From Flavobacteriales bacterium (GTDB lineage: Bacteria > Bacteroidota > Bacteroidia > Flavobacteriales_D > Crocinitomicaceae), in the NCBI GenBank assembly GCA_947500755.1, contig CANMTO010000009.1, forward strand, positions 1-64,000: a DNA stretch of 64,000 nt. Direction: 5' to 3'. Below, in pieces: positions 1 through 64,000 of this stretch (its first letter is position 1; the number at the start of each line of letters is the position of its first letter). A program made the translations under genes and the position numbers. The notes under the pieces were generated by a model. That model saw nothing but the letters and a program-made list of their open reading frames with translations, was not told the DNA's origin and searched no databases.

Positions 1-230
1 CCATGTTGGTGGCAACTGAGTTCAATATATCGCCCTTAACGTGTGCAATGAATGGGGGTGAAGACTATGAATTGCTCTTTTCTGTATCTCAAAAAGATTT
101 TGATAAACTCAAAGGAAATCCGCATTTTACACCTATCGGCTACTACACGGATGAAGAAGGAACAGCAAAACTTATGGATCAATCCGGAATAATTCACGAG
201 TTGAAAGCACAAGGCTGGAATCATTTTTAA
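1..230 (+). CDS. thiL: Thiamine-monophosphate kinase, C-terminal fragment
   Basis: The last 75 or so residues of ThiL, which phosphorylates thiamine monophosphate to the active cofactor thiamine diphosphate using ATP. The reading frame is open at the left edge, so the N-terminal kinase core lies outside the window. The visible part contains the family motif NGGEDYELLF near its start, followed by the usual small C-terminal domain ending with an I-G-Y segment and a short tail. The stop codon (228-230) directly abuts the stop codon of the opposite-strand gene, with no spacer. The motif makes the family call firm although only a fragment is seen. Confidence 0.88.
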   Translation, partial: MLVATEFNISPLTCAMNGGEDYELLFSVSQKDFDKLKGNPHFTPIGYYTDEEGTAKLMDQSGIIHELKAQGWNHF

Positions 231-620
231 CTAGTCTATCCGAGGGAGTTTAATTCGTGTCCGTTGAATGATGGTTAAAGGGAACAACCCTAAAAGCTCT
301 TTTCGCAAGACCTCCGCTTCTATCTCTGTTCGAAAATCTCCCGCCATTAAGTTAAAGTATGGTGCCTCAAAAGTAATGTAGGCGTCCTGTTTAGGGCATA
401 AGCCAACAAATATTAACCTCAAGGAGTCGATGAGTGGTTTGTCCGTATCAAAAGCCAATTGTATTCGGAATCCTGGAAGATCATTTCGGTATGTCCGGTT
501 ACTGTCTATCGTTTTCTCAATAAGGGGGTCCTCATGTGGGATGAATTGACCTAAGCAGTTATTCCAAAGACTCGAAACGGACAGAATCAGGATAAAGGAG
601 GATACTCGAATTGCCAACAT
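231..620 (-). CDS. Secreted SPOR-like domain protein
   Basis: A 129-residue exported protein. Residues 1-25 form a signal peptide ending near LGQ. The rest resembles the SPOR-like fold common in Bacteroidota: a G-F-R-I-Q-L strand, a segment in which residues are removed in pairs (DKPLIDSLRLIF), then YITFEAPYF, GDFRTEIEAEVLRKEL and a closing strand. SPOR domains generally bind septal or denuded peptidoglycan, so a periplasmic cell-wall role is inferred, not shown. It is convergent with thiL with zero spacing and divergent from the respiratory operon. Its fold assignment comes from pattern similarity only; binding activity is unknown. Confidence 0.68.
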   Translation of the reverse strand: MLAIRVSSFILILSVSSLWNNCLGQFIPHEDPLIEKTIDSNRTYRNDLPGFRIQLAFDTDKPLIDSLRLIFVGLCPKQDAYITFEAPYFNLMAGDFRTEIEAEVLRKELLGLFPLTIIQRTRIKLPRID

Positions 621-744
621 ACAACAAAGGTATAAATTTCTTTAGACTTGATTGTCGGCCGCCCCGTCTTATTTAGAATGATTATAAATTAAATTTGATG
701 CTCTTTTTTTGTCATCAAAGTGTCATGAAATTTCTCTATTCATG

Positions 745-752
745 TAAATTTG
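745..752 (+). promoter_or_regulatory. Candidate -7 element before actA
   Basis: TAAATTTG matches the Bacteroidota -7 consensus TAnnTTTG and lies 57 bases before the actA start at 810. No TTG-type -33 element is present 19-23 bases upstream, and a second TAAATTTG sits at 690-697, so the exact promoter of the respiratory operon is uncertain. The rest of 621-809 is AT-rich and shows nothing else. Confidence 0.35.
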
Positions 753-809
753 CACCGTGGAAAAGCAATGTTTAATGCTTTTTAAACCTAGAATTTAGAA
801 ACCAGTTTC

Positions 810-2168
810 ATGAAAATATCTAATATTCAACAAGTTACTATGGCGAAAACCCTACAGTTGTTTGCCTTCTTGTGTGTTACCTTTTTTGTACAACACACCC
901 TTTTCGCACAAGGAGAGGCCCTTTTCAAATCAAAATGCTCCAGTTGTCACCAAATCCATAAGAACGGCACGGGCCCGATGTTGTCTGGTGCACGCCAACG
1001 CTGGGCGGATGCAGGTGAGGGAGATTTAATTATTAAATGGGTTCAAAATAATGCAGCGTTGCGCGCAAGCGGTGCTTCAAAAAGAGCAGCAGCCGTATTT
1101 AAGGAATATGGCGGCTCTCAAATGTCTATTTTTACGGATTTAACAGACGATCAGGTAAATCAAATATTGGATTATGCAGATGCTCAACCGAAAGACGATC
1201 CGGCGAAGGCTGGGGCAAATGGAGGGGCTCAAGATCCTAATGCTACTCAAGTAACCGAAGAGGAAGAGGGCGGTCTTGGTTTCATCTGGATTATTCTTGC
1301 TGTGCTATTTATTGTTATTATTTTAAGTGTTGGGGGAGTGCGACGACAATTGAAAGTAGCAACTACGGGGGATGAGTCATATAATCAACTTACCTACTGG
1401 GAGGAGCTTAAAACAATTGCATGGAAATATCGCGGTATTACTGGTGTTGTGGGCTTAGTTTTAACCATTGCGGTTGTTGTTGTGGTCTTTAAAAGCCTCT
1501 ACTCCATTAATATTATGGAAAATTATCAGCCGTCTCAGCCCATTGCTTTCCCCCACGCAACTCACGCAGGAATCAATGGAATCGATTGTAAATATTGTCA
1601 CAATTCAGTTACTAAGTCAAAACACGCAGGTTTACCAACGGTAAACGTATGTATGAATTGCCATAAGCAAATCAGTGGTGATGGGAAGCCATATGCTGGT
1701 GAGGTTAAAAAGATTTACGCAGCTGCCGGCTGGGATCCGAGTTTTGGTCCAGCAGGGGGGTATCGAAATACCAAAGGAAAACCACTGGTGTGGAATAAGG
1801 TGCATGTGTTGCCCGACCATGTATATTTTAACCATTCACAACACGTAGTAGTAGGAGGGGTTGATTGTAAGCAATGTCACGGAGATATGACGCAAATGAA
1901 AGAAACCGCTAAGGTGCTTCCAATTGAAGAATTGAATAAGGTGGAAGGGAATATTAAATTAACGAAAGCAACCCTTACGATGGGATGGTGTATCGAGTGT
2001 CACGGGGCGAAGGAAGTAATAATTGGAGATGGAAAAAATGGATACTATGATGAAATACATAGCCGCTTAAAAAAGAACAAGACCCTGTACAAGCAATATC
2101 TTGCAAACGATGGGAAACTTACAGCCAACGAATTAGGGGGTTGGGAATGTGCTAAATGTCACTATTAA
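810..2168 (+). CDS. actA: Alternative complex III, multiheme cytochrome c subunit ActA
   Basis: Electron-transfer subunit of alternative complex III, the quinol oxidase complex that replaces bc1 in many Bacteroidota. Six CxxCH heme sites are visible: one in an N-terminal monoheme domain (C43-H47, with M105 as a likely sixth ligand) and five in a C-terminal cytochrome c3-like domain (C260, C281, C353, C394, C447). Two membrane helices lie between them, about 157-174 and 209-228. A signal peptide ends near FAQ at residue 34. An in-frame ATG at 840 would give a more compact signal peptide and is a fair alternative start. It is the first gene of actABCDEF-coxBA, with actB 25 bases downstream. Heme count and context make the call secure. 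Confidence 0.93.
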   Translation: MKISNIQQVTMAKTLQLFAFLCVTFFVQHTLFAQGEALFKSKCSSCHQIHKNGTGPMLSGARQRWADAGEGDLIIKWVQNNAALRASGASKRAAAVFKEYGGSQMSIFTDLTDDQVNQILDYADAQPKDDPAKAGANGGAQDPNATQVTEEEEGGLGFIWIILAVLFIVIILSVGGVRRQLKVATTGDESYNQLTYWEELKTIAWKYRGITGVVGLVLTIAVVVVVFKSLYSINIMENYQPSQPIAFPHATHAGINGIDCKYCHNSVTKSKHAGLPTVNVCMNCHKQISGDGKPYAGEVKKIYAAAGWDPSFGPAGGYRNTKGKPLVWNKVHVLPDHVYFNHSQHVVVGGVDCKQCHGDMTQMKETAKVLPIEELNKVEGNIKLTKATLTMGWCIECHGAKEVIIGDGKNGYYDEIHSRLKKNKTLYKQYLANDGKLTANELGGWECAKCHY

Positions 2169-2193
2169 TTTACAGTAGCGAATAAAACAAGTT

Positions 2194-5100
2194 ATGGAAG
2201 TAACAAAGAAATATTGGAAAGGAATTGAGGAATTAAATCAAACGCCTGAATTTAAGAAACTTCGGGACTCTGAATTTCCGAATCAACATGCGGTTGAGCA
2301 ATTTTTAGTGGATGATGAATTGGCTGAATCTTCATCAGGCCGTCGTGATTTCCTTAAATTTTTAGGGTTTTCCGTAGCCGCTGCAACCTTAGCGGCTTGT
2401 GAGGCGCCCGTGACCAAGGTTGTTCCTTATGTGAACAAGCCGGAAGATGTGACTCCCGGAGTTGCCACGTGGTATGCTTCAACCTACTATGACGGCTTAT
2501 CCTATGCAAGTATCCTTGTTAAAACTAGAGAAGCACGTCCAATATTCATTAAAGGGAACAAAGATTTTGGGTTCACCAAAGGAGGGACAAACCCTCAAAT
2601 TATTGCCTCCGTGCTTGGTTTATACGATAGTGAAAGACTAAACGGTGTCCGTGCAAAAGGAAGCGATGAGAATATCCCGGTAGGTAATGCGGATAAAGCA
2701 ATTGTTTCGGCACTCAAAGCAGCGAAAGACATTGTTGTGCTTTCTCCTACAGTTATTAGTCCGTCAATGGATACCGCAATTTCCGCGTTGGAAGCTGCTT
2801 ATGCCATCAACGGAACGTCTAAAGTGAAGAGGGTTCAATACGACGGAATATCGTATGGTGCTATTCGTAAAGCGAATGAACAGAATTTTGGTGCTGCTAT
2901 TATACCATCGTACGATTTTTCAAAGGCAAAAACCATCGTTAGTGTTGGAGCAGATTTTTTAAGTACATGGTTGTTGTCAAATGAATATGCGGTTCAATAC
3001 GGGCTGAACAGGGTTCCTGGAAAAGGAATGTCTAAACACTATCAGTTTGAATCCATTATGTCCATTACAGGGTCCAATGCTGATGGAAGAGCGCAGATTA
3101 AACCATCAGAATCAGCGAATGTATTGGCATATATACTTAAAAGTATTGGTGGTTCTACCTTTGTTTCTAGCGCTTTATCCGGTGAATCGAAAAAGGTGGC
3201 TGACGCTGCGATTGCCGCGCTCAAGTCAAGCAGAAATGAATCGTTAGTTGTTTGTGGTTCTAATAATGAGGCTGAACAATTACTAACGAATGCCATTAAC
3301 AATCAGTTGAAGGCCTATGGAACAACCATCGATTTATCAAATGATGTGAAGCTTTACCAGTCAAATGATAAAGAGGCGAGCCAACTTTTTGATGCAATTA
3401 TTTCTGGGAAAGGCCCAGCTGTGTTAATTAACCTAGGTGCAAATCCAGTGTATACAGCGCCGAACGGAGAAAAATTACGTAAGGGATTAGATCGCTTAAC
3501 AATGTATGTATCTACAGCGAGATACGCAGATGAAAGTTCTTCCGTAGCGTCTTACATTATCCCAGATCATCACCAGCTTGAAGCGTGGAATGATTTTATG
3601 CCTAAATCTTCCGATTATGCAGTAGCTCAGCCTACAATACGTACCTTGGGTGACACCTATTCAGCGTTAGAATCAATGTTAGTGTGGGCAGGGTCTGCAG
3701 CACGTAATGGAAAGGATTCTACCGTAGCTTATGATGCCATTAAAGCAACAGCATCAACCTTAGGTTTTTCTGATTTTGCAATGTTAACGCATAACAGTTG
3801 TGGTGCGGTGAACGCACCGGCTTCTACCTATGCTTACAAAGCGGTTTCCTCTTCAGCGATAACTAAAAGCGGTGATTGGGAAGTTGTTTTCTATCAAAAA
3901 ACTGCGATCCGAGATGGCGCAATGTCGAGTAATCCGTGGTTACAAGAGTTGCCGGATCCGATTTCTAAGGTTACCTGGGACAATTACATTACCATGAATC
4001 CTGTTCAAATGGAGAAAATGGGATTTGTAACGACCTATGACCAGGAGCATGGGTTAAACATGGCTAGCGTTATCGTGAACGGACAAAAACTAACCCTTCC
4101 TGTTTATCCGCAGCCAGGACAAACCTTCAATACGGTGGGCATTGCCCTAGGTTATGGTCGAGGGGCTAATGGTGAAGCGATTGGTCGTGGCGCATATCAA
4201 ACGAAAGAATATGGCGGCTATGATTTAAATGAGCAAGGAAATAGAAAAGCCATTGGTTTAAATGTATTCCCGTTTGTTTCTCACGTTAATTCCTTGCCTG
4301 CGTATTCAGCTACTGCAACCATCGCGAAGGTAGACGGCGAGTATTTGATTGCAGCAACTCAAATTCATCACACAGTGATGGGCAGAGATTCAATAGTACG
4401 CGAAACAACCCTTTCTACCTTTTTAAAGGGAGACAAAGAATCTTTTAACCCGGCACATAAACTACAAAGACTAAATGAGCATGGACACCACGAAGAGGCT
4501 CCCTTAGAGGAGTTTGATTTATGGAATGCCCACCCGATTGAAAAAGTAGGACATCGTTGGGGAATGACCATAGATTTAACCTCTTGCATTGGTTGTGGTT
4601 CATGTTTAGTGGCATGCCAAGCAGAAAACAATGTTCCCGTGGTTGGTAAGGATGAAGTTAGAAGAGGTCGTGAAATGCATTGGTTGCGTATTGATCGTTA
4701 CTATGCCTCTGCAGAAGAATCCTCTGTAGGTAAAAAAGCAAATAAAGACGATTTTAGTTATTCGGAAGCAGAAAAAGCAGCAGTGAATCCTGCCGTTGTG
4801 CATATGCCGCTAATGTGTCAGCATTGTAATCACGCACCATGTGAAACGGTTTGTCCGGTTGCTGCAACTACCCATAGCAATGAAGGCTTAAATCAGATGA
4901 CGTATAACCGTTGTATTGGAACAAGATATTGTGCAAACAATTGTCCGTATAAGGTTCGTCGATTTAATTGGTTTAATTATCCGTCGTACAAGAAGTTTAC
5001 AGAAGTAAACCCAGCTCAAGATGATTTAGGCCGTATGGTACTCAACCCGGACGTTACGGTTCGTACCCGTGGTGTCATGGAAAAATGTTCATTTTGTGTT

Positions 5101-5334
5101 CAACGAATTCAAAGCACTAAACTTACCGCTAAGAAAGAAGCGCGTCCAGTGATTGATGGTGAATTAGCAACTGCTTGTTCTGAGGCGTGCCCAACAAATG
5201 CAATTGTTGTTGGGGATTGGAATGATGACCGCTCAGCGGTTAAAGCGAGCTCTTCAGACCATAGATCGTATCAGGCATTGGAAGAAGTAGGGGTGAAACC
5301 GAATGTATGGTATAAAGTGAAGGTAAGAAACTAA
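2194..5334 (+). CDS. actB: Alternative complex III iron-sulfur/molybdopterin-like subunit ActB
   Basis: Large peripheral subunit of alternative complex III, 1046 residues. Residues 50-51 are a twin-arginine pair in a Tat-like signal and residue C69 follows LAA, so it is probably a Tat-exported lipoprotein. Residues to about 780 form the molybdopterin-oxidoreductase-like domain, which in this family carries no metal cofactor. The C-terminal ferredoxin domain has four Cys groups: C798/801/804/808, C875/878/883/887, C907/913/917 and C965/968/995/999. The third group has Thr910 where a fourth Cys would be expected, which fits the known three [4Fe-4S] plus one [3Fe-4S] composition. It passes electrons toward the ActA hemes. 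Followed by actC after 29 bases. Confidence 0.95.
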   Translation: MEVTKKYWKGIEELNQTPEFKKLRDSEFPNQHAVEQFLVDDELAESSSGRRDFLKFLGFSVAAATLAACEAPVTKVVPYVNKPEDVTPGVATWYASTYYDGLSYASILVKTREARPIFIKGNKDFGFTKGGTNPQIIASVLGLYDSERLNGVRAKGSDENIPVGNADKAIVSALKAAKDIVVLSPTVISPSMDTAISALEAAYAINGTSKVKRVQYDGISYGAIRKANEQNFGAAIIPSYDFSKAKTIVSVGADFLSTWLLSNEYAVQYGLNRVPGKGMSKHYQFESIMSITGSNADGRAQIKPSESANVLAYILKSIGGSTFVSSALSGESKKVADAAIAALKSSRNESLVVCGSNNEAEQLLTNAINNQLKAYGTTIDLSNDVKLYQSNDKEASQLFDAIISGKGPAVLINLGANPVYTAPNGEKLRKGLDRLTMYVSTARYADESSSVASYIIPDHHQLEAWNDFMPKSSDYAVAQPTIRTLGDTYSALESMLVWAGSAARNGKDSTVAYDAIKATASTLGFSDFAMLTHNSCGAVNAPASTYAYKAVSSSAITKSGDWEVVFYQKTAIRDGAMSSNPWLQELPDPISKVTWDNYITMNPVQMEKMGFVTTYDQEHGLNMASVIVNGQKLTLPVYPQPGQTFNTVGIALGYGRGANGEAIGRGAYQTKEYGGYDLNEQGNRKAIGLNVFPFVSHVNSLPAYSATATIAKVDGEYLIAATQIHHTVMGRDSIVRETTLSTFLKGDKESFNPAHKLQRLNEHGHHEEAPLEEFDLWNAHPIEKVGHRWGMTIDLTSCIGCGSCLVACQAENNVPVVGKDEVRRGREMHWLRIDRYYASAEESSVGKKANKDDFSYSEAEKAAVNPAVVHMPLMCQHCNHAPCETVCPVAATTHSNEGLNQMTYNRCIGTRYCANNCPYKVRRFNWFNYPSYKKFTEVNPAQDDLGRMVLNPDVTVRTRGVMEKCSFCVQRIQSTKLTAKKEARPVIDGELATACSEACPTNAIVVGDWNDDRSAVKASSSDHRSYQALEEVGVKPNVWYKVKVRN

Positions 5335-5363
5335 GATATTAAAAGAAATTAAAAGCAAGAGCA

Positions 5364-6752
5364 ATGCAAAAGGAAGCAGCAATAAGGGAACCCTTAATTC
5401 TTGGAAATAAAACATACCACGATGTAACGGAAGATGTATGCAGGCCGATTGAAGGAAAGGCACCAAAAATGTGGTACATATTATTTGCAATCGCATTAAT
5501 TGTTGGCCTTTACGGCGTGGGATCGATTTTATACCTGTTAGGCACTGGTATTGGCGTTTGGGGCTTGAATAAGACCATTGGTTGGGCTTGGGATATTACA
5601 AACTTTGTATGGTGGGTTGGTATTGGTCACGCAGGCACCTTGATTTCTGCCGTACTTTTATTGTTCCGACAAAAATGGAGAATGGCGATTAACCGGTCGG
5701 CGGAAGCCATGACAATTTTCGCTGTATTTATGGCGGGAACGTTTCCGTTAATTCACATGGGAAGACTTTGGGTCGGATATTGGGTCCTCCCGCTTCCGAA
5801 TCATTTTGGATCACTGTGGGTGAATTTTAACTCGCCTTTGTTGTGGGACGTATTTGCGATTTCTACGTATTTGTCAGTTTCTTTAGTGTTTTGGTACATT
5901 GGGTTGATCCCTGATTTTGCTACCATACGTGACCGGGCTAAAAAACCAGTCGCAAAACGCATGTACACCATCCTGTCTTTTGGGTGGTCAGGTAGAGCCA
6001 AACATTGGAATCGATTCGAATTGGTTTCTTTAGTGCTAGCAGGATTAGCGACACCGCTTGTATTCTCTGTGCACTCGATTGTATCTTTTGACTTCGCAAC
6101 ATCAGTGATTCCAGGCTGGCATACTACGATTTTCCCACCATACTTTGTGGCGGGTGCAGTATTCTCTGGATTCGCAATGGTTCAAACCCTCTTATTGGTG
6201 ATGCGTAAAGCAATGAATCTTGAAGCGTACATCCATACCAAGCACGTAGAATACATGAATATTGTAATCATGGTGACGGGTTCAATTGTTGGAACAGCCT
6301 ATATTACAGAGCTTTTTATTTCTTGGTATTCTGGTGTGGAGTATGAAGCCTATGCCTTTTTAAACCGTGCTACTGGACCATATTGGTGGGCTTATTGGTC
6401 GATGATGACTTGCAACGTGATTTCACCCCAGCTCATGTGGATTCGTAAATTGCGTAGAAGTTTGTTGTTTACCTTCTTCATTTCAATTGTGGTAAACATC
6501 GGAATGTGGTTTGAACGCTATGTGATTATTGTTACGTCGATTCACCGGGATTATATTCCTGCGGCATGGAGCATGCATTACCCAAGTCATATTGACATTG
6601 CTGTTTATATAGGAACAATTGGATTGTTTTTTGTGTTTTTCTTGTTGTTTGCACGTTATTTCCCAGTTTTGGCGCTAAATGAAGTTAAAACAATTTTGAA
6701 AGGCTCAGGCCAGTCGTACAAAGAGTCACCGGATTATCACAAACATCATTAA
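5364..6752 (+). CDS. actC: Alternative complex III membrane subunit ActC (NrfD family)
   Basis: Integral membrane quinol-binding subunit, 462 residues, of the NrfD/PsrC family. About ten hydrophobic helices can be traced, beginning near residue 36 (ILFAIALIVGLYGVGSILYL) and including a WWVGIGHAG segment and an HMGRLW segment typical of ActC. A soluble N-terminal tail of about 34 residues precedes the first helix. It is the paralogue of ActF, encoded later in the same operon. Quinol oxidation at the periplasmic side and possible proton translocation are known for the family. Nine bases separate it from actD, consistent with one transcript. Confidence 0.95.
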   Translation: MQKEAAIREPLILGNKTYHDVTEDVCRPIEGKAPKMWYILFAIALIVGLYGVGSILYLLGTGIGVWGLNKTIGWAWDITNFVWWVGIGHAGTLISAVLLLFRQKWRMAINRSAEAMTIFAVFMAGTFPLIHMGRLWVGYWVLPLPNHFGSLWVNFNSPLLWDVFAISTYLSVSLVFWYIGLIPDFATIRDRAKKPVAKRMYTILSFGWSGRAKHWNRFELVSLVLAGLATPLVFSVHSIVSFDFATSVIPGWHTTIFPPYFVAGAVFSGFAMVQTLLLVMRKAMNLEAYIHTKHVEYMNIVIMVTGSIVGTAYITELFISWYSGVEYEAYAFLNRATGPYWWAYWSMMTCNVISPQLMWIRKLRRSLLFTFFISIVVNIGMWFERYVIIVTSIHRDYIPAAWSMHYPSHIDIAVYIGTIGLFFVFFLLFARYFPVLALNEVKTILKGSGQSYKESPDYHKHH

Positions 6753-6761
6753 TATCGGATT

Positions 6762-7298
6762 ATGTCAGATAAAGTAATATATGCAATGTATGGAGACGAC
6801 GATGTGCTAAAGTCTAGCGCTAAAAAATTAGTCTCAAATGGAGTTAAAATTTCCGAAGTATACAGTCCGTTTCCTATTCACGGAATCGATCCAATTATTG
6901 GAATTAAAGGCACGCGCTTGGGAATAATGGCTTTTCTATATGGATTAACCGGCCTAGCATTAGCCACCTTTGGAATGTATTATTTCATGGTTGTGGAATG
7001 GAAAATGAATATTGGTGGAAAACCAAACTTTTCTTACGCCGAAAATGTGTTGGCCTTTATTCCTGTTTCTTTCGAGTTTACTGTGTTATGTGCAGCACAT
7101 GGTATGGCAATCACCTACTTATTGTTAAATCGTACACTGCCTGGCATGCCTGCGCAAAATCCGGATCCAAGAACCACAGATGACAAATTTGTCATGGAAA
7201 TCAGATTGTCAGAAAACCATGGAGTAACCGAGGATAAACTTGACGAGTTATTGAAAGATACTGGGTTCGTTGAGCTAGATAAAAAAATTATTGAATAA
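6762..7298 (+). CDS. actD: Alternative complex III subunit ActD (DUF3341)
   Basis: A 178-residue DUF3341 protein. It begins with a soluble segment with a Y-x-x-Y/F-P motif (VYSPFPIHGID) and carries two membrane helices near residues 50-72 and 92-115, as known for ActD, which caps the cytoplasmic side of ActC in the complex. The C-terminal soluble tail carries many acidic residues and ends in a short helix-rich stretch. Position between actC and actE, with gaps of 9 and 16 bases, supports the assignment. Confidence 0.93.
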   Translation: MSDKVIYAMYGDDDVLKSSAKKLVSNGVKISEVYSPFPIHGIDPIIGIKGTRLGIMAFLYGLTGLALATFGMYYFMVVEWKMNIGGKPNFSYAENVLAFIPVSFEFTVLCAAHGMAITYLLLNRTLPGMPAQNPDPRTTDDKFVMEIRLSENHGVTEDKLDELLKDTGFVELDKKIIE

Positions 7299-7314
7299 GA
7301 ATTAAGGAAAACGA

Positions 7315-8037
7315 ATGAAAAAGTCCTTTTTGAGAATTGTTGGAATGTTATCGGTAAGCGTATTTGTGCTAAGTGCATGTACCTCCAACGCAGACAGCCC
7401 CGGGTTAGAATATATGCCGGATATGTATCGTTCGCCTGCCGTTGAGGCGTATGTAGATTATGGTGAAGTAAGAGGTCGGATTGATGAATCTAAAAAAACA
7501 CAACTTACTGCTATGACTCCACCGGCCTTCGCGATTCCTTACGTGGGCACAGACAGCACGGAGGTTCGTTTAATGATGCCTTATGCCAGATTGGCAAACG
7601 AATCCTTTAAAGCGAGCCATGGGATGTATCGGGATGTGTTAACGAAAGAAGATCATTACACGGCTGCAGCGGCTGATGGTAGTATGATTCCGTTGAATGC
7701 GAAAAATGCAGAGGCCCTACTGTCGAAAGGAAAGGAATTGTTTACGGCGATGTGTCAACATTGTCACGGTGAAAAAGGAGACGGAAATGGTCCGATGGTA
7801 ATCTCAGGTGCCTACAATGGTGTTCCCAATTACGCGGAACGCGCATCCTTATCAGACGGTCAAATGTTTTATTCCATATACTACGGTAAAGGAATGATGG
7901 GTGCACATCGATCCCTCTTGAATAAAAAAGAAATATGGACTGTTATTCACTACATCCGAAGCCTTCAGTCACCAGATTACGGCAAATTTGATGCGAATGG
8001 GACTGCGGCAGTTGCAGACACAACAAAACAAAAATAA
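7315..8037 (+). CDS. actE: Alternative complex III monoheme cytochrome c lipoprotein ActE
   Basis: A 240-residue lipoprotein with a class II signal peptide (lipobox ending LSAC, Cys22) and a single heme c site C147-Q-H-C150-H151. A Met in the GPMVISG or MMGAHR segment probably supplies the sixth ligand. In alternative complex III this subunit relays electrons from ActA to the terminal oxidase. The N-terminal half contains the conserved MPDMYRSPA segment of the family. The C-terminal tail after the cytochrome fold is short and Ala/Thr/Lys rich. ActF starts only 4 bases after its stop. Confidence 0.94.
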   Translation: MKKSFLRIVGMLSVSVFVLSACTSNADSPGLEYMPDMYRSPAVEAYVDYGEVRGRIDESKKTQLTAMTPPAFAIPYVGTDSTEVRLMMPYARLANESFKASHGMYRDVLTKEDHYTAAAADGSMIPLNAKNAEALLSKGKELFTAMCQHCHGEKGDGNGPMVISGAYNGVPNYAERASLSDGQMFYSIYYGKGMMGAHRSLLNKKEIWTVIHYIRSLQSPDYGKFDANGTAAVADTTKQK

Positions 8038-8041
8038 GATC

Positions 8042-9229
8042 ATGGAATTTACAATCACTAAAAAAGCAAAAAACACAGCGTTCGGTTTAATCGGAGTTGG
8101 GGCGCTCTTAGCTATTGTTGGAATAATAAATAATATCGGGGAGGCACACTTCACGACACGCTTAATGACAAACGGCTTAATCAATGCCTTTTTCTTTATG
8201 GCGATTGGTTTGGGAGCCTTGTTTTTCCTAGCATTAAATTATGCTACCGAAGCCGGTTGGTATGCCGTTGTGAAACGTATTATAGAATCTGTTGCCTTGT
8301 TTCTACCATACGGGATTGGAATTTTCGCATTGATTTTACTGACCATTTCCTTTATGAAGGGCGCTCATATTTACACTTGGATGGACGCTCATACGGTAGC
8401 CGAAGATGAACTCATTCAAGGGAAGTCAGCATATCTAAATATGGCGTTTTTCTGGCTTCGTACCCTAGTCTATTTTACGGTGTACTTACTGTTCTTGAGA
8501 GGGTTCAGAAAGCGTTCTTTACTTGAAGATCAAGTAGGCGGAACCGAAATCCACTTTAAAAATTATCGCAAGGGGGCTACGTTTTTGGTATTCTTTGCTG
8601 TATTTAGTTCAACCTCTGCATGGGATTGGTTGATGTCTATAGACGTACATTGGTATAGTACCTTGTTCGGATGGTATACCTTCGCTGGGATGTGGGTATC
8701 CGCAATGGTCGTTATTGTTTTAACTACCATTTATCTGAAGAAACAAGGGTATTTACCACATGTGAATGATTCTCATATTCACGACATTGGCAAATGGATC
8801 TTCGCAATCTCCTTCTTATGGTCTTATTTATGGTTTTCACAATACATGCTTATTTGGTATGCAAATATTGGTGAGGAGGTGATATATTATGTAATGAGAA
8901 CAGAAAACTATAAGTATTTATACTTCGGAATGTTCTTCATTAATTTCGTCTTCCCGATGTTAATTTTGATGTCAAGAGACGCAAAACGTGACACAGGGGT
9001 ACTCATGTTTGTTGGTTTGGTTATCTTAATAGGCCACTGGTTAGATGTGTTTATTATGGTTTCTGGAGGTTCACTTGGGCCTAATTGGAATATTGGACTT
9101 TTAGAAATAGGATTGCCTTTGGTTATGTCGGGTGTTTTTATATTGATTTTGTTTAAAAATTTAGCAAGTGCCCCATTAACACCGGTTAACCACCCGTTTT
9201 TGGATGAAAGTATACATCACGAATTTTAA
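8042..9229 (+). CDS. actF: Alternative complex III membrane subunit ActF (NrfD family)
   Basis: Second large membrane subunit, paralogous to ActC, with about ten predicted helices in 395 residues. The start at 8042 was chosen over an in-frame upstream ATG at 7988, because that one lies inside actE and would add 18 non-family residues; from 8042 the protein begins MEFTITKKAKN, with the first helix at about residue 18. The segment WDWLMSIDVHWYST and the helix with SQYMLIWYANIGEE are recognisable family features. It is thought to stabilise the complex and contact the cytochrome oxidase in the supercomplex. coxB follows after 18 bases. Confidence 0.93.
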   Translation: MEFTITKKAKNTAFGLIGVGALLAIVGIINNIGEAHFTTRLMTNGLINAFFFMAIGLGALFFLALNYATEAGWYAVVKRIIESVALFLPYGIGIFALILLTISFMKGAHIYTWMDAHTVAEDELIQGKSAYLNMAFFWLRTLVYFTVYLLFLRGFRKRSLLEDQVGGTEIHFKNYRKGATFLVFFAVFSSTSAWDWLMSIDVHWYSTLFGWYTFAGMWVSAMVVIVLTTIYLKKQGYLPHVNDSHIHDIGKWIFAISFLWSYLWFSQYMLIWYANIGEEVIYYVMRTENYKYLYFGMFFINFVFPMLILMSRDAKRDTGVLMFVGLVILIGHWLDVFIMVSGGSLGPNWNIGLLEIGLPLVMSGVFILILFKNLASAPLTPVNHPFLDESIHHEF

Positions 9230-9247
9230 CGATAATACGCGGAAGAA

Positions 9248-10483
9248 ATGGAAAGTAAATTGATTATAATCTTGATTGTTGTAATAGGCGCGATTGCTAT
9301 TTCGCAGCTTGTTAGAGTTTATGAATTAACGGCCAAGTTGAGGAAGCATGATGAACATGAGATTCCAATGCGAGACAATTATTTGAACGCAAAGCTGATG
9401 CTTGCCTTTATGGTGATTCAGTTTGGGGGGTTTATCTACCTCATGTTGAAGTATGGTTGGACTGGCAGAGGACCCGCTGCATCAATACAGGGAGAGTCGA
9501 CCGATTGGTTACTCAACCTAAATCTCGTGCTCGTTTCGGCCATTTTCTTTATAACTAATTACTTATTGTTTTATTTTTCTTTTAAGTATGTAAAGCGCCC
9601 GGGAGTTAAGGCATATTATTACCCGCACAACAATAAACTGGAAATGTTGTGGACGGTAGTTCCAGCAGCAGTATTAGCGGTTGTAATAATTCTTGGATTG
9701 CAAACATGGAACGATGTAACCGGCGCTTCACCAAAAGATGCCATTAACCTTGAATTGTATTCTAAGCAATTCGACTGGACAGCAAGATATTCTGGCGGAG
9801 ACAACACACTAGGGCGGACAGATTATAAATTAATCACAGGAACCAACGAATTAGGTCTAATGACTGCAGCAACCATTGATTCATCGATACAGGCAATGCG
9901 ACATGGTGCAGGAGGTATTTTAGATATCCAAAAAACACTCAATAATAGAGATACCGTACTTACCGACTCCTTAGTGAACGTCCTGAGAAAAGATCTAGGC
10001 ACCAAAGAACGCCTACTACGCTTGCTTAATCAAATGAAGTCCACGCACAATGTGGCGTTAGATAAGCATGTGTATAATGATATTATACAGCGCGATACAT
10101 TGTACCTGTGTGTGAATAAACCTTATGAGATTTCATTTCGATCCAAAGATGTAATACATTCCGCGTATTTCCCGCATTTCAGAACGCAAATGAATACGGT
10201 TCCGGGATATGGTACGCGAATGAAATTTACCCCAAACAAAACTACCGCAGAAATGCGAACAATCAAGAATCTTCCAACGTTTCAATACGTATTGATGTGT
10301 AATAAAATTTGTGGTGGAGCACATTATAAAATGAAGATGATGGTGGTGGTTTTGGAAGAAGCAGAATACAATGCATGGATGAAGGGTAAAGGCACCAAAA
10401 CCTTTAAAGACACCTACTTCCCGGCTCCTGCAGCACCGGCAACAAATCCTGTAGCGGATACCGTGAAAACCGCAATGAATTAA
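9248..10483 (+). CDS. coxB: Cytochrome c oxidase subunit II
   Basis: Subunit II of the aa3-type oxidase, which accepts electrons through the binuclear CuA centre. All CuA ligands can be placed: H304, C351, C355, H359 and M362 in CNKICGGAHYKM. Hydrophobic helices occur at about 3-22, 50-68, 90-111 and 135-152. Compared with ordinary flavobacterial subunit II, an extra segment of roughly 80 residues (about 203-283) sits between the WTARYSG strand and the DVIHSAYFPHFR strand; it looks helical and polar. Its position directly after actF suggests a complex III-oxidase supercomplex. The C-terminus is a Pro/Ala-rich tail. Confidence 0.94.
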   Translation: MESKLIIILIVVIGAIAISQLVRVYELTAKLRKHDEHEIPMRDNYLNAKLMLAFMVIQFGGFIYLMLKYGWTGRGPAASIQGESTDWLLNLNLVLVSAIFFITNYLLFYFSFKYVKRPGVKAYYYPHNNKLEMLWTVVPAAVLAVVIILGLQTWNDVTGASPKDAINLELYSKQFDWTARYSGGDNTLGRTDYKLITGTNELGLMTAATIDSSIQAMRHGAGGILDIQKTLNNRDTVLTDSLVNVLRKDLGTKERLLRLLNQMKSTHNVALDKHVYNDIIQRDTLYLCVNKPYEISFRSKDVIHSAYFPHFRTQMNTVPGYGTRMKFTPNKTTAEMRTIKNLPTFQYVLMCNKICGGAHYKMKMMVVVLEEAEYNAWMKGKGTKTFKDTYFPAPAAPATNPVADTVKTAMN

Positions 10484-10509
10484 TTAATAAAGATTTAAAC
10501 TCAATAAAC

Positions 10510-12366
10510 ATGGCTTCAACAGCGCACGATGTACATTCTCATGATCACCACGAGCATCATCATGAAGAAAGTTTTGTTTCTAAATATATTTTCAGTCAAG
10601 ACCATAAAATGATTGGCAAGCAGTTTTTGATAACTGCGATATTCATGGGGTTAGTGGCGATGCTCTTATCGATCCTTTTTAGAATCCAGCTGGCATGGCC
10701 AGGGGAGAGTTCTGATTTTCTAAATTTCTTTTTAGGGGATCAATGGGCTCCGGAAGGGGTATTGAAAGAGGATATGTATTTAGGATTAGTAACCATTCAC
10801 GGTACAATCATGGTGTTCTTTCTTTTAACCGGAGGATTATCAGGAACGTTCTCCAATATATTAATTCCTTTGCAATTGGGCGCGCGTGACATGGCATCAG
10901 GGTTTTTAAACATGTTGTCTTATTGGTTCTTCCTCCTCTCTTCACTGATTATGTTCCTCTCGTTGTTCGTAATGAATGGTTCGATTTTTGGAATTGATAT
11001 ACCCGGAGATTGGGGAACCATAGGAAACGGACCAGCGATGGCAGGTTGGACGGTCTACCCTCCGTTGTCAGCGCTACCACAAGCAGTTACCGGTTCAGGG
11101 TTTGGGATGACCTTGTGGTTGTTTTCAATGACGATATTTATTGCGGGTTCATTAATTGGAAGTTTGAATTATATCGTTACCGTTTTGAATTTACGTACAA
11201 CCGGCATGACCATGACAAGAATGCCATTAACCATATGGGCGTTTTTTGTTACCGCAATTCTAGGCGTACTATCTTTCCCTGTTCTCTTGTCTGCTGCGCT
11301 CCTTCTGATGATGGATCGAATGGCAGGAACAAGTTTTTATTTATCTGACATTATGGTGGGTAGCGAGATGTTATCCAATCATGGAGGTTCGCCGATTTTA
11401 TTCCAGCATTTGTTCTGGTTCTTAGGTCACCCGGAAGTTTACATTGTATTATTACCAGCACTAGGGTTATCCTCAGAGATTATTGCCACCAATGCAAGAA
11501 AACCGATTTTTGGTTATAAAGCGATGATTGGGTCCATATTAGCTATTGGGTTCCTGTCCTTTATTGTGTGGGGTCACCACATGTTTATAACCGGAATGAA
11601 TCCATTCTTAGGTAGTGTGTTTGTTTTTACCACCTTGTTAATTGCGATTCCTTCAGCGGTAAAAGTATTCAACTATATTACTACGTTGTGGAAGGGTTCT
11701 ATCGTGTATACGCCAGCGATGTTGTTTGCAATAGCACTAGTGTCTACGTTCATAACAGGTGGGGTAACAGGGATTATCTTAGCGGATTCTGCCTTAGATA
11801 TCGCTCTGCATGACACCTATTTTGTGGTAGCACACTTCCATATTGTAATGGGGATGTCTGCGGTATTTGGAATGTTTGCAGGGGTATACCATTGGTTCCC
11901 TAAGATGTATGGACGAATGATGAATAATCGAATGGGGTATGTACATTTTTGGATAACTATTGTCGGTGCCTATGGTGTTTTCTTCCCGATGCACTTTGTG
12001 GGTATTGCTGGTGCGCCAAGAAGATATTATGATTACTCTGTTTTTGGTGAATTCGATACGGACACCTTTAATATGATCATGGATCTGAATGTGATCATCA
12101 CGGTGTTTGCCATTATAGCAGCTGTAGGCCAAGTTATTTTCTTATTCAACTTTTTCTACAGTATTTATAGAGGCCCGGTGGCGCCACAAAACCCTTGGAA
12201 GTCCAATACCCTAGAGTGGACAGCCCCAGTCGAACACATGCATGGAAATTGGCCTGGAGCCCTACCTGTTGCTCACCGTTGGCCGTATGATTACTCTAAA
12301 CCAGGCGCAGCGGATGACTTTATTCCGCAGAATGTGCCCTTAGCCGAAGGAGAAACAGAACATTAA
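10510..12366 (+). CDS. coxA: Cytochrome c oxidase subunit I
   Basis: Catalytic heme-copper subunit, 618 residues with about 12-14 helices. Catalytic residues are in place: H97 and H444 for the low-spin heme, H442 for heme a3, and H307, H356 and H357 for CuB, with the covalently linked Tyr311 in GHPEVY. The N-terminal 20 residues are unusually His/Asp/Glu-rich (HSHDHHEHHHEE), a feature seen in Bacteroidota subunit I that might bind copper; that role is inference. No subunit III or assembly genes follow; the operon ends here at a clear terminator. Confidence 0.96.
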   Translation: MASTAHDVHSHDHHEHHHEESFVSKYIFSQDHKMIGKQFLITAIFMGLVAMLLSILFRIQLAWPGESSDFLNFFLGDQWAPEGVLKEDMYLGLVTIHGTIMVFFLLTGGLSGTFSNILIPLQLGARDMASGFLNMLSYWFFLLSSLIMFLSLFVMNGSIFGIDIPGDWGTIGNGPAMAGWTVYPPLSALPQAVTGSGFGMTLWLFSMTIFIAGSLIGSLNYIVTVLNLRTTGMTMTRMPLTIWAFFVTAILGVLSFPVLLSAALLLMMDRMAGTSFYLSDIMVGSEMLSNHGGSPILFQHLFWFLGHPEVYIVLLPALGLSSEIIATNARKPIFGYKAMIGSILAIGFLSFIVWGHHMFITGMNPFLGSVFVFTTLLIAIPSAVKVFNYITTLWKGSIVYTPAMLFAIALVSTFITGGVTGIILADSALDIALHDTYFVVAHFHIVMGMSAVFGMFAGVYHWFPKMYGRMMNNRMGYVHFWITIVGAYGVFFPMHFVGIAGAPRRYYDYSVFGEFDTDTFNMIMDLNVIITVFAIIAAVGQVIFLFNFFYSIYRGPVAPQNPWKSNTLEWTAPVEHMHGNWPGALPVAHRWPYDYSKPGAADDFIPQNVPLAEGETEH

Positions 12367-12372
12367 TGATTG

Positions 12373-12395
12373 AAAGCCCCATTGGGGCTTTTTTT
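12373..12395 (+). terminator. Intrinsic terminator after coxA
   Basis: A perfect 8-base stem AAAGCCCC / GGGGCTTT with a 3-base loop (ATT), followed by TTTT. It lies 7 bases after the coxA stop. The stop codon of the opposite-strand gene (12394-12396) falls in the T run, so the hairpin may slow transcription from both directions, although the minus-strand T tail is only three bases long. Confidence 0.88.
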
Positions 12396-12975
12396 ATGGC
12401 TCTATGTTTTCTATTTCTGGGGCAACAAGTTCAAGCTCGTTGAAATAGTCTTGCCCAAATGCTCGAATGATGGGTTCCTTGAGAAATTTATATACAGGCA
12501 TTTCAAGCTTACTTCCACAGGCACATGCGGATTCGCAAATGTTCCACTCATCGAATTGGAGCGCTTTAAAATTCTGATATTGCTTAACACGTATGGGATA
12601 AAGAGAACAAGAAATAGGTTTAATGTTATCGATTGCTCCTGCGCGGTGTGCGGCTTCTATCGCACACAAGGCGATTTGATTTTTGTCAAAAAACACAAAC
12701 GCACATTCCTTTCCATCCACAAGCATGGTTACAGGTTCGTTTTCTTGGTCCAGGTAGGAAACACCCTTACGTTCAATTGCCGCAAGACCTTCCGGGCGCA
12801 TGTAGGGTTTAATGTGCTCAAGGTGTTCTGAAATTTGGATTACTTCTTCTGAAGTTAGTGGCGCACCCGCATCGCCCTCAACGCAGCAGGCACCTTTACA
12901 AGAGGCTAAATCACAGACAAATTTTCGCTTGAAAATTTCTGCCGATACAATGGTGTCGTTGAGTTCAATTAACAT
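12394..12975 (-). CDS. DUF3109 family cysteine-rich protein
   Basis: A 193-residue cytoplasmic protein of the DUF3109 family, related to putative zinc- or iron-chelating YkgJ-type domains. Cysteines cluster as C-x4-C-x3-CC near residues 21-31 (CDLASCKGACC), with further Cys in ECAF, LCAI, SCSLYPIR and ESACAC, which probably bind a metal or an iron-sulfur cluster. Function is unknown. A minus-strand TAATTTTG at 12987-12980 sits only 4 bases before the ATG, so the message may be nearly leaderless. It stands alone between the respiratory operon and the rimP operon. Confidence 0.85.
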   Translation of the reverse strand: MLIELNDTIVSAEIFKRKFVCDLASCKGACCVEGDAGAPLTSEEVIQISEHLEHIKPYMRPEGLAAIERKGVSYLDQENEPVTMLVDGKECAFVFFDKNQIALCAIEAAHRAGAIDNIKPISCSLYPIRVKQYQNFKALQFDEWNICESACACGSKLEMPVYKFLKEPIIRAFGQDYFNELELVAPEIENIEP

Positions 12976-12979
12976 GCCT

Positions 12980-12987
12980 CAAAATTA
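12980..12987 (-). promoter_or_regulatory. Candidate -7 element for the DUF3109 gene
   Basis: Read on the minus strand this is TAATTTTG, a match to TAnnTTTG. Its last base is 4 bases before the ATG at 12975, so transcription would begin at or next to the start codon. No good -33 TTG is seen. Confidence 0.4.
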
Positions 12988-13001
12988 ATGCGAATTTTTG
13001 A

Positions 13002-13033
13002 TTTGGAAGTTTCTTATAATTAACCTACCTTTG
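13002..13033 (+). promoter_or_regulatory. Promoter of the rimP-nusA-infB operon
   Basis: TTTG (13002-13005), 20-base spacer, TACCTTTG (13026-13033): an exact match in sequence and spacing to the Bacteroidota primary sigma-factor promoter. A start near 13037 gives a leader of about 46 bases holding the hairpin at 13053. Confidence 0.85.
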
Positions 13034-13052
13034 TTTTAGGTTAAATGATAAT

Positions 13053-13079
13053 GAGGGGACGGAAGTCCCCTCTTTTTTT
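13053..13079 (+). terminator. Terminator-like hairpin in the rimP leader (possible attenuator)
   Basis: A perfect 8-base stem GAGGGGAC / GTCCCCTC closed by a GGAA tetraloop, followed directly by seven T. It has the full form of an intrinsic terminator, yet it lies between the promoter and the rimP ATG at 13083 and ends 3 bases before that codon. Since nusA is the second gene of the operon and NusA affects pausing and termination at hairpins, autoregulation by attenuation is a reasonable inference. No upstream anti-terminator stem or leader peptide was found in the 46-base leader. Confidence 0.8.
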
Positions 13080-13082
13080 ACT

Positions 13083-13556
13083 ATGATTGACAAAAAGTTA
13101 GTGTTAAAATTAGCGGAAGAACGTATTCAGGAATTGAATAGAGGGCTTTTTATTGTGGAATTATCTATTTCAACGCGAAATGTGATCAGTATTGAATTGG
13201 ATAGAGAAGATGGCGGTGTTTCTATTGAGGATTGTATTTCTGTTTCACGGAACGTTGAGCATAACCTGGATAGAGAAACCGTGGATTTTGAACTGAACGT
13301 TTCCTCTGCGGGTATGGATCGACCCTTACGCCATCACAAACAGTTTGTCAAGAATACAGGTCGCCGCTTGACCTTTCTAAAAACAGACGGGGTACAAATT
13401 GAAGGGACATTAAAGTCATTTAGTGCCGATAGTTTTTTAGTATCGATAGAACGAATCGTTAAAAACGAAAAGAATAAAAATGAACTTATAGCAGAAGAAT
13501 TTACCATCCCTGCGAAAGAAATAAAAGAAATAAAACGTGTAATATCCTTTAAATAA
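13083..13556 (+). CDS. rimP: Ribosome maturation factor RimP
   Basis: A 157-residue RimP, needed for late assembly of the 30S subunit. The N-terminal alpha/beta domain includes IELDREDGGVSIEDCISVSR and the ELNVSSAGMDRPL segment (equivalent to the conserved VSSPG-x-D-RPL), and the C-terminal SH3-like barrel begins about residue 92. The gene heads the conserved rimP-nusA-infB operon, with nusA 6 bases downstream. The start codon comes just 3 bases after a terminator-like T run, leaving no room for a Shine-Dalgarno sequence. Confidence 0.95.
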   Translation: MIDKKLVLKLAEERIQELNRGLFIVELSISTRNVISIELDREDGGVSIEDCISVSRNVEHNLDRETVDFELNVSSAGMDRPLRHHKQFVKNTGRRLTFLKTDGVQIEGTLKSFSADSFLVSIERIVKNEKNKNELIAEEFTIPAKEIKEIKRVISFK

Positions 13557-13562
13557 AAACCA

Positions 13563-14798
13563 ATGAATAGTATTGATTTAGTTGAATCCTTTTCCGAGTT
13601 TAAAGAGCTTAAAAACATTGATAAGCAAACCATGCAACATGTGCTTGAAGATGTATTTCGGGCCATGCTGAAAAAGAAGTTCAATACCGATGAACATATC
13701 GATGTAATTGTGAACATTGAGAAAGGTGATGTACAGATTTTCCTAAATAAGGAGATCGTTGATGACGGTGAAGTGGAAGATCCAAATACAGAAATCGCCT
13801 ATTCTGATGCCATTAAAATAGAACCAGATTTCGAAATTGGAGAAGAGGTAACCGAAGAATTTAAGTTTATGGATTTTGGACGTCGAAACGTGCTTTCATT
13901 ACGTCAAAATCTGATTTCTCGAATTCTTGAATTGGAAAAAGATCATTTATACAAAAAATACAAGGAGCGCGTAGGAGAAATTGTTACCGGCGAAGTATAC
14001 CAAGTTTGGAAGAAAGAAATCCTAGTAATGGACGACGATCACAACGAGCTTATTTTGCCGAAATCGGAACAAATTCCGTCAGATTTCTTCAAAAAAGGAG
14101 AAACAGTGCGAGCCGTAGTTTCAAAAGTAGACATGCGAAATAGTACTCCAGTGATTATTCTCTCGAGAACAGCCCCAGAGTTTTTGGAGCGTTTGTTTGA
14201 ATTGGAGGTTCCAGAGGTATTTGATGGCTTAATTACCATTAAAAAGATTGTTCGTGAGCCCGGCGAACGCGCTAAAGTAGCGGTTGAATCCTATGATGAC
14301 CGTATTGATCCAGTAGGGGCATGCGTCGGAATGAAAGGAAGCAGAATTCATGGAATCGTTAGAGAGCTGCGCAATGAGAACATTGATGTGATTAATTATA
14401 CGTCGAATAATCAGCTGCTTATTCAACGAGCATTGTCTCCCGCGAAAATAACGTCCATGGAAATCGATGAAGAAGAAAAACGTGTGAAAGTGTTTTTAAA
14501 ACCAGATCAAGTTTCTTTAGCTATTGGTCGGGGTGGAAACAACATTAAGCTGGCCGGTAAATTAGCGGGTTACGAAATTGACGTGTATCGCGATGGAGAA
14601 GTGGATGTGGAAGACGTTGATTTAGAAGAATTTGCAGATGAAATAGACGGGTGGATTATTGATGAATTAAAAACCATCGGTTGCGATACTGCGAAGTCTG
14701 TACTTGAAATGAATATTGAAGAATTGGTTAAACGTACCGATTTAGAAAAAGAAACAATTGAAGAGGTATTCAAAATTTTGAATGCAGAATTTGAATAA
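13563..14798 (+). CDS. nusA: Transcription termination/antitermination factor NusA
   Basis: NusA, 411 residues, binds RNA polymerase and modulates pausing, termination and antitermination. Order: N-terminal polymerase-binding domain (1-about 125), S1 domain (about 138-200, starting GEIVTGEVYQVW), KH1 with the GMKGSRI turn, KH2 with GRGGNNIKLA, and a short acidic C-terminal helical region (about 345-411) with a helix-hairpin-helix-like stretch. The length is normal for Bacteroidota. It lies between rimP and infB in the conserved order. The leader hairpin of this operon could be a target of its own product. Confidence 0.97.
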   Translation: MNSIDLVESFSEFKELKNIDKQTMQHVLEDVFRAMLKKKFNTDEHIDVIVNIEKGDVQIFLNKEIVDDGEVEDPNTEIAYSDAIKIEPDFEIGEEVTEEFKFMDFGRRNVLSLRQNLISRILELEKDHLYKKYKERVGEIVTGEVYQVWKKEILVMDDDHNELILPKSEQIPSDFFKKGETVRAVVSKVDMRNSTPVIILSRTAPEFLERLFELEVPEVFDGLITIKKIVREPGERAKVAVESYDDRIDPVGACVGMKGSRIHGIVRELRNENIDVINYTSNNQLLIQRALSPAKITSMEIDEEEKRVKVFLKPDQVSLAIGRGGNNIKLAGKLAGYEIDVYRDGEVDVEDVDLEEFADEIDGWIIDELKTIGCDTAKSVLEMNIEELVKRTDLEKETIEEVFKILNAEFE

Positions 14799-14825
14799 TT
14801 TTGAAATACATTAGGGAATAATATT

Positions 14826-17450
14826 ATGGCAGGGAAACCCATTCGTTTAGGAAAAGCAGCAGGTGAATTAAATGTTGGATTGCCAACGTTAGTGGAATTT
14901 TTAGGCTCTAAAGGCATAACGATTGACTCTAATCCAAATACGAAATTAGACCCAGAGCATTTTCAGTTATTGTGTACCGAATTTGCAGCCGACCAAACCT
15001 TGAAAGAACAGGCGAAAGGCACGGCTCAAAAAGAAAAAAAGGAATCGATTTCACTCAGAGATACGCGCCAAGAAACACCGTTCATTCAACAAAAGCAAGC
15101 GGAGGACGAGGATGGCGATGATATTAATTTAGAAGAAATTAAACGTGCGGTTTTGGAACCCGAAACAGTTAAGCCAAAATCAAATGAGCCACATGTGAAT
15201 GTGGTAGGAAAAATAGATTTGGAGGCCTTAAAGCCAAAGAAAAAGCCTGAAGTTGTTTTGCCCGAACCTGAGATTGAGGCTCCAAAACCATTAGAGCCCA
15301 AGGTTGAAGAAAAACCTGCCGCTCCGGTGATTGAAACCCATAAAACCGTACGTACCGTATTGACGGGGCCTACCGTCCTAGGTAAAATTGATTTACCAGT
15401 TGAGCGTCCTAAATCGAGTGCCTCGAGTGCTGCCGCAGAAGAAGAAAAACGCAAACGCAAACGTATAAAGAAGGTAGAAACTCCTCCTCCCGGAGCAAAA
15501 CCGCAACCTGCGAAACCGGGTGTCTTTAAGGCGGAAAAAAAGGAAATATCTGAACACGACATTCAAAAGGAAATTAAAGAAACCCTCGCTCGTCTGTCCG
15601 GTCAAGGGTCCAAATCTAAGTCCTCCAAGAATCGAAGAATTAAAAGAGATAATGTAGCCCAGCGCCGTCAAGAAGAAATGATTGCTGCAGAACTAGACGA
15701 TAAGATTCTCAAACTTACAGAGTTTGTGACCGTTTCAGAATTAGCAAGTATGATGAGCGTACAGCCCACACAGGTTATTTCTGCCTGCATGTCTTTAGGG
15801 ATCTTTGCATCGATTAATCAACGTTTAGATGCTGAAACAATTCAAATTGTTGCCGACGAATTTGGTTTTGAAACAGAGTTTATTAGCGCTGAAGTTCAAG
15901 ATGCCGTGCTAACGGTAGAAGACTTACCGACAGAATTAGTTTCTAGGCCCCCTATTATTACGGTGATGGGGCACGTGGATCATGGTAAAACTTCGCTATT
16001 AGATAGAATACGAAACGCAAACGTAACTGACGGTGAGGCTGGAGGGATTACCCAACATATTGGTGCCTACTCGGTAACGCTAAAAGATAATCGTAAAATG
16101 ACCTTCCTAGATACGCCAGGTCACGAAGCCTTTACCGCAATGCGTGCTCGAGGAGCTCAAGTCACTGACCTTGCAATTATTATTGTTGCTGCAGACGACG
16201 ATGTCATGCCACAAACAAAAGAGGCCATCTCTCATGCGCAGGCCGCAAATGTACCCATGATTTTTGCCATCAATAAAATTGATAAGCCGGGTGCAAATCC
16301 TGACCGAATCCGCGAACAATTATCCCAAATGAATATTTTGGTAGAAGATTGGGGTGGAAAATATCAGGTGCAGGAAATTTCCGCGAAAAAAGGACTAAAT
16401 ATCCCTGAATTGCTAGACAAGGTCTTGCTGGAAGCAGAAATGTTAGAGCTCAAGGCAAATCCGAATAAAAACGCGGTTGGAACAGTAATTGAATCGTCGT
16501 TGGACAAAGGAAAAGGGTATGTTACCAACATCTTAGTTGAGGCGGGTACCATGCGGATTGGAGATGTGGTTCTTGTAGGTAGACATTACGGTCGCGTAAG
16601 AGCGATGCATGATGAACTCGGAGTAGTCTTGAAAGTTGCGGGACCAGCGCAACCGCTATCGATTTTAGGAATCAACGGAGCTCCAAGTGCAGGAGATAAA
16701 TTTCACGTATTGGATGATGAAAAAGAAGCCAAAGCGCTTGCTGCCAAGCGAGAACAATTATATAGGGAACAGGGCCTTCGTACGAATAAACACATCACAC
16801 TCGATGAAATTGGACGCCGTTTAGCGATTGGTGACTTCAAAGAGTTGAATATTATTGTTAAAGGGGATGTAGACGGGTCGATCGAAGCCCTCTCTGATGC
16901 CTTACAAAATTTATCAACCCCAGAAATTCAAGTAAATATAGTACTCAAAGGAGTTGGAGCAATTTCTGAGGCTGACATTAACTTAGCCTCGGCATCTGAC
17001 GCTATTATCATCGGATTCCAGGTGCGACCAACCGTTGGTGCACGAAAATTAGCAGAAACGGAACAAATCGACATCCGCCTTTACTCCATTATCTACAAGG
17101 CCATTGAAGAAATTAAAGCGGCGATGGAGGGAATGTTATCTCCGGATATTGAAGAAAAAGTAACGGGAACTGCTGAAATTCGTGAAACATTCGATATTAC
17201 TAAAGTTGGAACTATCGCAGGATGTTATGTAGTCGATGGAATCATCAAACGCTCTGCTAAGGTTCGGGTAATTCGTGATGGCATTGTGATTCATAACGGA
17301 ACGCTTGGATCTCTCAAACGCTTTAAGGATGACGTGAAGGAAGTCAAGAATAACTACGAATGTGGATTGAATATCGATAAGTTTAATGACATCCAAATTG
17401 GAGATTTAGTAGAGGCATACGAAGAAGTTGAAGTTGCAAGAAAGCTTTAA
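14826..17450 (+). CDS. infB: Translation initiation factor IF-2
   Basis: IF-2, 874 residues, a GTPase that places initiator tRNA on the ribosome. The N-terminal third (about 60-290) is a charged Lys/Glu/Pro-rich linker of low complexity. The GTPase domain starts near residue 375 with G1 GHVDHGKT (382-389), then DTPGHEAF, and NKIDKPG as G4. Domains II-IV follow to the C-terminus, including the [13 protein letters not shown] segment. Start and length fit the family. A new promoter for tatA lies just after its stop, so the rimP operon probably ends here; no hairpin terminator was seen. Confidence 0.97.
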
Positions 17451-17454
17451 TGCA

Positions 17455-17486
17455 TTGCCTATTTGAATTAGAATTCCGTACCTTTG
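17455..17486 (+). promoter_or_regulatory. Promoter of tatA
   Basis: TTG (17455-17457), 21-base spacer, TACCTTTG (17479-17486). An upstream in-frame ATG-less start at 17484 would fall within the -7 box and could not be in the message; this places the tatA start at 17505, about 15 bases after the expected transcription start. Confidence 0.75.
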
Positions 17487-17504
17487 TTTCAAAACATTCT
17501 TAGT

Positions 17505-17708
17505 ATGCAAGAAATCCAACACGCACAGCTCTTTTCAGTGGGTCATATCATTCTGATTCTGCTTATTGTATTATTGTTGTTTGGAGGAAAGAAAATTCCA
17601 GAACTTATGAAAGGCCTAGGCCAAGGAATTAAGGAATTTAAAGACGCTTCTAAAAACGAAGAGAATAAATCTACTGCCTCAAGCGAAAAACAAATCGAAG
17701 AGAAGTAG
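17505..17708 (+). CDS. tatA: Sec-independent translocase subunit TatA/TatE family
   Basis: A 67-residue Tat translocase pore protein. One membrane helix (about 13-28, [15 protein letters not shown]) is followed by the FGGKKIPEL hinge and an amphipathic helix ([14 protein letters not shown]), then a charged tail. A start at 17505 was chosen because the in-frame TTG codon seven residues upstream overlaps the promoter -7 box. TatA works with TatC, which is not in the window; ActB in this region is a likely Tat substrate. gatA begins 3 bases downstream. Confidence 0.9.
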
Positions 17709-17711
17709 TCC

Positions 17712-19118
17712 ATGTTTAATTCGATTCAAGAAAACAAATCGGCTGTAACGTCGGGTACATCCCTCATGGATATACTTGAACATTATTTGATTCAAATCGA
17801 ATCCAATAAACATTTAAATGCTTATCTAGAGGTTTTTGAAAAGTCTTCACGTGAAGCAGCCCTAATAATTCAAGAGAAAATTGCGCAAGGGAATGCGGGT
17901 AAACTAGCCGGCACCTTTGTGGGAATTAAAGACAACTTGTGTTATATAAACCATAAAGTTTCCGCTTCCTCGCGCATCTTAGAAGGATTCGAGTCGCTAT
18001 TCACGGCTACGGCGATACAGCGGTTAATTGACGAAGATGCAATTATTTTGGGCCGATTGAATTGTGATGAATTCGCGATGGGGAGCTCTAATGAAAAATC
18101 CGCGTATGGTCCAGTACGCAATGCAATTAATCCGGATTATGTCCCTGGTGGATCTTCGGGAGGTTCGGCAGTCGCGGTTTCCGCTGGTTTGTGTACCGTT
18201 TCTCTAGGTAGCGACACCGGAGGCTCAGTGCGTCAGCCTGCCTCATGGACCGGAACATATGGTCTTAAGCCAACCTATGGAAGGATTAGCCGGTATGGCT
18301 TGATTGCCTACGCCTCTTCGTTTGACCAAATTGGAACCTTTACCACCAATGTAAGCGATGCTGCCCTATTGTACCAAATAATGGCAGGAAATGATCCGAT
18401 GGATTCTACCAGTTCTTCACAACCAATCGATGCGGGTGCAATCCCAACAGTTCCAATACGTTTTGGTGTGCTAAGCGAATACTTGAACCATCCAGGATTA
18501 GATACGGAAGTAAAATCCGCCTTGAATACCTTATTGGATTCGCTTCGGAAAGCGGGACACACCGTAGCGGAGTTTTCCTTTCCTTATATGGATTTTGTGG
18601 TTCCTGTATATTATGTACTGACCACTGCAGAGGCGTCCTCCAACCTTGCGCGCTTCGATGGCGTACATTATGGACATCGATCGCAGGTGGCTGAAGGGGT
18701 AGAAGACACCTATATTCGTTCTAGAAATGAAGGGTTTGGTGAAGAGGTTAAACGCAGAATCATGACCGGAACGTTTGTTTTATCAAATGAGCAGTACGAC
18801 ACCTATTATAGAAAAGGTCAGCAAGTGAGAAGATTGTTGCAAGATAAGACACGTGAAATATTTACTCAGATAGATTGTTTGGTAATGCCTACAACGCCTT
18901 CCTCGGCCTTTAAGCTTGGCGAGGTTAAGGATCCGATTGAAATGTACTTGCAAGATGTTTTTACGGTGCATGCTAATTTAACGGGGAATCCCGCGATCAG
19001 TGTCCCGCTCGGAACACATTCAAATGGCTTGCCATTTGGTGTTCAATTAATGACCGATCTATTTCGGGAAAAAGAATTATTCTATGCAACTGAATTGGTG
19101 GAAAAGACTTCAGCTTAG
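17712..19118 (+). CDS. gatA: Asp-tRNA(Asn)/Glu-tRNA(Gln) amidotransferase subunit A
   Basis: Amidase subunit of GatCAB, which releases ammonia from glutamine to convert mischarged Glu-tRNA(Gln) or Asp-tRNA(Asn). The Ser-cisSer-Lys triad is visible: K73 in GIKDN, S149 in GGSSGGS and nucleophile S172 in GSDTGGSVRQPA. Length (468) is normal. gatB and gatC are not in this window. The last 35 bases overlap the start of the next gene in another frame, pointing to translational coupling with the lytic transglycosylase. Confidence 0.95.
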   Translation: MFNSIQENKSAVTSGTSLMDILEHYLIQIESNKHLNAYLEVFEKSSREAALIIQEKIAQGNAGKLAGTFVGIKDNLCYINHKVSASSRILEGFESLFTATAIQRLIDEDAIILGRLNCDEFAMGSSNEKSAYGPVRNAINPDYVPGGSSGGSAVAVSAGLCTVSLGSDTGGSVRQPASWTGTYGLKPTYGRISRYGLIAYASSFDQIGTFTTNVSDAALLYQIMAGNDPMDSTSSSQPIDAGAIPTVPIRFGVLSEYLNHPGLDTEVKSALNTLLDSLRKAGHTVAEFSFPYMDFVVPVYYVLTTAEASSNLARFDGVHYGHRSQVAEGVEDTYIRSRNEGFGEEVKRRIMTGTFVLSNEQYDTYYRKGQQVRRLLQDKTREIFTQIDCLVMPTTPSSAFKLGEVKDPIEMYLQDVFTVHANLTGNPAISVPLGTHSNGLPFGVQLMTDLFREKELFYATELVEKTSA

Positions 19119-20583
19119 GATTGCCGCGGGGCATCTATTCATCGTGCTATCCTTTTATGGATTTGGGCAGAAAAACCCCTACTTAAATAATCCAAATGAT
19201 ACACTCAACCCCGATCATTTTTTAAATACCGTAGAACAATCCTTGAATTTTTTCTACGCAGATTACGCAAACACAAAATACTCGGATTCAATCATTAAAG
19301 CCCTTAATTATGAGCCGGCAACCATACCTCTGTTCAGCGATGAGGTATATTGTACCCGATTAAATCAAATGAATAATCAAAGCCCTTTTGGTTTTGATTG
19401 TAACGCTATTACCCTCTCTTCTATCCGGTTTTTTGCTGAAAACAGGCGGTCTTTTGTGAAAATCATATTGGGAAGATCGGCCCTTTATTTTGATTTATTT
19501 GAAGAGAAATTAGCCGAATATGGCCTGCCGTTGGAATTAAAATATTTAGCGTGTATCGAAAGCGGTTTGCGTCCGCAAGTGAAATCTCGGGCTGGGGCGC
19601 TTGGCTTGTGGCAGTTCATGTATAGAACCGGATTGTATTATGGGCTTGAAGAAAACTCATACATCGATGAGCGAATGGATCCTCAAAAAGCAACCGATGC
19701 GGCATGCAGGTTATTAAAAAAATTGTACGGTATTTATGGGGATTGGAATTTAGCATTGGCTGCATACAATGCAGGGCCGGGCACGATAAACCGAGCAATT
19801 CAACGCTCGGGCAACCAACGATCATATTGGGCGATTAGGTCTAGCTTACCGAGTGAAACCCAAGGATATGTGCCAACTTTTATTGCCGCCGCATACCTTA
19901 TGACCTACCATGCAGAACATAACTTGATGCCCGCCCCAGCAAAAATCCATAACGCTCAATTGGATACGATGTGCTTGAAACGCGGATTACACATGAAGAC
20001 CATCGCCAATGCATTAGATTGGAATCTTCAACAAATTAAAGACTTAAATCCGATTTATAAAACGGAGTATATACCACCATCTATTAAAAAGCGCTGTGTA
20101 ACTGGTCCTTTGGATAAAATTTTATTATTGGTTGGCTCGGAAGATTCTTTGTACTTCATAGAAAATCCAACCCAATCAATAAATCCCTTCACTCCTGACA
20201 CGAGCGCTCTAGAAGTACAAGCCTCTTTGCCCGACTCATCCTCTGGGCAATATGGGTTTCACAAGGTAAAGGCAGGGGAATCCCTCACAACCATTGCTCA
20301 GAAATATCGCGTCTCTACCGATCAATTAATGGAATGGAATGCGCTTCAAACATCCAATGTTTATGTAGGGCAGCGCCTTACCTTAAAGGAGATAAATACG
20401 ATTACCCCGGCACCGGTTAGTCCGGTAAAACCTGTTACACCCAAAAAATATTATACCGTAAAGGCGGGAGACACCTTAAGTAAAATAGCAGTACGGTATG
20501 GGCTTTCCCTTGCGCAATTAAAAAAACTAAATCCAGGGGCAGGAAATATGATACGCGTGGGAGACCGAATTCGAGTTAAATAA
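19084..20583 (+). CDS. MltD-like lytic transglycosylase with two LysM domains
   Basis: Exported peptidoglycan-cleaving enzyme, 499 residues. The signal peptide (about 1-29, ending FGQ) requires the start at 19084, which overlaps gatA by 35 bases. The SLT domain (about 130-290) has the catalytic Glu159 in CIESGLRP, then GALGLWQFM and the LALAAYNAGPG motif. Two LysM domains follow at about 390-434 and 454-499 (YYTVKAGDTLSKIA), joined by a Pro/Thr/Val linker. It resembles MltD of enterobacteria, which cuts glycan strands to give anhydromuropeptides. The next gene starts 3 bases after the stop. Confidence 0.92.
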   Translation: MQLNWWKRLQLRIAAGHLFIVLSFYGFGQKNPYLNNPNDTLNPDHFLNTVEQSLNFFYADYANTKYSDSIIKALNYEPATIPLFSDEVYCTRLNQMNNQSPFGFDCNAITLSSIRFFAENRRSFVKIILGRSALYFDLFEEKLAEYGLPLELKYLACIESGLRPQVKSRAGALGLWQFMYRTGLYYGLEENSYIDERMDPQKATDAACRLLKKLYGIYGDWNLALAAYNAGPGTINRAIQRSGNQRSYWAIRSSLPSETQGYVPTFIAAAYLMTYHAEHNLMPAPAKIHNAQLDTMCLKRGLHMKTIANALDWNLQQIKDLNPIYKTEYIPPSIKKRCVTGPLDKILLLVGSEDSLYFIENPTQSINPFTPDTSALEVQASLPDSSSGQYGFHKVKAGESLTTIAQKYRVSTDQLMEWNALQTSNVYVGQRLTLKEINTITPAPVSPVKPVTPKKYYTVKAGDTLSKIAVRYGLSLAQLKKLNPGAGNMIRVGDRIRVK

Positions 20584-20586
20584 CCC

Positions 20587-21339
20587 ATGAAGATTAGCGC
20601 AGCGATTATCACACTTAATGAAGAGCGAAATATTGCACGCTGTATAGATTCTTTACGCGATATAGCAGATGAAATTTTGGTAATGGACTCTGGGTCTACG
20701 GATCGCACCCAAGAAATTTGTTTGGAAAAAGGGGTTAAGTTTTTTACGCAGCCATGGTTGGGTTATGCGCAGCAGAAAAATTGCTTAAATCAACAGGCTA
20801 CCTACGACATGATTCTGTCCATTGATGCCGATGAGGAAATTTCCCCAGAATTATCCAACGAGATACTAGCGTTAAAACAACAGTATCCCCACGGAGTATT
20901 TTCCCTGAATCGCTTAACCAATTATTGCGGAACTTGGATTTATCATTCAGGGTGGTATCCAGATGTTAAGATTCGATTATTCCCCAAGGACTATGGGTGG
21001 GAAGGCGATATTGTTCACGAAACACTAATGATTCCTGCGGAGATTACTCCAGTATTGTTGAAAGGACATTTAAATCATTATTCATATTTCTCGCACGAAC
21101 AACACCGACAACGAGCAGACTACTATTCTTCCCTCACGGCAACAAAGTATGTACTTGAAGGCAAAAAGGTGTATTGGGGTAAACCAATGTTGAGTGCCGT
21201 TTTTCGCTTTATCGCTATGTATCTATTTAAATTTGGGTTTTTAGACGGGATGGCGGGTTTTCATATTGCTCGGATTAGCGCCGCTTCCAATTTTTTTAAA
21301 TATAAAGAAGTCCAACGATTGAAACGTGAACATAAATAA
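20587..21339 (+). CDS. GT2 family glycosyltransferase (LPS core-type)
   Basis: A 250-residue family 2 glycosyltransferase. The GT-A fold begins SAAIITLNEERNIARCIDSL, with the nucleotide-sugar-binding D-S-G-S-T-D-R-T turn and the metal-binding DADEE (DxD-like) motif near residue 82. It is closest in appearance to the WaaE/KdtX group that adds sugars to the lipopolysaccharide inner core. A basic, hydrophobic C-terminus suggests membrane association. It overlaps the heptosyltransferase-like gene by 14 bases, so the two probably act on the same glycan. The exact donor and acceptor are not known. Confidence 0.87.
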   Translation: MKISAAIITLNEERNIARCIDSLRDIADEILVMDSGSTDRTQEICLEKGVKFFTQPWLGYAQQKNCLNQQATYDMILSIDADEEISPELSNEILALKQQYPHGVFSLNRLTNYCGTWIYHSGWYPDVKIRLFPKDYGWEGDIVHETLMIPAEITPVLLKGHLNHYSYFSHEQHRQRADYYSSLTATKYVLEGKKVYWGKPMLSAVFRFIAMYLFKFGFLDGMAGFHIARISAASNFFKYKEVQRLKREHK

Positions 21340-22306
21340 TACCCCTCGAATTATTATTTCTCGCACCGATAGCATTGGTGACGTGGCACTAACCTTACCA
21401 CTTTGCACTTGGATTAAAGCTAAGTTCCCACAATCTACACTTGTATTTCTTTGCAAACGTTATACCAACGAGGTGGTTCAGTGTTTTAATCCCGTAGATG
21501 AGATTTTAATCTTAGAAGACCTTGAGATAGCATCGGATGTAATCCGAAACACCTTACTACAAGGCGATGTCATTCTTCACGTTTTTCCGAATAAACAGGT
21601 TGCTTCATGGGCAAGGAAAGCAGGAATCCCCTACCGAATTGGAACAAGCCATCGATGGTTTCATTGGTTTACCTGTAATGTCCGCGTGCCATTCACACGA
21701 AAAAATTCACCACTTCACGAAGCGCAACTCAATTTTAATTTGCTTTTACCATTGGGCCTTCAAGCGCTTCCCTCTTTTGAAGCAATTCAGGCTGTTGAAT
21801 CGAGTTTTTCTGTTCCCAAAGTAATGAGCACGCTCGATGCTGGCTATGTTGTGTTACACCCCTTGTCGCAAGGAAGTGCGGTAGAATATCCCTTGTCGCG
21901 TTATACAGCGCTCGCACGTGTGCTTTCTCAGGCCAACTTACGCATATTAATTACGGGTACAGCATCGGAAGGAGACCGAATAGGAGATGCTTTTGAGGGT
22001 ATTCCGGGGCTTGAAAACTTATGTGGTAAATGTTCGTTGCGTGAGTTGATTGCTTTGATTAGCAATGCTCATGCCCTTGTTGCATGCTCCACAGGTCCGC
22101 TTCATTTGGCAGGACTCATGAATGTAAAGGCCATCGGTCTTTTTTCCGTCCGCACACCAATTCATCCAGGTCGTTGGAAACCATTAGGAATGCGCTCCAT
22201 GGCATTGGTGAAAGATCCGTTCTGCCCGCGTTGTGCATCCCAACAGGAGTGCACGTGTATTTCCGGAATTACTGTTGATCAAATTTTTCATGCAATCCAA
22301 GATTGA
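21326..22306 (+). CDS. GT9 (heptosyltransferase-like) glycosyltransferase
   Basis: A 326-residue family 9 glycosyltransferase, related to WaaC/WaaF/WaaQ. It starts at a GTG codon that overlaps the previous gene by 14 bases. Family marks are IISRTDSIGDVALTLPL near the N-terminus, where the conserved Asp of the SIGD turn is present, and the C-terminal nucleotide-binding region with STGPLHLA and the following segment about ten residues on. The name covers ADP-heptose enzymes, but Bacteroidota members may use other sugars. It continues the envelope glycan group of the operon. Confidence 0.86.
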   Translation: MNINNTPRIIISRTDSIGDVALTLPLCTWIKAKFPQSTLVFLCKRYTNEVVQCFNPVDEILILEDLEIASDVIRNTLLQGDVILHVFPNKQVASWARKAGIPYRIGTSHRWFHWFTCNVRVPFTRKNSPLHEAQLNFNLLLPLGLQALPSFEAIQAVESSFSVPKVMSTLDAGYVVLHPLSQGSAVEYPLSRYTALARVLSQANLRILITGTASEGDRIGDAFEGIPGLENLCGKCSLRELIALISNAHALVACSTGPLHLAGLMNVKAIGLFSVRTPIHPGRWKPLGMRSMALVKDPFCPRCASQQECTCISGITVDQIFHAIQD

Positions 22307-22973
22307 ATCACTATTCTTAGGGTTCTCCGCCTTTTTATTGGCATATTCCTTAGACCAAACTTCCGAGCCCTGGTATTGTTTGGCCATAGGTTTTTCCGTG
22401 TTTATATATTACGTAATTCCAAGAACACCCAGAACTATATGGATTTATTTGAGTTTAGCGCTCGTCTTTTTTCTAATTCTGAGCCTCAGCCATTACAAGA
22501 TTCCATTTCTCATTTTATTTCCCTTGATTTTATTAAGTTTTTTTTATCCTTGGCTAAGAGAGATTCCTCGCATCAAAACACCTATTATTGCACTGAGTTG
22601 GACCTTAATAATGATCAGTGCATGTAACGAGACCGGGGGAAGCTCATGGCTCTTAAAGGCAGCCGTTCTTTTTCTGCTGTTCATGGTTTTAGCCATTTCT
22701 TCCGATGTTAAAGACCGCCATATAGACCCTCCTTCGCTCGGTACCTTACCACAAGTTATTCCTTGGTATGTGTTGCGCTGGATGTTGCTTAGTTTCATTT
22801 TTTTACTCAGTGCCCTAACCTGGTTTTGGGTGCCTCATTGGGGCTTAGGAGCGGCTTTTTTTAGCCTCTTTTCTTGGTTTATGCTCATGAAAAACTGGAA
22901 ACAGCCCATGGTACTCCCATTAGACCCAGGCTTATTATTGTTTGCATTAGGGAATCTCCTTGATCATCCTTAA
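22290..22973 (+). CDS. UbiA-like polytopic membrane protein, probably degenerate
   Basis: A 227-residue membrane protein with about seven or eight helices. The start at 22290 follows the end of the glycosyltransferase frame by overlapping it by 17 bases; an upstream in-frame codon would add 19 residues unlike a membrane start. The segment SSDVKDRHIDPPSLGTLPQV resembles the second Asp-rich motif of UbiA prenyltransferases (D-x-x-D-x-x-x-D ... T-x-P), but the first motif (NDxxDxxxD) is not visible. It may be an inactive or divergent relative. Function is unassigned. Confidence 0.55.
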   Translation: MQSKIESLFLGFSAFLLAYSLDQTSEPWYCLAIGFSVFIYYVIPRTPRTIWIYLSLALVFFLILSLSHYKIPFLILFPLILLSFFYPWLREIPRIKTPIIALSWTLIMISACNETGGSSWLLKAAVLFLLFMVLAISSDVKDRHIDPPSLGTLPQVIPWYVLRWMLLSFIFLLSALTWFWVPHWGLGAAFFSLFSWFMLMKNWKQPMVLPLDPGLLLFALGNLLDHP

Positions 22974-22993
22974 AAGGGCTTTTTGTATCTTTG
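22960..22993 (+). promoter_or_regulatory. Promoter of leuS
   Basis: TTG (22960-22962), 23-base spacer, TATCTTTG (22986-22993). The longer reading-frame start at 22983 overlaps the -7 box, so translation must begin at the ATG at 23010, about 13 bases from the expected transcription start. Confidence 0.6.
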
Positions 22994-23009
22994 TGCCATA
23001 AATTCACCC

Positions 23010-25802
23010 ATGGAATATCGCTTTCAAGAGATTGAAAAGAAATGGCAACATTTCTGGAAGATTAATCAAACCTACCGCGTTGAAGAAACCTCAACAAAAC
23101 CTCCATATTATGTCTTAGATATGTTCCCCTATCCATCTGGTGCTGGATTACATGTAGGACATCCCTTAGGATACATTGCTTCGGATATTTTCGCGAGGTA
23201 TAAAAAACATACAGGCTTTAATGTACTTCATCCGATGGGGTATGATTCCTTCGGTCTGCCCGCAGAACAATATGCGATACAAACGGGTCAGCATCCAGCC
23301 AAAACGACCCAAGAGAACATAGAACGATATCGCGAACAATTAGATAAACTTGGATTTAATTACGATTGGTCCAGAGAGATTCGAACGTCCTCACCGGCAT
23401 ATTATAAATGGACACAATGGATTTTTATCCAATTATTCAATAGTTGGTATAATCCAACAACGAATAAAGCAGCGTCAATTGATGAGTTAATTAAGGAATT
23501 TGAGCAACAGGGCTTATCTGCGGTTTCATTGAGCGCTTTGCATGGAGGTTTAGAGACTGAAATTACTCCATTTTCAGCTACCGAATGGGTAGCTTTTACA
23601 GCCCAAAAACAACAGGAAATATTAATGAACTTTCGCTTAGCCTATCTTGGAGAATCCTATGTAAATTGGTGTCCTGCGCTAGGGACAGTCTTGGCGAATG
23701 ATGAGGTGGTGAACGGGTTGTCTGAACGCGGCGGCCATCCCGTAGAACGCAAACTTTTAAAGCAATGGAGTATGCGAATAACCGCGTATGCTCAACGATT
23801 ATTGGATGGATTGGATCACCTCGATTGGTTTGATAGCATTAAAGAGACTCAACGAAATTGGATTGGCAGAAGCGAGGGGGCTTCCGTTCATTTTCCGTTG
23901 CTAAATCATGAGGGATCCATTGAAGTATTTACCACGCGGCCTGACACCTTGTTTGGGGTTTCGTTTCTTACATTGGCTCCAGAACACGAGCTAGTAACCC
24001 AATTAACGACAGATGAACAGAGTGAAGCTGTTGCAACGTATGTCTCTACATCGAAAAACAGAAGTGAGCGCGAACGCATGGCCGATGTAAACACGATATC
24101 GGGTGTTTTTACCGGATCATATGCCACCCACCCCTTTACCAAGGAACCGATTCCAATCTGGATTGGCGATTATGTCTTGGTTGGTTATGGAACAGGTGCC
24201 GTTATGGCGGTTCCCTCGCATGATGAACGAGATTATAAATTTGCCACCTATTTTTCTTTAGCGATCAAGCAAGTTATACGTCCTTCCGCTGCTCATGATT
24301 TTAACCTGGGAGCTTGGACTGAGAAAACAGGAACTATAATCAATTCTGACTTCCTCGATGGATTATCAGTGCTGGAGGGTGTTCAGCGAATGATTTCAGC
24401 TATTTCAGAACATGGACATGGTTCAAAACGAATTAATTATAGACTTCGTGACGCGGTCTTCGGCCGACAGCGTTATTGGGGTGAACCAATTCCAGTATAT
24501 TTTAAAGGAGATACCCCTTACCTAATTCCTGCAGATCAATTACCCTTAGATTTACCGGAAGTGGATAAATATTTACCTACCGAAGATGGTGACCCGCCAC
24601 TTGGTAGAGCTACTCATTGGAAGTTTAACGAAGTGTATGAGTATGAAAAATCTACTATGCCAGGCTGGGCGGGGAGTTCATGGTATTTTTTAAGATATCT
24701 TGACCCAACGAATGATCAATGCTTAGCATCGCCTGAAAAGATTTCTTATTGGGGCAATGTTGACTTATATATGGGGGGAGCAGAGCATGCTACGGGTCAT
24801 TTGTTGTATGCGCGTTTTTGGTGTAAATTCTTACACGATATTGGAGTGGTACCTTTTGATGAGCCCTTCAAGAAGATGATAAATCAAGGGATGATTTTAG
24901 GAAGAAGTAGCTTCGTCTATCGGGTCGTTGGACAACAAACCTTTGTGAGTGCAGGAATGAAAGATGGCTATGAAACCACGGCAATCCATGTGGATATTTC
25001 ACTCGTAAATAACGATGAATTGGACCTTGAAGGATTCAAAGCTTGGCGAAGTGAATATAAGGATGCGACGTTTTTATTAGAGCCCTCCGGAGTTTACCTG
25101 TGTGGATACGAGGTAGAAAAAATGTCAAAGTCAAAATATAACGTTCAAACACCGGATGAGTTAGTTGATCGGTTTGGAGCAGATACCCTACGGATGTATG
25201 AGATGTTTCTAGGTCCGGTGGAGCAAAGTAAACCATGGGACACCAAAGGAATAACGGGAGTTCATGGGTTTTTGAAAAAATATTGGCGTTTATTTCACCT
25301 CAATGGTTCATTTGAAGTGAATGAAACAACACCAACTAAGGAGCACTTTAAAATCTTACACAAGACCATTCGGAAGATACGAGAAGATTTAGACCGTTTT
25401 TCTTTTAATACGGGGGTTTCCAATTTTATGATATGTGTGAATGAATTGACAGAGGTAAAAGGTAATTATCGCGAAATTTTAGAACAACTAACGATCTTAC
25501 TCTCCCCCTATGCACCGCACATTACGGAAGAAATTTGGGAGAAACTAGGCCATGAACCTGGTTCGCTATATGAGGTTACGTATCCGGAATTTAATCCTGA
25601 TTATCTTATTGAATCTGAGTATGAGTACCCCGTATCTTTCAATGGAAAGATGCGTTTTAAGGTAACATTACCAATGGCGTTGACAATCGAGGAAATTCAA
25701 GCGGCCATTTTATCCCAACCCGAAACTGTAAAGTGGATCGAGGGTAAAGTACCAAAGAAATTTATTGTTGTACCGGGGAAGATTGTAAATGTGGTGATTT
25801 AA
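23010..25802 (+). CDS. leuS: Leucyl-tRNA synthetase
   Basis: Class I LeuRS, 930 residues, charges tRNA(Leu). The HIGH-type motif is HVGH starting at H48 and the KMSKS loop is K704-S708. The CP1 editing domain (about 240-430) contains TTRPDTLFGVSF and the catalytic-site Thr-rich segment. The start at 23010 (MEYRFQEIEKKWQ) was chosen because it is the normal family N-terminus and a frame extension to 22983 runs into the promoter. Its 3' end overlaps the opposite-strand MerR gene by 41 bases, coding for the final KFIVVPGKIVNVV, the usual LeuRS end. Confidence 0.97.
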   Translation: MEYRFQEIEKKWQHFWKINQTYRVEETSTKPPYYVLDMFPYPSGAGLHVGHPLGYIASDIFARYKKHTGFNVLHPMGYDSFGLPAEQYAIQTGQHPAKTTQENIERYREQLDKLGFNYDWSREIRTSSPAYYKWTQWIFIQLFNSWYNPTTNKAASIDELIKEFEQQGLSAVSLSALHGGLETEITPFSATEWVAFTAQKQQEILMNFRLAYLGESYVNWCPALGTVLANDEVVNGLSERGGHPVERKLLKQWSMRITAYAQRLLDGLDHLDWFDSIKETQRNWIGRSEGASVHFPLLNHEGSIEVFTTRPDTLFGVSFLTLAPEHELVTQLTTDEQSEAVATYVSTSKNRSERERMADVNTISGVFTGSYATHPFTKEPIPIWIGDYVLVGYGTGAVMAVPSHDERDYKFATYFSLAIKQVIRPSAAHDFNLGAWTEKTGTIINSDFLDGLSVLEGVQRMISAISEHGHGSKRINYRLRDAVFGRQRYWGEPIPVYFKGDTPYLIPADQLPLDLPEVDKYLPTEDGDPPLGRATHWKFNEVYEYEKSTMPGWAGSSWYFLRYLDPTNDQCLASPEKISYWGNVDLYMGGAEHATGHLLYARFWCKFLHDIGVVPFDEPFKKMINQGMILGRSSFVYRVVGQQTFVSAGMKDGYETTAIHVDISLVNNDELDLEGFKAWRSEYKDATFLLEPSGVYLCGYEVEKMSKSKYNVQTPDELVDRFGADTLRMYEMFLGPVEQSKPWDTKGITGVHGFLKKYWRLFHLNGSFEVNETTPTKEHFKILHKTIRKIREDLDRFSFNTGVSNFMICVNELTEVKGNYREILEQLTILLSPYAPHITEEIWEKLGHEPGSLYEVTYPEFNPDYLIESEYEYPVSFNGKMRFKVTLPMALTIEEIQAAILSQPETVKWIEGKVPKKFIVVPGKIVNVVI

Positions 25803-26664
25803 TCAATTTGATTAAATCTTCTGCGTGCTGTAATGGAGTAACTAAATTATTGATTGACGCGTGGTGAATTCCAAGTTGAGCACCGCCCGCAATCATTAAT
25901 AATTCTGGAAATTGTCGGCGTAATTGAGAAAAATAGCCACGGATGAATCCCTCCTCTACAGAGGTCAACCAAGAACTAATCACACATCGCGGCTGAACTT
26001 TTTCAATGCTTGATACCACCGACTCATAGGGCAAGCTCTGACCTAAATATAAGGAGTAAACTCCTTGACTCCGCAATAAATAATGATAAAACAACAACCC
26101 TATTTCATGCCATTCGTGTTCTGGCAAATACAACATGACAGGGTTTTCGCGGTCTTCAGGAACCTTTAGTTTGTCTACCTCAGAAACAATTTTTTGACGC
26201 ACCAAATTCGAAATAAAATGTTCTTGGGCTGGATTAATAGACCCACTAAGCCACATAATACCAATGCGGTCAAAAAAAGGAATTAGACACTGCCGGAACG
26301 TTTCTTCCAACGAGGTTGCATTAATGAGTTCATTTAATGTTCCGTGAAAAAGAGCCTCGTCCATTTCAACGAGCGAGACAATGAGTTTTTCTTGGGCGCT
26401 ACCCGCAGGTGTTTTAAGCTTGATTTCAGCAACCTTGGCTCGAATCTCTGTGGGCGAAAATTCAGAAAGTCGTGAGATTTTCATGCCGTGGTCAATTAAC
26501 ATTCGAATATTTAAGAGGTATACAAGTTCTTCGTCGGTATACGTTCTAATTTTAGTTTCCGTCCGTTCCGGAACAAGAACTCCATACCGCTGCTCCCAGA
26601 TGCGCAAGGTATGTGCTTTTATACCGGTTAAGATTTCAACATCTCGAATTTTATAGAATGCCAT
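25762..26664 (-). CDS. MerR-family regulator with cobalamin-binding-like domain (CarA/CarH type)
   Basis: A 300-residue transcription factor. The N-terminal winged helix (about 3-70) carries YKIRDVEILTGIKAHTLRIWEQRYG, a MerR recognition region. The C-terminal half resembles a B12-binding fold with a helical bundle (about 90-170) and a Rossmann-like part (about 180-290); the cobalamin motif D-x-H-x-x-G appears as E-W-H-E-I-G with the His kept and Asp replaced by Glu, and a GG pair occurs at IAGGAQ. CarA/CarH relatives sense light or B12 and control carotenoid genes. No carotenoid gene lies in the window. It overlaps leuS tail-to-tail and is divergent from engB. Confidence 0.86.
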   Translation of the reverse strand: MAFYKIRDVEILTGIKAHTLRIWEQRYGVLVPERTETKIRTYTDEELVYLLNIRMLIDHGMKISRLSEFSPTEIRAKVAEIKLKTPAGSAQEKLIVSLVEMDEALFHGTLNELINATSLEETFRQCLIPFFDRIGIMWLSGSINPAQEHFISNLVRQKIVSEVDKLKVPEDRENPVMLYLPEHEWHEIGLLFYHYLLRSQGVYSLYLGQSLPYESVVSSIEKVQPRCVISSWLTSVEEGFIRGYFSQLRRQFPELLMIAGGAQLGIHHASINNLVTPLQHAEDLIKLIKSPHLQSSPVQQ

Positions 26665-26679
26665 ATTTTACAAACAAGA

Positions 26680-26696
26680 GAACAACAATTTTGTTC
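26680..26696. promoter_or_regulatory. Inverted repeat, candidate MerR operator
   Basis: GAACAA (26680-26685), 5-base spacer, TTGTTC (26691-26696): a perfect 6-base dyad in the 61-base space between the divergent MerR gene and engB. It covers the engB -33 element. Dyads of this kind are typical regulator targets, but use by this MerR protein is inferred. Confidence 0.4.
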
Positions 26697-26721
26697 AAGC
26701 CCAATCTAAAGTTTACCTTTG
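26690..26721 (+). promoter_or_regulatory. Promoter of engB
   Basis: TTTG (26690-26693), 20-base spacer, TACCTTTG (26714-26721), identical in elements and spacing to the rimP and yebC promoters. The ATG at 26726 lies 4 bases after the -7 box, so the message would start at or within a base or two of the start codon. Confidence 0.8.
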
Positions 26722-26725
26722 GAAC

Positions 26726-27322
26726 ATGAAAATAAAAACCGCTGAATTCCTAATTTCAAGTGCTGACTACAAAGGGTGCCCAGATACGGAACTTCCGGAG
26801 TTTGCATTCATCGGGCGATCAAATGTTGGAAAGTCTTCCCTGATTAATATGCTAATGGGCAATAAGAGTTTAGCCAAAACATCGGGAACCCCAGGGAAAA
26901 CACAGCTAATAAACCATTTCATCGTGAATGAAAAATGGTATTTAGTGGATCTTCCTGGATATGGTTATGCCAAGGTTTCTAAAAACCAACGGGATAAGTT
27001 TCAGAAAATCATTTCTGATTACTTGTTAAAACGAACTTCGCTTACCTTGGTCTTTGTGCTCTTGGATTCTCGGCTAGACCCCCAAATGATTGATTTAGAA
27101 TTTATCAACTGGTGCGGTGAAAACCATGTTCCCTTTGCTATGGTGTTCACTAAAATTGACAAACTTTCCAGTGCAGAATTAAATAGGAATTTAGCCAAGT
27201 ATAATAAAGAACTGTTGAAAACGTGGGAGGAAATCCCACCCGTTTTTACCACCTCCGCCACTTCTGCAAGTGGAAAAGAACCGGTATTGAATTACATCAC
27301 AGCGGTATTGACACAGCACTAG
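26726..27322 (+). CDS. engB: Ribosome biogenesis GTPase EngB/YsxC
   Basis: A 198-residue small GTPase required for 50S assembly. G1 is G30RSNVGKS37, followed by the T-x-G-x-T switch (TSGTPGKTQ), G3 DLPGYG and G4 TKIDK; a SAT-like G5 (TSATSASG) precedes the C-terminus. The start MKIKTAEFL is the normal family N-terminus. The message should be nearly leaderless given the promoter position. yebC has its own promoter 5 bases after the stop, so the two are separate units. Confidence 0.95.
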
Positions 27323-27326
27323 TTTG

Positions 27327-27358
27327 TTTGAAAATTTGTGCGGATTGTCTTACCTTTG
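27327..27358 (+). promoter_or_regulatory. Promoter of yebC
   Basis: TTTG (27327-27330), 20-base spacer, TACCTTTG (27351-27358). Transcription should begin near 27362, about 14 bases before the ATG at 27376. Confidence 0.82.
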
Positions 27359-27375
27359 TATCACATCACAGTACT

Positions 27376-28086
27376 ATGGGAAGAGCATTTGAATACCGAA
27401 GAGCAGCAAAGGAAAAACGTTGGGACAAGATGTCCAAGATATTTCCTAAATTAGGTAAAGCCATAACGATGGCGGCCAAAGAAGGGGGGATGGACCCAAC
27501 AACCAATGCTAAATTGCGAACGGCGATTCAGAACGCGAAGTCTGAGAACATGCCGAAAGACAACATTGAATCGGCAATTAAGCGCGCGGCGCAAAAAGAT
27601 ATCGCGTCGTTTACAGAAGTTAATTACGAGGGAAAAGGTCCCCATGGCGTCCTGGTTTATGTAGAATGTGCCACGGACAACCCCACACGAACGGTTGCAA
27701 ATGTGAAATCATATTTTAATAAGTCTGGAGGAAGTGTAGTGCCTAATGGATCTATGGAGTTCATGTTCGCCAGAAAAAGCGTGTTCGAAATAGGTAAATC
27801 CGACTCCCTTGATCCCGAAATGTTAGAGTTGGAGCTCATTGATGCCGGCTGTGAATCCATTGAAGTGGAAGCGGATATGATTATCCTATATGGGGATTAC
27901 ACGTCTTTTGGAACCCTTGCTAAAGCATTGGAAGACATGCAAATTGAAGTGCAAAAGTCCAGCTTAAAGCGCATCCCAACATCACCGGTTGAATTTTCTG
28001 AGGAACAACTCATAGACATTGAGAAAATGTTGGATAAAATCGAAGACGATGACGACATACAACAAGTGTTTACCAACATTGCTTAA
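27376..28086 (+). CDS. yebC: YebC/PmpR family protein (TACO1-like)
   Basis: A 236-residue YebC family protein. It begins [21 protein letters not shown], the usual form of the G-R-x-x-x-x-R-x-x-x-K N-terminus, and includes the central N-P-T-R-T-V-A-N-V segment. Members are described as transcription regulators and, for TACO1-like ones, as factors helping translation of proline-rich stretches. The start at 27376 was preferred over an in-frame one inside engB. No operon partner is apparent; porW follows 43 bases later with no clear promoter. Confidence 0.93.
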
Positions 28087-28129
28087 GAAACAATAAAAGG
28101 CGAGAAGTTACGTTAACTCGCGCGCACGA

Positions 28130-30775
28130 ATGAAGAAAATAATATATCCATACATCAAGGCAGTACTGTTATTATCTCCGATTTTCTTGGTGTTTTGTTC
28201 AACCAACAAGGATGCCTTTTTGAACCGGACGTATCATGGAATGACCGCGAAATATAACGGGTATTTCAACGCGAATGAATTACTAACCATGGGCATTAAC
28301 AGTTATGAAAAAAACCGTACAGAGGACTTTTATGATTGGTTGAGTATTCAGCCCATTCCCAGTGAAGAAGAATCGAAATCAATGCACGCAGCGATCGATA
28401 CAGCGGTGGTTAAGTGCACCAAAGTTATTAGAAATCATTCCATGCCCTCTGCGGATAGCCCGAAAGAGGCCGAATATAATCCTTGGATAGATGAAAACTG
28501 GCTTACTATCGGTAAGGCCTATTATTATCGCCGCGATTTTGAAAAAGCACTCAAAAACTTCCAATTTGTAAAACGATTTTTTCAAAAAGATCCATCGAAA
28601 TATTTATCTGAGTTGTGGATTGCAAAAATTTATATCGAAGAAAATAGGTTAACAGAGGCCCTTACCATCCTGGATGAACTGCAAGATGAGGCCTTACAGC
28701 AAAAAAAGAAGTCCTTTTTTCAAAAGTTTAGTAAAACAAAAGTAAAAGATAAAAATGCAGATGACTTCAAGCCAGAGATGAATGATGAGATTCAATTTGA
28801 AATTTATAAAACAAGGGCAGATTTATTTATGCGTAAAAAACAGGCACAAGAAGCATTGTTCCCCCTAACCATGGCCGTTAATACGTGCAGAACCAAACGA
28901 GAGAAATCTAGGCTTTCCTTTATTTTAGGCCAGCTTTATTTGAGTAGCAATCGCGTTGATTCGGCATTGATTTCCTTTAAACATGCAATTTCTCCTGCAG
29001 CGACATACGACGTTAGTTTCAATGCGAAATTGACCTGTGCAGTATTGGGCACTTCGGAACGAGATGTAAAGATGCTAGAACGAATGTTGAGGGATGAAAA
29101 AAACGCGGGGTATAAAGACCAGATTTATTTCGCTAAGGCTCAATTGGAATACTCCAGAGGGAATACTTCCATGGCTAAGGTCTATTACACCAGAGCGGCA
29201 TTTTATTCCACAAAGAATAAACGGCAGAAAGCACTATCATACGAAAAACTAGGGGATTTAGCATACACAGAAAAATCTTATTTGTCGGCTCAAAAATACT
29301 ATGATTCCTGTGCCACAAACATGCCAGAAGGTTACCCCAATGGTGAGTTCATCAGAACAAAGGCCTCTAAATTATCGAATTTAGTATCTGCCATGGAAAT
29401 CGCTATCCATGAAGATAGCGTTCAGCGCATTGCCAAAATGGAGAATAAAGCGCAAACGGCATTCATTAAAGAAGTTATTAAACAATTAAAGGAAGAAGCC
29501 CAACAACGTAAAGAATTAGAAGCTGCGAAATTGCGCGCCTTACAAGAGCAAGCGCAAGGGGGTTCACAGTCTGGAGCAGGAGATAAATGGGTTTTCAATA
29601 ATCCCAAATTAAAACAAGAGGGTTACGATGAGTTTAGAAAACAATGGGGTGACCGTATTAATGAGGATGATTGGCGTCGATCTTCGAAATTCAGCATGGC
29701 CACGGATCCCTTCGCGATTGATCCAACAGGCGATTCCACTGCGGCTATCCAAACAGCAAGCGCAACCGATGACACCTTGGATGTGGAAACGATGAGAAAT
29801 CGTTTACCGCTAAGTGACAGTGCCTATACGGCATCGGTTCTTCGTGAAATCGATGCGCGTTACACCGCAGGTTCCCTATATAAAGACTTATTAGAGGAGC
29901 CTTCGTTGGCCTCCGAACAATTCGAACGTATCTTATCGGAAGAAACACGAAATGTAACAGATTTATCAGCAGCTTATCAGTTGTATAAAATAAACGAGTC
30001 TTCCGGAAAAGAAACGCCATACAAAACCCATATTTTGTTACATTATCCGAAATCTGACGCAGCAAATTATTTGTTAGATCCTGCGTTTTTCGAAAAGCTA
30101 AAAGAAAATAGAGTGATAGCAGAAAAGGAGTACTTAACCGTACTTCACGAATATGAGATGCTAAACTATAAGTTGGCATTTGACCTTACTGATAAGGTGC
30201 TTCAAGCAGATAAATCAAATGCATACCGCGCGGAATACTTACTATTAAATGTGTTGGCTAAAGGACAATTAACCTCTGATAAAAGCTCATTGATTCCTAT
30301 GCTCACCAATATTATTGAAGAAAAACCCGGAACTCCACAAGCCATTCGAGCCAAAGAATTACTAGCCATCCTAGAAAAGGGAGTTTCGGTATTTGAGCCA
30401 TATGTAGCAAAATCTAATGGGATTTTTGTCTATAATGACTCTGTAACCCAATTTATTATGGTTTTGTTAGACGAAGAGGAGGATTTCGATGAGTTAAAAG
30501 CTTCCGTTTCTGATTTTACCTCCAAATCATTTAAGAAAAATAAGTTGAAAGTAACCAGTGCGTTAAGTACTAAAGAAACAAAAATGGTCCTTGTGGCGGA
30601 CTTTAAAAATAGCACACTGGCTATGGATTATCTTAATCTTTACAAGGCTTCCATAGATATTTTAGGAGATTTTCAAAATAATAAAATCTTAATAATTAGT
30701 CAAGAAAATTTGAAAAAGTTGATTGAATCCGATAACTTTGAAGGATATAAGACATTTTACGATCTTAACTACTGA
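28130..30775 (+). CDS. porW: PorW/SprE-like lipoprotein of the type IX secretion system
   Basis: An 881-residue exported lipoprotein (signal peptide ending VFC; acylated Cys23) with many tetratricopeptide-like helices, for example around 110-165 and 215-330. The N-terminus LNRTYHGMTAKYNGYFN is typical of PorW/SprE, an outer-membrane-associated lipoprotein needed for gliding motility and type IX secretion. A middle, low-complexity Gln/Glu/Lys-rich region (about 440-490) precedes a C-terminal domain. It starts the group porW-bactofilin-atpZ-like, as in other flavobacteria. Its likely clients in this window are the CotH-kinase protein and the protease with C-terminal sorting domains. Confidence 0.82.
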   Translation: MKKIIYPYIKAVLLLSPIFLVFCSTNKDAFLNRTYHGMTAKYNGYFNANELLTMGINSYEKNRTEDFYDWLSIQPIPSEEESKSMHAAIDTAVVKCTKVIRNHSMPSADSPKEAEYNPWIDENWLTIGKAYYYRRDFEKALKNFQFVKRFFQKDPSKYLSELWIAKIYIEENRLTEALTILDELQDEALQQKKKSFFQKFSKTKVKDKNADDFKPEMNDEIQFEIYKTRADLFMRKKQAQEALFPLTMAVNTCRTKREKSRLSFILGQLYLSSNRVDSALISFKHAISPAATYDVSFNAKLTCAVLGTSERDVKMLERMLRDEKNAGYKDQIYFAKAQLEYSRGNTSMAKVYYTRAAFYSTKNKRQKALSYEKLGDLAYTEKSYLSAQKYYDSCATNMPEGYPNGEFIRTKASKLSNLVSAMEIAIHEDSVQRIAKMENKAQTAFIKEVIKQLKEEAQQRKELEAAKLRALQEQAQGGSQSGAGDKWVFNNPKLKQEGYDEFRKQWGDRINEDDWRRSSKFSMATDPFAIDPTGDSTAAIQTASATDDTLDVETMRNRLPLSDSAYTASVLREIDARYTAGSLYKDLLEEPSLASEQFERILSEETRNVTDLSAAYQLYKINESSGKETPYKTHILLHYPKSDAANYLLDPAFFEKLKENRVIAEKEYLTVLHEYEMLNYKLAFDLTDKVLQADKSNAYRAEYLLLNVLAKGQLTSDKSSLIPMLTNIIEEKPGTPQAIRAKELLAILEKGVSVFEPYVAKSNGIFVYNDSVTQFIMVLLDEEEDFDELKASVSDFTSKSFKKNKLKVTSALSTKETKMVLVADFKNSTLAMDYLNLYKASIDILGDFQNNKILIISQENLKKLIESDNFEGYKTFYDLNY

Positions 30776-30779
30776 TTCA

Positions 30780-31190
30780 ATGTTAAAAAGAAAAGACTTT
30801 TTTAATAGCACTTCCCAGTACGAGGAGAGCACCGATACGAATAGAATTGTTGCTGGAACCGAATTAACGGGGGATGTTGTTTCTGACTCTAATTTTATGT
30901 TAGAGGGAGAGATGAATGGAAACCTATCCTGTTCCGGAAAAGTAACGATAGGTTCTACCGGCAAATTACGTGGAAACTTAGTTTGTGTGAATTCAGAGAT
31001 CCACGGTACCGTGGATGGAGAAATCACAGTGGAGGGTTTGTTAACCCTGAATGATACCGCCCGAATAAATGGAGACATTCAAACCACGAAATTAATTATC
31101 CAAGAAGGAGCTATTTTTGAGGGATCTTGTGTGATGAAATCACCCTCAGCACATACCACATTTACGGCGGACGTATCACTAGATGACTAA
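30780..31190 (+). CDS. Bactofilin family polymer-forming protein
   Basis: A 136-residue bactofilin. A short disordered N-terminus is followed by a right-handed beta-helix of regular short repeats (GTELTGDVVSDSNFMLEGEMNG, then GNLSCSG, GKLRGNLVC, GTVDGEI, ARINGDI), ending in a short polar tail. Bactofilins self-assemble into filaments at the membrane and localise cell-wall or surface machinery. An ATG at 30780, 4 bases after porW, was chosen over a TTG inside porW at 30723. Overlaps the next gene by 8 bases. Confidence 0.88.
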   Translation: MLKRKDFFNSTSQYEESTDTNRIVAGTELTGDVVSDSNFMLEGEMNGNLSCSGKVTIGSTGKLRGNLVCVNSEIHGTVDGEITVEGLLTLNDTARINGDIQTTKLIIQEGAIFEGSCVMKSPSAHTTFTADVSLDD

Positions 31191-31404
31191 ACCCGACCCT
31201 TCTAATACGCCAAATAAATTCATGCAGTATTCTTCGTTAGGCTTTCAAATGATTGCCTTCATGGGTATTTTTGGATATATTGGATATCGCGCAGATGCGT
31301 ATTTTGAATTTAAGACACCCTATCTGTTAATGACTGGATTAGTGTTTGGAGTAATTGGTTCAATGGTCTACATTATTCGCACCCTAAACCGCCTAAATCC
31401 ATAG
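31183..31404 (+). CDS. AtpZ/AtpI-like small membrane protein
   Basis: A 73-residue protein with two membrane helices (about 17-35 and 46-66), of the kind placed just before ATP synthase genes in Bacteroidota and called AtpZ or AtpI. Such proteins assist assembly of the c-ring or take up Mg2+/Ca2+. Here it overlaps the bactofilin gene by 8 bases and is followed by another small membrane protein, but no ATP synthase subunit gene comes after. Confidence 0.72.
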   Translation: MTKPDPSNTPNKFMQYSSLGFQMIAFMGIFGYIGYRADAYFEFKTPYLLMTGLVFGVIGSMVYIIRTLNRLNP

Positions 31405-31405
31405 C

Positions 31406-31756
31406 ATGTATTTTGTAATGGGGTTTGTTTGGGTTTTAAGTATCTCGAGTCTGCTCGCATTGATTGGAAGGGAGGAGTTCAAAACGGTTTTAACCGTAAA
31501 TATGCTGCTGCAATCTTTTTATCTCATTAGTTTTCTACACGTTTTTAAACGCAAAAAACGAGAAATAATTATTCCTGCGCTTTCGCTGATGACGCTGCAG
31601 GTATTCAGCTTTTTAACCCTTCTTTTTGTTTTTATTGCAAGAAATTGGTCTGTAAAACCTGTGCTTTGGACGCTCGTAGTGTTCTCCATTACGCTGTTTA
31701 TCCAAATTCTTGAACAACGTCGTTACTTAAAACGATTGGATAAACCTGAGCAGTAA
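31406..31756 (+). CDS. Small four-helix membrane protein of the atp leader type
   Basis: A 116-residue protein, four predicted membrane helices (about 1-19, 24-46, 51-75, 80-105) and a charged C-terminus. In other Bacteroidota a protein of this general size and position comes between the AtpZ-like gene and atpB; sequence-level homology cannot be claimed here. It begins one base after the previous stop. Its 3' end overlaps the convergent M28 peptidase gene by 30 bases, coding for the charged tail. Confidence 0.6.
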   Translation: MYFVMGFVWVLSISSLLALIGREEFKTVLTVNMLLQSFYLISFLHVFKRKKREIIIPALSLMTLQVFSFLTLLFVFIARNWSVKPVLWTLVVFSITLFIQILEQRRYLKRLDKPEQ

Positions 31757-32986
31757 ATAATGCAATTGGTCAAATCGATCAAAGCTTAACGCGGCTGCTT
31801 TATCATGTATGTCGTGATAGTTTTTATTAGGCCCCATTGTATAAATAAAAATGGCAGGTATTCCAGCCTCCGAAAATGGATAATGGTCAGAATTTGCCGC
31901 TTTCCCTCTCGGTTTAATTACGGGTACCGACTGTGTGAGCTCATTTAAATCAAGAAGTCGTTGGAACAGTGCTTTGTGAACAGCCCCATTAACGACCGTA
32001 ATCCCTTCTTCACCACTACCCATGATGTCCAAATTCAGCACACAGGAAATTTGATCTGAACCCAGGATGTGTTGATCGACAAAAAATTGCGAGCCCTCAA
32101 GTCCAATTTCTTCTCCCGCAAAAGCGATGAATAATACATGGTGGTTTTGCAGGGGTTGTTGTTGTATTTCTTTTGCTAAGCTCAGTAACATGGCCACACC
32201 ACTAGCATTGTCGTTCGCTCCAGGAAAGTAGGTGTTCTTTCCCATTCGCCCTAAGTGATCGTAATGGGCGCTAACAATAATAAAGCTGTCGCTTGGCTGT
32301 TTCGATGCTACAACCCCTAGGATGTTTGAGACCTCATAATTTTCTACAAACTCAGCCTCAAGCTTGATTTTCATTGGATTGGTAAGCACTCGTTCAGAGG
32401 TGTCGAACACGTGTATGTACGGAGCTTTAAATTGCTCAGAGGAAACACTCCACGTTAGTTTGTCGCGCGTATATTCAACAACGGGGACGTTCATCCGAGC
32501 TAATTTTTCCAATTTTGCTCGTACCATGCGTAGGGTGTCTCTCGAGATTTGTTTTGGTTGAATAAATGCAATGGCGTGCTTCGAAGATGCCGAATTAAAA
32601 GGAAGGGATAGCACTTCAGCGGCACTCAGTCCAATCAAGGATAGTTTGCCATGAAACGAGGCACTACTGGGATGTATCAAATAGTCAATTCCAGGGGCTT
32701 TTTTATGTCCGTGTATTTTAATCTTACACGCTCCTGGAAACCGATTTACGTTGATATAAAAGGATTGTTTCGCATATCCATTCAACGGAGCTAAGCCAAT
32801 ACGCTCAAATTCTCGGAGTAGATAAATACCGGCTTTATTACACCCGCCATTCACATACCCACGACCCTCCATGAGGGGGGAACATAATACGTCAGTGACA
32901 TTTTTTGCATCAGATGTTAAATTGCGTTGACTCCAACATGACAGCAACACCCAATAAGCCCAAAGAAGCAAGACGAATTTAAGCAT
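31727..32986 (-). CDS. M28 family zinc aminopeptidase, exported
   Basis: A 419-residue metallopeptidase of family M28. The N-terminus is a signal peptide, perhaps of lipoprotein type (LLSC, Cys17). Zinc ligands and catalytic residues can be seen: SAHYDHLG, the N-D-N-A-S-G-V bridge Asp, AGEEIGLEGS with the catalytic Glu, LNLDIMGS and a C-terminal YHDIHD His. It probably removes N-terminal residues from peptides in the periplasm or outside. It overlaps the upstream minus-strand gene by 8 bases, and the convergent membrane protein gene by 30 bases. Confidence 0.92.
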   Translation of the reverse strand: MLKFVLLLWAYWVLLSCWSQRNLTSDAKNVTDVLCSPLMEGRGYVNGGCNKAGIYLLREFERIGLAPLNGYAKQSFYINVNRFPGACKIKIHGHKKAPGIDYLIHPSSASFHGKLSLIGLSAAEVLSLPFNSASSKHAIAFIQPKQISRDTLRMVRAKLEKLARMNVPVVEYTRDKLTWSVSSEQFKAPYIHVFDTSERVLTNPMKIKLEAEFVENYEVSNILGVVASKQPSDSFIIVSAHYDHLGRMGKNTYFPGANDNASGVAMLLSLAKEIQQQPLQNHHVLFIAFAGEEIGLEGSQFFVDQHILGSDQISCVLNLDIMGSGEEGITVVNGAVHKALFQRLLDLNELTQSVPVIKPRGKAANSDHYPFSEAGIPAIFIYTMGPNKNYHDIHDKAAALSFDRFDQLHYLLLRFIQSF

Positions 32987-33713
32987 ACTTAGCTACCACT
33001 TTTTCGATGAATTTTTTTAATGCATCTTCGTTGGCGGTGCCCCATTCGTTGGTAACAGATAGATAGTTCAAGGTGGGCATTAATTCTTGAATGCTTGCAT
33101 AAGAGTCTACTTGTTTGACGGCAGATCCGAAGGAATCACTTGAACCTTTGAAGAGTTCGTTGATGAATGTGATTTTTTCTTTTAATGAGTAGTTTCCGTT
33201 AAACTTATCGATTTTCTCGTGCTTCCCATAGGAGAGGGAAACTAATTGTGTTAAATCCATGGAAGCCGTGGGCTCCATGGGGATATTATTCTGCACTGTG
33301 TGACCCTCAGAGGCCCCTTCTTGAATCCCTTCTTCCGCTATTGTTGCGGTAGGTTCAAGGGGCACGTTAGTTAAATCAACCGCTTCAGTACCGGCCTGTT
33401 CCTCTTCGCTGGGCACTGGGGTTTCTGTTGCTTGCTCCTCCGGTTCTGAAGGTTCAAATAGTTCGTGTAAGGGTGTTTCATCAACCCCGGAATCCAAGGC
33501 CGTGGGTTCGCTAACTCCGGCAAGGTCGAATTCGGGAAATTCATCTATTACCGGTGTAAAAAGACCCGCTTCGTAAGCTTTGTAACGTAGTATGTACAGG
33601 TTCTCAAGCAATTCATGGGCGGTAGAAATCGCCCGATCTATTGATTTTGTATCTCCTGCTCCTGATGTGAATTCATTGATTTCTTCAAGTAATCTTTTGC
33701 CGATCGAGTCCAT
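32979..33713 (-). CDS. Acidic conserved protein with EPTA repeats, unknown function
   Basis: A 244-residue soluble protein with no signal peptide. Residues 1-55 and 170-244 look folded and mostly helical; they are joined by an acidic, Pro/Glu-rich linker (about 55-150) in which the motif EPTA occurs three times (VSEPTALD, PLEPTATI, PMEPTASM), the last two with near-identical surroundings. The C-terminal domain has NGNYSLKEKITFINELF, recalling Bacteroidota proteins of unknown function. It overlaps the peptidase gene by 8 bases, suggesting one transcript. No function can be assigned. Confidence 0.78.
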   Translation of the reverse strand: MDSIGKRLLEEINEFTSGAGDTKSIDRAISTAHELLENLYILRYKAYEAGLFTPVIDEFPEFDLAGVSEPTALDSGVDETPLHELFEPSEPEEQATETPVPSEEEQAGTEAVDLTNVPLEPTATIAEEGIQEGASEGHTVQNNIPMEPTASMDLTQLVSLSYGKHEKIDKFNGNYSLKEKITFINELFKGSSDSFGSAVKQVDSYASIQELMPTLNYLSVTNEWGTANEDALKKFIEKVVAKYA

Positions 33714-33742
33714 ATTATTAACAATTTAGATAAGTGTGTGAA

Positions 33743-33750
33743 CAAATTTA
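33743..33750 (-). promoter_or_regulatory. Candidate -7 element of the EPTA-repeat gene
   Basis: Minus-strand TAAATTTG, about 30 bases before the ATG at 33713. A TTTG lies 26 bases further upstream, longer than usual spacing. Confidence 0.4.
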
Positions 33751-33797
33751 CTTGCTTATCTCATTGCTAATCACCCCAAACTAAGTTTTAATTCAAT

Positions 33798-33805
33798 TAA
33801 ATTTG
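33798..33805 (+). promoter_or_regulatory. Candidate -7 element of tdk
   Basis: Plus-strand TAAATTTG, 18 bases before the tdk ATG. It is the mirror of the box at 33743-33750, so the 109-base space drives both sides. No clear -33 element. Confidence 0.45.
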
Positions 33806-33822
33806 TTCAAAACAATACGTCT

Positions 33823-34398
33823 ATGTTTCTAGAGCAATTTCCAACAGGACATAAAACCAACGGATGGGTCGAAGTGATTTGCGGTTCTATGTTTTCCGGT
33901 AAAACGGAAGAGTTAATTCGTCGGGTGAAAAGAACCCAGTTTGCCAATCAGAAAATGATTTTATTCAAACCGGAAATCGATAACCGTTACAGCGAAGAGG
34001 ATGTAGTAAGCCATCAAGGAACGGCTGCCCCTGCGGTAATGGTTGCTTCGGCTGCTGAAATTTTAGGAATTGTTACTGATGAGCGCATCGTAGCCATTGA
34101 CGAAGCGCAGTTTTTTGATGAGGGAATTGTTGAGGTTTGCTCGGTCCTTGCCAATCGCGGAATCCGAGTAATCTGTGCCGGTTTGGATATGGATTATTTA
34201 GGTAACCCATTCGGTCCAATGCCCGCGTTGCTTGCAATTGCAGAATACGTTACAAAGGTACACGCCATTTGCGTTTCTTGCGGAAATTTAGCGCAGTTTT
34301 CAAATCGGTTTTCTGAAGAATCAGGTCAGGTTTTAGTAGGTGCAGTAGAGCGCTACAAGCCCCTTTGCCGCTCGTGTTTTAATCTTGTGGCACATTGA
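33823..34398 (+). CDS. tdk: Thymidine kinase
   Basis: A 191-residue thymidine kinase, salvage pathway to dTMP. The P-loop [17 protein letters not shown] starts near residue 22; the DEAQFFD motif carries the catalytic Glu; and a zinc-ribbon of CVSCG and CRSCF pairs lies in the lasso region. Short N-terminal extension of about 14 residues is normal in Bacteroidota. The TGA stop overlaps the TTG start of the next gene (TTGA), so murF-alr is probably translationally coupled. Confidence 0.95.
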
Positions 34399-36659
34399 AA
34401 TTAAACTGCCGGTCTACAGAATTCATTCAATGGATACAACCTAAAAAAGTCATGGGATCACAATCCCTCCCCATTGATTTTGTAAGCATCGATACGCGAA
34501 ATTTAATCGGCGCGGAACATGGCTGTTTCATTGCATTAGTTGGTAGTTTTAGGTCGGGTTTGCAATTTATTGAAGCGGCTTATCAACAGAATATACGAGT
34601 TTTTATCTTGACAGAGCCTCCCAGTATTCAACATGCCGATGCGGTTTATTTGATCGTGGATGATCCAATAAAAGCCTTGCAATCCATAGCGAGCATTCAT
34701 CGTTCAAGGGTTGATTTTCCTATCCTTGCTATTGCCGGAAAAAACGGAAAAACCACGGTCAAAGAATGGCTTTATGAACTCATCAAATCCTCTTACCATG
34801 TTGTTCGTAGCCCTAAGAGTTATAATTCTCAAATTGGGGTACCCCTATCTTTACTGGAACTTTCAAGCGAGGCAAATGTTGGTATTTTTGAAGTAGCGTT
34901 TTCCTCCCCACAAGAATTAGAGACGCTCTTTGATTTAATCAATCCAACCCATTTTTTAGTAACCAGCTTCTTTCATGATGAAGCATCTGATTGCGCACTG
35001 AGGGAATTATTACAGCGCGTACGCCATGCATTTATCGGTGCGCCTTGTGCATTATGTGCCCCGGAAGTAGAACTGTTGAATGAGGAATTTGCTCGCCCTG
35101 AATTAGATTTTTTCGCCTTCAACGATGCCGTTTCCGTAAATGCGGCAGCCATTGCTGTTGGAATTTCAAAGCATCTGGGCGTTTCTTCCGAACACATACG
35201 CGAACATGTTTCAACCCTGCAGCGCTTAGCCTTGCGCATGGAATCGTTCAACGGCAAGAATAACACCCTCGTGTTGAATGACACCTATAATTTAGACATC
35301 GATGCGTTTAAGTATTCTCTAGCATATTGGGCCACCTTAGATCGTTCCAGGCCTCATGGCATTTACGTTGGCTTAGATGAAGAGTCCATGGAAAAGAAAG
35401 GCCAGTTAGAAGCCCTCATTGAACCCTATCATCCGGATTTTTTAGCGATTGGTTTACCTGCTGAATTGCCAACTACCATTCCGGAAAACTCGGTTATCTT
35501 GCTTAAAGGTACGCGCAAAGCGAATATGGAAAAATTTGCAGCGCTTTTGCGAGAGAAAAAGCATCAAACTACCTTAGAAATTAATTTAAGCGCCTTGCGG
35601 AATAATGTAGTAACCTTCAAAAAGCTCCTCCCCCCCAAGGTGAAATTGCTGGCAATGGTTAAGGCCCAATCCTATGGGTCAGGCTTAGAAAAGTTAGCCG
35701 AGTTTTTGGAGGCTCAAGGCATCGATTACTTAGGTGTGGCCTATACCTCAGAAGGTGTAGCATTACGGAAACATGGGATCAAAGCACCCATCTTAGTGCT
35801 GAATCCAGATCCTCACAGTTATGCAGATTGCATTGCGTATGCGTTGGAACCTACGATTTTTACCTTTCATCAAGCGGATTTATTTATTCGAACGCTGATT
35901 GAACAGGACACTAGGCAATACCCCATCCATATTGAAGTTGATACGGGGATGCGAAGGTTAGGGTTTGAACCCAGCGAGATTAAAGCCTTGCTGGAATTAT
36001 GTCAAGCGCAGCCTGAAATTTACATTAAAGGGGTTTTTTCTCATTTTGTAGAATCGGATCAAAGAGAAAAGCGGGATTATAGTCTTTCCCAAATCAGTCG
36101 TTTCAAAGAGGTTGTTGCCGAAGTTAAACAGCAGGTTACCCATGAACTTTTGTGCCACTTGGCGAATTCTGAAGGCATCGTAAATTATCCGGAAGCACAT
36201 TTTAATATGGTGCGTCTTGGTTTGGGAATGTTTGGCCTATCGAATTCCCGAATAAAGGATCAATTACAACCAGTGTTGGCTTGGAAAAGTGTGGTGTCAC
36301 AGATTAAGTGGGTTAATAAAGGGGAAAGTGTCAGTTATTCCCGAAGCTTTATTGCCGTTCAGGATATGAAAATCGCAATCATTCCTTTGGGTTATGGGGA
36401 TGGTTATTCACGCACCCTAAGCAACGGAATCGGAGCATTGCGCATTCACGGAATATGGTGCCCCATTGTGGGATTAGTCTGTATGGATATGATCATGGTA
36501 GATGTTTCAGCGATTTCTGATTTGAAGGAAGGCGATGAGATTGTGGTATTCGATGATATAGAATCCTTGGAAGCCTTAGCGCATCAAATGAATACAATCC
36601 CCTATGAGGTAATGACAGGAATATCAGAACGCGTACATCGGGTTTATTTTACTGAATAA
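34395..36659 (+). CDS. murF-alr: Fused UDP-MurNAc-tripeptide:D-Ala-D-Ala ligase / alanine racemase
   Basis: A 754-residue bifunctional wall enzyme. Residues 1-about 390 are MurF-like: P-loop [11 protein letters not shown], then [15 protein letters not shown], and [10 protein letters not shown]. Residues about 392-754 form alanine racemase: the PLP lysine is in [11 protein letters not shown], followed by [10 protein letters not shown], and the C-terminal catalytic Tyr region around GYGDGYSR. The fusion is typical of Bacteroidota, which make D-Ala and ligate D-Ala-D-Ala in one polypeptide. This MurF half is shorter than usual and lacks the common TNIGxAH form, showing TSFFHDEA in its place. Start is TTG overlapping tdk; an ATG at 34452 is an alternative. 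Confidence 0.9.
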
Positions 36660-36694
36660 CGTTACCTTTAATCGATAAAATACAGATATAATAA

Positions 36695-37714
36695 GTGGTT
36701 TCAGGTATTCAAGCAAAATTATTCGAGCTGATTAAACAATCATTACGTGAAGACGAATCTATGGGTTTGGTGGTCTCGGATGTGCTCTCATTGAGTACAG
36801 ATGCCGTTTATCGAAGAATCCGTCAAGAAACGCTCATGACGATTGAAGAGCTGCGGAAACTCTGTATTCATTTTGATATTTCGTTTGATGCGTTGATGGA
36901 TATGAAAGCAGGAAGTGCGGTCTTCTCATATCTCAATCTAAAGGAAGGCCAATTTACGGTCGAAAAATATTTAGAAGGGATCTTAAATGGATTGAGTCGC
37001 TTAAAATCAGCAAAAGATGCGGCCATTTATTTAAGTGTAAACAATGTACATTTTTTCCAAGCCTTGAATTTTCCTCAGATCATCCGTTTTCGCTTGTTTT
37101 TTTGGGCTAAAACTCACCTCATGTTGCCTGAATTTAAAACGAAACGGTTTACCCATGAAAAAATAAGCAGTGAAGCATATTATATGGGAAGAGAAATTTT
37201 GTCTGCATATAACCGTATTCCAACTACGGAAATTGTGGATGAAGAAATGATGCATGGGTTTTTGAAGCAAGTATTATATTACTTGGAGTCAAATTTATTT
37301 GAAGACCCAAACTATGCGATGTTTCTTGCCGACCGCGTAGTGAAGTTGTATGACCATTATATGGACCAAGCTGAGGCAGGAAAAAAATTTATTTTTGGGG
37401 ACGAACAACCAAGTTCGGGGAACGAATTAAAGGTTTATTTAACCGGAACGGTCAATACAGATTCTACCATTTTATATGAAACATCAAAGGTAAGCGGGGT
37501 ATATTTAACCCATAATATCATGAACTATTTGCACACCATGGATGAGGAATATGTAGCCGATTCAAAACGGATTTTGCAACGGCAGATTGAAAACTCGAGC
37601 CCCTTGAGTCAAGTAAATGCAAAACAACGCATCCAATATTTTCGTTCGATGAATCAGTTAGCAGGTAAATATAAACAGCGCTTTGAGCACATCATTAACA
37701 ACGCTCACCCATGA
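36695..37714 (+). CDS. Helix-turn-helix regulator of unknown target
   Basis: A 339-residue protein starting at GTG. The N-terminal part carries a helix-turn-helix (about 24-68: DVLSLSTDAVYRRIR ... LRKLCIHFDISFDALM), a pattern found in many Bacteroidota regulators that have a long helical C-terminal half. The remainder (about 85-339) is largely helical with no catalytic motif. A weak TACCTTTA box lies at 36663-36670. Its stop overlaps the start of the next gene in the ATGA form, so the pair is co-translated. The regulated genes are unknown. Confidence 0.7.
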   Translation: MVSGIQAKLFELIKQSLREDESMGLVVSDVLSLSTDAVYRRIRQETLMTIEELRKLCIHFDISFDALMDMKAGSAVFSYLNLKEGQFTVEKYLEGILNGLSRLKSAKDAAIYLSVNNVHFFQALNFPQIIRFRLFFWAKTHLMLPEFKTKRFTHEKISSEAYYMGREILSAYNRIPTTEIVDEEMMHGFLKQVLYYLESNLFEDPNYAMFLADRVVKLYDHYMDQAEAGKKFIFGDEQPSSGNELKVYLTGTVNTDSTILYETSKVSGVYLTHNIMNYLHTMDEEYVADSKRILQRQIENSSPLSQVNAKQRIQYFRSMNQLAGKYKQRFEHIINNAHP

Positions 37715-38439
37715 AGATTGGTGCTGATTTCGAGAAGATTACTTGGGATTTTTGTGGACTCCACTTGCTTGAGCCGAATGCGCTGCTCGGCGATTTTTTG
37801 CTTTTCGCATGTTCCTTGTTTGTTTTTTTCCGCTTAAAAGCATATAACGCCAACCCCTTTATTAGGTATTGGAGAACGTTCTTTTTGTTTTTTGCTTTTT
37901 CCTTTATTCTGGGGGGGTTAAGCCACGCGCTTTATAATTATTGGTTTGTCTTTGGACGAATCCCCGCGTGGATTATTGGGGTTATAGCACCGTTTTGGGT
38001 GGAATGGGCGATGATTACGCTATGGCCCAATCCGCAGCAATTAAAAGGACTTAAATGGATATCTGTAGGCAAAACTGCCATTTTTTTGGGTGGCTTGATG
38101 GTATATATCATCGCCGATTTTTATAATCTTTCTGTACCAAAAGGCATGCGATTCCCAACACTGAACGCTGTTTTTGGCCTAGGGGCGGCTTTATTTGGAC
38201 TAGCTGTTTATTACCAAAGAACATATACTTCTTGGTTTAAATATTTTTGGATTGGTGCGTTGTTCTATGTAATTGGAGGTCTTGTACAAGCCTTAAAAAT
38301 TAATATTTCACCCCGGTTTGATCGAAACGATTTGACCCATGTTTTTTTATTCATTGGCCTTTTTATGAATTACCTAGGAATTCGGAAAACATTAAAGTAC
38401 ACAAACAAGGCCTTTGGAATCACGGAGCATTATAATTAA
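37711..38439 (+). CDS. Polytopic membrane protein, DUF6962-like
   Basis: A 242-residue protein with seven or eight helices, beginning after a soluble tail of about 26 residues. The family (probably DUF6962) has no known function. Aromatic residues are common and a His occurs in GLSHALYN. It is linked to the HTH regulator by an ATGA overlap, which suggests regulation of, or sensing through, this membrane protein. Two-gene HTH/membrane modules of this kind are seen elsewhere in Bacteroidota, but the partnership here is inferred. Confidence 0.6.
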   Translation: MKIGADFEKITWDFCGLHLLEPNALLGDFLLFACSLFVFFRLKAYNANPFIRYWRTFFLFFAFSFILGGLSHALYNYWFVFGRIPAWIIGVIAPFWVEWAMITLWPNPQQLKGLKWISVGKTAIFLGGLMVYIIADFYNLSVPKGMRFPTLNAVFGLGAALFGLAVYYQRTYTSWFKYFWIGALFYVIGGLVQALKINISPRFDRNDLTHVFLFIGLFMNYLGIRKTLKYTNKAFGITEHYN

Positions 38440-38507
38440 TGGATTGGCTTTACTTTCAGAAGCCTTGCTAAAGAAACTTTTGTATCTTAGTGTAAAATTT
38501 TACTGTC

Positions 38508-39026
38508 ATGAATCAGCAAATTGAAGCCGCTTTAAATGATCAAATTAGCAAGGAAGCATCGTCTTCCCAATATTATTTAGCCATGGCATCGTGGGCTGAA
38601 ACAAATGGGTTGTCGGGAACCTCCTTTTTTATGTATGCCCATGCGGATGAAGAACGTTTTCATATGTTAAAGTTGGTGAAATTCGTGAATGAGCGCGGGG
38701 GGCGCGCAATCATTCCCGCGATTACTCAACCTCCTTCTGATTTCGACTCAGTTCAGCGGATGTTTGAATTATTATTGGCACACGAACTAACAGTATCAGC
38801 GTCTATAAATGACGTGGTTGATATCTGCTTGAAGGAAAAAGATTATACCACACATAATTTTATGCAGTGGTATGTGTCAGAACAAATGGAAGAAGAAGCA
38901 CTTGCCCGTTCGATTTTGGATAAATTGAGGTTAATTGGAAATGAAAAAGGAGGCATGTATCTGTTTGATCGGGAAATGCTGGAAATAGCGAATTCAACGG
39001 AAAATGCTCCAAAAAACAAGGGGTAA
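38508..39026 (+). CDS. ftnA: Ferritin
   Basis: A 172-residue non-heme ferritin that stores iron. Ferroxidase residues can be read: Glu in KEASSSQYYLAM, the HADEERFHMLKL motif and the EQMEEEALA helix. The C-terminus is a short tail (NSTENAPKNKG). A TATCTTAG box at 38483-38490 is a weak -7 candidate 17 bases before the ATG. The last 23 bases overlap the cyclase gene, which might therefore be co-transcribed with ferritin. Confidence 0.94.
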   Translation: MNQQIEAALNDQISKEASSSQYYLAMASWAETNGLSGTSFFMYAHADEERFHMLKLVKFVNERGGRAIIPAITQPPSDFDSVQRMFELLLAHELTVSASINDVVDICLKEKDYTTHNFMQWYVSEQMEEEALARSILDKLRLIGNEKGGMYLFDREMLEIANSTENAPKNKG

Positions 39027-42000
39027 CAAAGGTCGCTGGGCAGTTCTTGCCTTCGTATTATGTTTAAATTCCTGTTTTACTCAGACAAGGTTAAGCTTTG
39101 AGCATTACCGAATTGCGGATGGACTTTCTCAGTCAACCGTCACCTGCATCGTGGAAGATGCACAACACCAATTGTGGTTTGGAACCCAAGAAGGAATTAA
39201 TCGCTTTGATGGGATTTCCTTTGAAAGTTTTACGCGTCAAAACACGTCCGCGTTAAATAATACGTACATCTATTCTAGCACTAAAGACACTCGGAATGAT
39301 TTGTGGTTTGGTACTCGTAATGGCTTAATAAAGTATTCCTTTCGACAAGGAAAATTTGCTTCGTTTCTTTTCGCGGCTCAACATCCGAAGGCGATACAAC
39401 AACTTCAAAATCTTTCCCCAAATAAGCTTTTGTTGCGCACCAGTAAAAAGGAACTATTCGTATTTAATACGGTATCGGAAAGGCTCCTTCCAATTCAAAT
39501 GAGCACGCCAATTCGATCAATAGTTCAAGGGGATGGTGTGATTTTTGCCCTGGGGACCAACAATACCATATACAAGATTACCAAAGAAGCTAAGGTTATC
39601 CCGTGGTTTTCAGGCAATGCTACCATTCATTCGGTGCAGGTTTCTAATAAAACCCTTTTTGTCTTTACTGAGAAAGAGGTGTTCACCTTGAATCCCTTAT
39701 CTTCTTTACCTAAACGTATTCCTTTGAGTTGGAAGTTGAACGGCATTAATCCGGCCTACATCACTTCCTTAGGCTATCAGTCTGGAATTTATTATTTAAC
39801 TACGGCACAGCAAGGCTTAGTCACGATTGATGCTAGGGGAAAAACAACTCAACACGTAGCGGATTTATTCCAGACGAATAAACTCAACTCGAATAATTTA
39901 AATACGCTTTTTTTATCCGATGAAAAGGTGCTTTGGTTAGGGTCTGATCGTGGGATTTCCTGCGCCCACCTTTCTAAGGCAGGATACAAAACCGTTGGAG
40001 TATCTACAGCATCCAATAGAGGCCTGCCCTGTGAGAATGTTTGGAGTTTTGCTTCGCAAGGCAAGGAGGTATTTGTGGGAACGGATTTGGGCATTACACG
40101 GTTCAATCTAGAAACAGAAACCACCAAAAATTTTTTAAGAGACCCTTCGTTGAAAACCGATGTTGCGGTGATGGATATGGTCCCGATATCCAAAGATAAC
40201 TATCTGTTAGCGTGCTTTGATGGTGTATTTGAGTTCAATCCTTCGCAGGCAAAAGCTTTCCGGTCAATCCCGATAAAAGACCCAAGATTGGCCACTAAAC
40301 ACGCACATTTTTTTGAGGTATTTAACATACAAAATACCTATTTAATCGGGACCTCCGCAGGCCTCTTGCAATATGATTTTGCCACCAAAGAATTTAAAGA
40401 AATTCATGTGCCTTTTCAAGACCAAGTGCGAAAAATCACCACCGATGCAGGGGGTAAATTATGGGTCTTATTTGAAACCAAAGGGCTCTATTATGGAGTA
40501 TTTACGGCTAAGGGCCTTGTCTTAAAACCCTTTAAGTTCAATAAAAAGTTACGAGAATTATCCAGAGACCCATTTTCGACCTTTACGGTGTTAAAACGTG
40601 AAGTTTTTTTACTTGGAACCATGGGGGGGGGATTGGTACAGATTAGTCGCGAGGACGGAACATTCGAATCCATTTCAAAGGCACAAGGCTTACCGAACAA
40701 TACCATTAACAGCCTAATTTCGGATGCTCAAGGAAATGTTTGGGGGAGCACCAATCGGGGTTTGATTTGCATAAAGCCAAGCGGTGAATTAAATGCGCGC
40801 ATCGAACGAAGAGGCATTCAGCCAAATGAATACAATATGAATGCGGCTTTTCTTGACAATCAAGGGAATGTCTTTTTTGGAGGGATTTTTGGGTTTGTAT
40901 ATTTCAATCCTAAGGATGTGGTTACTGCGAATTATTCACTCTACCCCATCATTACAAAAATCACGTTCCAAAAAAAATCCAGACGACATCCAGATGGTTT
41001 TTTGCAAGAAACCGACCTCGTTGCAAGCGCTCATGAGATCGTATTACCGTATAATGCGCGAGATTTTGAAGTGAGATTTCAACCCAATTTATTGTTCGGC
41101 GCCAAGCATATTTCTTACAAATATGTACTCATTGGAGAGGAAACTGATACGATATACATCGGTAATACAAATAAACTTGCATTTAATTCCTTAGCATCCG
41201 GCACGTATTACTTGCGCTTGTATGCCCGTTATGAGAATGGGCCTTGGACGGATACCCCAGCGCTACTGACAGTGACTATTAATGCCCCGTTTTGGGCGAC
41301 TATTCCATTTTGGTTAGGGGTCGCATTACTGCTAATTGTACTTACGATACTTTACGTGCGCTTTCAAGTAAGCAGAGAACGAAAACAACGGATTCTTCTC
41401 GAATCCTTAGTGTCTTTGCGCACGCAAGAAATTGAAGAAAAAAAGGCTCAGATTGAACGAAAAAACACCCTAATTATTCAAGAAAAAGAAAAAGTATTGG
41501 AACAACAAAAGTTGCTGTTTATTGAAAAAGAACGCGCTGAGAAATGGTTAAATAACGCCCTCCCTTCTCAAGCGGTAGCAGAGTTAAAGGTTCATGGGAA
41601 AGTTCCAGCTAAAGCCTTTGATTCGGTAACTATCCTTTTTACGGATGTAGTTGGGTTTTCTAAAATTTCTGATTCCATTACCCCCTCACGATTGGTTAAC
41701 CGATTGGATGTGTTGTTTCGAAAATTTGATGAAATCATCAAAGCAAATAATCTGGAGAAAATCAAAACGATTGGAGATGCCTATATGGCCGTTGGAGGTC
41801 TGCCGGAGGAGAACTCAACACATGCCATAGATACGTGTATTACGGGCCTACAAATCCAACACTACATGCAGTCGAAAAAATTTGATGCGATTGCAAACCA
41901 CAAAGAGTATTGGGAAATTCGCTTAGGAATAAATTCTGGCCCAGTGACCGCAGGGATTATTGGGACCTTAAAAATGGCTTATGATGTTTGGGGTTCAGCA

Positions 42001-42840
42001 GTCAATCAGGCACAACGCATGGAGATGTTGGGTGAGGCTGGAGCCGTTACCATATCGGAACAGACATTCAAGCTCGTTGAACCGTATTTTGAATGCATAC
42101 ATCGCGGAAAAGCACAGATGAAATCTAACGTCATATTAGACATGTATGAAGTACTTCGGATAAAGCCAGAATTATCCCTGAACGGTGAAGGTCTCAAACC
42201 GAATGATCTGTTTTATGAAATCGTGGGATTGCATCATTACAGCTCAATAAAATATTATACCGCAGAGAATGAATTAATTCAGTTACTCGCCCAAGAATTG
42301 CCTCCAGACTTAAGTTATCATTCCTTGGCCCACACGAAAGATGTTGTCAAAGCAGTAGAGCGCATTGCACTCCTTGAAGGGGTAAGAGATGAAGGCTTAT
42401 TCTTGCTAAAATCGGCGGCGCTTTTTCATGATGCAGGGTTTGTAAAACAATACGAGCATAATGAACCAATAGGTGCTGCCATGGCGGAAACCATGCTGCC
42501 CAAATATGGGTATAATGAACAACACATTAAAACAATAAAAGAACTGATATATGTGACTCAAATCCCTCACAGACCAGTTAATAAGCTTCAGGAAATCATG
42601 TGCGATGCCGATTTAGATTATCTTGGAACAGATTCCTTTGAAGAAACTGGAAATAAATTAAAAATAGAATTAATGGCTAAAGGTAAAATCCATTCTGACA
42701 GAGAATGGGACCAACTTCAAATTACCTTTTTAAAACAACACAAGTATTTTACACAAACGGCAATTCTGACCAGAGAGAAAAAGAAAAAAGAGCATTTAAA
42801 GGAGATTAAACAGCGGTTCGAAGCCAATAACTACGATTAA
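39004..42840 (+). CDS. Membrane sensor: beta-propeller, class III adenylate cyclase and HD domain
   Basis: A 1278-residue multidomain sensor. Order: signal peptide to about residue 27; two-component-regulator propeller repeats (about 35-640); Y_Y_Y domain (about 690-755); one membrane helix (about 758-780); coiled coil (790-840); class III cyclase (about 870-1060); HD domain (about 1095-1190). In the cyclase, metal ligands D881 and D925 are present, and the specificity pair is Lys921 with the Asp of AYDVWG, the adenylate pattern; the transition-state Asn and Arg are in NQAQRM. The HD domain has H1110 and H1142-D1143 (LFHDAGF). Propeller sensors usually end in a histidine kinase, so the cyclase-plus-HD output is notable. 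Confidence 0.9.
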   Translation: MLQKTRGNKGRWAVLAFVLCLNSCFTQTRLSFEHYRIADGLSQSTVTCIVEDAQHQLWFGTQEGINRFDGISFESFTRQNTSALNNTYIYSSTKDTRNDLWFGTRNGLIKYSFRQGKFASFLFAAQHPKAIQQLQNLSPNKLLLRTSKKELFVFNTVSERLLPIQMSTPIRSIVQGDGVIFALGTNNTIYKITKEAKVIPWFSGNATIHSVQVSNKTLFVFTEKEVFTLNPLSSLPKRIPLSWKLNGINPAYITSLGYQSGIYYLTTAQQGLVTIDARGKTTQHVADLFQTNKLNSNNLNTLFLSDEKVLWLGSDRGISCAHLSKAGYKTVGVSTASNRGLPCENVWSFASQGKEVFVGTDLGITRFNLETETTKNFLRDPSLKTDVAVMDMVPISKDNYLLACFDGVFEFNPSQAKAFRSIPIKDPRLATKHAHFFEVFNIQNTYLIGTSAGLLQYDFATKEFKEIHVPFQDQVRKITTDAGGKLWVLFETKGLYYGVFTAKGLVLKPFKFNKKLRELSRDPFSTFTVLKREVFLLGTMGGGLVQISREDGTFESISKAQGLPNNTINSLISDAQGNVWGSTNRGLICIKPSGELNARIERRGIQPNEYNMNAAFLDNQGNVFFGGIFGFVYFNPKDVVTANYSLYPIITKITFQKKSRRHPDGFLQETDLVASAHEIVLPYNARDFEVRFQPNLLFGAKHISYKYVLIGEETDTIYIGNTNKLAFNSLASGTYYLRLYARYENGPWTDTPALLTVTINAPFWATIPFWLGVALLLIVLTILYVRFQVSRERKQRILLESLVSLRTQEIEEKKAQIERKNTLIIQEKEKVLEQQKLLFIEKERAEKWLNNALPSQAVAELKVHGKVPAKAFDSVTILFTDVVGFSKISDSITPSRLVNRLDVLFRKFDEIIKANNLEKIKTIGDAYMAVGGLPEENSTHAIDTCITGLQIQHYMQSKKFDAIANHKEYWEIRLGINSGPVTAGIIGTLKMAYDVWGSAVNQAQRMEMLGEAGAVTISEQTFKLVEPYFECIHRGKAQMKSNVILDMYEVLRIKPELSLNGEGLKPNDLFYEIVGLHHYSSIKYYTAENELIQLLAQELPPDLSYHSLAHTKDVVKAVERIALLEGVRDEGLFLLKSAALFHDAGFVKQYEHNEPIGAAMAETMLPKYGYNEQHIKTIKELIYVTQIPHRPVNKLQEIMCDADLDYLGTDSFEETGNKLKIELMAKGKIHSDREWDQLQITFLKQHKYFTQTAILTREKKKKEHLKEIKQRFEANNYD

Positions 42841-43544
42841 AGATCTCTTAAGTTTTTACTCGGTTTTTTATTTTCTTTTTTCGCGGCACCCAATGAAATC
42901 ACGTAGGATAAACTATACATTAGGCGTTTTCTTGGGACCCCATTAATCCATTGATCAAAAAACAGCCCAAGTTCAATCCCTTGACTGTGCGTTAGTTCAA
43001 TCGTTGTTCCTGCATAGTAGCGAATTCGATTGAATTGCTTACCAATGACACTATTCTCGGGATTATAAAAGAATTCTGCACTCAATGAAGGAGTTATTGG
43101 AAGCCCTTTTATATTATACTCCGCACCCGGCTTAATCCGCCAAGCTTGATCAAATTCTGAGTCATATGCCCCACCTAAACGATCAAAACGATATTGATAA
43201 CGAATCCTTAAACCTAAATCAAAACGCTTGTAAGTCTGTGAAAACTGAAGATTAGCATTAATTCGCTGACTTGCATCGTAGGTTTCAGCGGTAGATTTTG
43301 ATAGTACTAATCGATAGTCAAGTGAGGTCCTAAACCAAGGGGTTACCTTGTATCGAACACTGAGTTGAGGAAATAAGGTCCTCAAACCATCATAGCCATA
43401 TCGTTGAGTTAAATCAAACGATGCGCTTAGTTTCTTATTCAGGGTATATTTTACACCAGTTTCCACCCATACCTGCTGTTCAAAAAGCTGGGCCATGGAT
43501 GAGGTCACCAAAAAACACCAAAAAATCCCAAGAAAAAACTTCAC
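42837..43544 (-). CDS. DUF2490 family outer-membrane-barrel-like protein
   Basis: A 235-residue secreted protein with a signal peptide ending near SMAQ and a DUF2490 body. It consists of alternating beta strands (ASFDLTQRYGYD, FRTSLDYRLVL, FDLGLRIRYQYR), typical of an outer-membrane barrel. It starts at GTG immediately after the stop of the upstream lipoprotein gene, with no gap, and its stop shares TTAA with the convergent cyclase stop. Basic C-terminus. Function is unknown. Confidence 0.8.
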   Translation of the reverse strand: MKFFLGIFWCFLVTSSMAQLFEQQVWVETGVKYTLNKKLSASFDLTQRYGYDGLRTLFPQLSVRYKVTPWFRTSLDYRLVLSKSTAETYDASQRINANLQFSQTYKRFDLGLRIRYQYRFDRLGGAYDSEFDQAWRIKPGAEYNIKGLPITPSLSAEFFYNPENSVIGKQFNRIRYYAGTTIELTHSQGIELGLFFDQWINGVPRKRLMYSLSYVISLGAAKKENKKPSKNLRDL

Positions 43545-43952
43545 TTATTGCTCTTTATTGAGTGTGATTTCACCCAGGTCTATCACTTGATTTTTTTCCG
43601 TTATTTCAACTTCAAATAACTTCTCTTGCTGCAACGCCGCACAGGGATAACAATTTTCGTACATGAACACCACATAGTTTCCAGGTCTTAAATAGTTGAA
43701 TTCAAAACTGCCGTCATAGCTTGTACTGATGTCATCACTGTAAAACGTTTGGTCATTGCCATATATAATGTAAACATTTTCGTCGCCTAAGGCACTTAAT
43801 CCTGCAAATAAGGTGAGCTCCTTATCGGAATAAAATCTTCCGGTTAATTTTCCTTTAATGCTGGCCTTTCCCCCTAATCCAGGAGCTTTTGAACACCCCG
43901 TGATCGCAACTATTATTGTGGCAATTAAGGCGATTATCGTTAATCTTGACAT
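43545..43952 (-). CDS. Small lipoprotein with carboxypeptidase-regulatory-like fold
   Basis: A 135-residue lipoprotein: signal peptide with TGC, acylated Cys20. The body reads as a single beta-sandwich domain (GKLTGRFYSDKELT ... SYDGSFEFNYLRPGNYVVFM), a pattern of carboxypeptidase-regulatory-like or SdrD B-like modules. A Cys pair CYPCAA appears toward the end. It is upstream of, and abuts, the DUF2490 gene, so the two probably form one surface-linked unit. Role unknown. Confidence 0.75.
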   Translation of the reverse strand: MSRLTIIALIATIIVAITGCSKAPGLGGKASIKGKLTGRFYSDKELTLFAGLSALGDENVYIIYGNDQTFYSDDISTSYDGSFEFNYLRPGNYVVFMYENCYPCAALQQEKLFEVEITEKNQVIDLGEITLNKEQ

Positions 43953-43979
43953 AATATTAATTTAATAATAGGGTTTTCA

Positions 43980-43987
43980 CAAAGATA
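43980..43987 (-). promoter_or_regulatory. Candidate -7 element of the lipoprotein-DUF2490 unit
   Basis: Minus-strand TATCTTTG, about 28 bases before the ATG at 43952. No -33 TTG at normal spacing. The rest of 43953-44056 is AT-rich with no other recognisable signal. Confidence 0.45.
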
Positions 43988-44056
43988 TTGTTTTTTAAGC
44001 CGTGACGCATCTTTTTCTTTATTTTGACGTAACTTGCGCATTAATATTACATTAAG

Positions 44057-47000
44057 ATGAGAGTTTCTTTCCTTGTTTTTCTTATGTTCTCCTTGGTTCT
44101 TCCGGTTTCGTCTCAAGTCGTAATTAACGAGTATTCATGTTCTAACATGAGTGGGCCCAATGATGCGTATGGAGAAAAAGAGGACTGGATTGAATTACTC
44201 AATACTACCGCAAGTTCGGTAAATCTAACAGGGTGGTACCTATCGGATAAACCAACTAGCCTTACAAAATGGCAAATACCAAGCGGCACAATTGCTGCGA
44301 ATGGATATAAAATGGTCTTCTGTTCAAAGCGCAATACCGTCAACGGCAATGAATACCATCCAAACTTTAATCTATCACAAACTGAAGGAGATTGGATTAT
44401 TTTAACTAATCCTTCGTTAGCTGTAGTTGATTCATTTAAAATTAAACACCTCACCAAATCTGATCATTCCATCGGTAGAACAAGCAATGGTGCCGCAACC
44501 TTTTCGCTGTTTACTACGCCAACCCCCAATGCAGCTAACGCCAATCCCATTCCGTTTTACACACAGAAACCCGTATTTAGTTTGGCGCCTGGTTTTTATC
44601 CAGGGAGTCAAACTGTAAGTATTACATGCGCTGACCCAAGTGCAAGCATCCGATATACCTTAGATGGTACAGACCCATCAGCCGCCTCACCCCTCTATAC
44701 TGCGCCTATTACAATAACTACAACGAAAGTGCTACGCGCTGCTGCTTATAGTACGAGTCTTCCGTCATTTACAGAAACAAACACCTATTTTATTAACGTT
44801 ACGCATACAGTCCCTGTTGTTTCTGTTTGTAGTCAAGGGGTTCAGCAAATGCTCCAAACTGGAAGTCAGAATCCACCAAATCGCATTGGTTCGTTTGAGC
44901 TTTTTGAAGATAACGGGGCATTTATTGATGAAGGGCAGGGAGATTTTAATAAGCATGGTAACGATTCATGGGCCTATAACCAACGCGGATTTGATTATGT
45001 CTGCCGAGATCAATATGGATATAATGGCGATTTAGAACATCAGATTTTCCCGGAAAAATCGCGGGATAAGTTTCAACGAGTAATGTTGAAACCTGGTGCG
45101 AGTGATAATTATCCCTTTGAAAACGGTGCGCACATTAGGGATGCATTCATTCATACGTTATCGATTCGAGCGGACATGAAATTAGATGAACGCACATGGC
45201 GGCCAGCTGTCGTTTATTTGAACGGAAATTATTGGGGTGTATATGAAATTCGGGAAAAGGTCGATGATCACGATTACACAGATTATTATTACGATCAGAA
45301 TAAATATAATTTGTATTTCTTGAAAACCTGGGGAGGCACATGGCAAGAATATGGTTCGCCAAATGCTCAGCCAGATTGGACTTCACTACGGAATTTTGTG
45401 CTCAATAATAACATGGGCAATGCGACCAATTTCAACTATGTAGATTCTTTACTCAATTGGAAGTCGCTGGCAGATTATTTCATGATCAATTCATATACGG
45501 TAAATCAAGATTGGTTGAATTGGAACACTTCGTGGTGGCGCGGACTTGATACTTCTGCAGACAAAAGAAAATGGCGCTATGCCCTATGGGATATGGATGC
45601 CACCTTCGGACATTACATCAACTATACAGGAATCCCCGACGCCAGCGCAAACGCCGACCCATGTAATGCGGAAAACCTGCCAAACCCCGGCGGACAAGGA
45701 CATACGGATATTTTGGATAAGTTGATCAATGAAAACCCCGTGGTGGAACAGTATTATATCACACGCTATGCGGATTTAATTAATACCTCGTTCAGCTGCG
45801 CCAGTATGATAGCATTGTTAGATAGTATGGTGAATGAAATTGCGCCTGAAATGACGGGTCAATGCGCAAAGTGGGGAGGGACATATAATGGATGGCAAAG
45901 CCGAGTAACTCAATTAAGAAATTTTATTAATCAGCGCTGTGTAGCACTCGAGCAAGGATTAGTAGACTGCTATCAATTGTCAGGACCCTATCCAGTAACA
46001 TTTGATGTGTCTCCAGCTGGAGCTGGAACGCTACAGGTGAATTCTATCAATCCGCCACAGTATCCGTGGTCGACCTCCTATTTTGGGGGAATACAAACCA
46101 ACCTACAAGCAAATGCCAATACAGGATGGGTATTTAGTCATTGGACCGTTACCTCTGGAGCCATGGGTCTTGCTCCGAGTGTTCCTAATAATTTCATTAA
46201 TCTTACGGGACCAAACACCATCGTTGCTGTTTTTGTAGTCGATGTTCCCGATATTGATGGGGATGGTTGTTTGAATGTGGATGAGCTTCTTGCTGGAACA
46301 GATCCTTCGGTTGCTGATACGGATGGCGACGGAGAAAACGATTGCCTTGAAATTGGAAATCCCGCCGCACCAACAGATACGGATGGAGATGGTATTATTG
46401 ATGCCCTTGAATCTTCAACCCAAGATTCCGATGGAGATGGGGTAATGAATGAATTAGATCCCGACAATAATAACCCGTGCATCCCAAACCCGAATGCGGG
46501 TCCGTGCGACCAAGACAATGATGGCTTAACAAATACACAAGAAACAAGTGCGGGAACAAATCCTACTAATCCCGATACGGATGGTGATGGCATCAATGAT
46601 GGAACAGAAGTTGCAAACGGCTCCAATCCGTTAGACCCCTGCGATCCAGATGACACGCTACCGGGATGTCAAATCGATACGGATGGGGACGGATTAACAG
46701 ATGCCCAAGAGGCGATTACTGGAACGAATCCACTCGATCCGGATACCGATGGCGATGGTTACACCGATGGGCAAGAAGTAAATATGGCGAGTAATCCCTT
46801 AGATCCGTGTGATCCGGATGACAGTTCTCCGGATTGTTCGGTAGGCATACATTTCCCTACGGCATTTTCACCGGATGGAATCGGAGACCAATTAAATGAA
46901 AACTATGCCATTATTGTGGGTAAGGACATCAAAGAATTCATATTTTATATTTATGACCGCTGGGGTAATATAATGTTTGAATCCTCAAGTAAAACATTGA

Positions 47001-47122
47001 AATGGGACGGAACATACAAGGGCCTGCCGTGTAATTCGGGTGTTTATGCCTACATGGCGGATGTTGTATATATCACCGGTGAGAAAAAAGTGTTTTCCGG
47101 AAATATCACCTTAATTCGATAG
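44057..47122 (+). CDS. Secreted CotH-kinase-like protein with type IX sorting domain
   Basis: A 1021-residue exported protein. Order: signal peptide to about 20; lamin-tail (LTD) domain 21-160; chitobiase-C-like beta domain about 170-245 (RYTLDGTDPSAASPLYTAP); CotH kinase domain about 255-620, with E400/D403 in EKVDD and the D512-M-D514 metal motif; a glycine-rich beta segment about 645-725; thrombospondin type 3 repeats 732-925; and a gliding-motility type C-terminal domain (about 931-1021, AFSPDGIGDQ) that targets type B type IX secretion. CotH kinases of spore formers phosphorylate coat proteins; substrate here is unknown. The PorP/SprF partner begins one base after the stop. Confidence 0.88.
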   Translation: MRVSFLVFLMFSLVLPVSSQVVINEYSCSNMSGPNDAYGEKEDWIELLNTTASSVNLTGWYLSDKPTSLTKWQIPSGTIAANGYKMVFCSKRNTVNGNEYHPNFNLSQTEGDWIILTNPSLAVVDSFKIKHLTKSDHSIGRTSNGAATFSLFTTPTPNAANANPIPFYTQKPVFSLAPGFYPGSQTVSITCADPSASIRYTLDGTDPSAASPLYTAPITITTTKVLRAAAYSTSLPSFTETNTYFINVTHTVPVVSVCSQGVQQMLQTGSQNPPNRIGSFELFEDNGAFIDEGQGDFNKHGNDSWAYNQRGFDYVCRDQYGYNGDLEHQIFPEKSRDKFQRVMLKPGASDNYPFENGAHIRDAFIHTLSIRADMKLDERTWRPAVVYLNGNYWGVYEIREKVDDHDYTDYYYDQNKYNLYFLKTWGGTWQEYGSPNAQPDWTSLRNFVLNNNMGNATNFNYVDSLLNWKSLADYFMINSYTVNQDWLNWNTSWWRGLDTSADKRKWRYALWDMDATFGHYINYTGIPDASANADPCNAENLPNPGGQGHTDILDKLINENPVVEQYYITRYADLINTSFSCASMIALLDSMVNEIAPEMTGQCAKWGGTYNGWQSRVTQLRNFINQRCVALEQGLVDCYQLSGPYPVTFDVSPAGAGTLQVNSINPPQYPWSTSYFGGIQTNLQANANTGWVFSHWTVTSGAMGLAPSVPNNFINLTGPNTIVAVFVVDVPDIDGDGCLNVDELLAGTDPSVADTDGDGENDCLEIGNPAAPTDTDGDGIIDALESSTQDSDGDGVMNELDPDNNNPCIPNPNAGPCDQDNDGLTNTQETSAGTNPTNPDTDGDGINDGTEVANGSNPLDPCDPDDTLPGCQIDTDGDGLTDAQEAITGTNPLDPDTDGDGYTDGQEVNMASNPLDPCDPDDSSPDCSVGIHFPTAFSPDGIGDQLNENYAIIVGKDIKEFIFYIYDRWGNIMFESSSKTLKWDGTYKGLPCNSGVYAYMADVVYITGEKKVFSGNITLIR
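46250..46839 (+). repeat. Thrombospondin type 3 calcium-binding repeat region
   Basis: Eight repeats of D-x-D-x-D-G type (mostly DTDGDG) inside the CotH protein gene, spaced by linkers rich in Asn, Pro and Asp. They form an internal tandem repeat in DNA as well. Calcium binding is expected from the family; it is a coding repeat, not a CRISPR. Confidence 0.9.
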
Positions 47123-47123
47123 T

Positions 47124-48155
47124 ATGCAAAAAGCGGGCTGGTACATCCTTCTTGCTATACTGAGTACATTCACCGCATTTGCGCAAGATTATCAATTTAC
47201 GCAGTACGACCGAGCCCTACTCTTATTGAACCCCTCAGCTGCAGGTAATTTTGATGGCTTTGAGCGATTTTCAGTACAAAATCGGAATCAATGGGTGGGT
47301 GCTGGAACACGGTTTATGACCTCTTTAGCGGCGGCTGAATTCACCTTTGGCAAGAATAATTTTGACAATAAATCCTATGCTGGAATGGGTATTCATGTAA
47401 ACCGAGATGTTGGAGGTGATGCGCGTTTTGGGAGTAATGTTTTTGGCGCCTCCCTGAGTGGTCATTTGGTTACCTCAAAACAGTCCAAGTTTTCAGCAGG
47501 AATTCAAACGGCAGTGAGTAATCGCAGCGGAGACCTTTCGAATTTACTCTTCTTTTCGCAATGGAATGGGAGTGCTTTAGACCCAAGTATCCCTAACAAT
47601 GAGCCAAGTCAAATTGCCAGATTTAGCTATGTGGATGCCGGTGTTGGATTATCATATACCTATTCAAGTAAAGGAAATCGCGTGTCACAAGAGCGTCAAC
47701 GCTATGTTAATGTCGGTGTATTTGCACAGCACATTGCTCGACCAAGGTTGAGGTATAATGAAATTACCTATGACCGTCTTTATGTGAAGTTTGGGGGGCA
47801 TTTAGAAACAGAGGTAAATATTGGAAATAGGCTCTCGTTAGAAATGAAAACGATTCAAATGCTCCAAGGAAAACATTACCACGGGAGGTATGGGATATTG
47901 TTGAAGTCTGTCATGAAGCAAGGCGCTTCGATTACCCGTTTAAAAAACGACGCATTTTTTAGTGCAGGCTTATACATGAGTTCAACAGGAACGCTATCAC
48001 CCGTCTGCGTAGTTGACTTGGGCGGGGTCCAAATAGGCCTAAATTATGATTTAGAATTAGCAAAATTGAGCAGGGCTTACCGAAGCTCTATTGAATTTTC
48101 TTTGTCTTACGCCTTTACGCGGTCTTCCCTTTTTAAGGGAACTAAAATTGGCTAA
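47124..48155 (+). CDS. PorP/SprF family outer-membrane protein
   Basis: A 343-residue PorP/SprF-type barrel protein. Signal peptide ends near FAQ; the body starts DYQFTQYDRALLLLNPSAAG, the family hallmark, and contains NQWVGAG. In F. johnsoniae, SprF is needed for secretion of the type B substrate SprB, and PorP homologues sit next to such substrates. Here it directly follows a type B substrate gene, fitting a substrate-specific partner. Its stop shares CTAA with the convergent GH3 gene. Confidence 0.92.
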   Translation: MQKAGWYILLAILSTFTAFAQDYQFTQYDRALLLLNPSAAGNFDGFERFSVQNRNQWVGAGTRFMTSLAAAEFTFGKNNFDNKSYAGMGIHVNRDVGGDARFGSNVFGASLSGHLVTSKQSKFSAGIQTAVSNRSGDLSNLLFFSQWNGSALDPSIPNNEPSQIARFSYVDAGVGLSYTYSSKGNRVSQERQRYVNVGVFAQHIARPRLRYNEITYDRLYVKFGGHLETEVNIGNRLSLEMKTIQMLQGKHYHGRYGILLKSVMKQGASITRLKNDAFFSAGLYMSSTGTLSPVCVVDLGGVQIGLNYDLELAKLSRAYRSSIEFSLSYAFTRSSLFKGTKIG

Positions 48156-49681
48156 CCTAAGCCTTCCCGAGTTAAAAACTCAAACCATACCTTCGCTTGG
48201 TCGTCATTTAACACGCTTGGCATTTTGTTTTGTGCCCCTATTTTTTCTAAGGATTTCATATATCGGTAAATCGAGCCTTTCGGCAGGCACGTAATTCTGG
48301 GATCTTTGAGGTTGTATTTTCGGGCAGAATAATAATCATCATTAAGGGAGGACAATTCCCTGTCAATGGCCTGTATTAATTCTTCGGGGCTCATATTCGA
48401 ATCAACCGGTTCAATAAACCAATGATGAAGTTGGTGCTCTTTGTTGACAAAAATGGTGAATTCCGGTTCAATTAAGCGATTGGGTGTGTTTATGCGACTC
48501 AATGCTTGATTGATATTGTCTAAAGAAATATGTTCTCCGCATAAACTCAAGAATTGTTTGATTCTTCCAGAAATAATGAGCCTGTGTTCTCTTGCGTCAA
48601 TAAAACGAACCAAATCTCCAATCAAATAGCGCCATAAGCCCGCATTCGTAGAAATGACTAAGGCATAATCCACCCCTTCCTTAACCTCACTCACGGTGAG
48701 CGCTTTATATGCGGAAATCAATTCGCCGTCTTCATTAAAAAATCTAGAATCAAAGGGAATGAACTCGAAGAAGATGCCATTATTAAGCAATAACTTCATG
48801 CCTTTTTCAAAAGGAGAAGTTTGAAAAGCAAAGTAACCCTCACTGGCTAAATAGGTGTCAAGTAAAAAAACCTCTTTGCTACAAATATTGGTTAATCGCC
48901 CGACATATGGATCCATGTATACTCCTCCGTGGACGTACACCCTGAGATTTGGCCAAACATCATGAATGCTGTTGAGTTGGTGGCGTTCAATGATTCGTTC
49001 CATGAGCATAATACACCAACTGGGAATTCCTGCAATAATACCAATGTTCCATTGTGGGGCTTTTTCTACCATAGCGTTAAGCTTATCGTTCCAGTCTGGA
49101 ATGGAAGAAATAGCATTCCCCGGCTTGGTTATTGGCTTAACAAGAATAGAGGTATGTTTTTTTAATATGCCGCTTAAGTCCCCTTCGTAACGGGACCCAA
49201 CTTTTTTAAGTTTACTTGAACCCCCGACCGCAAGCCCTGAAGCACTAAAAAATTCTTCATTCAAGTCTATGGCATGTAAGATCGCATATTGCCGAATACT
49301 ACTCCGCTGAAACGAACGGATCATTTCCATGCTCACAGGAATTCGCTTGCTTGGACTGCCGGTGGTCCCAGAGGATAAGGCAAAATACTTGATTTTTCCA
49401 GGCCATGTACAATCACTTTTGCCAGAAATCGTATACTGCAACCACTTGGTATAAAACTCTTCGTAATCCATGATTGGAATATTTCCCTGAAATTTACTCA
49501 CCGCATTTTTGCTTTTCAAAAGCGATTTGAAATCGTGGAAAAACCCGAATTCAGTATGTTGTGCTTTCGTTAAAAGATCAACAAGGGTATTTAATTGATG
49601 CTGGTAACTAAGCTGTTTTCGATTAATCCGTTTATAGCCTAGTTCCGTAGTTTTTTTTATAAGTCGCCCAATAATTTTCAT
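48152..49681 (-). CDS. GH3 auxin-responsive-promoter family acyl-adenylate enzyme
   Basis: A 509-residue member of the GH3 family within the acyl-adenylating superfamily. The AMP-binding loop SSGTTGSPSKRIPVS is near residue 105, followed by the YLASEGYF and GLWRYLIGDLVRF motifs. Plant members conjugate amino acids to jasmonate or auxin; bacterial members are uncharacterised, so the substrate is unknown. It has a 107-base divergent intergenic space shared with uspA. Confidence 0.85.
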   Translation of the reverse strand: MKIIGRLIKKTTELGYKRINRKQLSYQHQLNTLVDLLTKAQHTEFGFFHDFKSLLKSKNAVSKFQGNIPIMDYEEFYTKWLQYTISGKSDCTWPGKIKYFALSSGTTGSPSKRIPVSMEMIRSFQRSSIRQYAILHAIDLNEEFFSASGLAVGGSSKLKKVGSRYEGDLSGILKKHTSILVKPITKPGNAISSIPDWNDKLNAMVEKAPQWNIGIIAGIPSWCIMLMERIIERHQLNSIHDVWPNLRVYVHGGVYMDPYVGRLTNICSKEVFLLDTYLASEGYFAFQTSPFEKGMKLLLNNGIFFEFIPFDSRFFNEDGELISAYKALTVSEVKEGVDYALVISTNAGLWRYLIGDLVRFIDAREHRLIISGRIKQFLSLCGEHISLDNINQALSRINTPNRLIEPEFTIFVNKEHQLHHWFIEPVDSNMSPEELIQAIDRELSSLNDDYYSARKYNLKDPRITCLPKGSIYRYMKSLEKIGAQNKMPSVLNDDQAKVWFEFLTREGLG

Positions 49682-49734
49682 AGGAGTGCATGAATTACTG
49701 TAAACAAGATTAAAATCATCTAAATTCCTTAGGT

Positions 49735-49771
49735 CAAAGTTATTAAATCTTGTTACTTTCCATTAACTTTG
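49735..49771. promoter_or_regulatory. Divergent promoter pair with inverted -7 boxes
   Basis: CAAAGTTA (49735-49742) and TAACTTTG (49764-49771) form a perfect 8-base inverted repeat, 21 bases apart. Each copy is a TAnnTTTG box read outward: one toward the GH3 gene, the other toward uspA (ATG 49789). The two promoters therefore overlap back-to-back, so each polymerase would cover the other promoter. Confidence 0.5.
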
Positions 49772-49788
49772 TTAGAAATTATACCGTT

Positions 49789-50610
49789 ATGAAACATAAG
49801 TCATTTACCGTTCCCCATGATTTTACGTCAGTTGCTGATGTTGCACTTGACCATGCTATTGAGACTGCGAAAAAAGCAAACACCACAATTCATATTTTAC
49901 ATGTAGTAGAAGACAAAGATGAAGTTGATTCTGCGACCGATAAAATTGATGATATTATTGCATCTAAGGATGTGGGTGGCGTTACATTAACAAATAATGT
50001 ACGTATTGGGAATATCTTTAAGAGTATTTCGGAATTTGCGGTTGAACATCAATCAGAATTGATTTTTATGGGAACCCATGGAGCACATGGATGGCAACAT
50101 ATTACAGGTAGTTATGCGTTACGTGTTGTAACGAGCTCTCAAGTTCCATTCGTAATTGTTCAGGACAAGCCAGTTAAAGAGGGGGGATATAAATCAATCG
50201 TTGTACCGTTGGACCTGCACATTCAGTCGCGTCAAAAACTTTCAACGGTTGCTAAATTAGCGGAGTATTTTGGATCGAAAGTTCATATTGCGTTACCGGA
50301 CGAAACAGATACGGATCTTAAAGCGCAGCTAGAAAACCATAAATCGGTATGTGAAGTGTTTTTCAAGGAGCGGCACATTGAGATGGATACAAAAATACTA
50401 CCACATGTAGGTTTTGAGAGAGAAGTGGTTAAATATGCGAGCCTTATTAATGCAGATTTAATCTCAATTATGAATCTTAATCGAAGCAATATTTTTAGCG
50501 TATTCAATGCAAAATATGAACAATATATTATTACAAACGATGCATTGATACCAACATTAATTCTTAACCCGGTGGAGGTACAAGAAATTTATGGTCATTG
50601 GTTCACCTAA
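49789..50610 (+). CDS. Universal stress protein family
   Basis: A 273-residue protein with two Usp-like alpha/beta halves. The first half (about 1-142) contains the nucleotide-binding end [14 protein letters not shown]; the second half (about 144-273) lacks that motif. The start at 49789 was chosen because a longer frame begins at 49750 in the intergenic promoter region. It lies 4 bases before fbp, suggesting co-expression under stress or starvation, but regulation is unproven. Confidence 0.85.
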
Positions 50611-50614
50611 TACC

Positions 50615-51616
50615 ATGTCAAAAATCATAACGTTAAATGAGTTTATCCTGCTGAATCAGCAGGATTTTCCTTTTGCAACCGGTGAACTAACTTCCATTCT
50701 TAATGATATCGCACTTGCCTCTAAAATTATAAGTCGTGATGTCCGTAGCGCAGGCCTTTCAGACCATATACTCGGTGCACAAGGAAATATAAACGTGCAG
50801 GGAGAGGCTCAACAAAAATTAGACGTGGTAGCCGATGAAACGTTTATAAAAGCCTTTGCTTCAAGCGGCGTAATCTGCGGAATTGCTTCCGAAGAAAACG
50901 ATGACTTTGTTGCTTTCGATTCTGAGGCGGCCAAACAAGGAAGGTATGTTATTCTTTTTGATCCGCTAGACGGCTCAAGTAACATTGATGTAAATGTTTC
51001 CATAGGCACCATTTTTTCAATTTACAGAAGAGTTTCCGATGTGGGAAGTCCAGCGACCCTTGAAGATATGCTTCAACCCGGGACAGCACAAGTAGCCGCA
51101 GGGTATATATTGTATGGTTCCTCTACCATGTTGGTTTATACCACCGGAAAAGGAGTTCATGGATTTACCCTCGATCCTTCGATTGGCGAATATTGTCTTT
51201 CACATCCATCCATGCACATGCCTGAAAATGGTCGTTTATATGCAATGAATGAAGGAAATATCAATGAATGTGACCCCGGTTTGGTCAAATATATTCAGTA
51301 TTGTCAAAGTAGAGAAAATCAGACAGGAATGCCCTATTCAGGAAGATATATAGGTTCCTTAGTGGCAGATTTCCATAGAAATCTAATTAAAGGGGGGATT
51401 TATATCTACCCGGCGGTGGAGGCATCACCCGAAGGAAGATTACGTTTATTATATGAATGTAATCCCTTAGCCTTTCTTGCCGAACAAGCTGGAGGCTTAG
51501 CGACCACTGGGAAAACCCGAATCATGGATCTTGTTCCAACAAGCTTACATCAGCGCGTACCGTACTTCGTTGGTTCCAAACTTATGGTAGAAAAAGCCAT
51601 GTCTTTTTTGAAATAA
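50615..51616 (+). CDS. fbp: Fructose-1,6-bisphosphatase class I
   Basis: A 333-residue class I FBPase of gluconeogenesis. The metal- and substrate-binding motif [18 protein letters not shown] is visible, with the conserved SEEN (ASEENDD) upstream and the [21 protein letters not shown] sugar-phosphate site near the C-terminus. The start at 50615, 4 bases after uspA, fits the family; a start inside uspA would add 8 extra residues. Confidence 0.97.
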
Positions 51617-51642
51617 TTCGTATTCGTTTTCTTTTGATTGCC

Positions 51643-51650
51643 TACCTTTG
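51643..51650 (+). promoter_or_regulatory. -7 element of mfd
   Basis: TACCTTTG, 8 bases before the mfd ATG at 51659, so the leader would be only a few bases. No well-placed -33 element. Confidence 0.55.
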
Positions 51651-51658
51651 AGCCCCGC

Positions 51659-54600
51659 ATGGAAAACCGCTCGGCGCTTTCGATTGTTCAGCAATCTCCG
51701 GAAATTTCAGCAACGCTAAACTTATTGCGTAGTGGGGAAAAAACGCTCCAATGGGAAGGCTTAGTTGGCTCATCCTTGGCATTTTACGCTGCAGCTACAG
51801 CAGAAATTAAAGCCGGAAAACACTTGTTTATTCTTGAAGATAAAGAAGCCGCGGCCTATTTCTTAAATGATTTACAAGGAATATGTGGTAGCAATGAAAA
51901 AGCCTTGTTCTTCCCCGCATCAATGAAAAATCCTTATCAGTTAGAGGATACAGATAATGCGAATGTAGTCTATCGCGCTGAAGTCTTAGAGCGCATGAAC
52001 TCAGATAAAAAGGTGCTCATTGTCACCTATCCGGAAGCCTTATTTGAAAAAGTACCCACCCAACGAAAACTAGTGGATCACATCATGAAAATTGAGGCAG
52101 GCAAGGAATATACCGTCGATTTTTTAAATGAGTTATTGCTGGAATATGGTTTCGACCGCGTTGATTTTGTTTACCATCCCGGACAATTTGCCATTCGCGG
52201 AGGTATTTTAGATGTGTTTTCATTTGCTGCGGACCAGCCTTTCAGAGTCGAATTTTTTGGCGATGAGGTTGAAACGATTAGAGGATTTGACCCAAGCACC
52301 CAACTTTCGCAAGCTAATTATAAGTTTTTCAATGTCATTCCAAATGTGCAATCCAGCCATTTGTTAGAAGAAGTTTCTGATTTATTCTCCTACCTTGGAA
52401 CTGATGCGATGTGCTGGGTTCACAATGTTGAAGTCTTTGAAGATACGATATCAGCGATGTTTGATAAGGCGAAGACAATTTTTACAAAATCAAGCAGTAC
52501 CGTCCCATTAACACCTCCAGAGGCCTTGTTCTTAGATAGCGTTCAGTTACAAAATTCATTAACCAAAATCCCTACCGTTCATTGGGGTAAGGCTGTGAAC
52601 AAGAACCTTAAAGAAGTAGTAACATTTAAATCGATTGCACAGCCTGCATTCAATAAGAACTTCGACCTCCTCAGAAAAGACCTAACCCAATATGTGACGG
52701 AGGGATATAGCCTCCATTTTTTTTCTAACCAACCCCGACAACTTGAACGCTTAGAACAAATTTTCGCGGATACAGGTGATGGGATACCAATCATTCGAAA
52801 CCATTTTGCCTTGCATGAAGGGTTTATTCTTCCTGCCCAAAAAACATTGTGTTATACAGACCATCAAGTGTTTGAACGATACCACCGCTTTCATTTGAAA
52901 GAAGGATTTCGTCAAGCCAGCCAAGCGCTTACCCTCAAGGAATTGTATGACCTTCAAAAAGGAGATTATGTGACCCACATCGACCACGGGGTAGGGATGT
53001 TCTCCGGCCTAGAAACCATTGATGTGAACGGTAAGCCTCAAGAAGCTGTTCGCCTCGTGTATAAAGACGGGGATGTATTGTATGTTGGAATTCACTCACT
53101 GCATCGTATTTCAAAGTTTACAGGAAAAGAAGGGGCAATCCCAAAAGTTAACAAGTTAGGAACGCAAGCGTGGGCAACCTTAAAGAATAAGACTAAGAAA
53201 AAGATAAAGGAGTTGGCCTATGACTTGATTCAGTTATATGCGACCCGAAAGGCTCAACCCGGGTTTTCATTCTCTCCAGATTCCTACTTGCAAAATGAGT
53301 TGGAAGCCTCGTTTATGTATGAGGATACCCAAGATCAATTTAAGGCAACTCAAGACGTTAAAAAAGATATGGAATCCGCCTTGCCAATGGATCGCTTGGT
53401 GTGTGGCGATGTAGGCTTCGGTAAAACAGAGGTCGCGGTGCGAGCTGCATTCAAAGCAGTGTGCGATAGTAAACAAGTGGCCGTATTAGTTCCAACGACT
53501 ATTCTTTCCATGCAGCATGTTCGGTCGTTTAAAGAGCGCTTAAAAGAATTTCCCTGCACGGTGGATTATATCAATCGCTTTAAGTCGGCAAAGGATACAA
53601 GTGATACCCTTCAGCGCCTAAAAGAGGGGAAAATTGATATACTCATTGGAACACATGCCATTGTTGCAGGTAAGGTGAAATTCAAGGACCTCGGACTCAT
53701 GATCATTGATGAAGAACAAAAATTTGGTGTTGCGGTAAAGGACAAATTAAAAACGATTCGGGCCACCGTAGACACCTTGACCTTAACGGCTACACCCATC
53801 CCAAGAACGCTACAATTTTCCTTGATGGGTGCACGTGATTTAAGCATTATTAACACGCCGCCTCCAAACCGCCAACCGGTACTCACAGAGATTATTTCCT
53901 TCGATGAAGAAATCATCCGAGACGCTATTTCTTACGAAGTGAGTCGGGGAGGGCAAGTGTTTTTCGTGAATAATCGGGTGTCTAACTTGATGGAGATTTC
54001 GGGTTTGTTACAGCGCTTATGCCCAGGCTTACGGGTGGGAATAGGTCATGGCCAAATGGATGGAGAAAAGTTAGAAAAAGTCATGATGGACTTCATGGAA
54101 GGCAATTATGACGTGCTCTTGGCAACCACCATTATAGAATCAGGAATTGACATTTCTAATGCAAATACCATCATCATCAATGAAGCGCATCAATTTGGCT
54201 TAAGTGATTTACATCAATTGCGAGGTCGGGTTGGACGAAGTAATAAAAAAGGGTTCTGCTATCTGATTGCACCTCGTTTTAGTGTATTAAATTCAGAAGC
54301 AAGAAAACGATTGGAAGCCTTGGTCCAGTTTTCGGATTTAGGCAGCGGTTTTAACATTGCCATGAAGGATTTGGACATTCGAGGCGCTGGGAATATGCTG
54401 GGGGGTGAACAGAGCGGATTTATATCTGAAATAGGCTTTGAAATGTATCAGAAAATACTCAATGAAGCACTTCAGGAATTGCGAGAAACAGAATTTAAAA
54501 CGCTATTCGATGAACGTACCACCGATAACTTTAATGGGTTTGTAAACGAGTGTGTTTTTGAATCAGATTTTGAAGTCCGACTGCCAGACACCTACGTAAA

Positions 54601-55000
54601 TAATGTAGCGGAACGCCTGAGTTTGTACCAGGCCCTAGATAATTTAAAAACCGAAGCCGATCTTGATAATTTCAGGAAGGAGCTTATTGATCGCTTTGGT
54701 CCAATTCCAAGAGCAGGAAAAGAACTCTTGTTTTCCTTTCAATTGCGATGGTTAGCGCAAGAATTGGGCATGGAGCGCTTAGTGGTGAAATCCGGAAAAT
54801 TAGTAGCGTCTTTTATTTCTAATCCGCAATCCCCATTCTACGAAACTGAGGCGTTTACGCTGCTGCTACATCGAATCAATGCCATGGGTAATGGGTATCG
54901 ACTCGTTCAAAAAGACGATAAACTTCGCTTGGTGATTGAGCCCATTCTACACATAAAAGATGCCTATGAAAAATTGATGGCGTTGAAGGGGGAGAGTTAA
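51659..55000 (+). CDS. mfd: Transcription-repair coupling factor
   Basis: Mfd, 1113 residues, removes stalled RNA polymerase and recruits UvrAB. The N-terminal UvrB-like homology domain, the RNA-polymerase-interacting domain (about 440-510) and the translocase with Walker A G583DVGFGKT590 and DEEQ 684-687 are in order, followed by the helicase C-domain (RVGRSNKKG) and TRCF C-terminal domain. ATG at 51659 (MENRSALSIVQQ) was chosen because the upstream candidate runs into the TACCTTTG box. Confidence 0.97.
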   Translation: MENRSALSIVQQSPEISATLNLLRSGEKTLQWEGLVGSSLAFYAAATAEIKAGKHLFILEDKEAAAYFLNDLQGICGSNEKALFFPASMKNPYQLEDTDNANVVYRAEVLERMNSDKKVLIVTYPEALFEKVPTQRKLVDHIMKIEAGKEYTVDFLNELLLEYGFDRVDFVYHPGQFAIRGGILDVFSFAADQPFRVEFFGDEVETIRGFDPSTQLSQANYKFFNVIPNVQSSHLLEEVSDLFSYLGTDAMCWVHNVEVFEDTISAMFDKAKTIFTKSSSTVPLTPPEALFLDSVQLQNSLTKIPTVHWGKAVNKNLKEVVTFKSIAQPAFNKNFDLLRKDLTQYVTEGYSLHFFSNQPRQLERLEQIFADTGDGIPIIRNHFALHEGFILPAQKTLCYTDHQVFERYHRFHLKEGFRQASQALTLKELYDLQKGDYVTHIDHGVGMFSGLETIDVNGKPQEAVRLVYKDGDVLYVGIHSLHRISKFTGKEGAIPKVNKLGTQAWATLKNKTKKKIKELAYDLIQLYATRKAQPGFSFSPDSYLQNELEASFMYEDTQDQFKATQDVKKDMESALPMDRLVCGDVGFGKTEVAVRAAFKAVCDSKQVAVLVPTTILSMQHVRSFKERLKEFPCTVDYINRFKSAKDTSDTLQRLKEGKIDILIGTHAIVAGKVKFKDLGLMIIDEEQKFGVAVKDKLKTIRATVDTLTLTATPIPRTLQFSLMGARDLSIINTPPPNRQPVLTEIISFDEEIIRDAISYEVSRGGQVFFVNNRVSNLMEISGLLQRLCPGLRVGIGHGQMDGEKLEKVMMDFMEGNYDVLLATTIIESGIDISNANTIIINEAHQFGLSDLHQLRGRVGRSNKKGFCYLIAPRFSVLNSEARKRLEALVQFSDLGSGFNIAMKDLDIRGAGNMLGGEQSGFISEIGFEMYQKILNEALQELRETEFKTLFDERTTDNFNGFVNECVFESDFEVRLPDTYVNNVAERLSLYQALDNLKTEADLDNFRKELIDRFGPIPRAGKELLFSFQLRWLAQELGMERLVVKSGKLVASFISNPQSPFYETEAFTLLLHRINAMGNGYRLVQKDDKLRLVIEPILHIKDAYEKLMALKGES

Positions 55001-55053
55001 CAGGATTCGTCTGCGATCTTTAATTAAATTTACAATAGAAAAACGAATAGCTT

Positions 55054-57105
55054 ATGCAAACATTTCAAAATTATATTTTAGGACAATGGGTAAGTGGTGA
55101 CGGCGTTGAGATGGAGCAATTCAATGCTATAACGGGCGCAAAGATTGGTGAAGTTTCAAGTGCTGGAATTGATTTTTCTGAGGTGTTGAACTACGGAAGA
55201 ACAGTAGGAGGACATCCATTGCGAAAAATGACGTTTCAAGAACGTGGTCGGATGTTAAAAGCACTTGCGCTCCATTTAATGGAACGTAAAGAAAAATATT
55301 ATGAGATTAGTGCGCTTACCGGCGCCACGCGCATTGATTCTTGGATTGATATCGAAGGGGGAATTGGAAATCTATTTGCCAATGCCTCGTTAAGACGACA
55401 ATTCCCGGATTTACCTTATTATGTTGATGGGGTAGCAGCACCTTTATCTAAAAATGGAACCTTTATCGGTCATCACATTATGTTACCGAAACAAGGGGTA
55501 GCAGTACATATTAACGCGTTTAATTTTCCAATATGGGGAATGCTTGAGAAAATCGCTGTTAACCTAATGGCGGGTGTCCCTGCCGTAGTTAAGCCTTCCG
55601 AATACACGAGTTTTTTAACGGAAGTAGTGGTACGCGACATCATTGCTTCTAACCTGTTACCGGAAGGGTCCCTTCAATTAATTGTTGGCTTAGGTCGTGG
55701 TATTATTGATCATGTGCAAACAGAAGATACGGTAACGTTTACGGGTTCTGCAAAAACCGGAAAATTATTAAAGGGCTTACCGCATATTTCAGACCGCAGC
55801 GTTTCTTTCAATTTAGAAGCTGATTCCCTTAATGCCTGTATCCTAGGCGAAAAAGCAGTTCCTGGAACCGTGGAATTTGATTTATTTATCAAAGAAGTGA
55901 GCAAGGAAATCACCGTGAAAGCAGGTCAAAAGTGTACAGCCGTGCGTCGAATTCTTGTGCCAGAATCATTCATAGATGAGGTTCAATCCGCGCTTATCAG
56001 CCGATTGGCTAGTACCAAAGTAGGAGATCCTTCAGTGGACGGGGTCCGCATGGGGGCCTTAGCCACAAAACTACAAGTACAACGCGTAAGAGAAAACGCA
56101 ACCCTTTTGGCTAAATCTCAGGAAATGGTGTTTGGTTCCTTGGATGAGGTTAATGTGCATGGTGCAGACGCGAGTCAAGGGGCGTTCTTTTCCCCGATTT
56201 TATTTAGAAATAACAATCCATTCATCAATACCGATGTGCATGACATCGAGTGTTTCGGACCCGTTTCTACCTTAATGCCATATAAGTCATTGGATGATGC
56301 CATTTCCTTAGCACGGATGGGTAAAGGCTCCTTGGTTTCTTCCATCGTTACACCAGACGATCAAGAAGCGATGGATTATGTGCTTGGAGCAGGAAGTATG
56401 CATGGAAGAGTTCTTGTGTTAAATGAACGATGCGCTAAGGAAAGTACCGGACACGGTTCTCCAATGCCTTTGCTTACCCATGGTGGACCAGGTCGTGCCG
56501 GTGGCGGGGAAGAAATGGGAGGAAAACGTGGGGTATTGCATTACCTACAACGTACAGCCATCCAGGGACATCCATCAACCATTACAAAAATTACCCAGCA
56601 ATTTCAGGTTGGAGCCGACATGCCTGAAGCGAATCCACACGTGTTCAGAAAGTATTTTGAAGAATTAGTGATTGGTGAAACGGTATTTACACACAAGCAC
56701 ACTGTTACGGATGCGGATATTGTCAATTTCGCTAATGTTTCCGGAGATAATTTTTATGCCCATATGGATGCAACCTCCTTGGAGGGAACCATTTTTGAGC
56801 GTCGAGTTGCTCACGGGTATTTTGTGCTTTCTAAAGCGGCAGGATTGTTCGTTGACCCTAAGAAAGGGCCAGTACTATTAAACTATGGCTTAGAGGAAGC
56901 CCGTTTTACGAAACCGGTATATCCCGGCGCAACACTCGGTGTGCGGTTTACAGTGAAAGAGAAAATAGATCAGGAGAAACGATCCGAAGACGATATAGCC
57001 AAAGGCATTGTTAAATTCTTAGTGGATGTCTATGATGAAACCGGAGAAACCGTTGCCTTAGCGACTATTTTAACCATGGTGAGAAAACTAGATCAGTCGA
57101 ACTGA
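55054..57105 (+). CDS. paaZ: PaaZ-type aldehyde dehydrogenase / MaoC hydratase fusion
   Basis: A 683-residue bifunctional protein as in phenylacetate degradation. N-terminal aldehyde dehydrogenase (1-about 515): general base E255 and nucleophile C294. C-terminal MaoC-like hot-dog domain (about 530-683): D565 and H570 with the spacing of the hydratase catalytic pair. In E. coli PaaZ opens oxepin-CoA and oxidises the aldehyde. No other paa gene is in this window, so the pathway is incomplete here. It overlaps convergent aroE by 13 bases. Confidence 0.9.
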   Translation: MQTFQNYILGQWVSGDGVEMEQFNAITGAKIGEVSSAGIDFSEVLNYGRTVGGHPLRKMTFQERGRMLKALALHLMERKEKYYEISALTGATRIDSWIDIEGGIGNLFANASLRRQFPDLPYYVDGVAAPLSKNGTFIGHHIMLPKQGVAVHINAFNFPIWGMLEKIAVNLMAGVPAVVKPSEYTSFLTEVVVRDIIASNLLPEGSLQLIVGLGRGIIDHVQTEDTVTFTGSAKTGKLLKGLPHISDRSVSFNLEADSLNACILGEKAVPGTVEFDLFIKEVSKEITVKAGQKCTAVRRILVPESFIDEVQSALISRLASTKVGDPSVDGVRMGALATKLQVQRVRENATLLAKSQEMVFGSLDEVNVHGADASQGAFFSPILFRNNNPFINTDVHDIECFGPVSTLMPYKSLDDAISLARMGKGSLVSSIVTPDDQEAMDYVLGAGSMHGRVLVLNERCAKESTGHGSPMPLLTHGGPGRAGGGEEMGGKRGVLHYLQRTAIQGHPSTITKITQQFQVGADMPEANPHVFRKYFEELVIGETVFTHKHTVTDADIVNFANVSGDNFYAHMDATSLEGTIFERRVAHGYFVLSKAAGLFVDPKKGPVLLNYGLEEARFTKPVYPGATLGVRFTVKEKIDQEKRSEDDIAKGIVKFLVDVYDETGETVALATILTMVRKLDQSN

Positions 57106-57824
57106 TTCCACAGCTCCCAACTTTTTAACGCTTGTGCTTTAAGCATAGGCATGCCGTTTAGGGTTGCAGCGCCACGTGATTTTGCTTCTTTTAAAAGCAG
57201 TGTTTCATCTGGGTTATAGATTAAGTCTACCACTAAATGACTGGAGCCAATCCCGTCCACCAGCGGCAAGGGACAAGCATCCGTGTGTGGAAACATACCC
57301 ACTGGGGTACAGTTTACAATTAGTTTGCACGCCCCAAGCATGGCCTCGTTTACTTGGCTATAGGGGTAGATGTTGGAGCCTTGTTCATTTCTGCTTAAAA
57401 AATTAACCTGAATCCCTAAGTTCTTCAATACGTGCGCCACCGCCTTTGAGCTACCTCCCGTCCCTAAGATCAATGCACGCTCATGTTCAAACGTTAAAAA
57501 GGGCTTGATGGATTGTTGAAATCCAAAGGCATCGGTATTGAATCCTATAGAATTCCCGTCTTTAAATACGATGGTATTCACTGCACCAATTGCCTTTGCC
57601 TCAGCATCCAATTCATCCAAATAGGGAATGATTTCCTCTTTGTAAGGAATGGTAACGTTAAGTCCCTTGTATGCTTTGGAAAGAACGGATTCGATGGCTG
57701 TAATATCTTCAATAGGAATCAATTCGTAGGAAGCATCGATTTGATGTTCCTCAAAATAGGTGCTAAAAAACGCAGGTGAAAAACTATGCCCAAGCGATTT
57801 TCCAATTAATCCATATGTTTTCAT
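57093..57824 (-). CDS. aroE: Shikimate dehydrogenase
   Basis: AroE, 243 residues, reduces 3-dehydroshikimate with NADPH in the aromatic amino acid pathway. Motifs: SLGHSFSP (shikimate site), NVTIPYKE with the catalytic Lys, NTDAFGF, and the GTGGSSKAVAHVL Rossmann loop. The stop overlaps paaZ by 13 bases and the start overlaps the M15 peptidase gene by 4 bases (ATGA), so it is coupled to it. Confidence 0.95.
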   Translation of the reverse strand: MKTYGLIGKSLGHSFSPAFFSTYFEEHQIDASYELIPIEDITAIESVLSKAYKGLNVTIPYKEEIIPYLDELDAEAKAIGAVNTIVFKDGNSIGFNTDAFGFQQSIKPFLTFEHERALILGTGGSSKAVAHVLKNLGIQVNFLSRNEQGSNIYPYSQVNEAMLGACKLIVNCTPVGMFPHTDACPLPLVDGIGSSHLVVDLIYNPDETLLLKEAKSRGAATLNGMPMLKAQALKSWELWNQFD

Positions 57825-58543
57825 GGCACGAAGAATTCAGGGCGGTATTCAAAATGCATGGTGTCATAATGTTTCCAACGACCACCCCATATAAATCCAT
57901 GTTTTTCGAAAATCTCTACAATTCCCATCGGTATTCTGTTTTTATATCCGAGCGCAGCATCTTCATTTTTGCATCCGCAATCCCATTGCCAATAATTGGA
58001 ATAGGCGGTATTTATATCGATGGTAATGCCAAAAGAATGCGCACTTAATCGAGTGGTTCCACTGATAACACGCCAATTAAAGGTGCCTCCAATATTCGTG
58101 AGGTATTTTTTCCATTCCGGATGTTGATCGAGTTCACTGGAAACTTTAATTAAGGCGAGGTTAGCGCCATTGACTTTGGAGAATTGGATTTTTTGATTCA
58201 CTAAGGTGGGGCACCATGTCACGGTGCTTAAATTTGACTGCACCTCTGCCGCGGATTTTCCATAAATTTCCTTAAAAAATGCGTCATTTCGTATTCTTCC
58301 CGCATCCGTATTTCCATTAGAGTCCCCTTGGTTATAGGAATAATGTAGTTGGTCTTCAATGTCTGGATTATCCAGCAAATCTTGTGTGTTTTTTTGTTTT
58401 TTATCGTCGTAAGTAAACGTTTTACCGGTGTTGAAGACTACTTTATTTTCCTTGATTTCTTTGATGTGGTATGCATACGCAGTTGTCCAAGGCAATTCGC
58501 TTGTGTTAATGAAAAAAGAAAAATACAAGATGAATTGTAGCAT
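57821..58543 (-). CDS. M15 family (D-Ala-D-Ala carboxypeptidase-like) peptidase
   Basis: A 240-residue exported peptidase of family M15. Signal peptide about 1-14. The zinc motif occurs as SAHSFGITIDIN (His and Asp ligands) and the C-terminal GGRWKHYDTMHFEYRP gives the third His with the Glu. The substrate is probably peptidoglycan D-Ala peptides, by family only. It lies in a minus-strand run with aroE and the unknown gene upstream, with no gaps (stop/start abut). Confidence 0.85.
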   Translation of the reverse strand: MLQFILYFSFFINTSELPWTTAYAYHIKEIKENKVVFNTGKTFTYDDKKQKNTQDLLDNPDIEDQLHYSYNQGDSNGNTDAGRIRNDAFFKEIYGKSAAEVQSNLSTVTWCPTLVNQKIQFSKVNGANLALIKVSSELDQHPEWKKYLTNIGGTFNWRVISGTTRLSAHSFGITIDINTAYSNYWQWDCGCKNEDAALGYKNRIPMGIVEIFEKHGFIWGGRWKHYDTMHFEYRPEFFVP

Positions 58544-58990
58544 TTATTCACAATCCGTTTGAAAGGTAAGGACATTCGAAGAAAAAATTTGACGGCTCGC
58601 TTCCGGATACGAAGAAAGAATACACGAATACCATACATCCGTTGAAAATGCGCCATTGGCTTTAAGTACCCATGCGCCATTTACTTTTTTAAACAATGCT
58701 TCTGCATGGCAACAGTCATATGCTTCATCTGGAAATTTAAGTTCCTTCCCATCTTTTCGTTGAACAGTACCTTCCATCCACGCATAAGTTCCATACACCT
58801 TGAAGTGATTTACGACAAAAATCACGTCTTGCTCTAAATCATTTTTAATATCGATCCGCAGAAGATCCAACATGGCCGTACGTTCCTTGGTGTTCTCTTC
58901 GGTTTTCTTCTTAAAATCACGCAGCGTTTGACTAAAGCTAAGTTGAATAGAAAGAAGTGTTGTAAAAAGTAGAAAAATAAAAATTCTCAT
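58544..58990 (-). CDS. Small exported protein, unknown
   Basis: A 148-residue protein with a signal peptide ending FSQ (about residue 20). The start ATG at 58990 was chosen; a TTG at 59005 lies within the promoter. The body contains VNHFKVYGTYAWMEGTVQRKDGKELKF, CC near the middle and further Cys residues at SCIL and the C-terminus. No family recognised. It abuts the M15 peptidase gene and is the first gene of that minus-strand unit. Confidence 0.75.
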   Translation of the reverse strand: MRIFIFLLFTTLLSIQLSFSQTLRDFKKKTEENTKERTAMLDLLRIDIKNDLEQDVIFVVNHFKVYGTYAWMEGTVQRKDGKELKFPDEAYDCCHAEALFKKVNGAWVLKANGAFSTDVWYSCILSSYPEASRQIFSSNVLTFQTDCE

Positions 58991-59002
58991 ATCATGTTTT
59001 TT

Positions 59003-59010
59003 CAAAGGTA
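59003..59010 (-). promoter_or_regulatory. -7 element of the small exported gene-M15-aroE unit
   Basis: Minus-strand TACCTTTG, with transcription expected near 59000, 10 bases before the ATG at 58990. No -33 element is evident in the AT-rich region upstream. Confidence 0.6.
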
Positions 59011-59064
59011 AGAACTTCGATTTAGTTAAATGGCATTTCGTATTTTTACGGAAAATCTAGTTCT

Positions 59065-61878
59065 ATGAAACGTATCTACTTATGGTCAATTGTTAGTGCC
59101 CTTGTTTTTTGTAATACGCCTTGGGCTCAACAGCTAAAGGAAATTGAAACCACTTGGAAAAATGTTACACTGGAAGCCTTGCCTGAATTAAGTGCACCAC
59201 GGATTCATGCCACGGCACATCAAGTTTTTCACTTAGATGTTAATTCAATGAGAGCAGCGCTCGAGGGGGTGACTTACCGTGAAGGAGGGCTTAATGGATT
59301 TGTTGCTTCAATTGATTTTCCGTATTCTGATGGTACGATTCATCAGTTTACTGCAAAAAGAAATCAAACCATGCATCCAGCATACAATGCTAAATTCCCT
59401 GAATTAATTACTCTGGATGCGTATGCGACAGATGGTTCGGGGGCCTTTGGTAAGTGGGACATCACCCCCACCGGCTTGCACGCCATGATATTCATTCCTG
59501 GGCAATCTACTATTTTTATTGACCCCATATTTGAGGGGAATAATGAATACTACATCGTGTATCGAAAACGGGATTTTATAACGGATAAAATCATGCAATG
59601 TGATGTAGAGAATTTCGACGAAGCGAAACCATCACAGACCAATAAATCAATGTTTGGAACTTGCGACCTTCGCACCTATCGCCTAGCCTTGTCTGCAACT
59701 GCAGAATACACAATTTTCCATGGCGGAAGTGTTGCTCAGGCAGCAGCTGCTCAAGTGGTTACCATGAACCGCGTAAATGGGGTGTACGAAAAAGATATAG
59801 CGATCACCATGGTGATTATTCCCAATAACAACTCCTTGATTTATACCACGGCAGCATCCGACCCATATACAAATGGTACCCCGGGAACGATGATTAATCA
59901 AAATCAGACCAATGTAGATAATGTGATTGGTAGTGCTAACTATGACATCGGACATGTCTTCGGAACAAACAGTGGAGGTCTTGCTGGTCTTGGTGTTGTG
60001 TGCACCGGAGGGCAAAAAGCACGTGGGGTAACTGGCAGCGGTGCGCCGATTGGAGATCCGTTTGATATTGACTACGTTGCGCATGAAATGGGGCATCAGT
60101 TTGGTGGGAATCATACACAAAACAACAATTGCAACAGCGTTGGCGCAGCCCGAAGAGAACCGGGAAGCGCCAGTACGATTATGGGTTATGCAGGGATTTG
60201 CGCGCCCAATGTACAAAACAACAGCGATGATTACTTTCATGGATATAACCTACAAGAAATAAGCGCTGAAATTTTAAGCAATGGACATCAATGTGAGGTG
60301 ATTACTGCCTTAAACAATACCCCTCCAGTGATTAATTCCACCAGTGGAAATATTGTAGTTCCAATTTCCACACCCTTTATACTTACTGCTCATGCAACCG
60401 ATGTGGATGGAGATGTCCTATCTTACTTGTGGGAACAAATGGATAATGAAGCAACTACACAACCACCAGTAGCAACGGCAACGGGTGGACCAAACTTCAG
60501 AAGTTTTGATCCGTCGCTTGATTCTAACCGGTATTTCCCAAACCTTGCTTCACTTGCCGCAAATGGTCCCTTTACGTGGGAGGTATTACCTTCGGTTGCT
60601 CGGGTAATGGATTTTAGGCTTTCAGTGCGAGATAACCATGGCGTAGGTTCATGCAACGATTACACAGATGTTACGGTAACAACCAATGCTTCAGCAGGGC
60701 CATTTGTAGTTACTTATCCTTCTGCAACTGGGATTACTTGGGTTGGAGGAAGCTCCCAAACCGTAACCTGGTCTATTGCGAATACCAATGTGGCTCCAAT
60801 CAATTGTACTGACGTTCGTATACTCCTTTCGGTAGACGGTGGGCAAACCTATCCGTATCTACTTGCTTCAACCACCGCAAACGATGGAACCGAGACCATT
60901 AGTTGTCCTAATGTATCTACCAACACAGCCCGTGTGATGGTAATGTCTGGTGCACAAACCTTCTTTGACATTTCTAATAACAATTTCACGATAACCTGTG
61001 GACCGACGCAAACACCGGTATTTAATTCCCTTTCAGTTGCTTGTCAAAATGATGCGGTTTTTAGCTTACCGAGCACTTCAGATAATGGCATAACGGGATC
61101 TTGGACTCCGGCATTGAATCTTACGGTTACAGGTTCGTTCACTTATAATTTTAATCCTGGAGCGAATCAATGCGCTAATCCAGCGAGTGTTCAACTCACC
61201 GTTCAGCCGCAGGTAGAACCGGTATTTACCCATCCAACCACGCTTTGTCAGAATGATCTATTCATCTTACCGACAACTGCTCAAAACGGAATCACTGGCG
61301 CATGGAATCCCCAGGTGAATTCACAACAAGTGGGGATCACCACGGTAATATTTACTCCAGATGCAGGGCAATGCAGTAATTCGTTGAACCAAACGATTAC
61401 TGTTAATCCATTGCCATCGAATGGGATTAGTCAAAACGGAATTACTCTCAGCGCTGCTGCAACTGGTGTTGCCTATCAATGGATTGATTGCAATACCAAT
61501 CAACCCGTGGTTGGCGCGACCAATCAAAGCTTTACCACTACAGAAGCCGTGGGAACTTATGCCGTAGTCGTTTCAACCAATGGCTGTTCAGATACTTCAA
61601 CGTGTATAAGTGTTGATCAATCTGGTCTTAACGAAGGGGCCTTTCACATTGGATTATTGCCAAATCCAGCCAATGAAAGTGTATTGATTCAATGGGATAC
61701 AGAGGCTATTCAAGTGATAGAACTACTTGATGAGGCAGGGAAAATTGTACGAAGGGTATTTGTTAAAGACGCAGCTCAAGCGGTGGAATTTTCCTTAACA
61801 CACATAGCAGCGGGTGTATATCACGTGCGCCTGAGTGGAGCAGAACGGGTAGCGATTCAAAAACTCATTAAACTATGA
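59065..61878 (+). CDS. Secreted reprolysin-like zinc metalloprotease with type IX sorting domain
   Basis: A 937-residue exported protease. Signal peptide to about 22; a propeptide-like region; M12B/reprolysin-like catalytic domain (about 200-425) with H340-E341-x-x-H344-x5-H350 (HEMGHQFGGNH) and a Met-turn at SASTIMGYAG; two or three Ig/PKD-like beta modules (about 430-640); repeated beta segments from about 650 with matching Cys-poor strands; and a C-terminal type A sorting domain (last 80 residues, LLPNPANESV ... VYHVRLSG) for type IX secretion. It is probably cell-surface or released. ATGA overlap with the next gene. Confidence 0.92.
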   Translation: MKRIYLWSIVSALVFCNTPWAQQLKEIETTWKNVTLEALPELSAPRIHATAHQVFHLDVNSMRAALEGVTYREGGLNGFVASIDFPYSDGTIHQFTAKRNQTMHPAYNAKFPELITLDAYATDGSGAFGKWDITPTGLHAMIFIPGQSTIFIDPIFEGNNEYYIVYRKRDFITDKIMQCDVENFDEAKPSQTNKSMFGTCDLRTYRLALSATAEYTIFHGGSVAQAAAAQVVTMNRVNGVYEKDIAITMVIIPNNNSLIYTTAASDPYTNGTPGTMINQNQTNVDNVIGSANYDIGHVFGTNSGGLAGLGVVCTGGQKARGVTGSGAPIGDPFDIDYVAHEMGHQFGGNHTQNNNCNSVGAARREPGSASTIMGYAGICAPNVQNNSDDYFHGYNLQEISAEILSNGHQCEVITALNNTPPVINSTSGNIVVPISTPFILTAHATDVDGDVLSYLWEQMDNEATTQPPVATATGGPNFRSFDPSLDSNRYFPNLASLAANGPFTWEVLPSVARVMDFRLSVRDNHGVGSCNDYTDVTVTTNASAGPFVVTYPSATGITWVGGSSQTVTWSIANTNVAPINCTDVRILLSVDGGQTYPYLLASTTANDGTETISCPNVSTNTARVMVMSGAQTFFDISNNNFTITCGPTQTPVFNSLSVACQNDAVFSLPSTSDNGITGSWTPALNLTVTGSFTYNFNPGANQCANPASVQLTVQPQVEPVFTHPTTLCQNDLFILPTTAQNGITGAWNPQVNSQQVGITTVIFTPDAGQCSNSLNQTITVNPLPSNGISQNGITLSAAATGVAYQWIDCNTNQPVVGATNQSFTTTEAVGTYAVVVSTNGCSDTSTCISVDQSGLNEGAFHIGLLPNPANESVLIQWDTEAIQVIELLDEAGKIVRRVFVKDAAQAVEFSLTHIAAGVYHVRLSGAERVAIQKLIKL

Positions 61879-62435
61879 TTCGTTTTACAGCGGTATTCTT
61901 TTTTTTAGGGGCAACAATAATCACCTCTTCACAAACCATGTATCTTACCGGACGTCCCTATTCGTTTAGTCGGAATAATGCCATTAAAGAAGTTGGACGG
62001 TCTTGGGGATTTAAGGTGGAGTATGCAGGAGATGATGTAGTTAATGAAATTGGACTGGATTCATTGAACAGGCAGATGGATCATTTTGATGCTCTGGCAG
62101 CAAAAACCAAAGGCCTCTTTTGGTTAGGTGAGTTCTACGCGGAAGTAGATTCCATCGAAATATTGCACAATAAATTAAGGGATGAATTAAGAAGGGTTAA
62201 AACGGCCGCCACTGATCCAATTCAATCAGGAACGCAATTTTTTGAGCGACAAATCATACTTGTTGAAGAGAAGAAGAATCTATTTCGCGCAGTAGTTATA
62301 TCCACCAAATCCACCAATGAAACGGTGTGTGAGGCGGAGTTTTTAATGCGCTTAAGGAAGCGTATACGAATTAAGAATGGAACTGGGTGTTCAATGCCTT
62401 ATCAATTTCCTGAAAACGGAATTATTTTAAAGTAG
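61875..62435 (+). CDS. Exported protein, unknown
   Basis: A 186-residue protein beginning with a signal peptide (about 1-20, ending SSQ). The mature part is mixed alpha/beta with a charged helix (EILHNKLRDELRRVK) and no recognised motif. It overlaps the protease gene by 4 bases (ATGA) and ends 2 bases before the TTG start of rsgA, so it is likely in the same transcript. No function can be assigned. Confidence 0.72.
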   Translation: MIRFTAVFFFLGATIITSSQTMYLTGRPYSFSRNNAIKEVGRSWGFKVEYAGDDVVNEIGLDSLNRQMDHFDALAAKTKGLFWLGEFYAEVDSIEILHNKLRDELRRVKTAATDPIQSGTQFFERQIILVEEKKNLFRAVVISTKSTNETVCEAEFLMRLRKRIRIKNGTGCSMPYQFPENGIILK

Positions 62436-62437
62436 GA

Positions 62438-63382
62438 TTGGAAGCTAGAGTATTAAAGTCAACTGGAAGTTGGTATGTGGTAGAAACGGAGCAAGGAGCG
62501 TTGATTCATGCTCGTTTGCGTGGGAAATTAAAACAAGCAGGATTAAGATTAACCAATCCCATTGCAGCCGGCGATCGCGTTACCTTAAAGGCAGAGGTGG
62601 ACGCAGAGGGGAAGCAGGTAATTTCTGATATCTTACCAAGAACAAACTACGTTTCCAGAAAATCTACCAACCTGAGTAAGGAAATGCAGATTTTAGCAGC
62701 GAATATTGATCAGCTGTACATCATCGTTACCTTAAAGGACCCTAAAACACACCCCTTGTTTATTGACCGTTTTTTGGTGGCGGCAGAATCCTTTAGAATT
62801 CCAGTTACCCTATTATTCAACAAGGTGGATTTGTATACTAAGGTAGAAGCTGATTTGTATAAAACCTTGTCCGAAATATATGAGCGCATCGGTTATCCCT
62901 GTTATCAAATACAGAGCACCGACAAGAATTCGGTAGAATTTCTTAAAAAGCTCATGCAAGGCAAACAGGTGATGCTAGGAGGAAACAGTGGGGTGGGAAA
63001 ATCATCCATTGTTAATGCACTGGACGCTTCTGTACAGTTAAAAACAGGAGAAATATCCGCAGCTCATCAACAGGGAAAACATACCACTACCTTTGCTGAA
63101 ATGCATAAGTTGAGTTTTGGTGCCTATGTGATAGACACCCCTGGAATCAGATCGTTTGGCTTGGTAGATTTGGAAAAGGAACACCTAGGGCATTATTTCC
63201 CGGAAATACGTACAGCTATGGAAAATTGCCGCTTTAATAATTGCATGCACTTGAATGAACCGGGTTGCGGTGTAGTTAAAGCGGTGGCAGATGGCGTAAT
63301 CTCAAATCTGCGCTATGCGCATTACAAAGCGATTTTGGAAGAGGAAGATAACGACCCATATCGAAGGAGTAAATTCCAATGA
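62438..63382 (+). CDS. rsgA: Ribosome small-subunit-dependent GTPase RsgA
   Basis: A 314-residue circularly permuted GTPase for 30S maturation. N-terminal OB domain (1-about 70), then G4 FNKVDL, G1 GGNSGVGKSS, and G3 DTPGIRS in permuted order, ending with a zinc knuckle (CRFNNCMHLNEPGC). The start is TTG at 62438, as judged by the family N-terminus (VLKSTGSWYVVE), right after the previous stop. It overlaps dtd by 4 bases (ATGA). Confidence 0.95.
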   Translation: MEARVLKSTGSWYVVETEQGALIHARLRGKLKQAGLRLTNPIAAGDRVTLKAEVDAEGKQVISDILPRTNYVSRKSTNLSKEMQILAANIDQLYIIVTLKDPKTHPLFIDRFLVAAESFRIPVTLLFNKVDLYTKVEADLYKTLSEIYERIGYPCYQIQSTDKNSVEFLKKLMQGKQVMLGGNSGVGKSSIVNALDASVQLKTGEISAAHQQGKHTTTFAEMHKLSFGAYVIDTPGIRSFGLVDLEKEHLGHYFPEIRTAMENCRFNNCMHLNEPGCGVVKAVADGVISNLRYAHYKAILEEEDNDPYRRSKFQ

Positions 63383-63831
63383 AAGTAGTTATTCAGCGTG
63401 TTTCGGAGGCCTCTGTTATGATCGATGGAGAAGTCCATAATCAAATAAATCAAGGTTTTGTTGTCCTTTTGGGCATCGGTCAAACGGATGACGAACAAGA
63501 CATTATTTACTTGGTTCAAAAAATCTTAAGCTTGCGGATTTTTTCTGATCCTGAAGGAAAAATGAACTATTCCTTGGATGATGTCAAGGGTGAAATCCTA
63601 CTAATCAGTCAATTTACACTCTTTGCATCAACAAAAAAGGGAAATCGTCCGAGTTACATCGATGCAGCACCTCCAGGAATGGCAATACCCTTGTATGAAA
63701 AATTCATTGAATCTGCAGAGGCATCCTTAGGCAGCCGCTTAAAAACCGGAATATTTGGTGCCGATATGAAGGTGAGTTTAATCAATGATGGTCCCGTGAC
63801 CATTCAAATAGACTCAAAAAACAAGGCTTAA
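63379..63831 (+). CDS. dtd: D-aminoacyl-tRNA deacylase
   Basis: Dtd, 150 residues, hydrolyses D-aminoacyl-tRNAs and so guards against D-amino-acid misincorporation. Motifs: SQFTLFA (Ser-Gln) with KKGNRPSY, and the Gly-Pro motif INDGPVT near the C-terminus. Coupled to rsgA by ATGA. Its stop shares TTAA with a convergent gene. Confidence 0.95.
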   Translation: MKVVIQRVSEASVMIDGEVHNQINQGFVVLLGIGQTDDEQDIIYLVQKILSLRIFSDPEGKMNYSLDDVKGEILLISQFTLFASTKKGNRPSYIDAAPPGMAIPLYEKFIESAEASLGSRLKTGIFGADMKVSLINDGPVTIQIDSKNKA

Positions 63832-64000
63832 TACCCTGATTCTTTTTCTTTGGTGTCGATGGTATATACAAAACCAAAGTTTAATCCTGCTGCCGCAGCA
63901 CGCGTTTTGTGGTAGTCCGGATATAGTAAACTGTTCGACAACGAATTTCCGTAGGCATCCACCCCCTTCGCATCTTTAATCCCATATTGTAAACGCAAGC
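63828..64000 (-). CDS. Outer-membrane beta-barrel-like protein, C-terminal fragment
   Basis: Minus-strand frame open to the right edge, 56 visible residues, ending at 63828. It reads LRLQYGIKDAKG at the start of the visible part and ends AGLNFGFVYTID followed by a charged tail, with alternating polar and hydrophobic residues as in a beta-barrel last strand. Most of the gene lies outside the window, so the family is unconfirmed. Its stop shares TTAA with the dtd stop. Confidence 0.5.
   Translation of the reverse strand, partial: LRLQYGIKDAKGVDAYGNSLSNSLLYPDYHKTRAAAAGLNFGFVYTIDTKEKESGY

Follow-up and report, generated by a model that had tools for sequence, protein, structure and literature searches.

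A terminator-like hairpin conserved before rimP-nusA-infB in Bacteroidota, a candidate NusA-responsive attenuator

The general form of the rimP-leader, as given in the accessible main text of Naville and Gautheret (2010; PMC2965389), is a terminator hairpin with a T stretch located 4 to 130 nt upstream of rimP and carrying the motif GGGc...gCCC. NusA of B. subtilis is described as stimulating termination in the leader of its own operon via an intrinsic terminator (excerpt of PMC12288461), and for gbs0413-gbs0418 of S. agalactiae, transcripts ending 31 nt after the start were seen by RNA-seq (excerpt of PMC4448216). For Flavobacterium psychrophilum, the available portion of a transcriptome study reports a structured 5′ element upstream of rimP that is conserved in other genera and has no Rfam match (PMC9723704); among the full or partial texts returned by our literature search, this study alone was found to name a rimP leader element in Bacteroidota, and the accessible main text of PMC2965389 contains no word beginning with Bacteroid- or Flavobacteri-. 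Attenuators of this kind have been described before, and their occurrence in flavobacteria is on record. As far as the literature search goes, three things are new: a survey of the phylum together with the covariation of the stem, the tie between hairpin and promoter, and a control in which the stem letters vary less than those of ordinary terminators. A little-studied, widespread attenuator is thereby extended, through sequence and covariation, to a phylum that has a promoter type and start-site rules of its own.

The window, i.e., the whole stretch of 64,000 nucleotides analyzed here, comes from a Flavobacteriales genome of 2.56 Mb and carries on its plus strand rimP (13083 to 13556; Pfam RimP_N, E = 4.4e-10), nusA (13563 to 14798; Pfam NusA_N, S1, and KH domains), and infB, encoding IF2 (14826 to 17450; Pfam IF-2 and GTP_EFTU domains), separated by gaps of 6 and 27 bases. 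Before rimP, GAGGGGAC (13053 to 13060) and GTCCCCTC (13065 to 13072) pair perfectly over 8 bp around a GGAA loop (13061 to 13064), forming on the plus strand a terminator-like hairpin (13053 to 13072) that is followed by a T7 tail (13073 to 13079), the bases ACT, and the rimP ATG at 13083. The ATG thus lies 10 nt from the end of the stem and 3 nt from the end of the T run. The first-pass annotation had described an 8-base stem, a GGAA loop, and T7 ending three bases before the ATG, and this anatomy proved exact to the base. Folding of positions 13040 to 13120 yielded a z-score of -3.76, with equal stability in 0 of 200 shuffles, and the centroid fold contained no pairing outside the hairpin. 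A loose terminator scan of 2 kb (12000 to 14000) called five sites, compared with 2.1 ± 1.4 in shuffled sequences; the same palindrome was also called on the minus strand, with the poorer tail ATTATCATTT.

Upstream of the hairpin, TACCTTTG (13026 to 13033, plus strand) matches the Bacteroidota -7 box, the consensus of which is given as TAnnTTTG in the available portion of PMC9723704, and such a box precedes the stem in all 59 loci of the order that were compared. The promoter had earlier been called near-perfect; this holds for the Bacteroidota consensus only, as a sigma-70-type scan of positions 12000 to 14000 returned no promoter on the plus strand. Twenty bases before the -7 box, the plus strand carries TTTG (13002 to 13005), a possible -33 element of the Bacteroidota type. 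Judging from the -7 box, transcription is predicted to start near 13038, and the predicted leader RNA (13038 to 13082, plus strand) would comprise about 45 bases up to the ATG, about 15 of them before the stem.

In its overall design, the element of the window looks like the Bacteroidota form of the rimP-leader attenuator and the counterpart of the NusA-autoregulated Bacillus leader. As far as the accessible text of PMC2965389 describes the rimP-leader, the two share the operon, with rimP as the first gene, the T stretch, the closeness to the rimP start, a G-rich 5′ arm (GAGGGGAC) and a C-rich 3′ arm (GTCCCCTC), constant stem letters, and the lack of a visible antiterminator. With respect to the range of 4 to 130 nt given there, the stem of the window ends at 10 nt and its T run at 3 nt, so that agreement with the lower limit depends on the measuring point. 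Compared with the published motif GGGc...gCCC, the stem GGGGAC...GTCCCC retains the GGG/CCC core and has an A-T pair in place of the weakly conserved c-g; some relatives carry GGGGC/GCCCC stems. As in the nusA leader of B. subtilis, an intrinsic terminator in the 5′ leader would gate entry into the operon, but the action of NusA has been shown in B. subtilis, according to the excerpt of PMC12288461, and is a prediction for the window; moreover, the B. subtilis leader measures about 180 nt (PMC2965389, accessible text), compared with about 45 here. The leader of gbs0413-gbs0418, as outlined in the excerpt of PMC4448216, belongs to the same genes and is similarly short, but comes from a different phylum. 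The element of F. psychrophilum, compared by name only from the available portion of PMC9723704, stands before the same gene in a related family of bacteria and is likely identical with the hairpin described here.

Rfam holds the leader of the same operon as family RF01770 (rimP), and this family did not detect the element: none of 40 genomes gave a match above the gathering cutoff, a match among 14 control genomes was obtained only in E. coli, and positions 12376 to 13600 of the window gave no match at E ≤ 10. With all Rfam families, no match at the gathering cutoff was obtained in 20 loci, the weak matches of the window near the hairpin all being below it. Three subthreshold matches to RF01770 were all located on contigs other than those with rimP. 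One of them (G003:C22:15587-15688, L065), considered as a candidate and rejected, lies directly after citrate synthase and is probably the 3′ terminator of that gene; weak RF01770 matches may therefore be plain terminators.

Conservation was assessed with a strict detector that required a stem of 5 or more pairs with 4 G-C pairs among them, a loop of 3 to 8 bases, and 5 or more T residues within the 8 bases that follow. A rimP gene was found in 58 of 60 genomes, including the window's own. The set for the order comprised 59 loci, namely 57 of 59 RimP matches and, in addition, L034 and L035; the two matches left out, in G010 and G047, are truncated at contig ends. The set includes the locus of the window as well as one duplicate (L034 equals L002). 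Outside the order, 60 loci were taken from 141 matching genomes: all 34 that belong to the class but to another order, and 26 of the 104 that fall outside the class, the latter picked for spread over families. Start codons were chosen by a script, except that the start of L059 was moved by hand for the box search, alignment A1, and the distances, and that of L069 for the distances. Within the order, the detector finds a terminator-like hairpin before rimP at 58 of the 59 loci, compared with 22 of 5,900 shuffled leaders (0.4%), and the single miss is due to a misplaced start, the hairpin being present there. Detection reached 29 of 34 loci in the other orders of the class (shuffles, 28 of 3,400 or 0.8%) and 17 of 26 in the rest of the phylum (shuffles, 47 of 2,600 or 1.8%). 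The upstream regions of nusA, used as a control for the 60 loci outside the order only, gave one strict match. The hairpin before rimP is no accident.

Of the 14 misses outside the order, six (L069, L089, L091, L110, L118, and L124) match with a longer loop, fewer T residues, or a wider stretch, L091 only with a poor T tract, and two more (L100 and L113) fold into a hairpin with a bulge or internal loop. In another five (L067, L068, L114, L115, and L116), imperfect hairpins are visible by eye only, and the relaxed detector fails at that place; L122, at least, has no hairpin and folds no better than its own shuffles. Seven genomes of the phylum gave no RimP match. All seven have nusA, and in six a frame of 176 to 211 codons ends no more than 130 bases before it, which, by position only, we take as a diverged rimP; a strong hairpin precedes the upstream neighbor of nusA in only three of the seven. 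Wherever the loci with rimP were read, nusA comes after it: at all 59 of the order and at all 60 outside it. On the other side, a DUF3109 gene (12394 to 12975 in the window; Pfam) is encoded divergently upstream of rimP. Of the 59 loci, 36, including the window, have this divergent neighbor within 140 bases of rimP, and one has it at a distance of 810 bases; at the remaining 22, no such gene was found. As DUF3109 is divergent at these 36 loci, the hairpin there is not the terminator of an upstream gene.

At greater phylogenetic distance, the letters of the stem differ wholly (GAAGGGAACG, GTGGGG, GCCCG, and others), with pairing and T tract kept. For a closer view, alignment A1 was made without structural information from 56 distinct leaders of the order, three identical ones having been dropped. 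Of its stem cells, 93.9% are paired, and two-sided changes were counted in 38 cells, compared with 11.6 ± 2.8 after shuffling; sliding the partner lowers both pairing and the two-sided count. Counted by stem pairs, five showed a two-sided change compared with 4.2 in shuffles, i.e., no excess. Many sequences in A1 belong to one genus with an invariant stem, so that it is the more distant loci, a part of them shifted by the aligner, that supply the two-sided changes. RNAalifold recovered six of the eight stem pairs, four with two-sided changes. The evolution of the stem is that of a paired structure. The first-pass annotation had staked its reading on conservation of the stem among relatives, and on this point the reading survived, the hairpin being conserved with compensatory changes.

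The distances within the leader indicate what the hairpin is attached to. Over the 59 loci of the order, the -7 box and the stem are separated by 25.1 ± 3.9 bases, and the stem and the start codon by 18.4 ± 9.9 bases; within the order, the hairpin is tied to the transcription start more than to the translation start. The contrast is weaker in 32 loci of the other orders of the class (23.3 ± 5.2 versus 19.2 ± 7.7 bases), and outside the class only 5 of 18 loci showed the TAnnTTTG box. In relatives, stem and start codon are 4 to 42 bases apart. The distance is 36 to 42 bases in 9 of 58 loci, and the T tract still adjoins the stem in the rows read, which identifies the T run as the tail of the hairpin. 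The proposal that it substitutes for a ribosome binding site had to be given up on these grounds. The same T tracts, together with the loose distance between stem and start, speak against a role without termination, in which a 5′ hairpin would shield the mRNA or make it harder for ribosomes to load. A stable stem near the 5′ end that stops 10 bases from the ATG in the window would suit such a role, which we nevertheless regard as extremely improbable. The tails themselves vary: within the order, an unbroken T7 occurs in 26 of 58 loci, including the window, and T4 followed by another base in 11 of 58; in the other orders of the class, T7 was found in 2 of 29.

The explanation that we favor, and consider probable by analogy with Bacillus, is that of a transcription attenuator at which NusA favors stopping and limits its own operon. 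RNA polymerase would start near 13038, synthesize about 15 bases of RNA, and then encounter the terminator hairpin and the U tract, where it would either stop after about 40 bases or continue into rimP-nusA-infB. NusA, the second gene product, would most likely promote stopping, so that high NusA would lower expression of the operon; we infer termination in the cell, its being partial, and NusA as the sensor. An antiterminator in the leader was considered and rejected, as only about 15 bases before the stem leave no room for it. From the geometry, the rimP start codon would not yet have been transcribed when the polymerase is located at the T run, which argues against the earlier suggestion that the operon senses translation of rimP. 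These two points together favor an elongation factor, NusA first, over the sensing of rimP translation; control would be simplest if a factor acted on the polymerase during elongation. NusA, which had been put forward as the sensor, is by analogy the most plausible candidate. A caveat arises from the NusA-dependent terminators of B. subtilis, the U tracts of which are often interrupted according to the excerpt of PMC8060035: the T7 of the window is unbroken, which makes dependence on NusA less certain here, and the terminator might work without it. A strong hairpin with T7 in principle needs no factor at all, and the short stretch before the stem leaves no antiterminator, both of which would fit a fixed terminator without a sensor whose sole effect is to scale down operon transcription by a fixed ratio. 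A weaker promoter would have the same effect, however, and retention throughout the phylum and the constancy of the letters would be hard to explain, so that we rate a fixed terminator as quite unlikely. Being tiny, with about 45 bases from the predicted start to the ATG, the element is an easy place to study how the NusA level is set.

Within the genus of the window, the 8-base arm GAGGGGAC is present in 35 of 35 genomes, its own included; RimP of the other members is 43 to 97% identical to that of the window. Among 41 genus genomes, 39 match a 24-base pattern, with at most one mismatch allowed, at one place each, and two do not match it; in 35 of the 39 the pattern stands directly upstream of rimP, the remainder being G010, where the match is on a contig other than that of the rimP fragment, and three genomes without a rimP lookup. 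The loops vary at the same time (GAAA 24, GCAA 8, and three others once each). A GNRA loop (GAAA, GCAA, or GGAA) occurs in 33 of the 35 genus hairpins (L001 to L010, L012 to L030, and L037 to L042), the loops of the control terminators being mixed. These controls were the 3′-end hairpins of three genes that, judging from their protein sequences, are gltA, ahcY, and pckA, using the best 30 loci each (29 for pckA) of 39, 37, and 38 matching genomes. Hairpins were found in 20, 27, and 18 of these loci, and their arms came in 10, 20, and 9 versions, with a mean identity of 47%, 45%, and 56% over the first six bases, although the hairpins picked may represent different terminators in different genomes.

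Judged by this comparison, the stem appears to be more constant than pairing requires, and the constant letters suggest that a protein reads its sequence. Reading by a product of the operon would account for a stem that is constant in the genus while the loop changes and ordinary terminators drift. That the hairpin is both a protein-reading site and a terminator, with NusA or RimP recognizing GAGGGGAC/GUCCCCUC in this group, is accordingly offered as a tentative proposal, which we consider possible but somewhat less than probable. The identical arm in 35 of 35 genomes, set against the drift of three ordinary terminators, would also suit the same attenuator with another sensor, with the conserved letters as the binding site of RimP, NusG, or some other protein; RimP was also considered by Naville and Gautheret (PMC2965389, accessible text). 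Such a sensor is without a known binding site, and for a ribosome assembly factor such as RimP acting via mimicry of rRNA, an idea that was rejected, no hairpin with these arms was found in three rRNA-bearing loci of two relatives, the window's own genome giving no rRNA match. A sensor other than NusA seems unlikely to us. The core can also serve as an ordinary terminator: besides the rimP leader, the window's own genome contains one further perfect GGGGAC/GTCCCC hairpin (L031:1501-1516, G000:C3:23225-23240), in which GGGGAC-TTCG-GTCCCC is flanked by A and T runs between convergent frames and forms a two-way terminator. Because the stem letters are constant, the identity of the factor that reads the rimP leader is open to direct experiment.

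The leader of the window also contains a frame of 13 codons (13045 to 13086), which starts with an ATG before the stem, passes through the hairpin and the T tract, and ends with a TGA overlapping the rimP ATG. A frame from an upstream ATG is open through the stem in 39 of the 59 leaders of the order, and in the window, as in several close relatives, such a frame ends with a stop that overlaps the start of rimP. A ribosome on such a frame could open the hairpin, and the operon would then sense translation initiation. The cases belong mostly to one genus, however, and frame and end vary among relatives, for which reason a conserved upstream frame was rejected; in the other orders of the class, 14 of 32 leaders have an open frame, compared, by a looser measure, with 33.5% of shuffled leaders with an ATG (39.5% for the order). 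Given also the short time for ribosome loading, ribosome-coupled control is in our view very unlikely.

A 464-kb sample of the window's own genome, with crude ATG-based calls of 344 genes of at least 100 codons, was used to place the arrangement in context. A hairpin within 130 bases upstream was found for seven of these genes (rimP and six others) and a 3′-end hairpin for 22, and rimP was the only one of the 344 to show -7 box, hairpin, and start in this order. A gene for a BBP2-type porin (L137:6357-7409, minus strand) is preceded, 34 bases from its start, by a strong hairpin that ends in T9; the divergent neighbor of the gene is 537 bases away, and this hairpin is possibly a second leader terminator.
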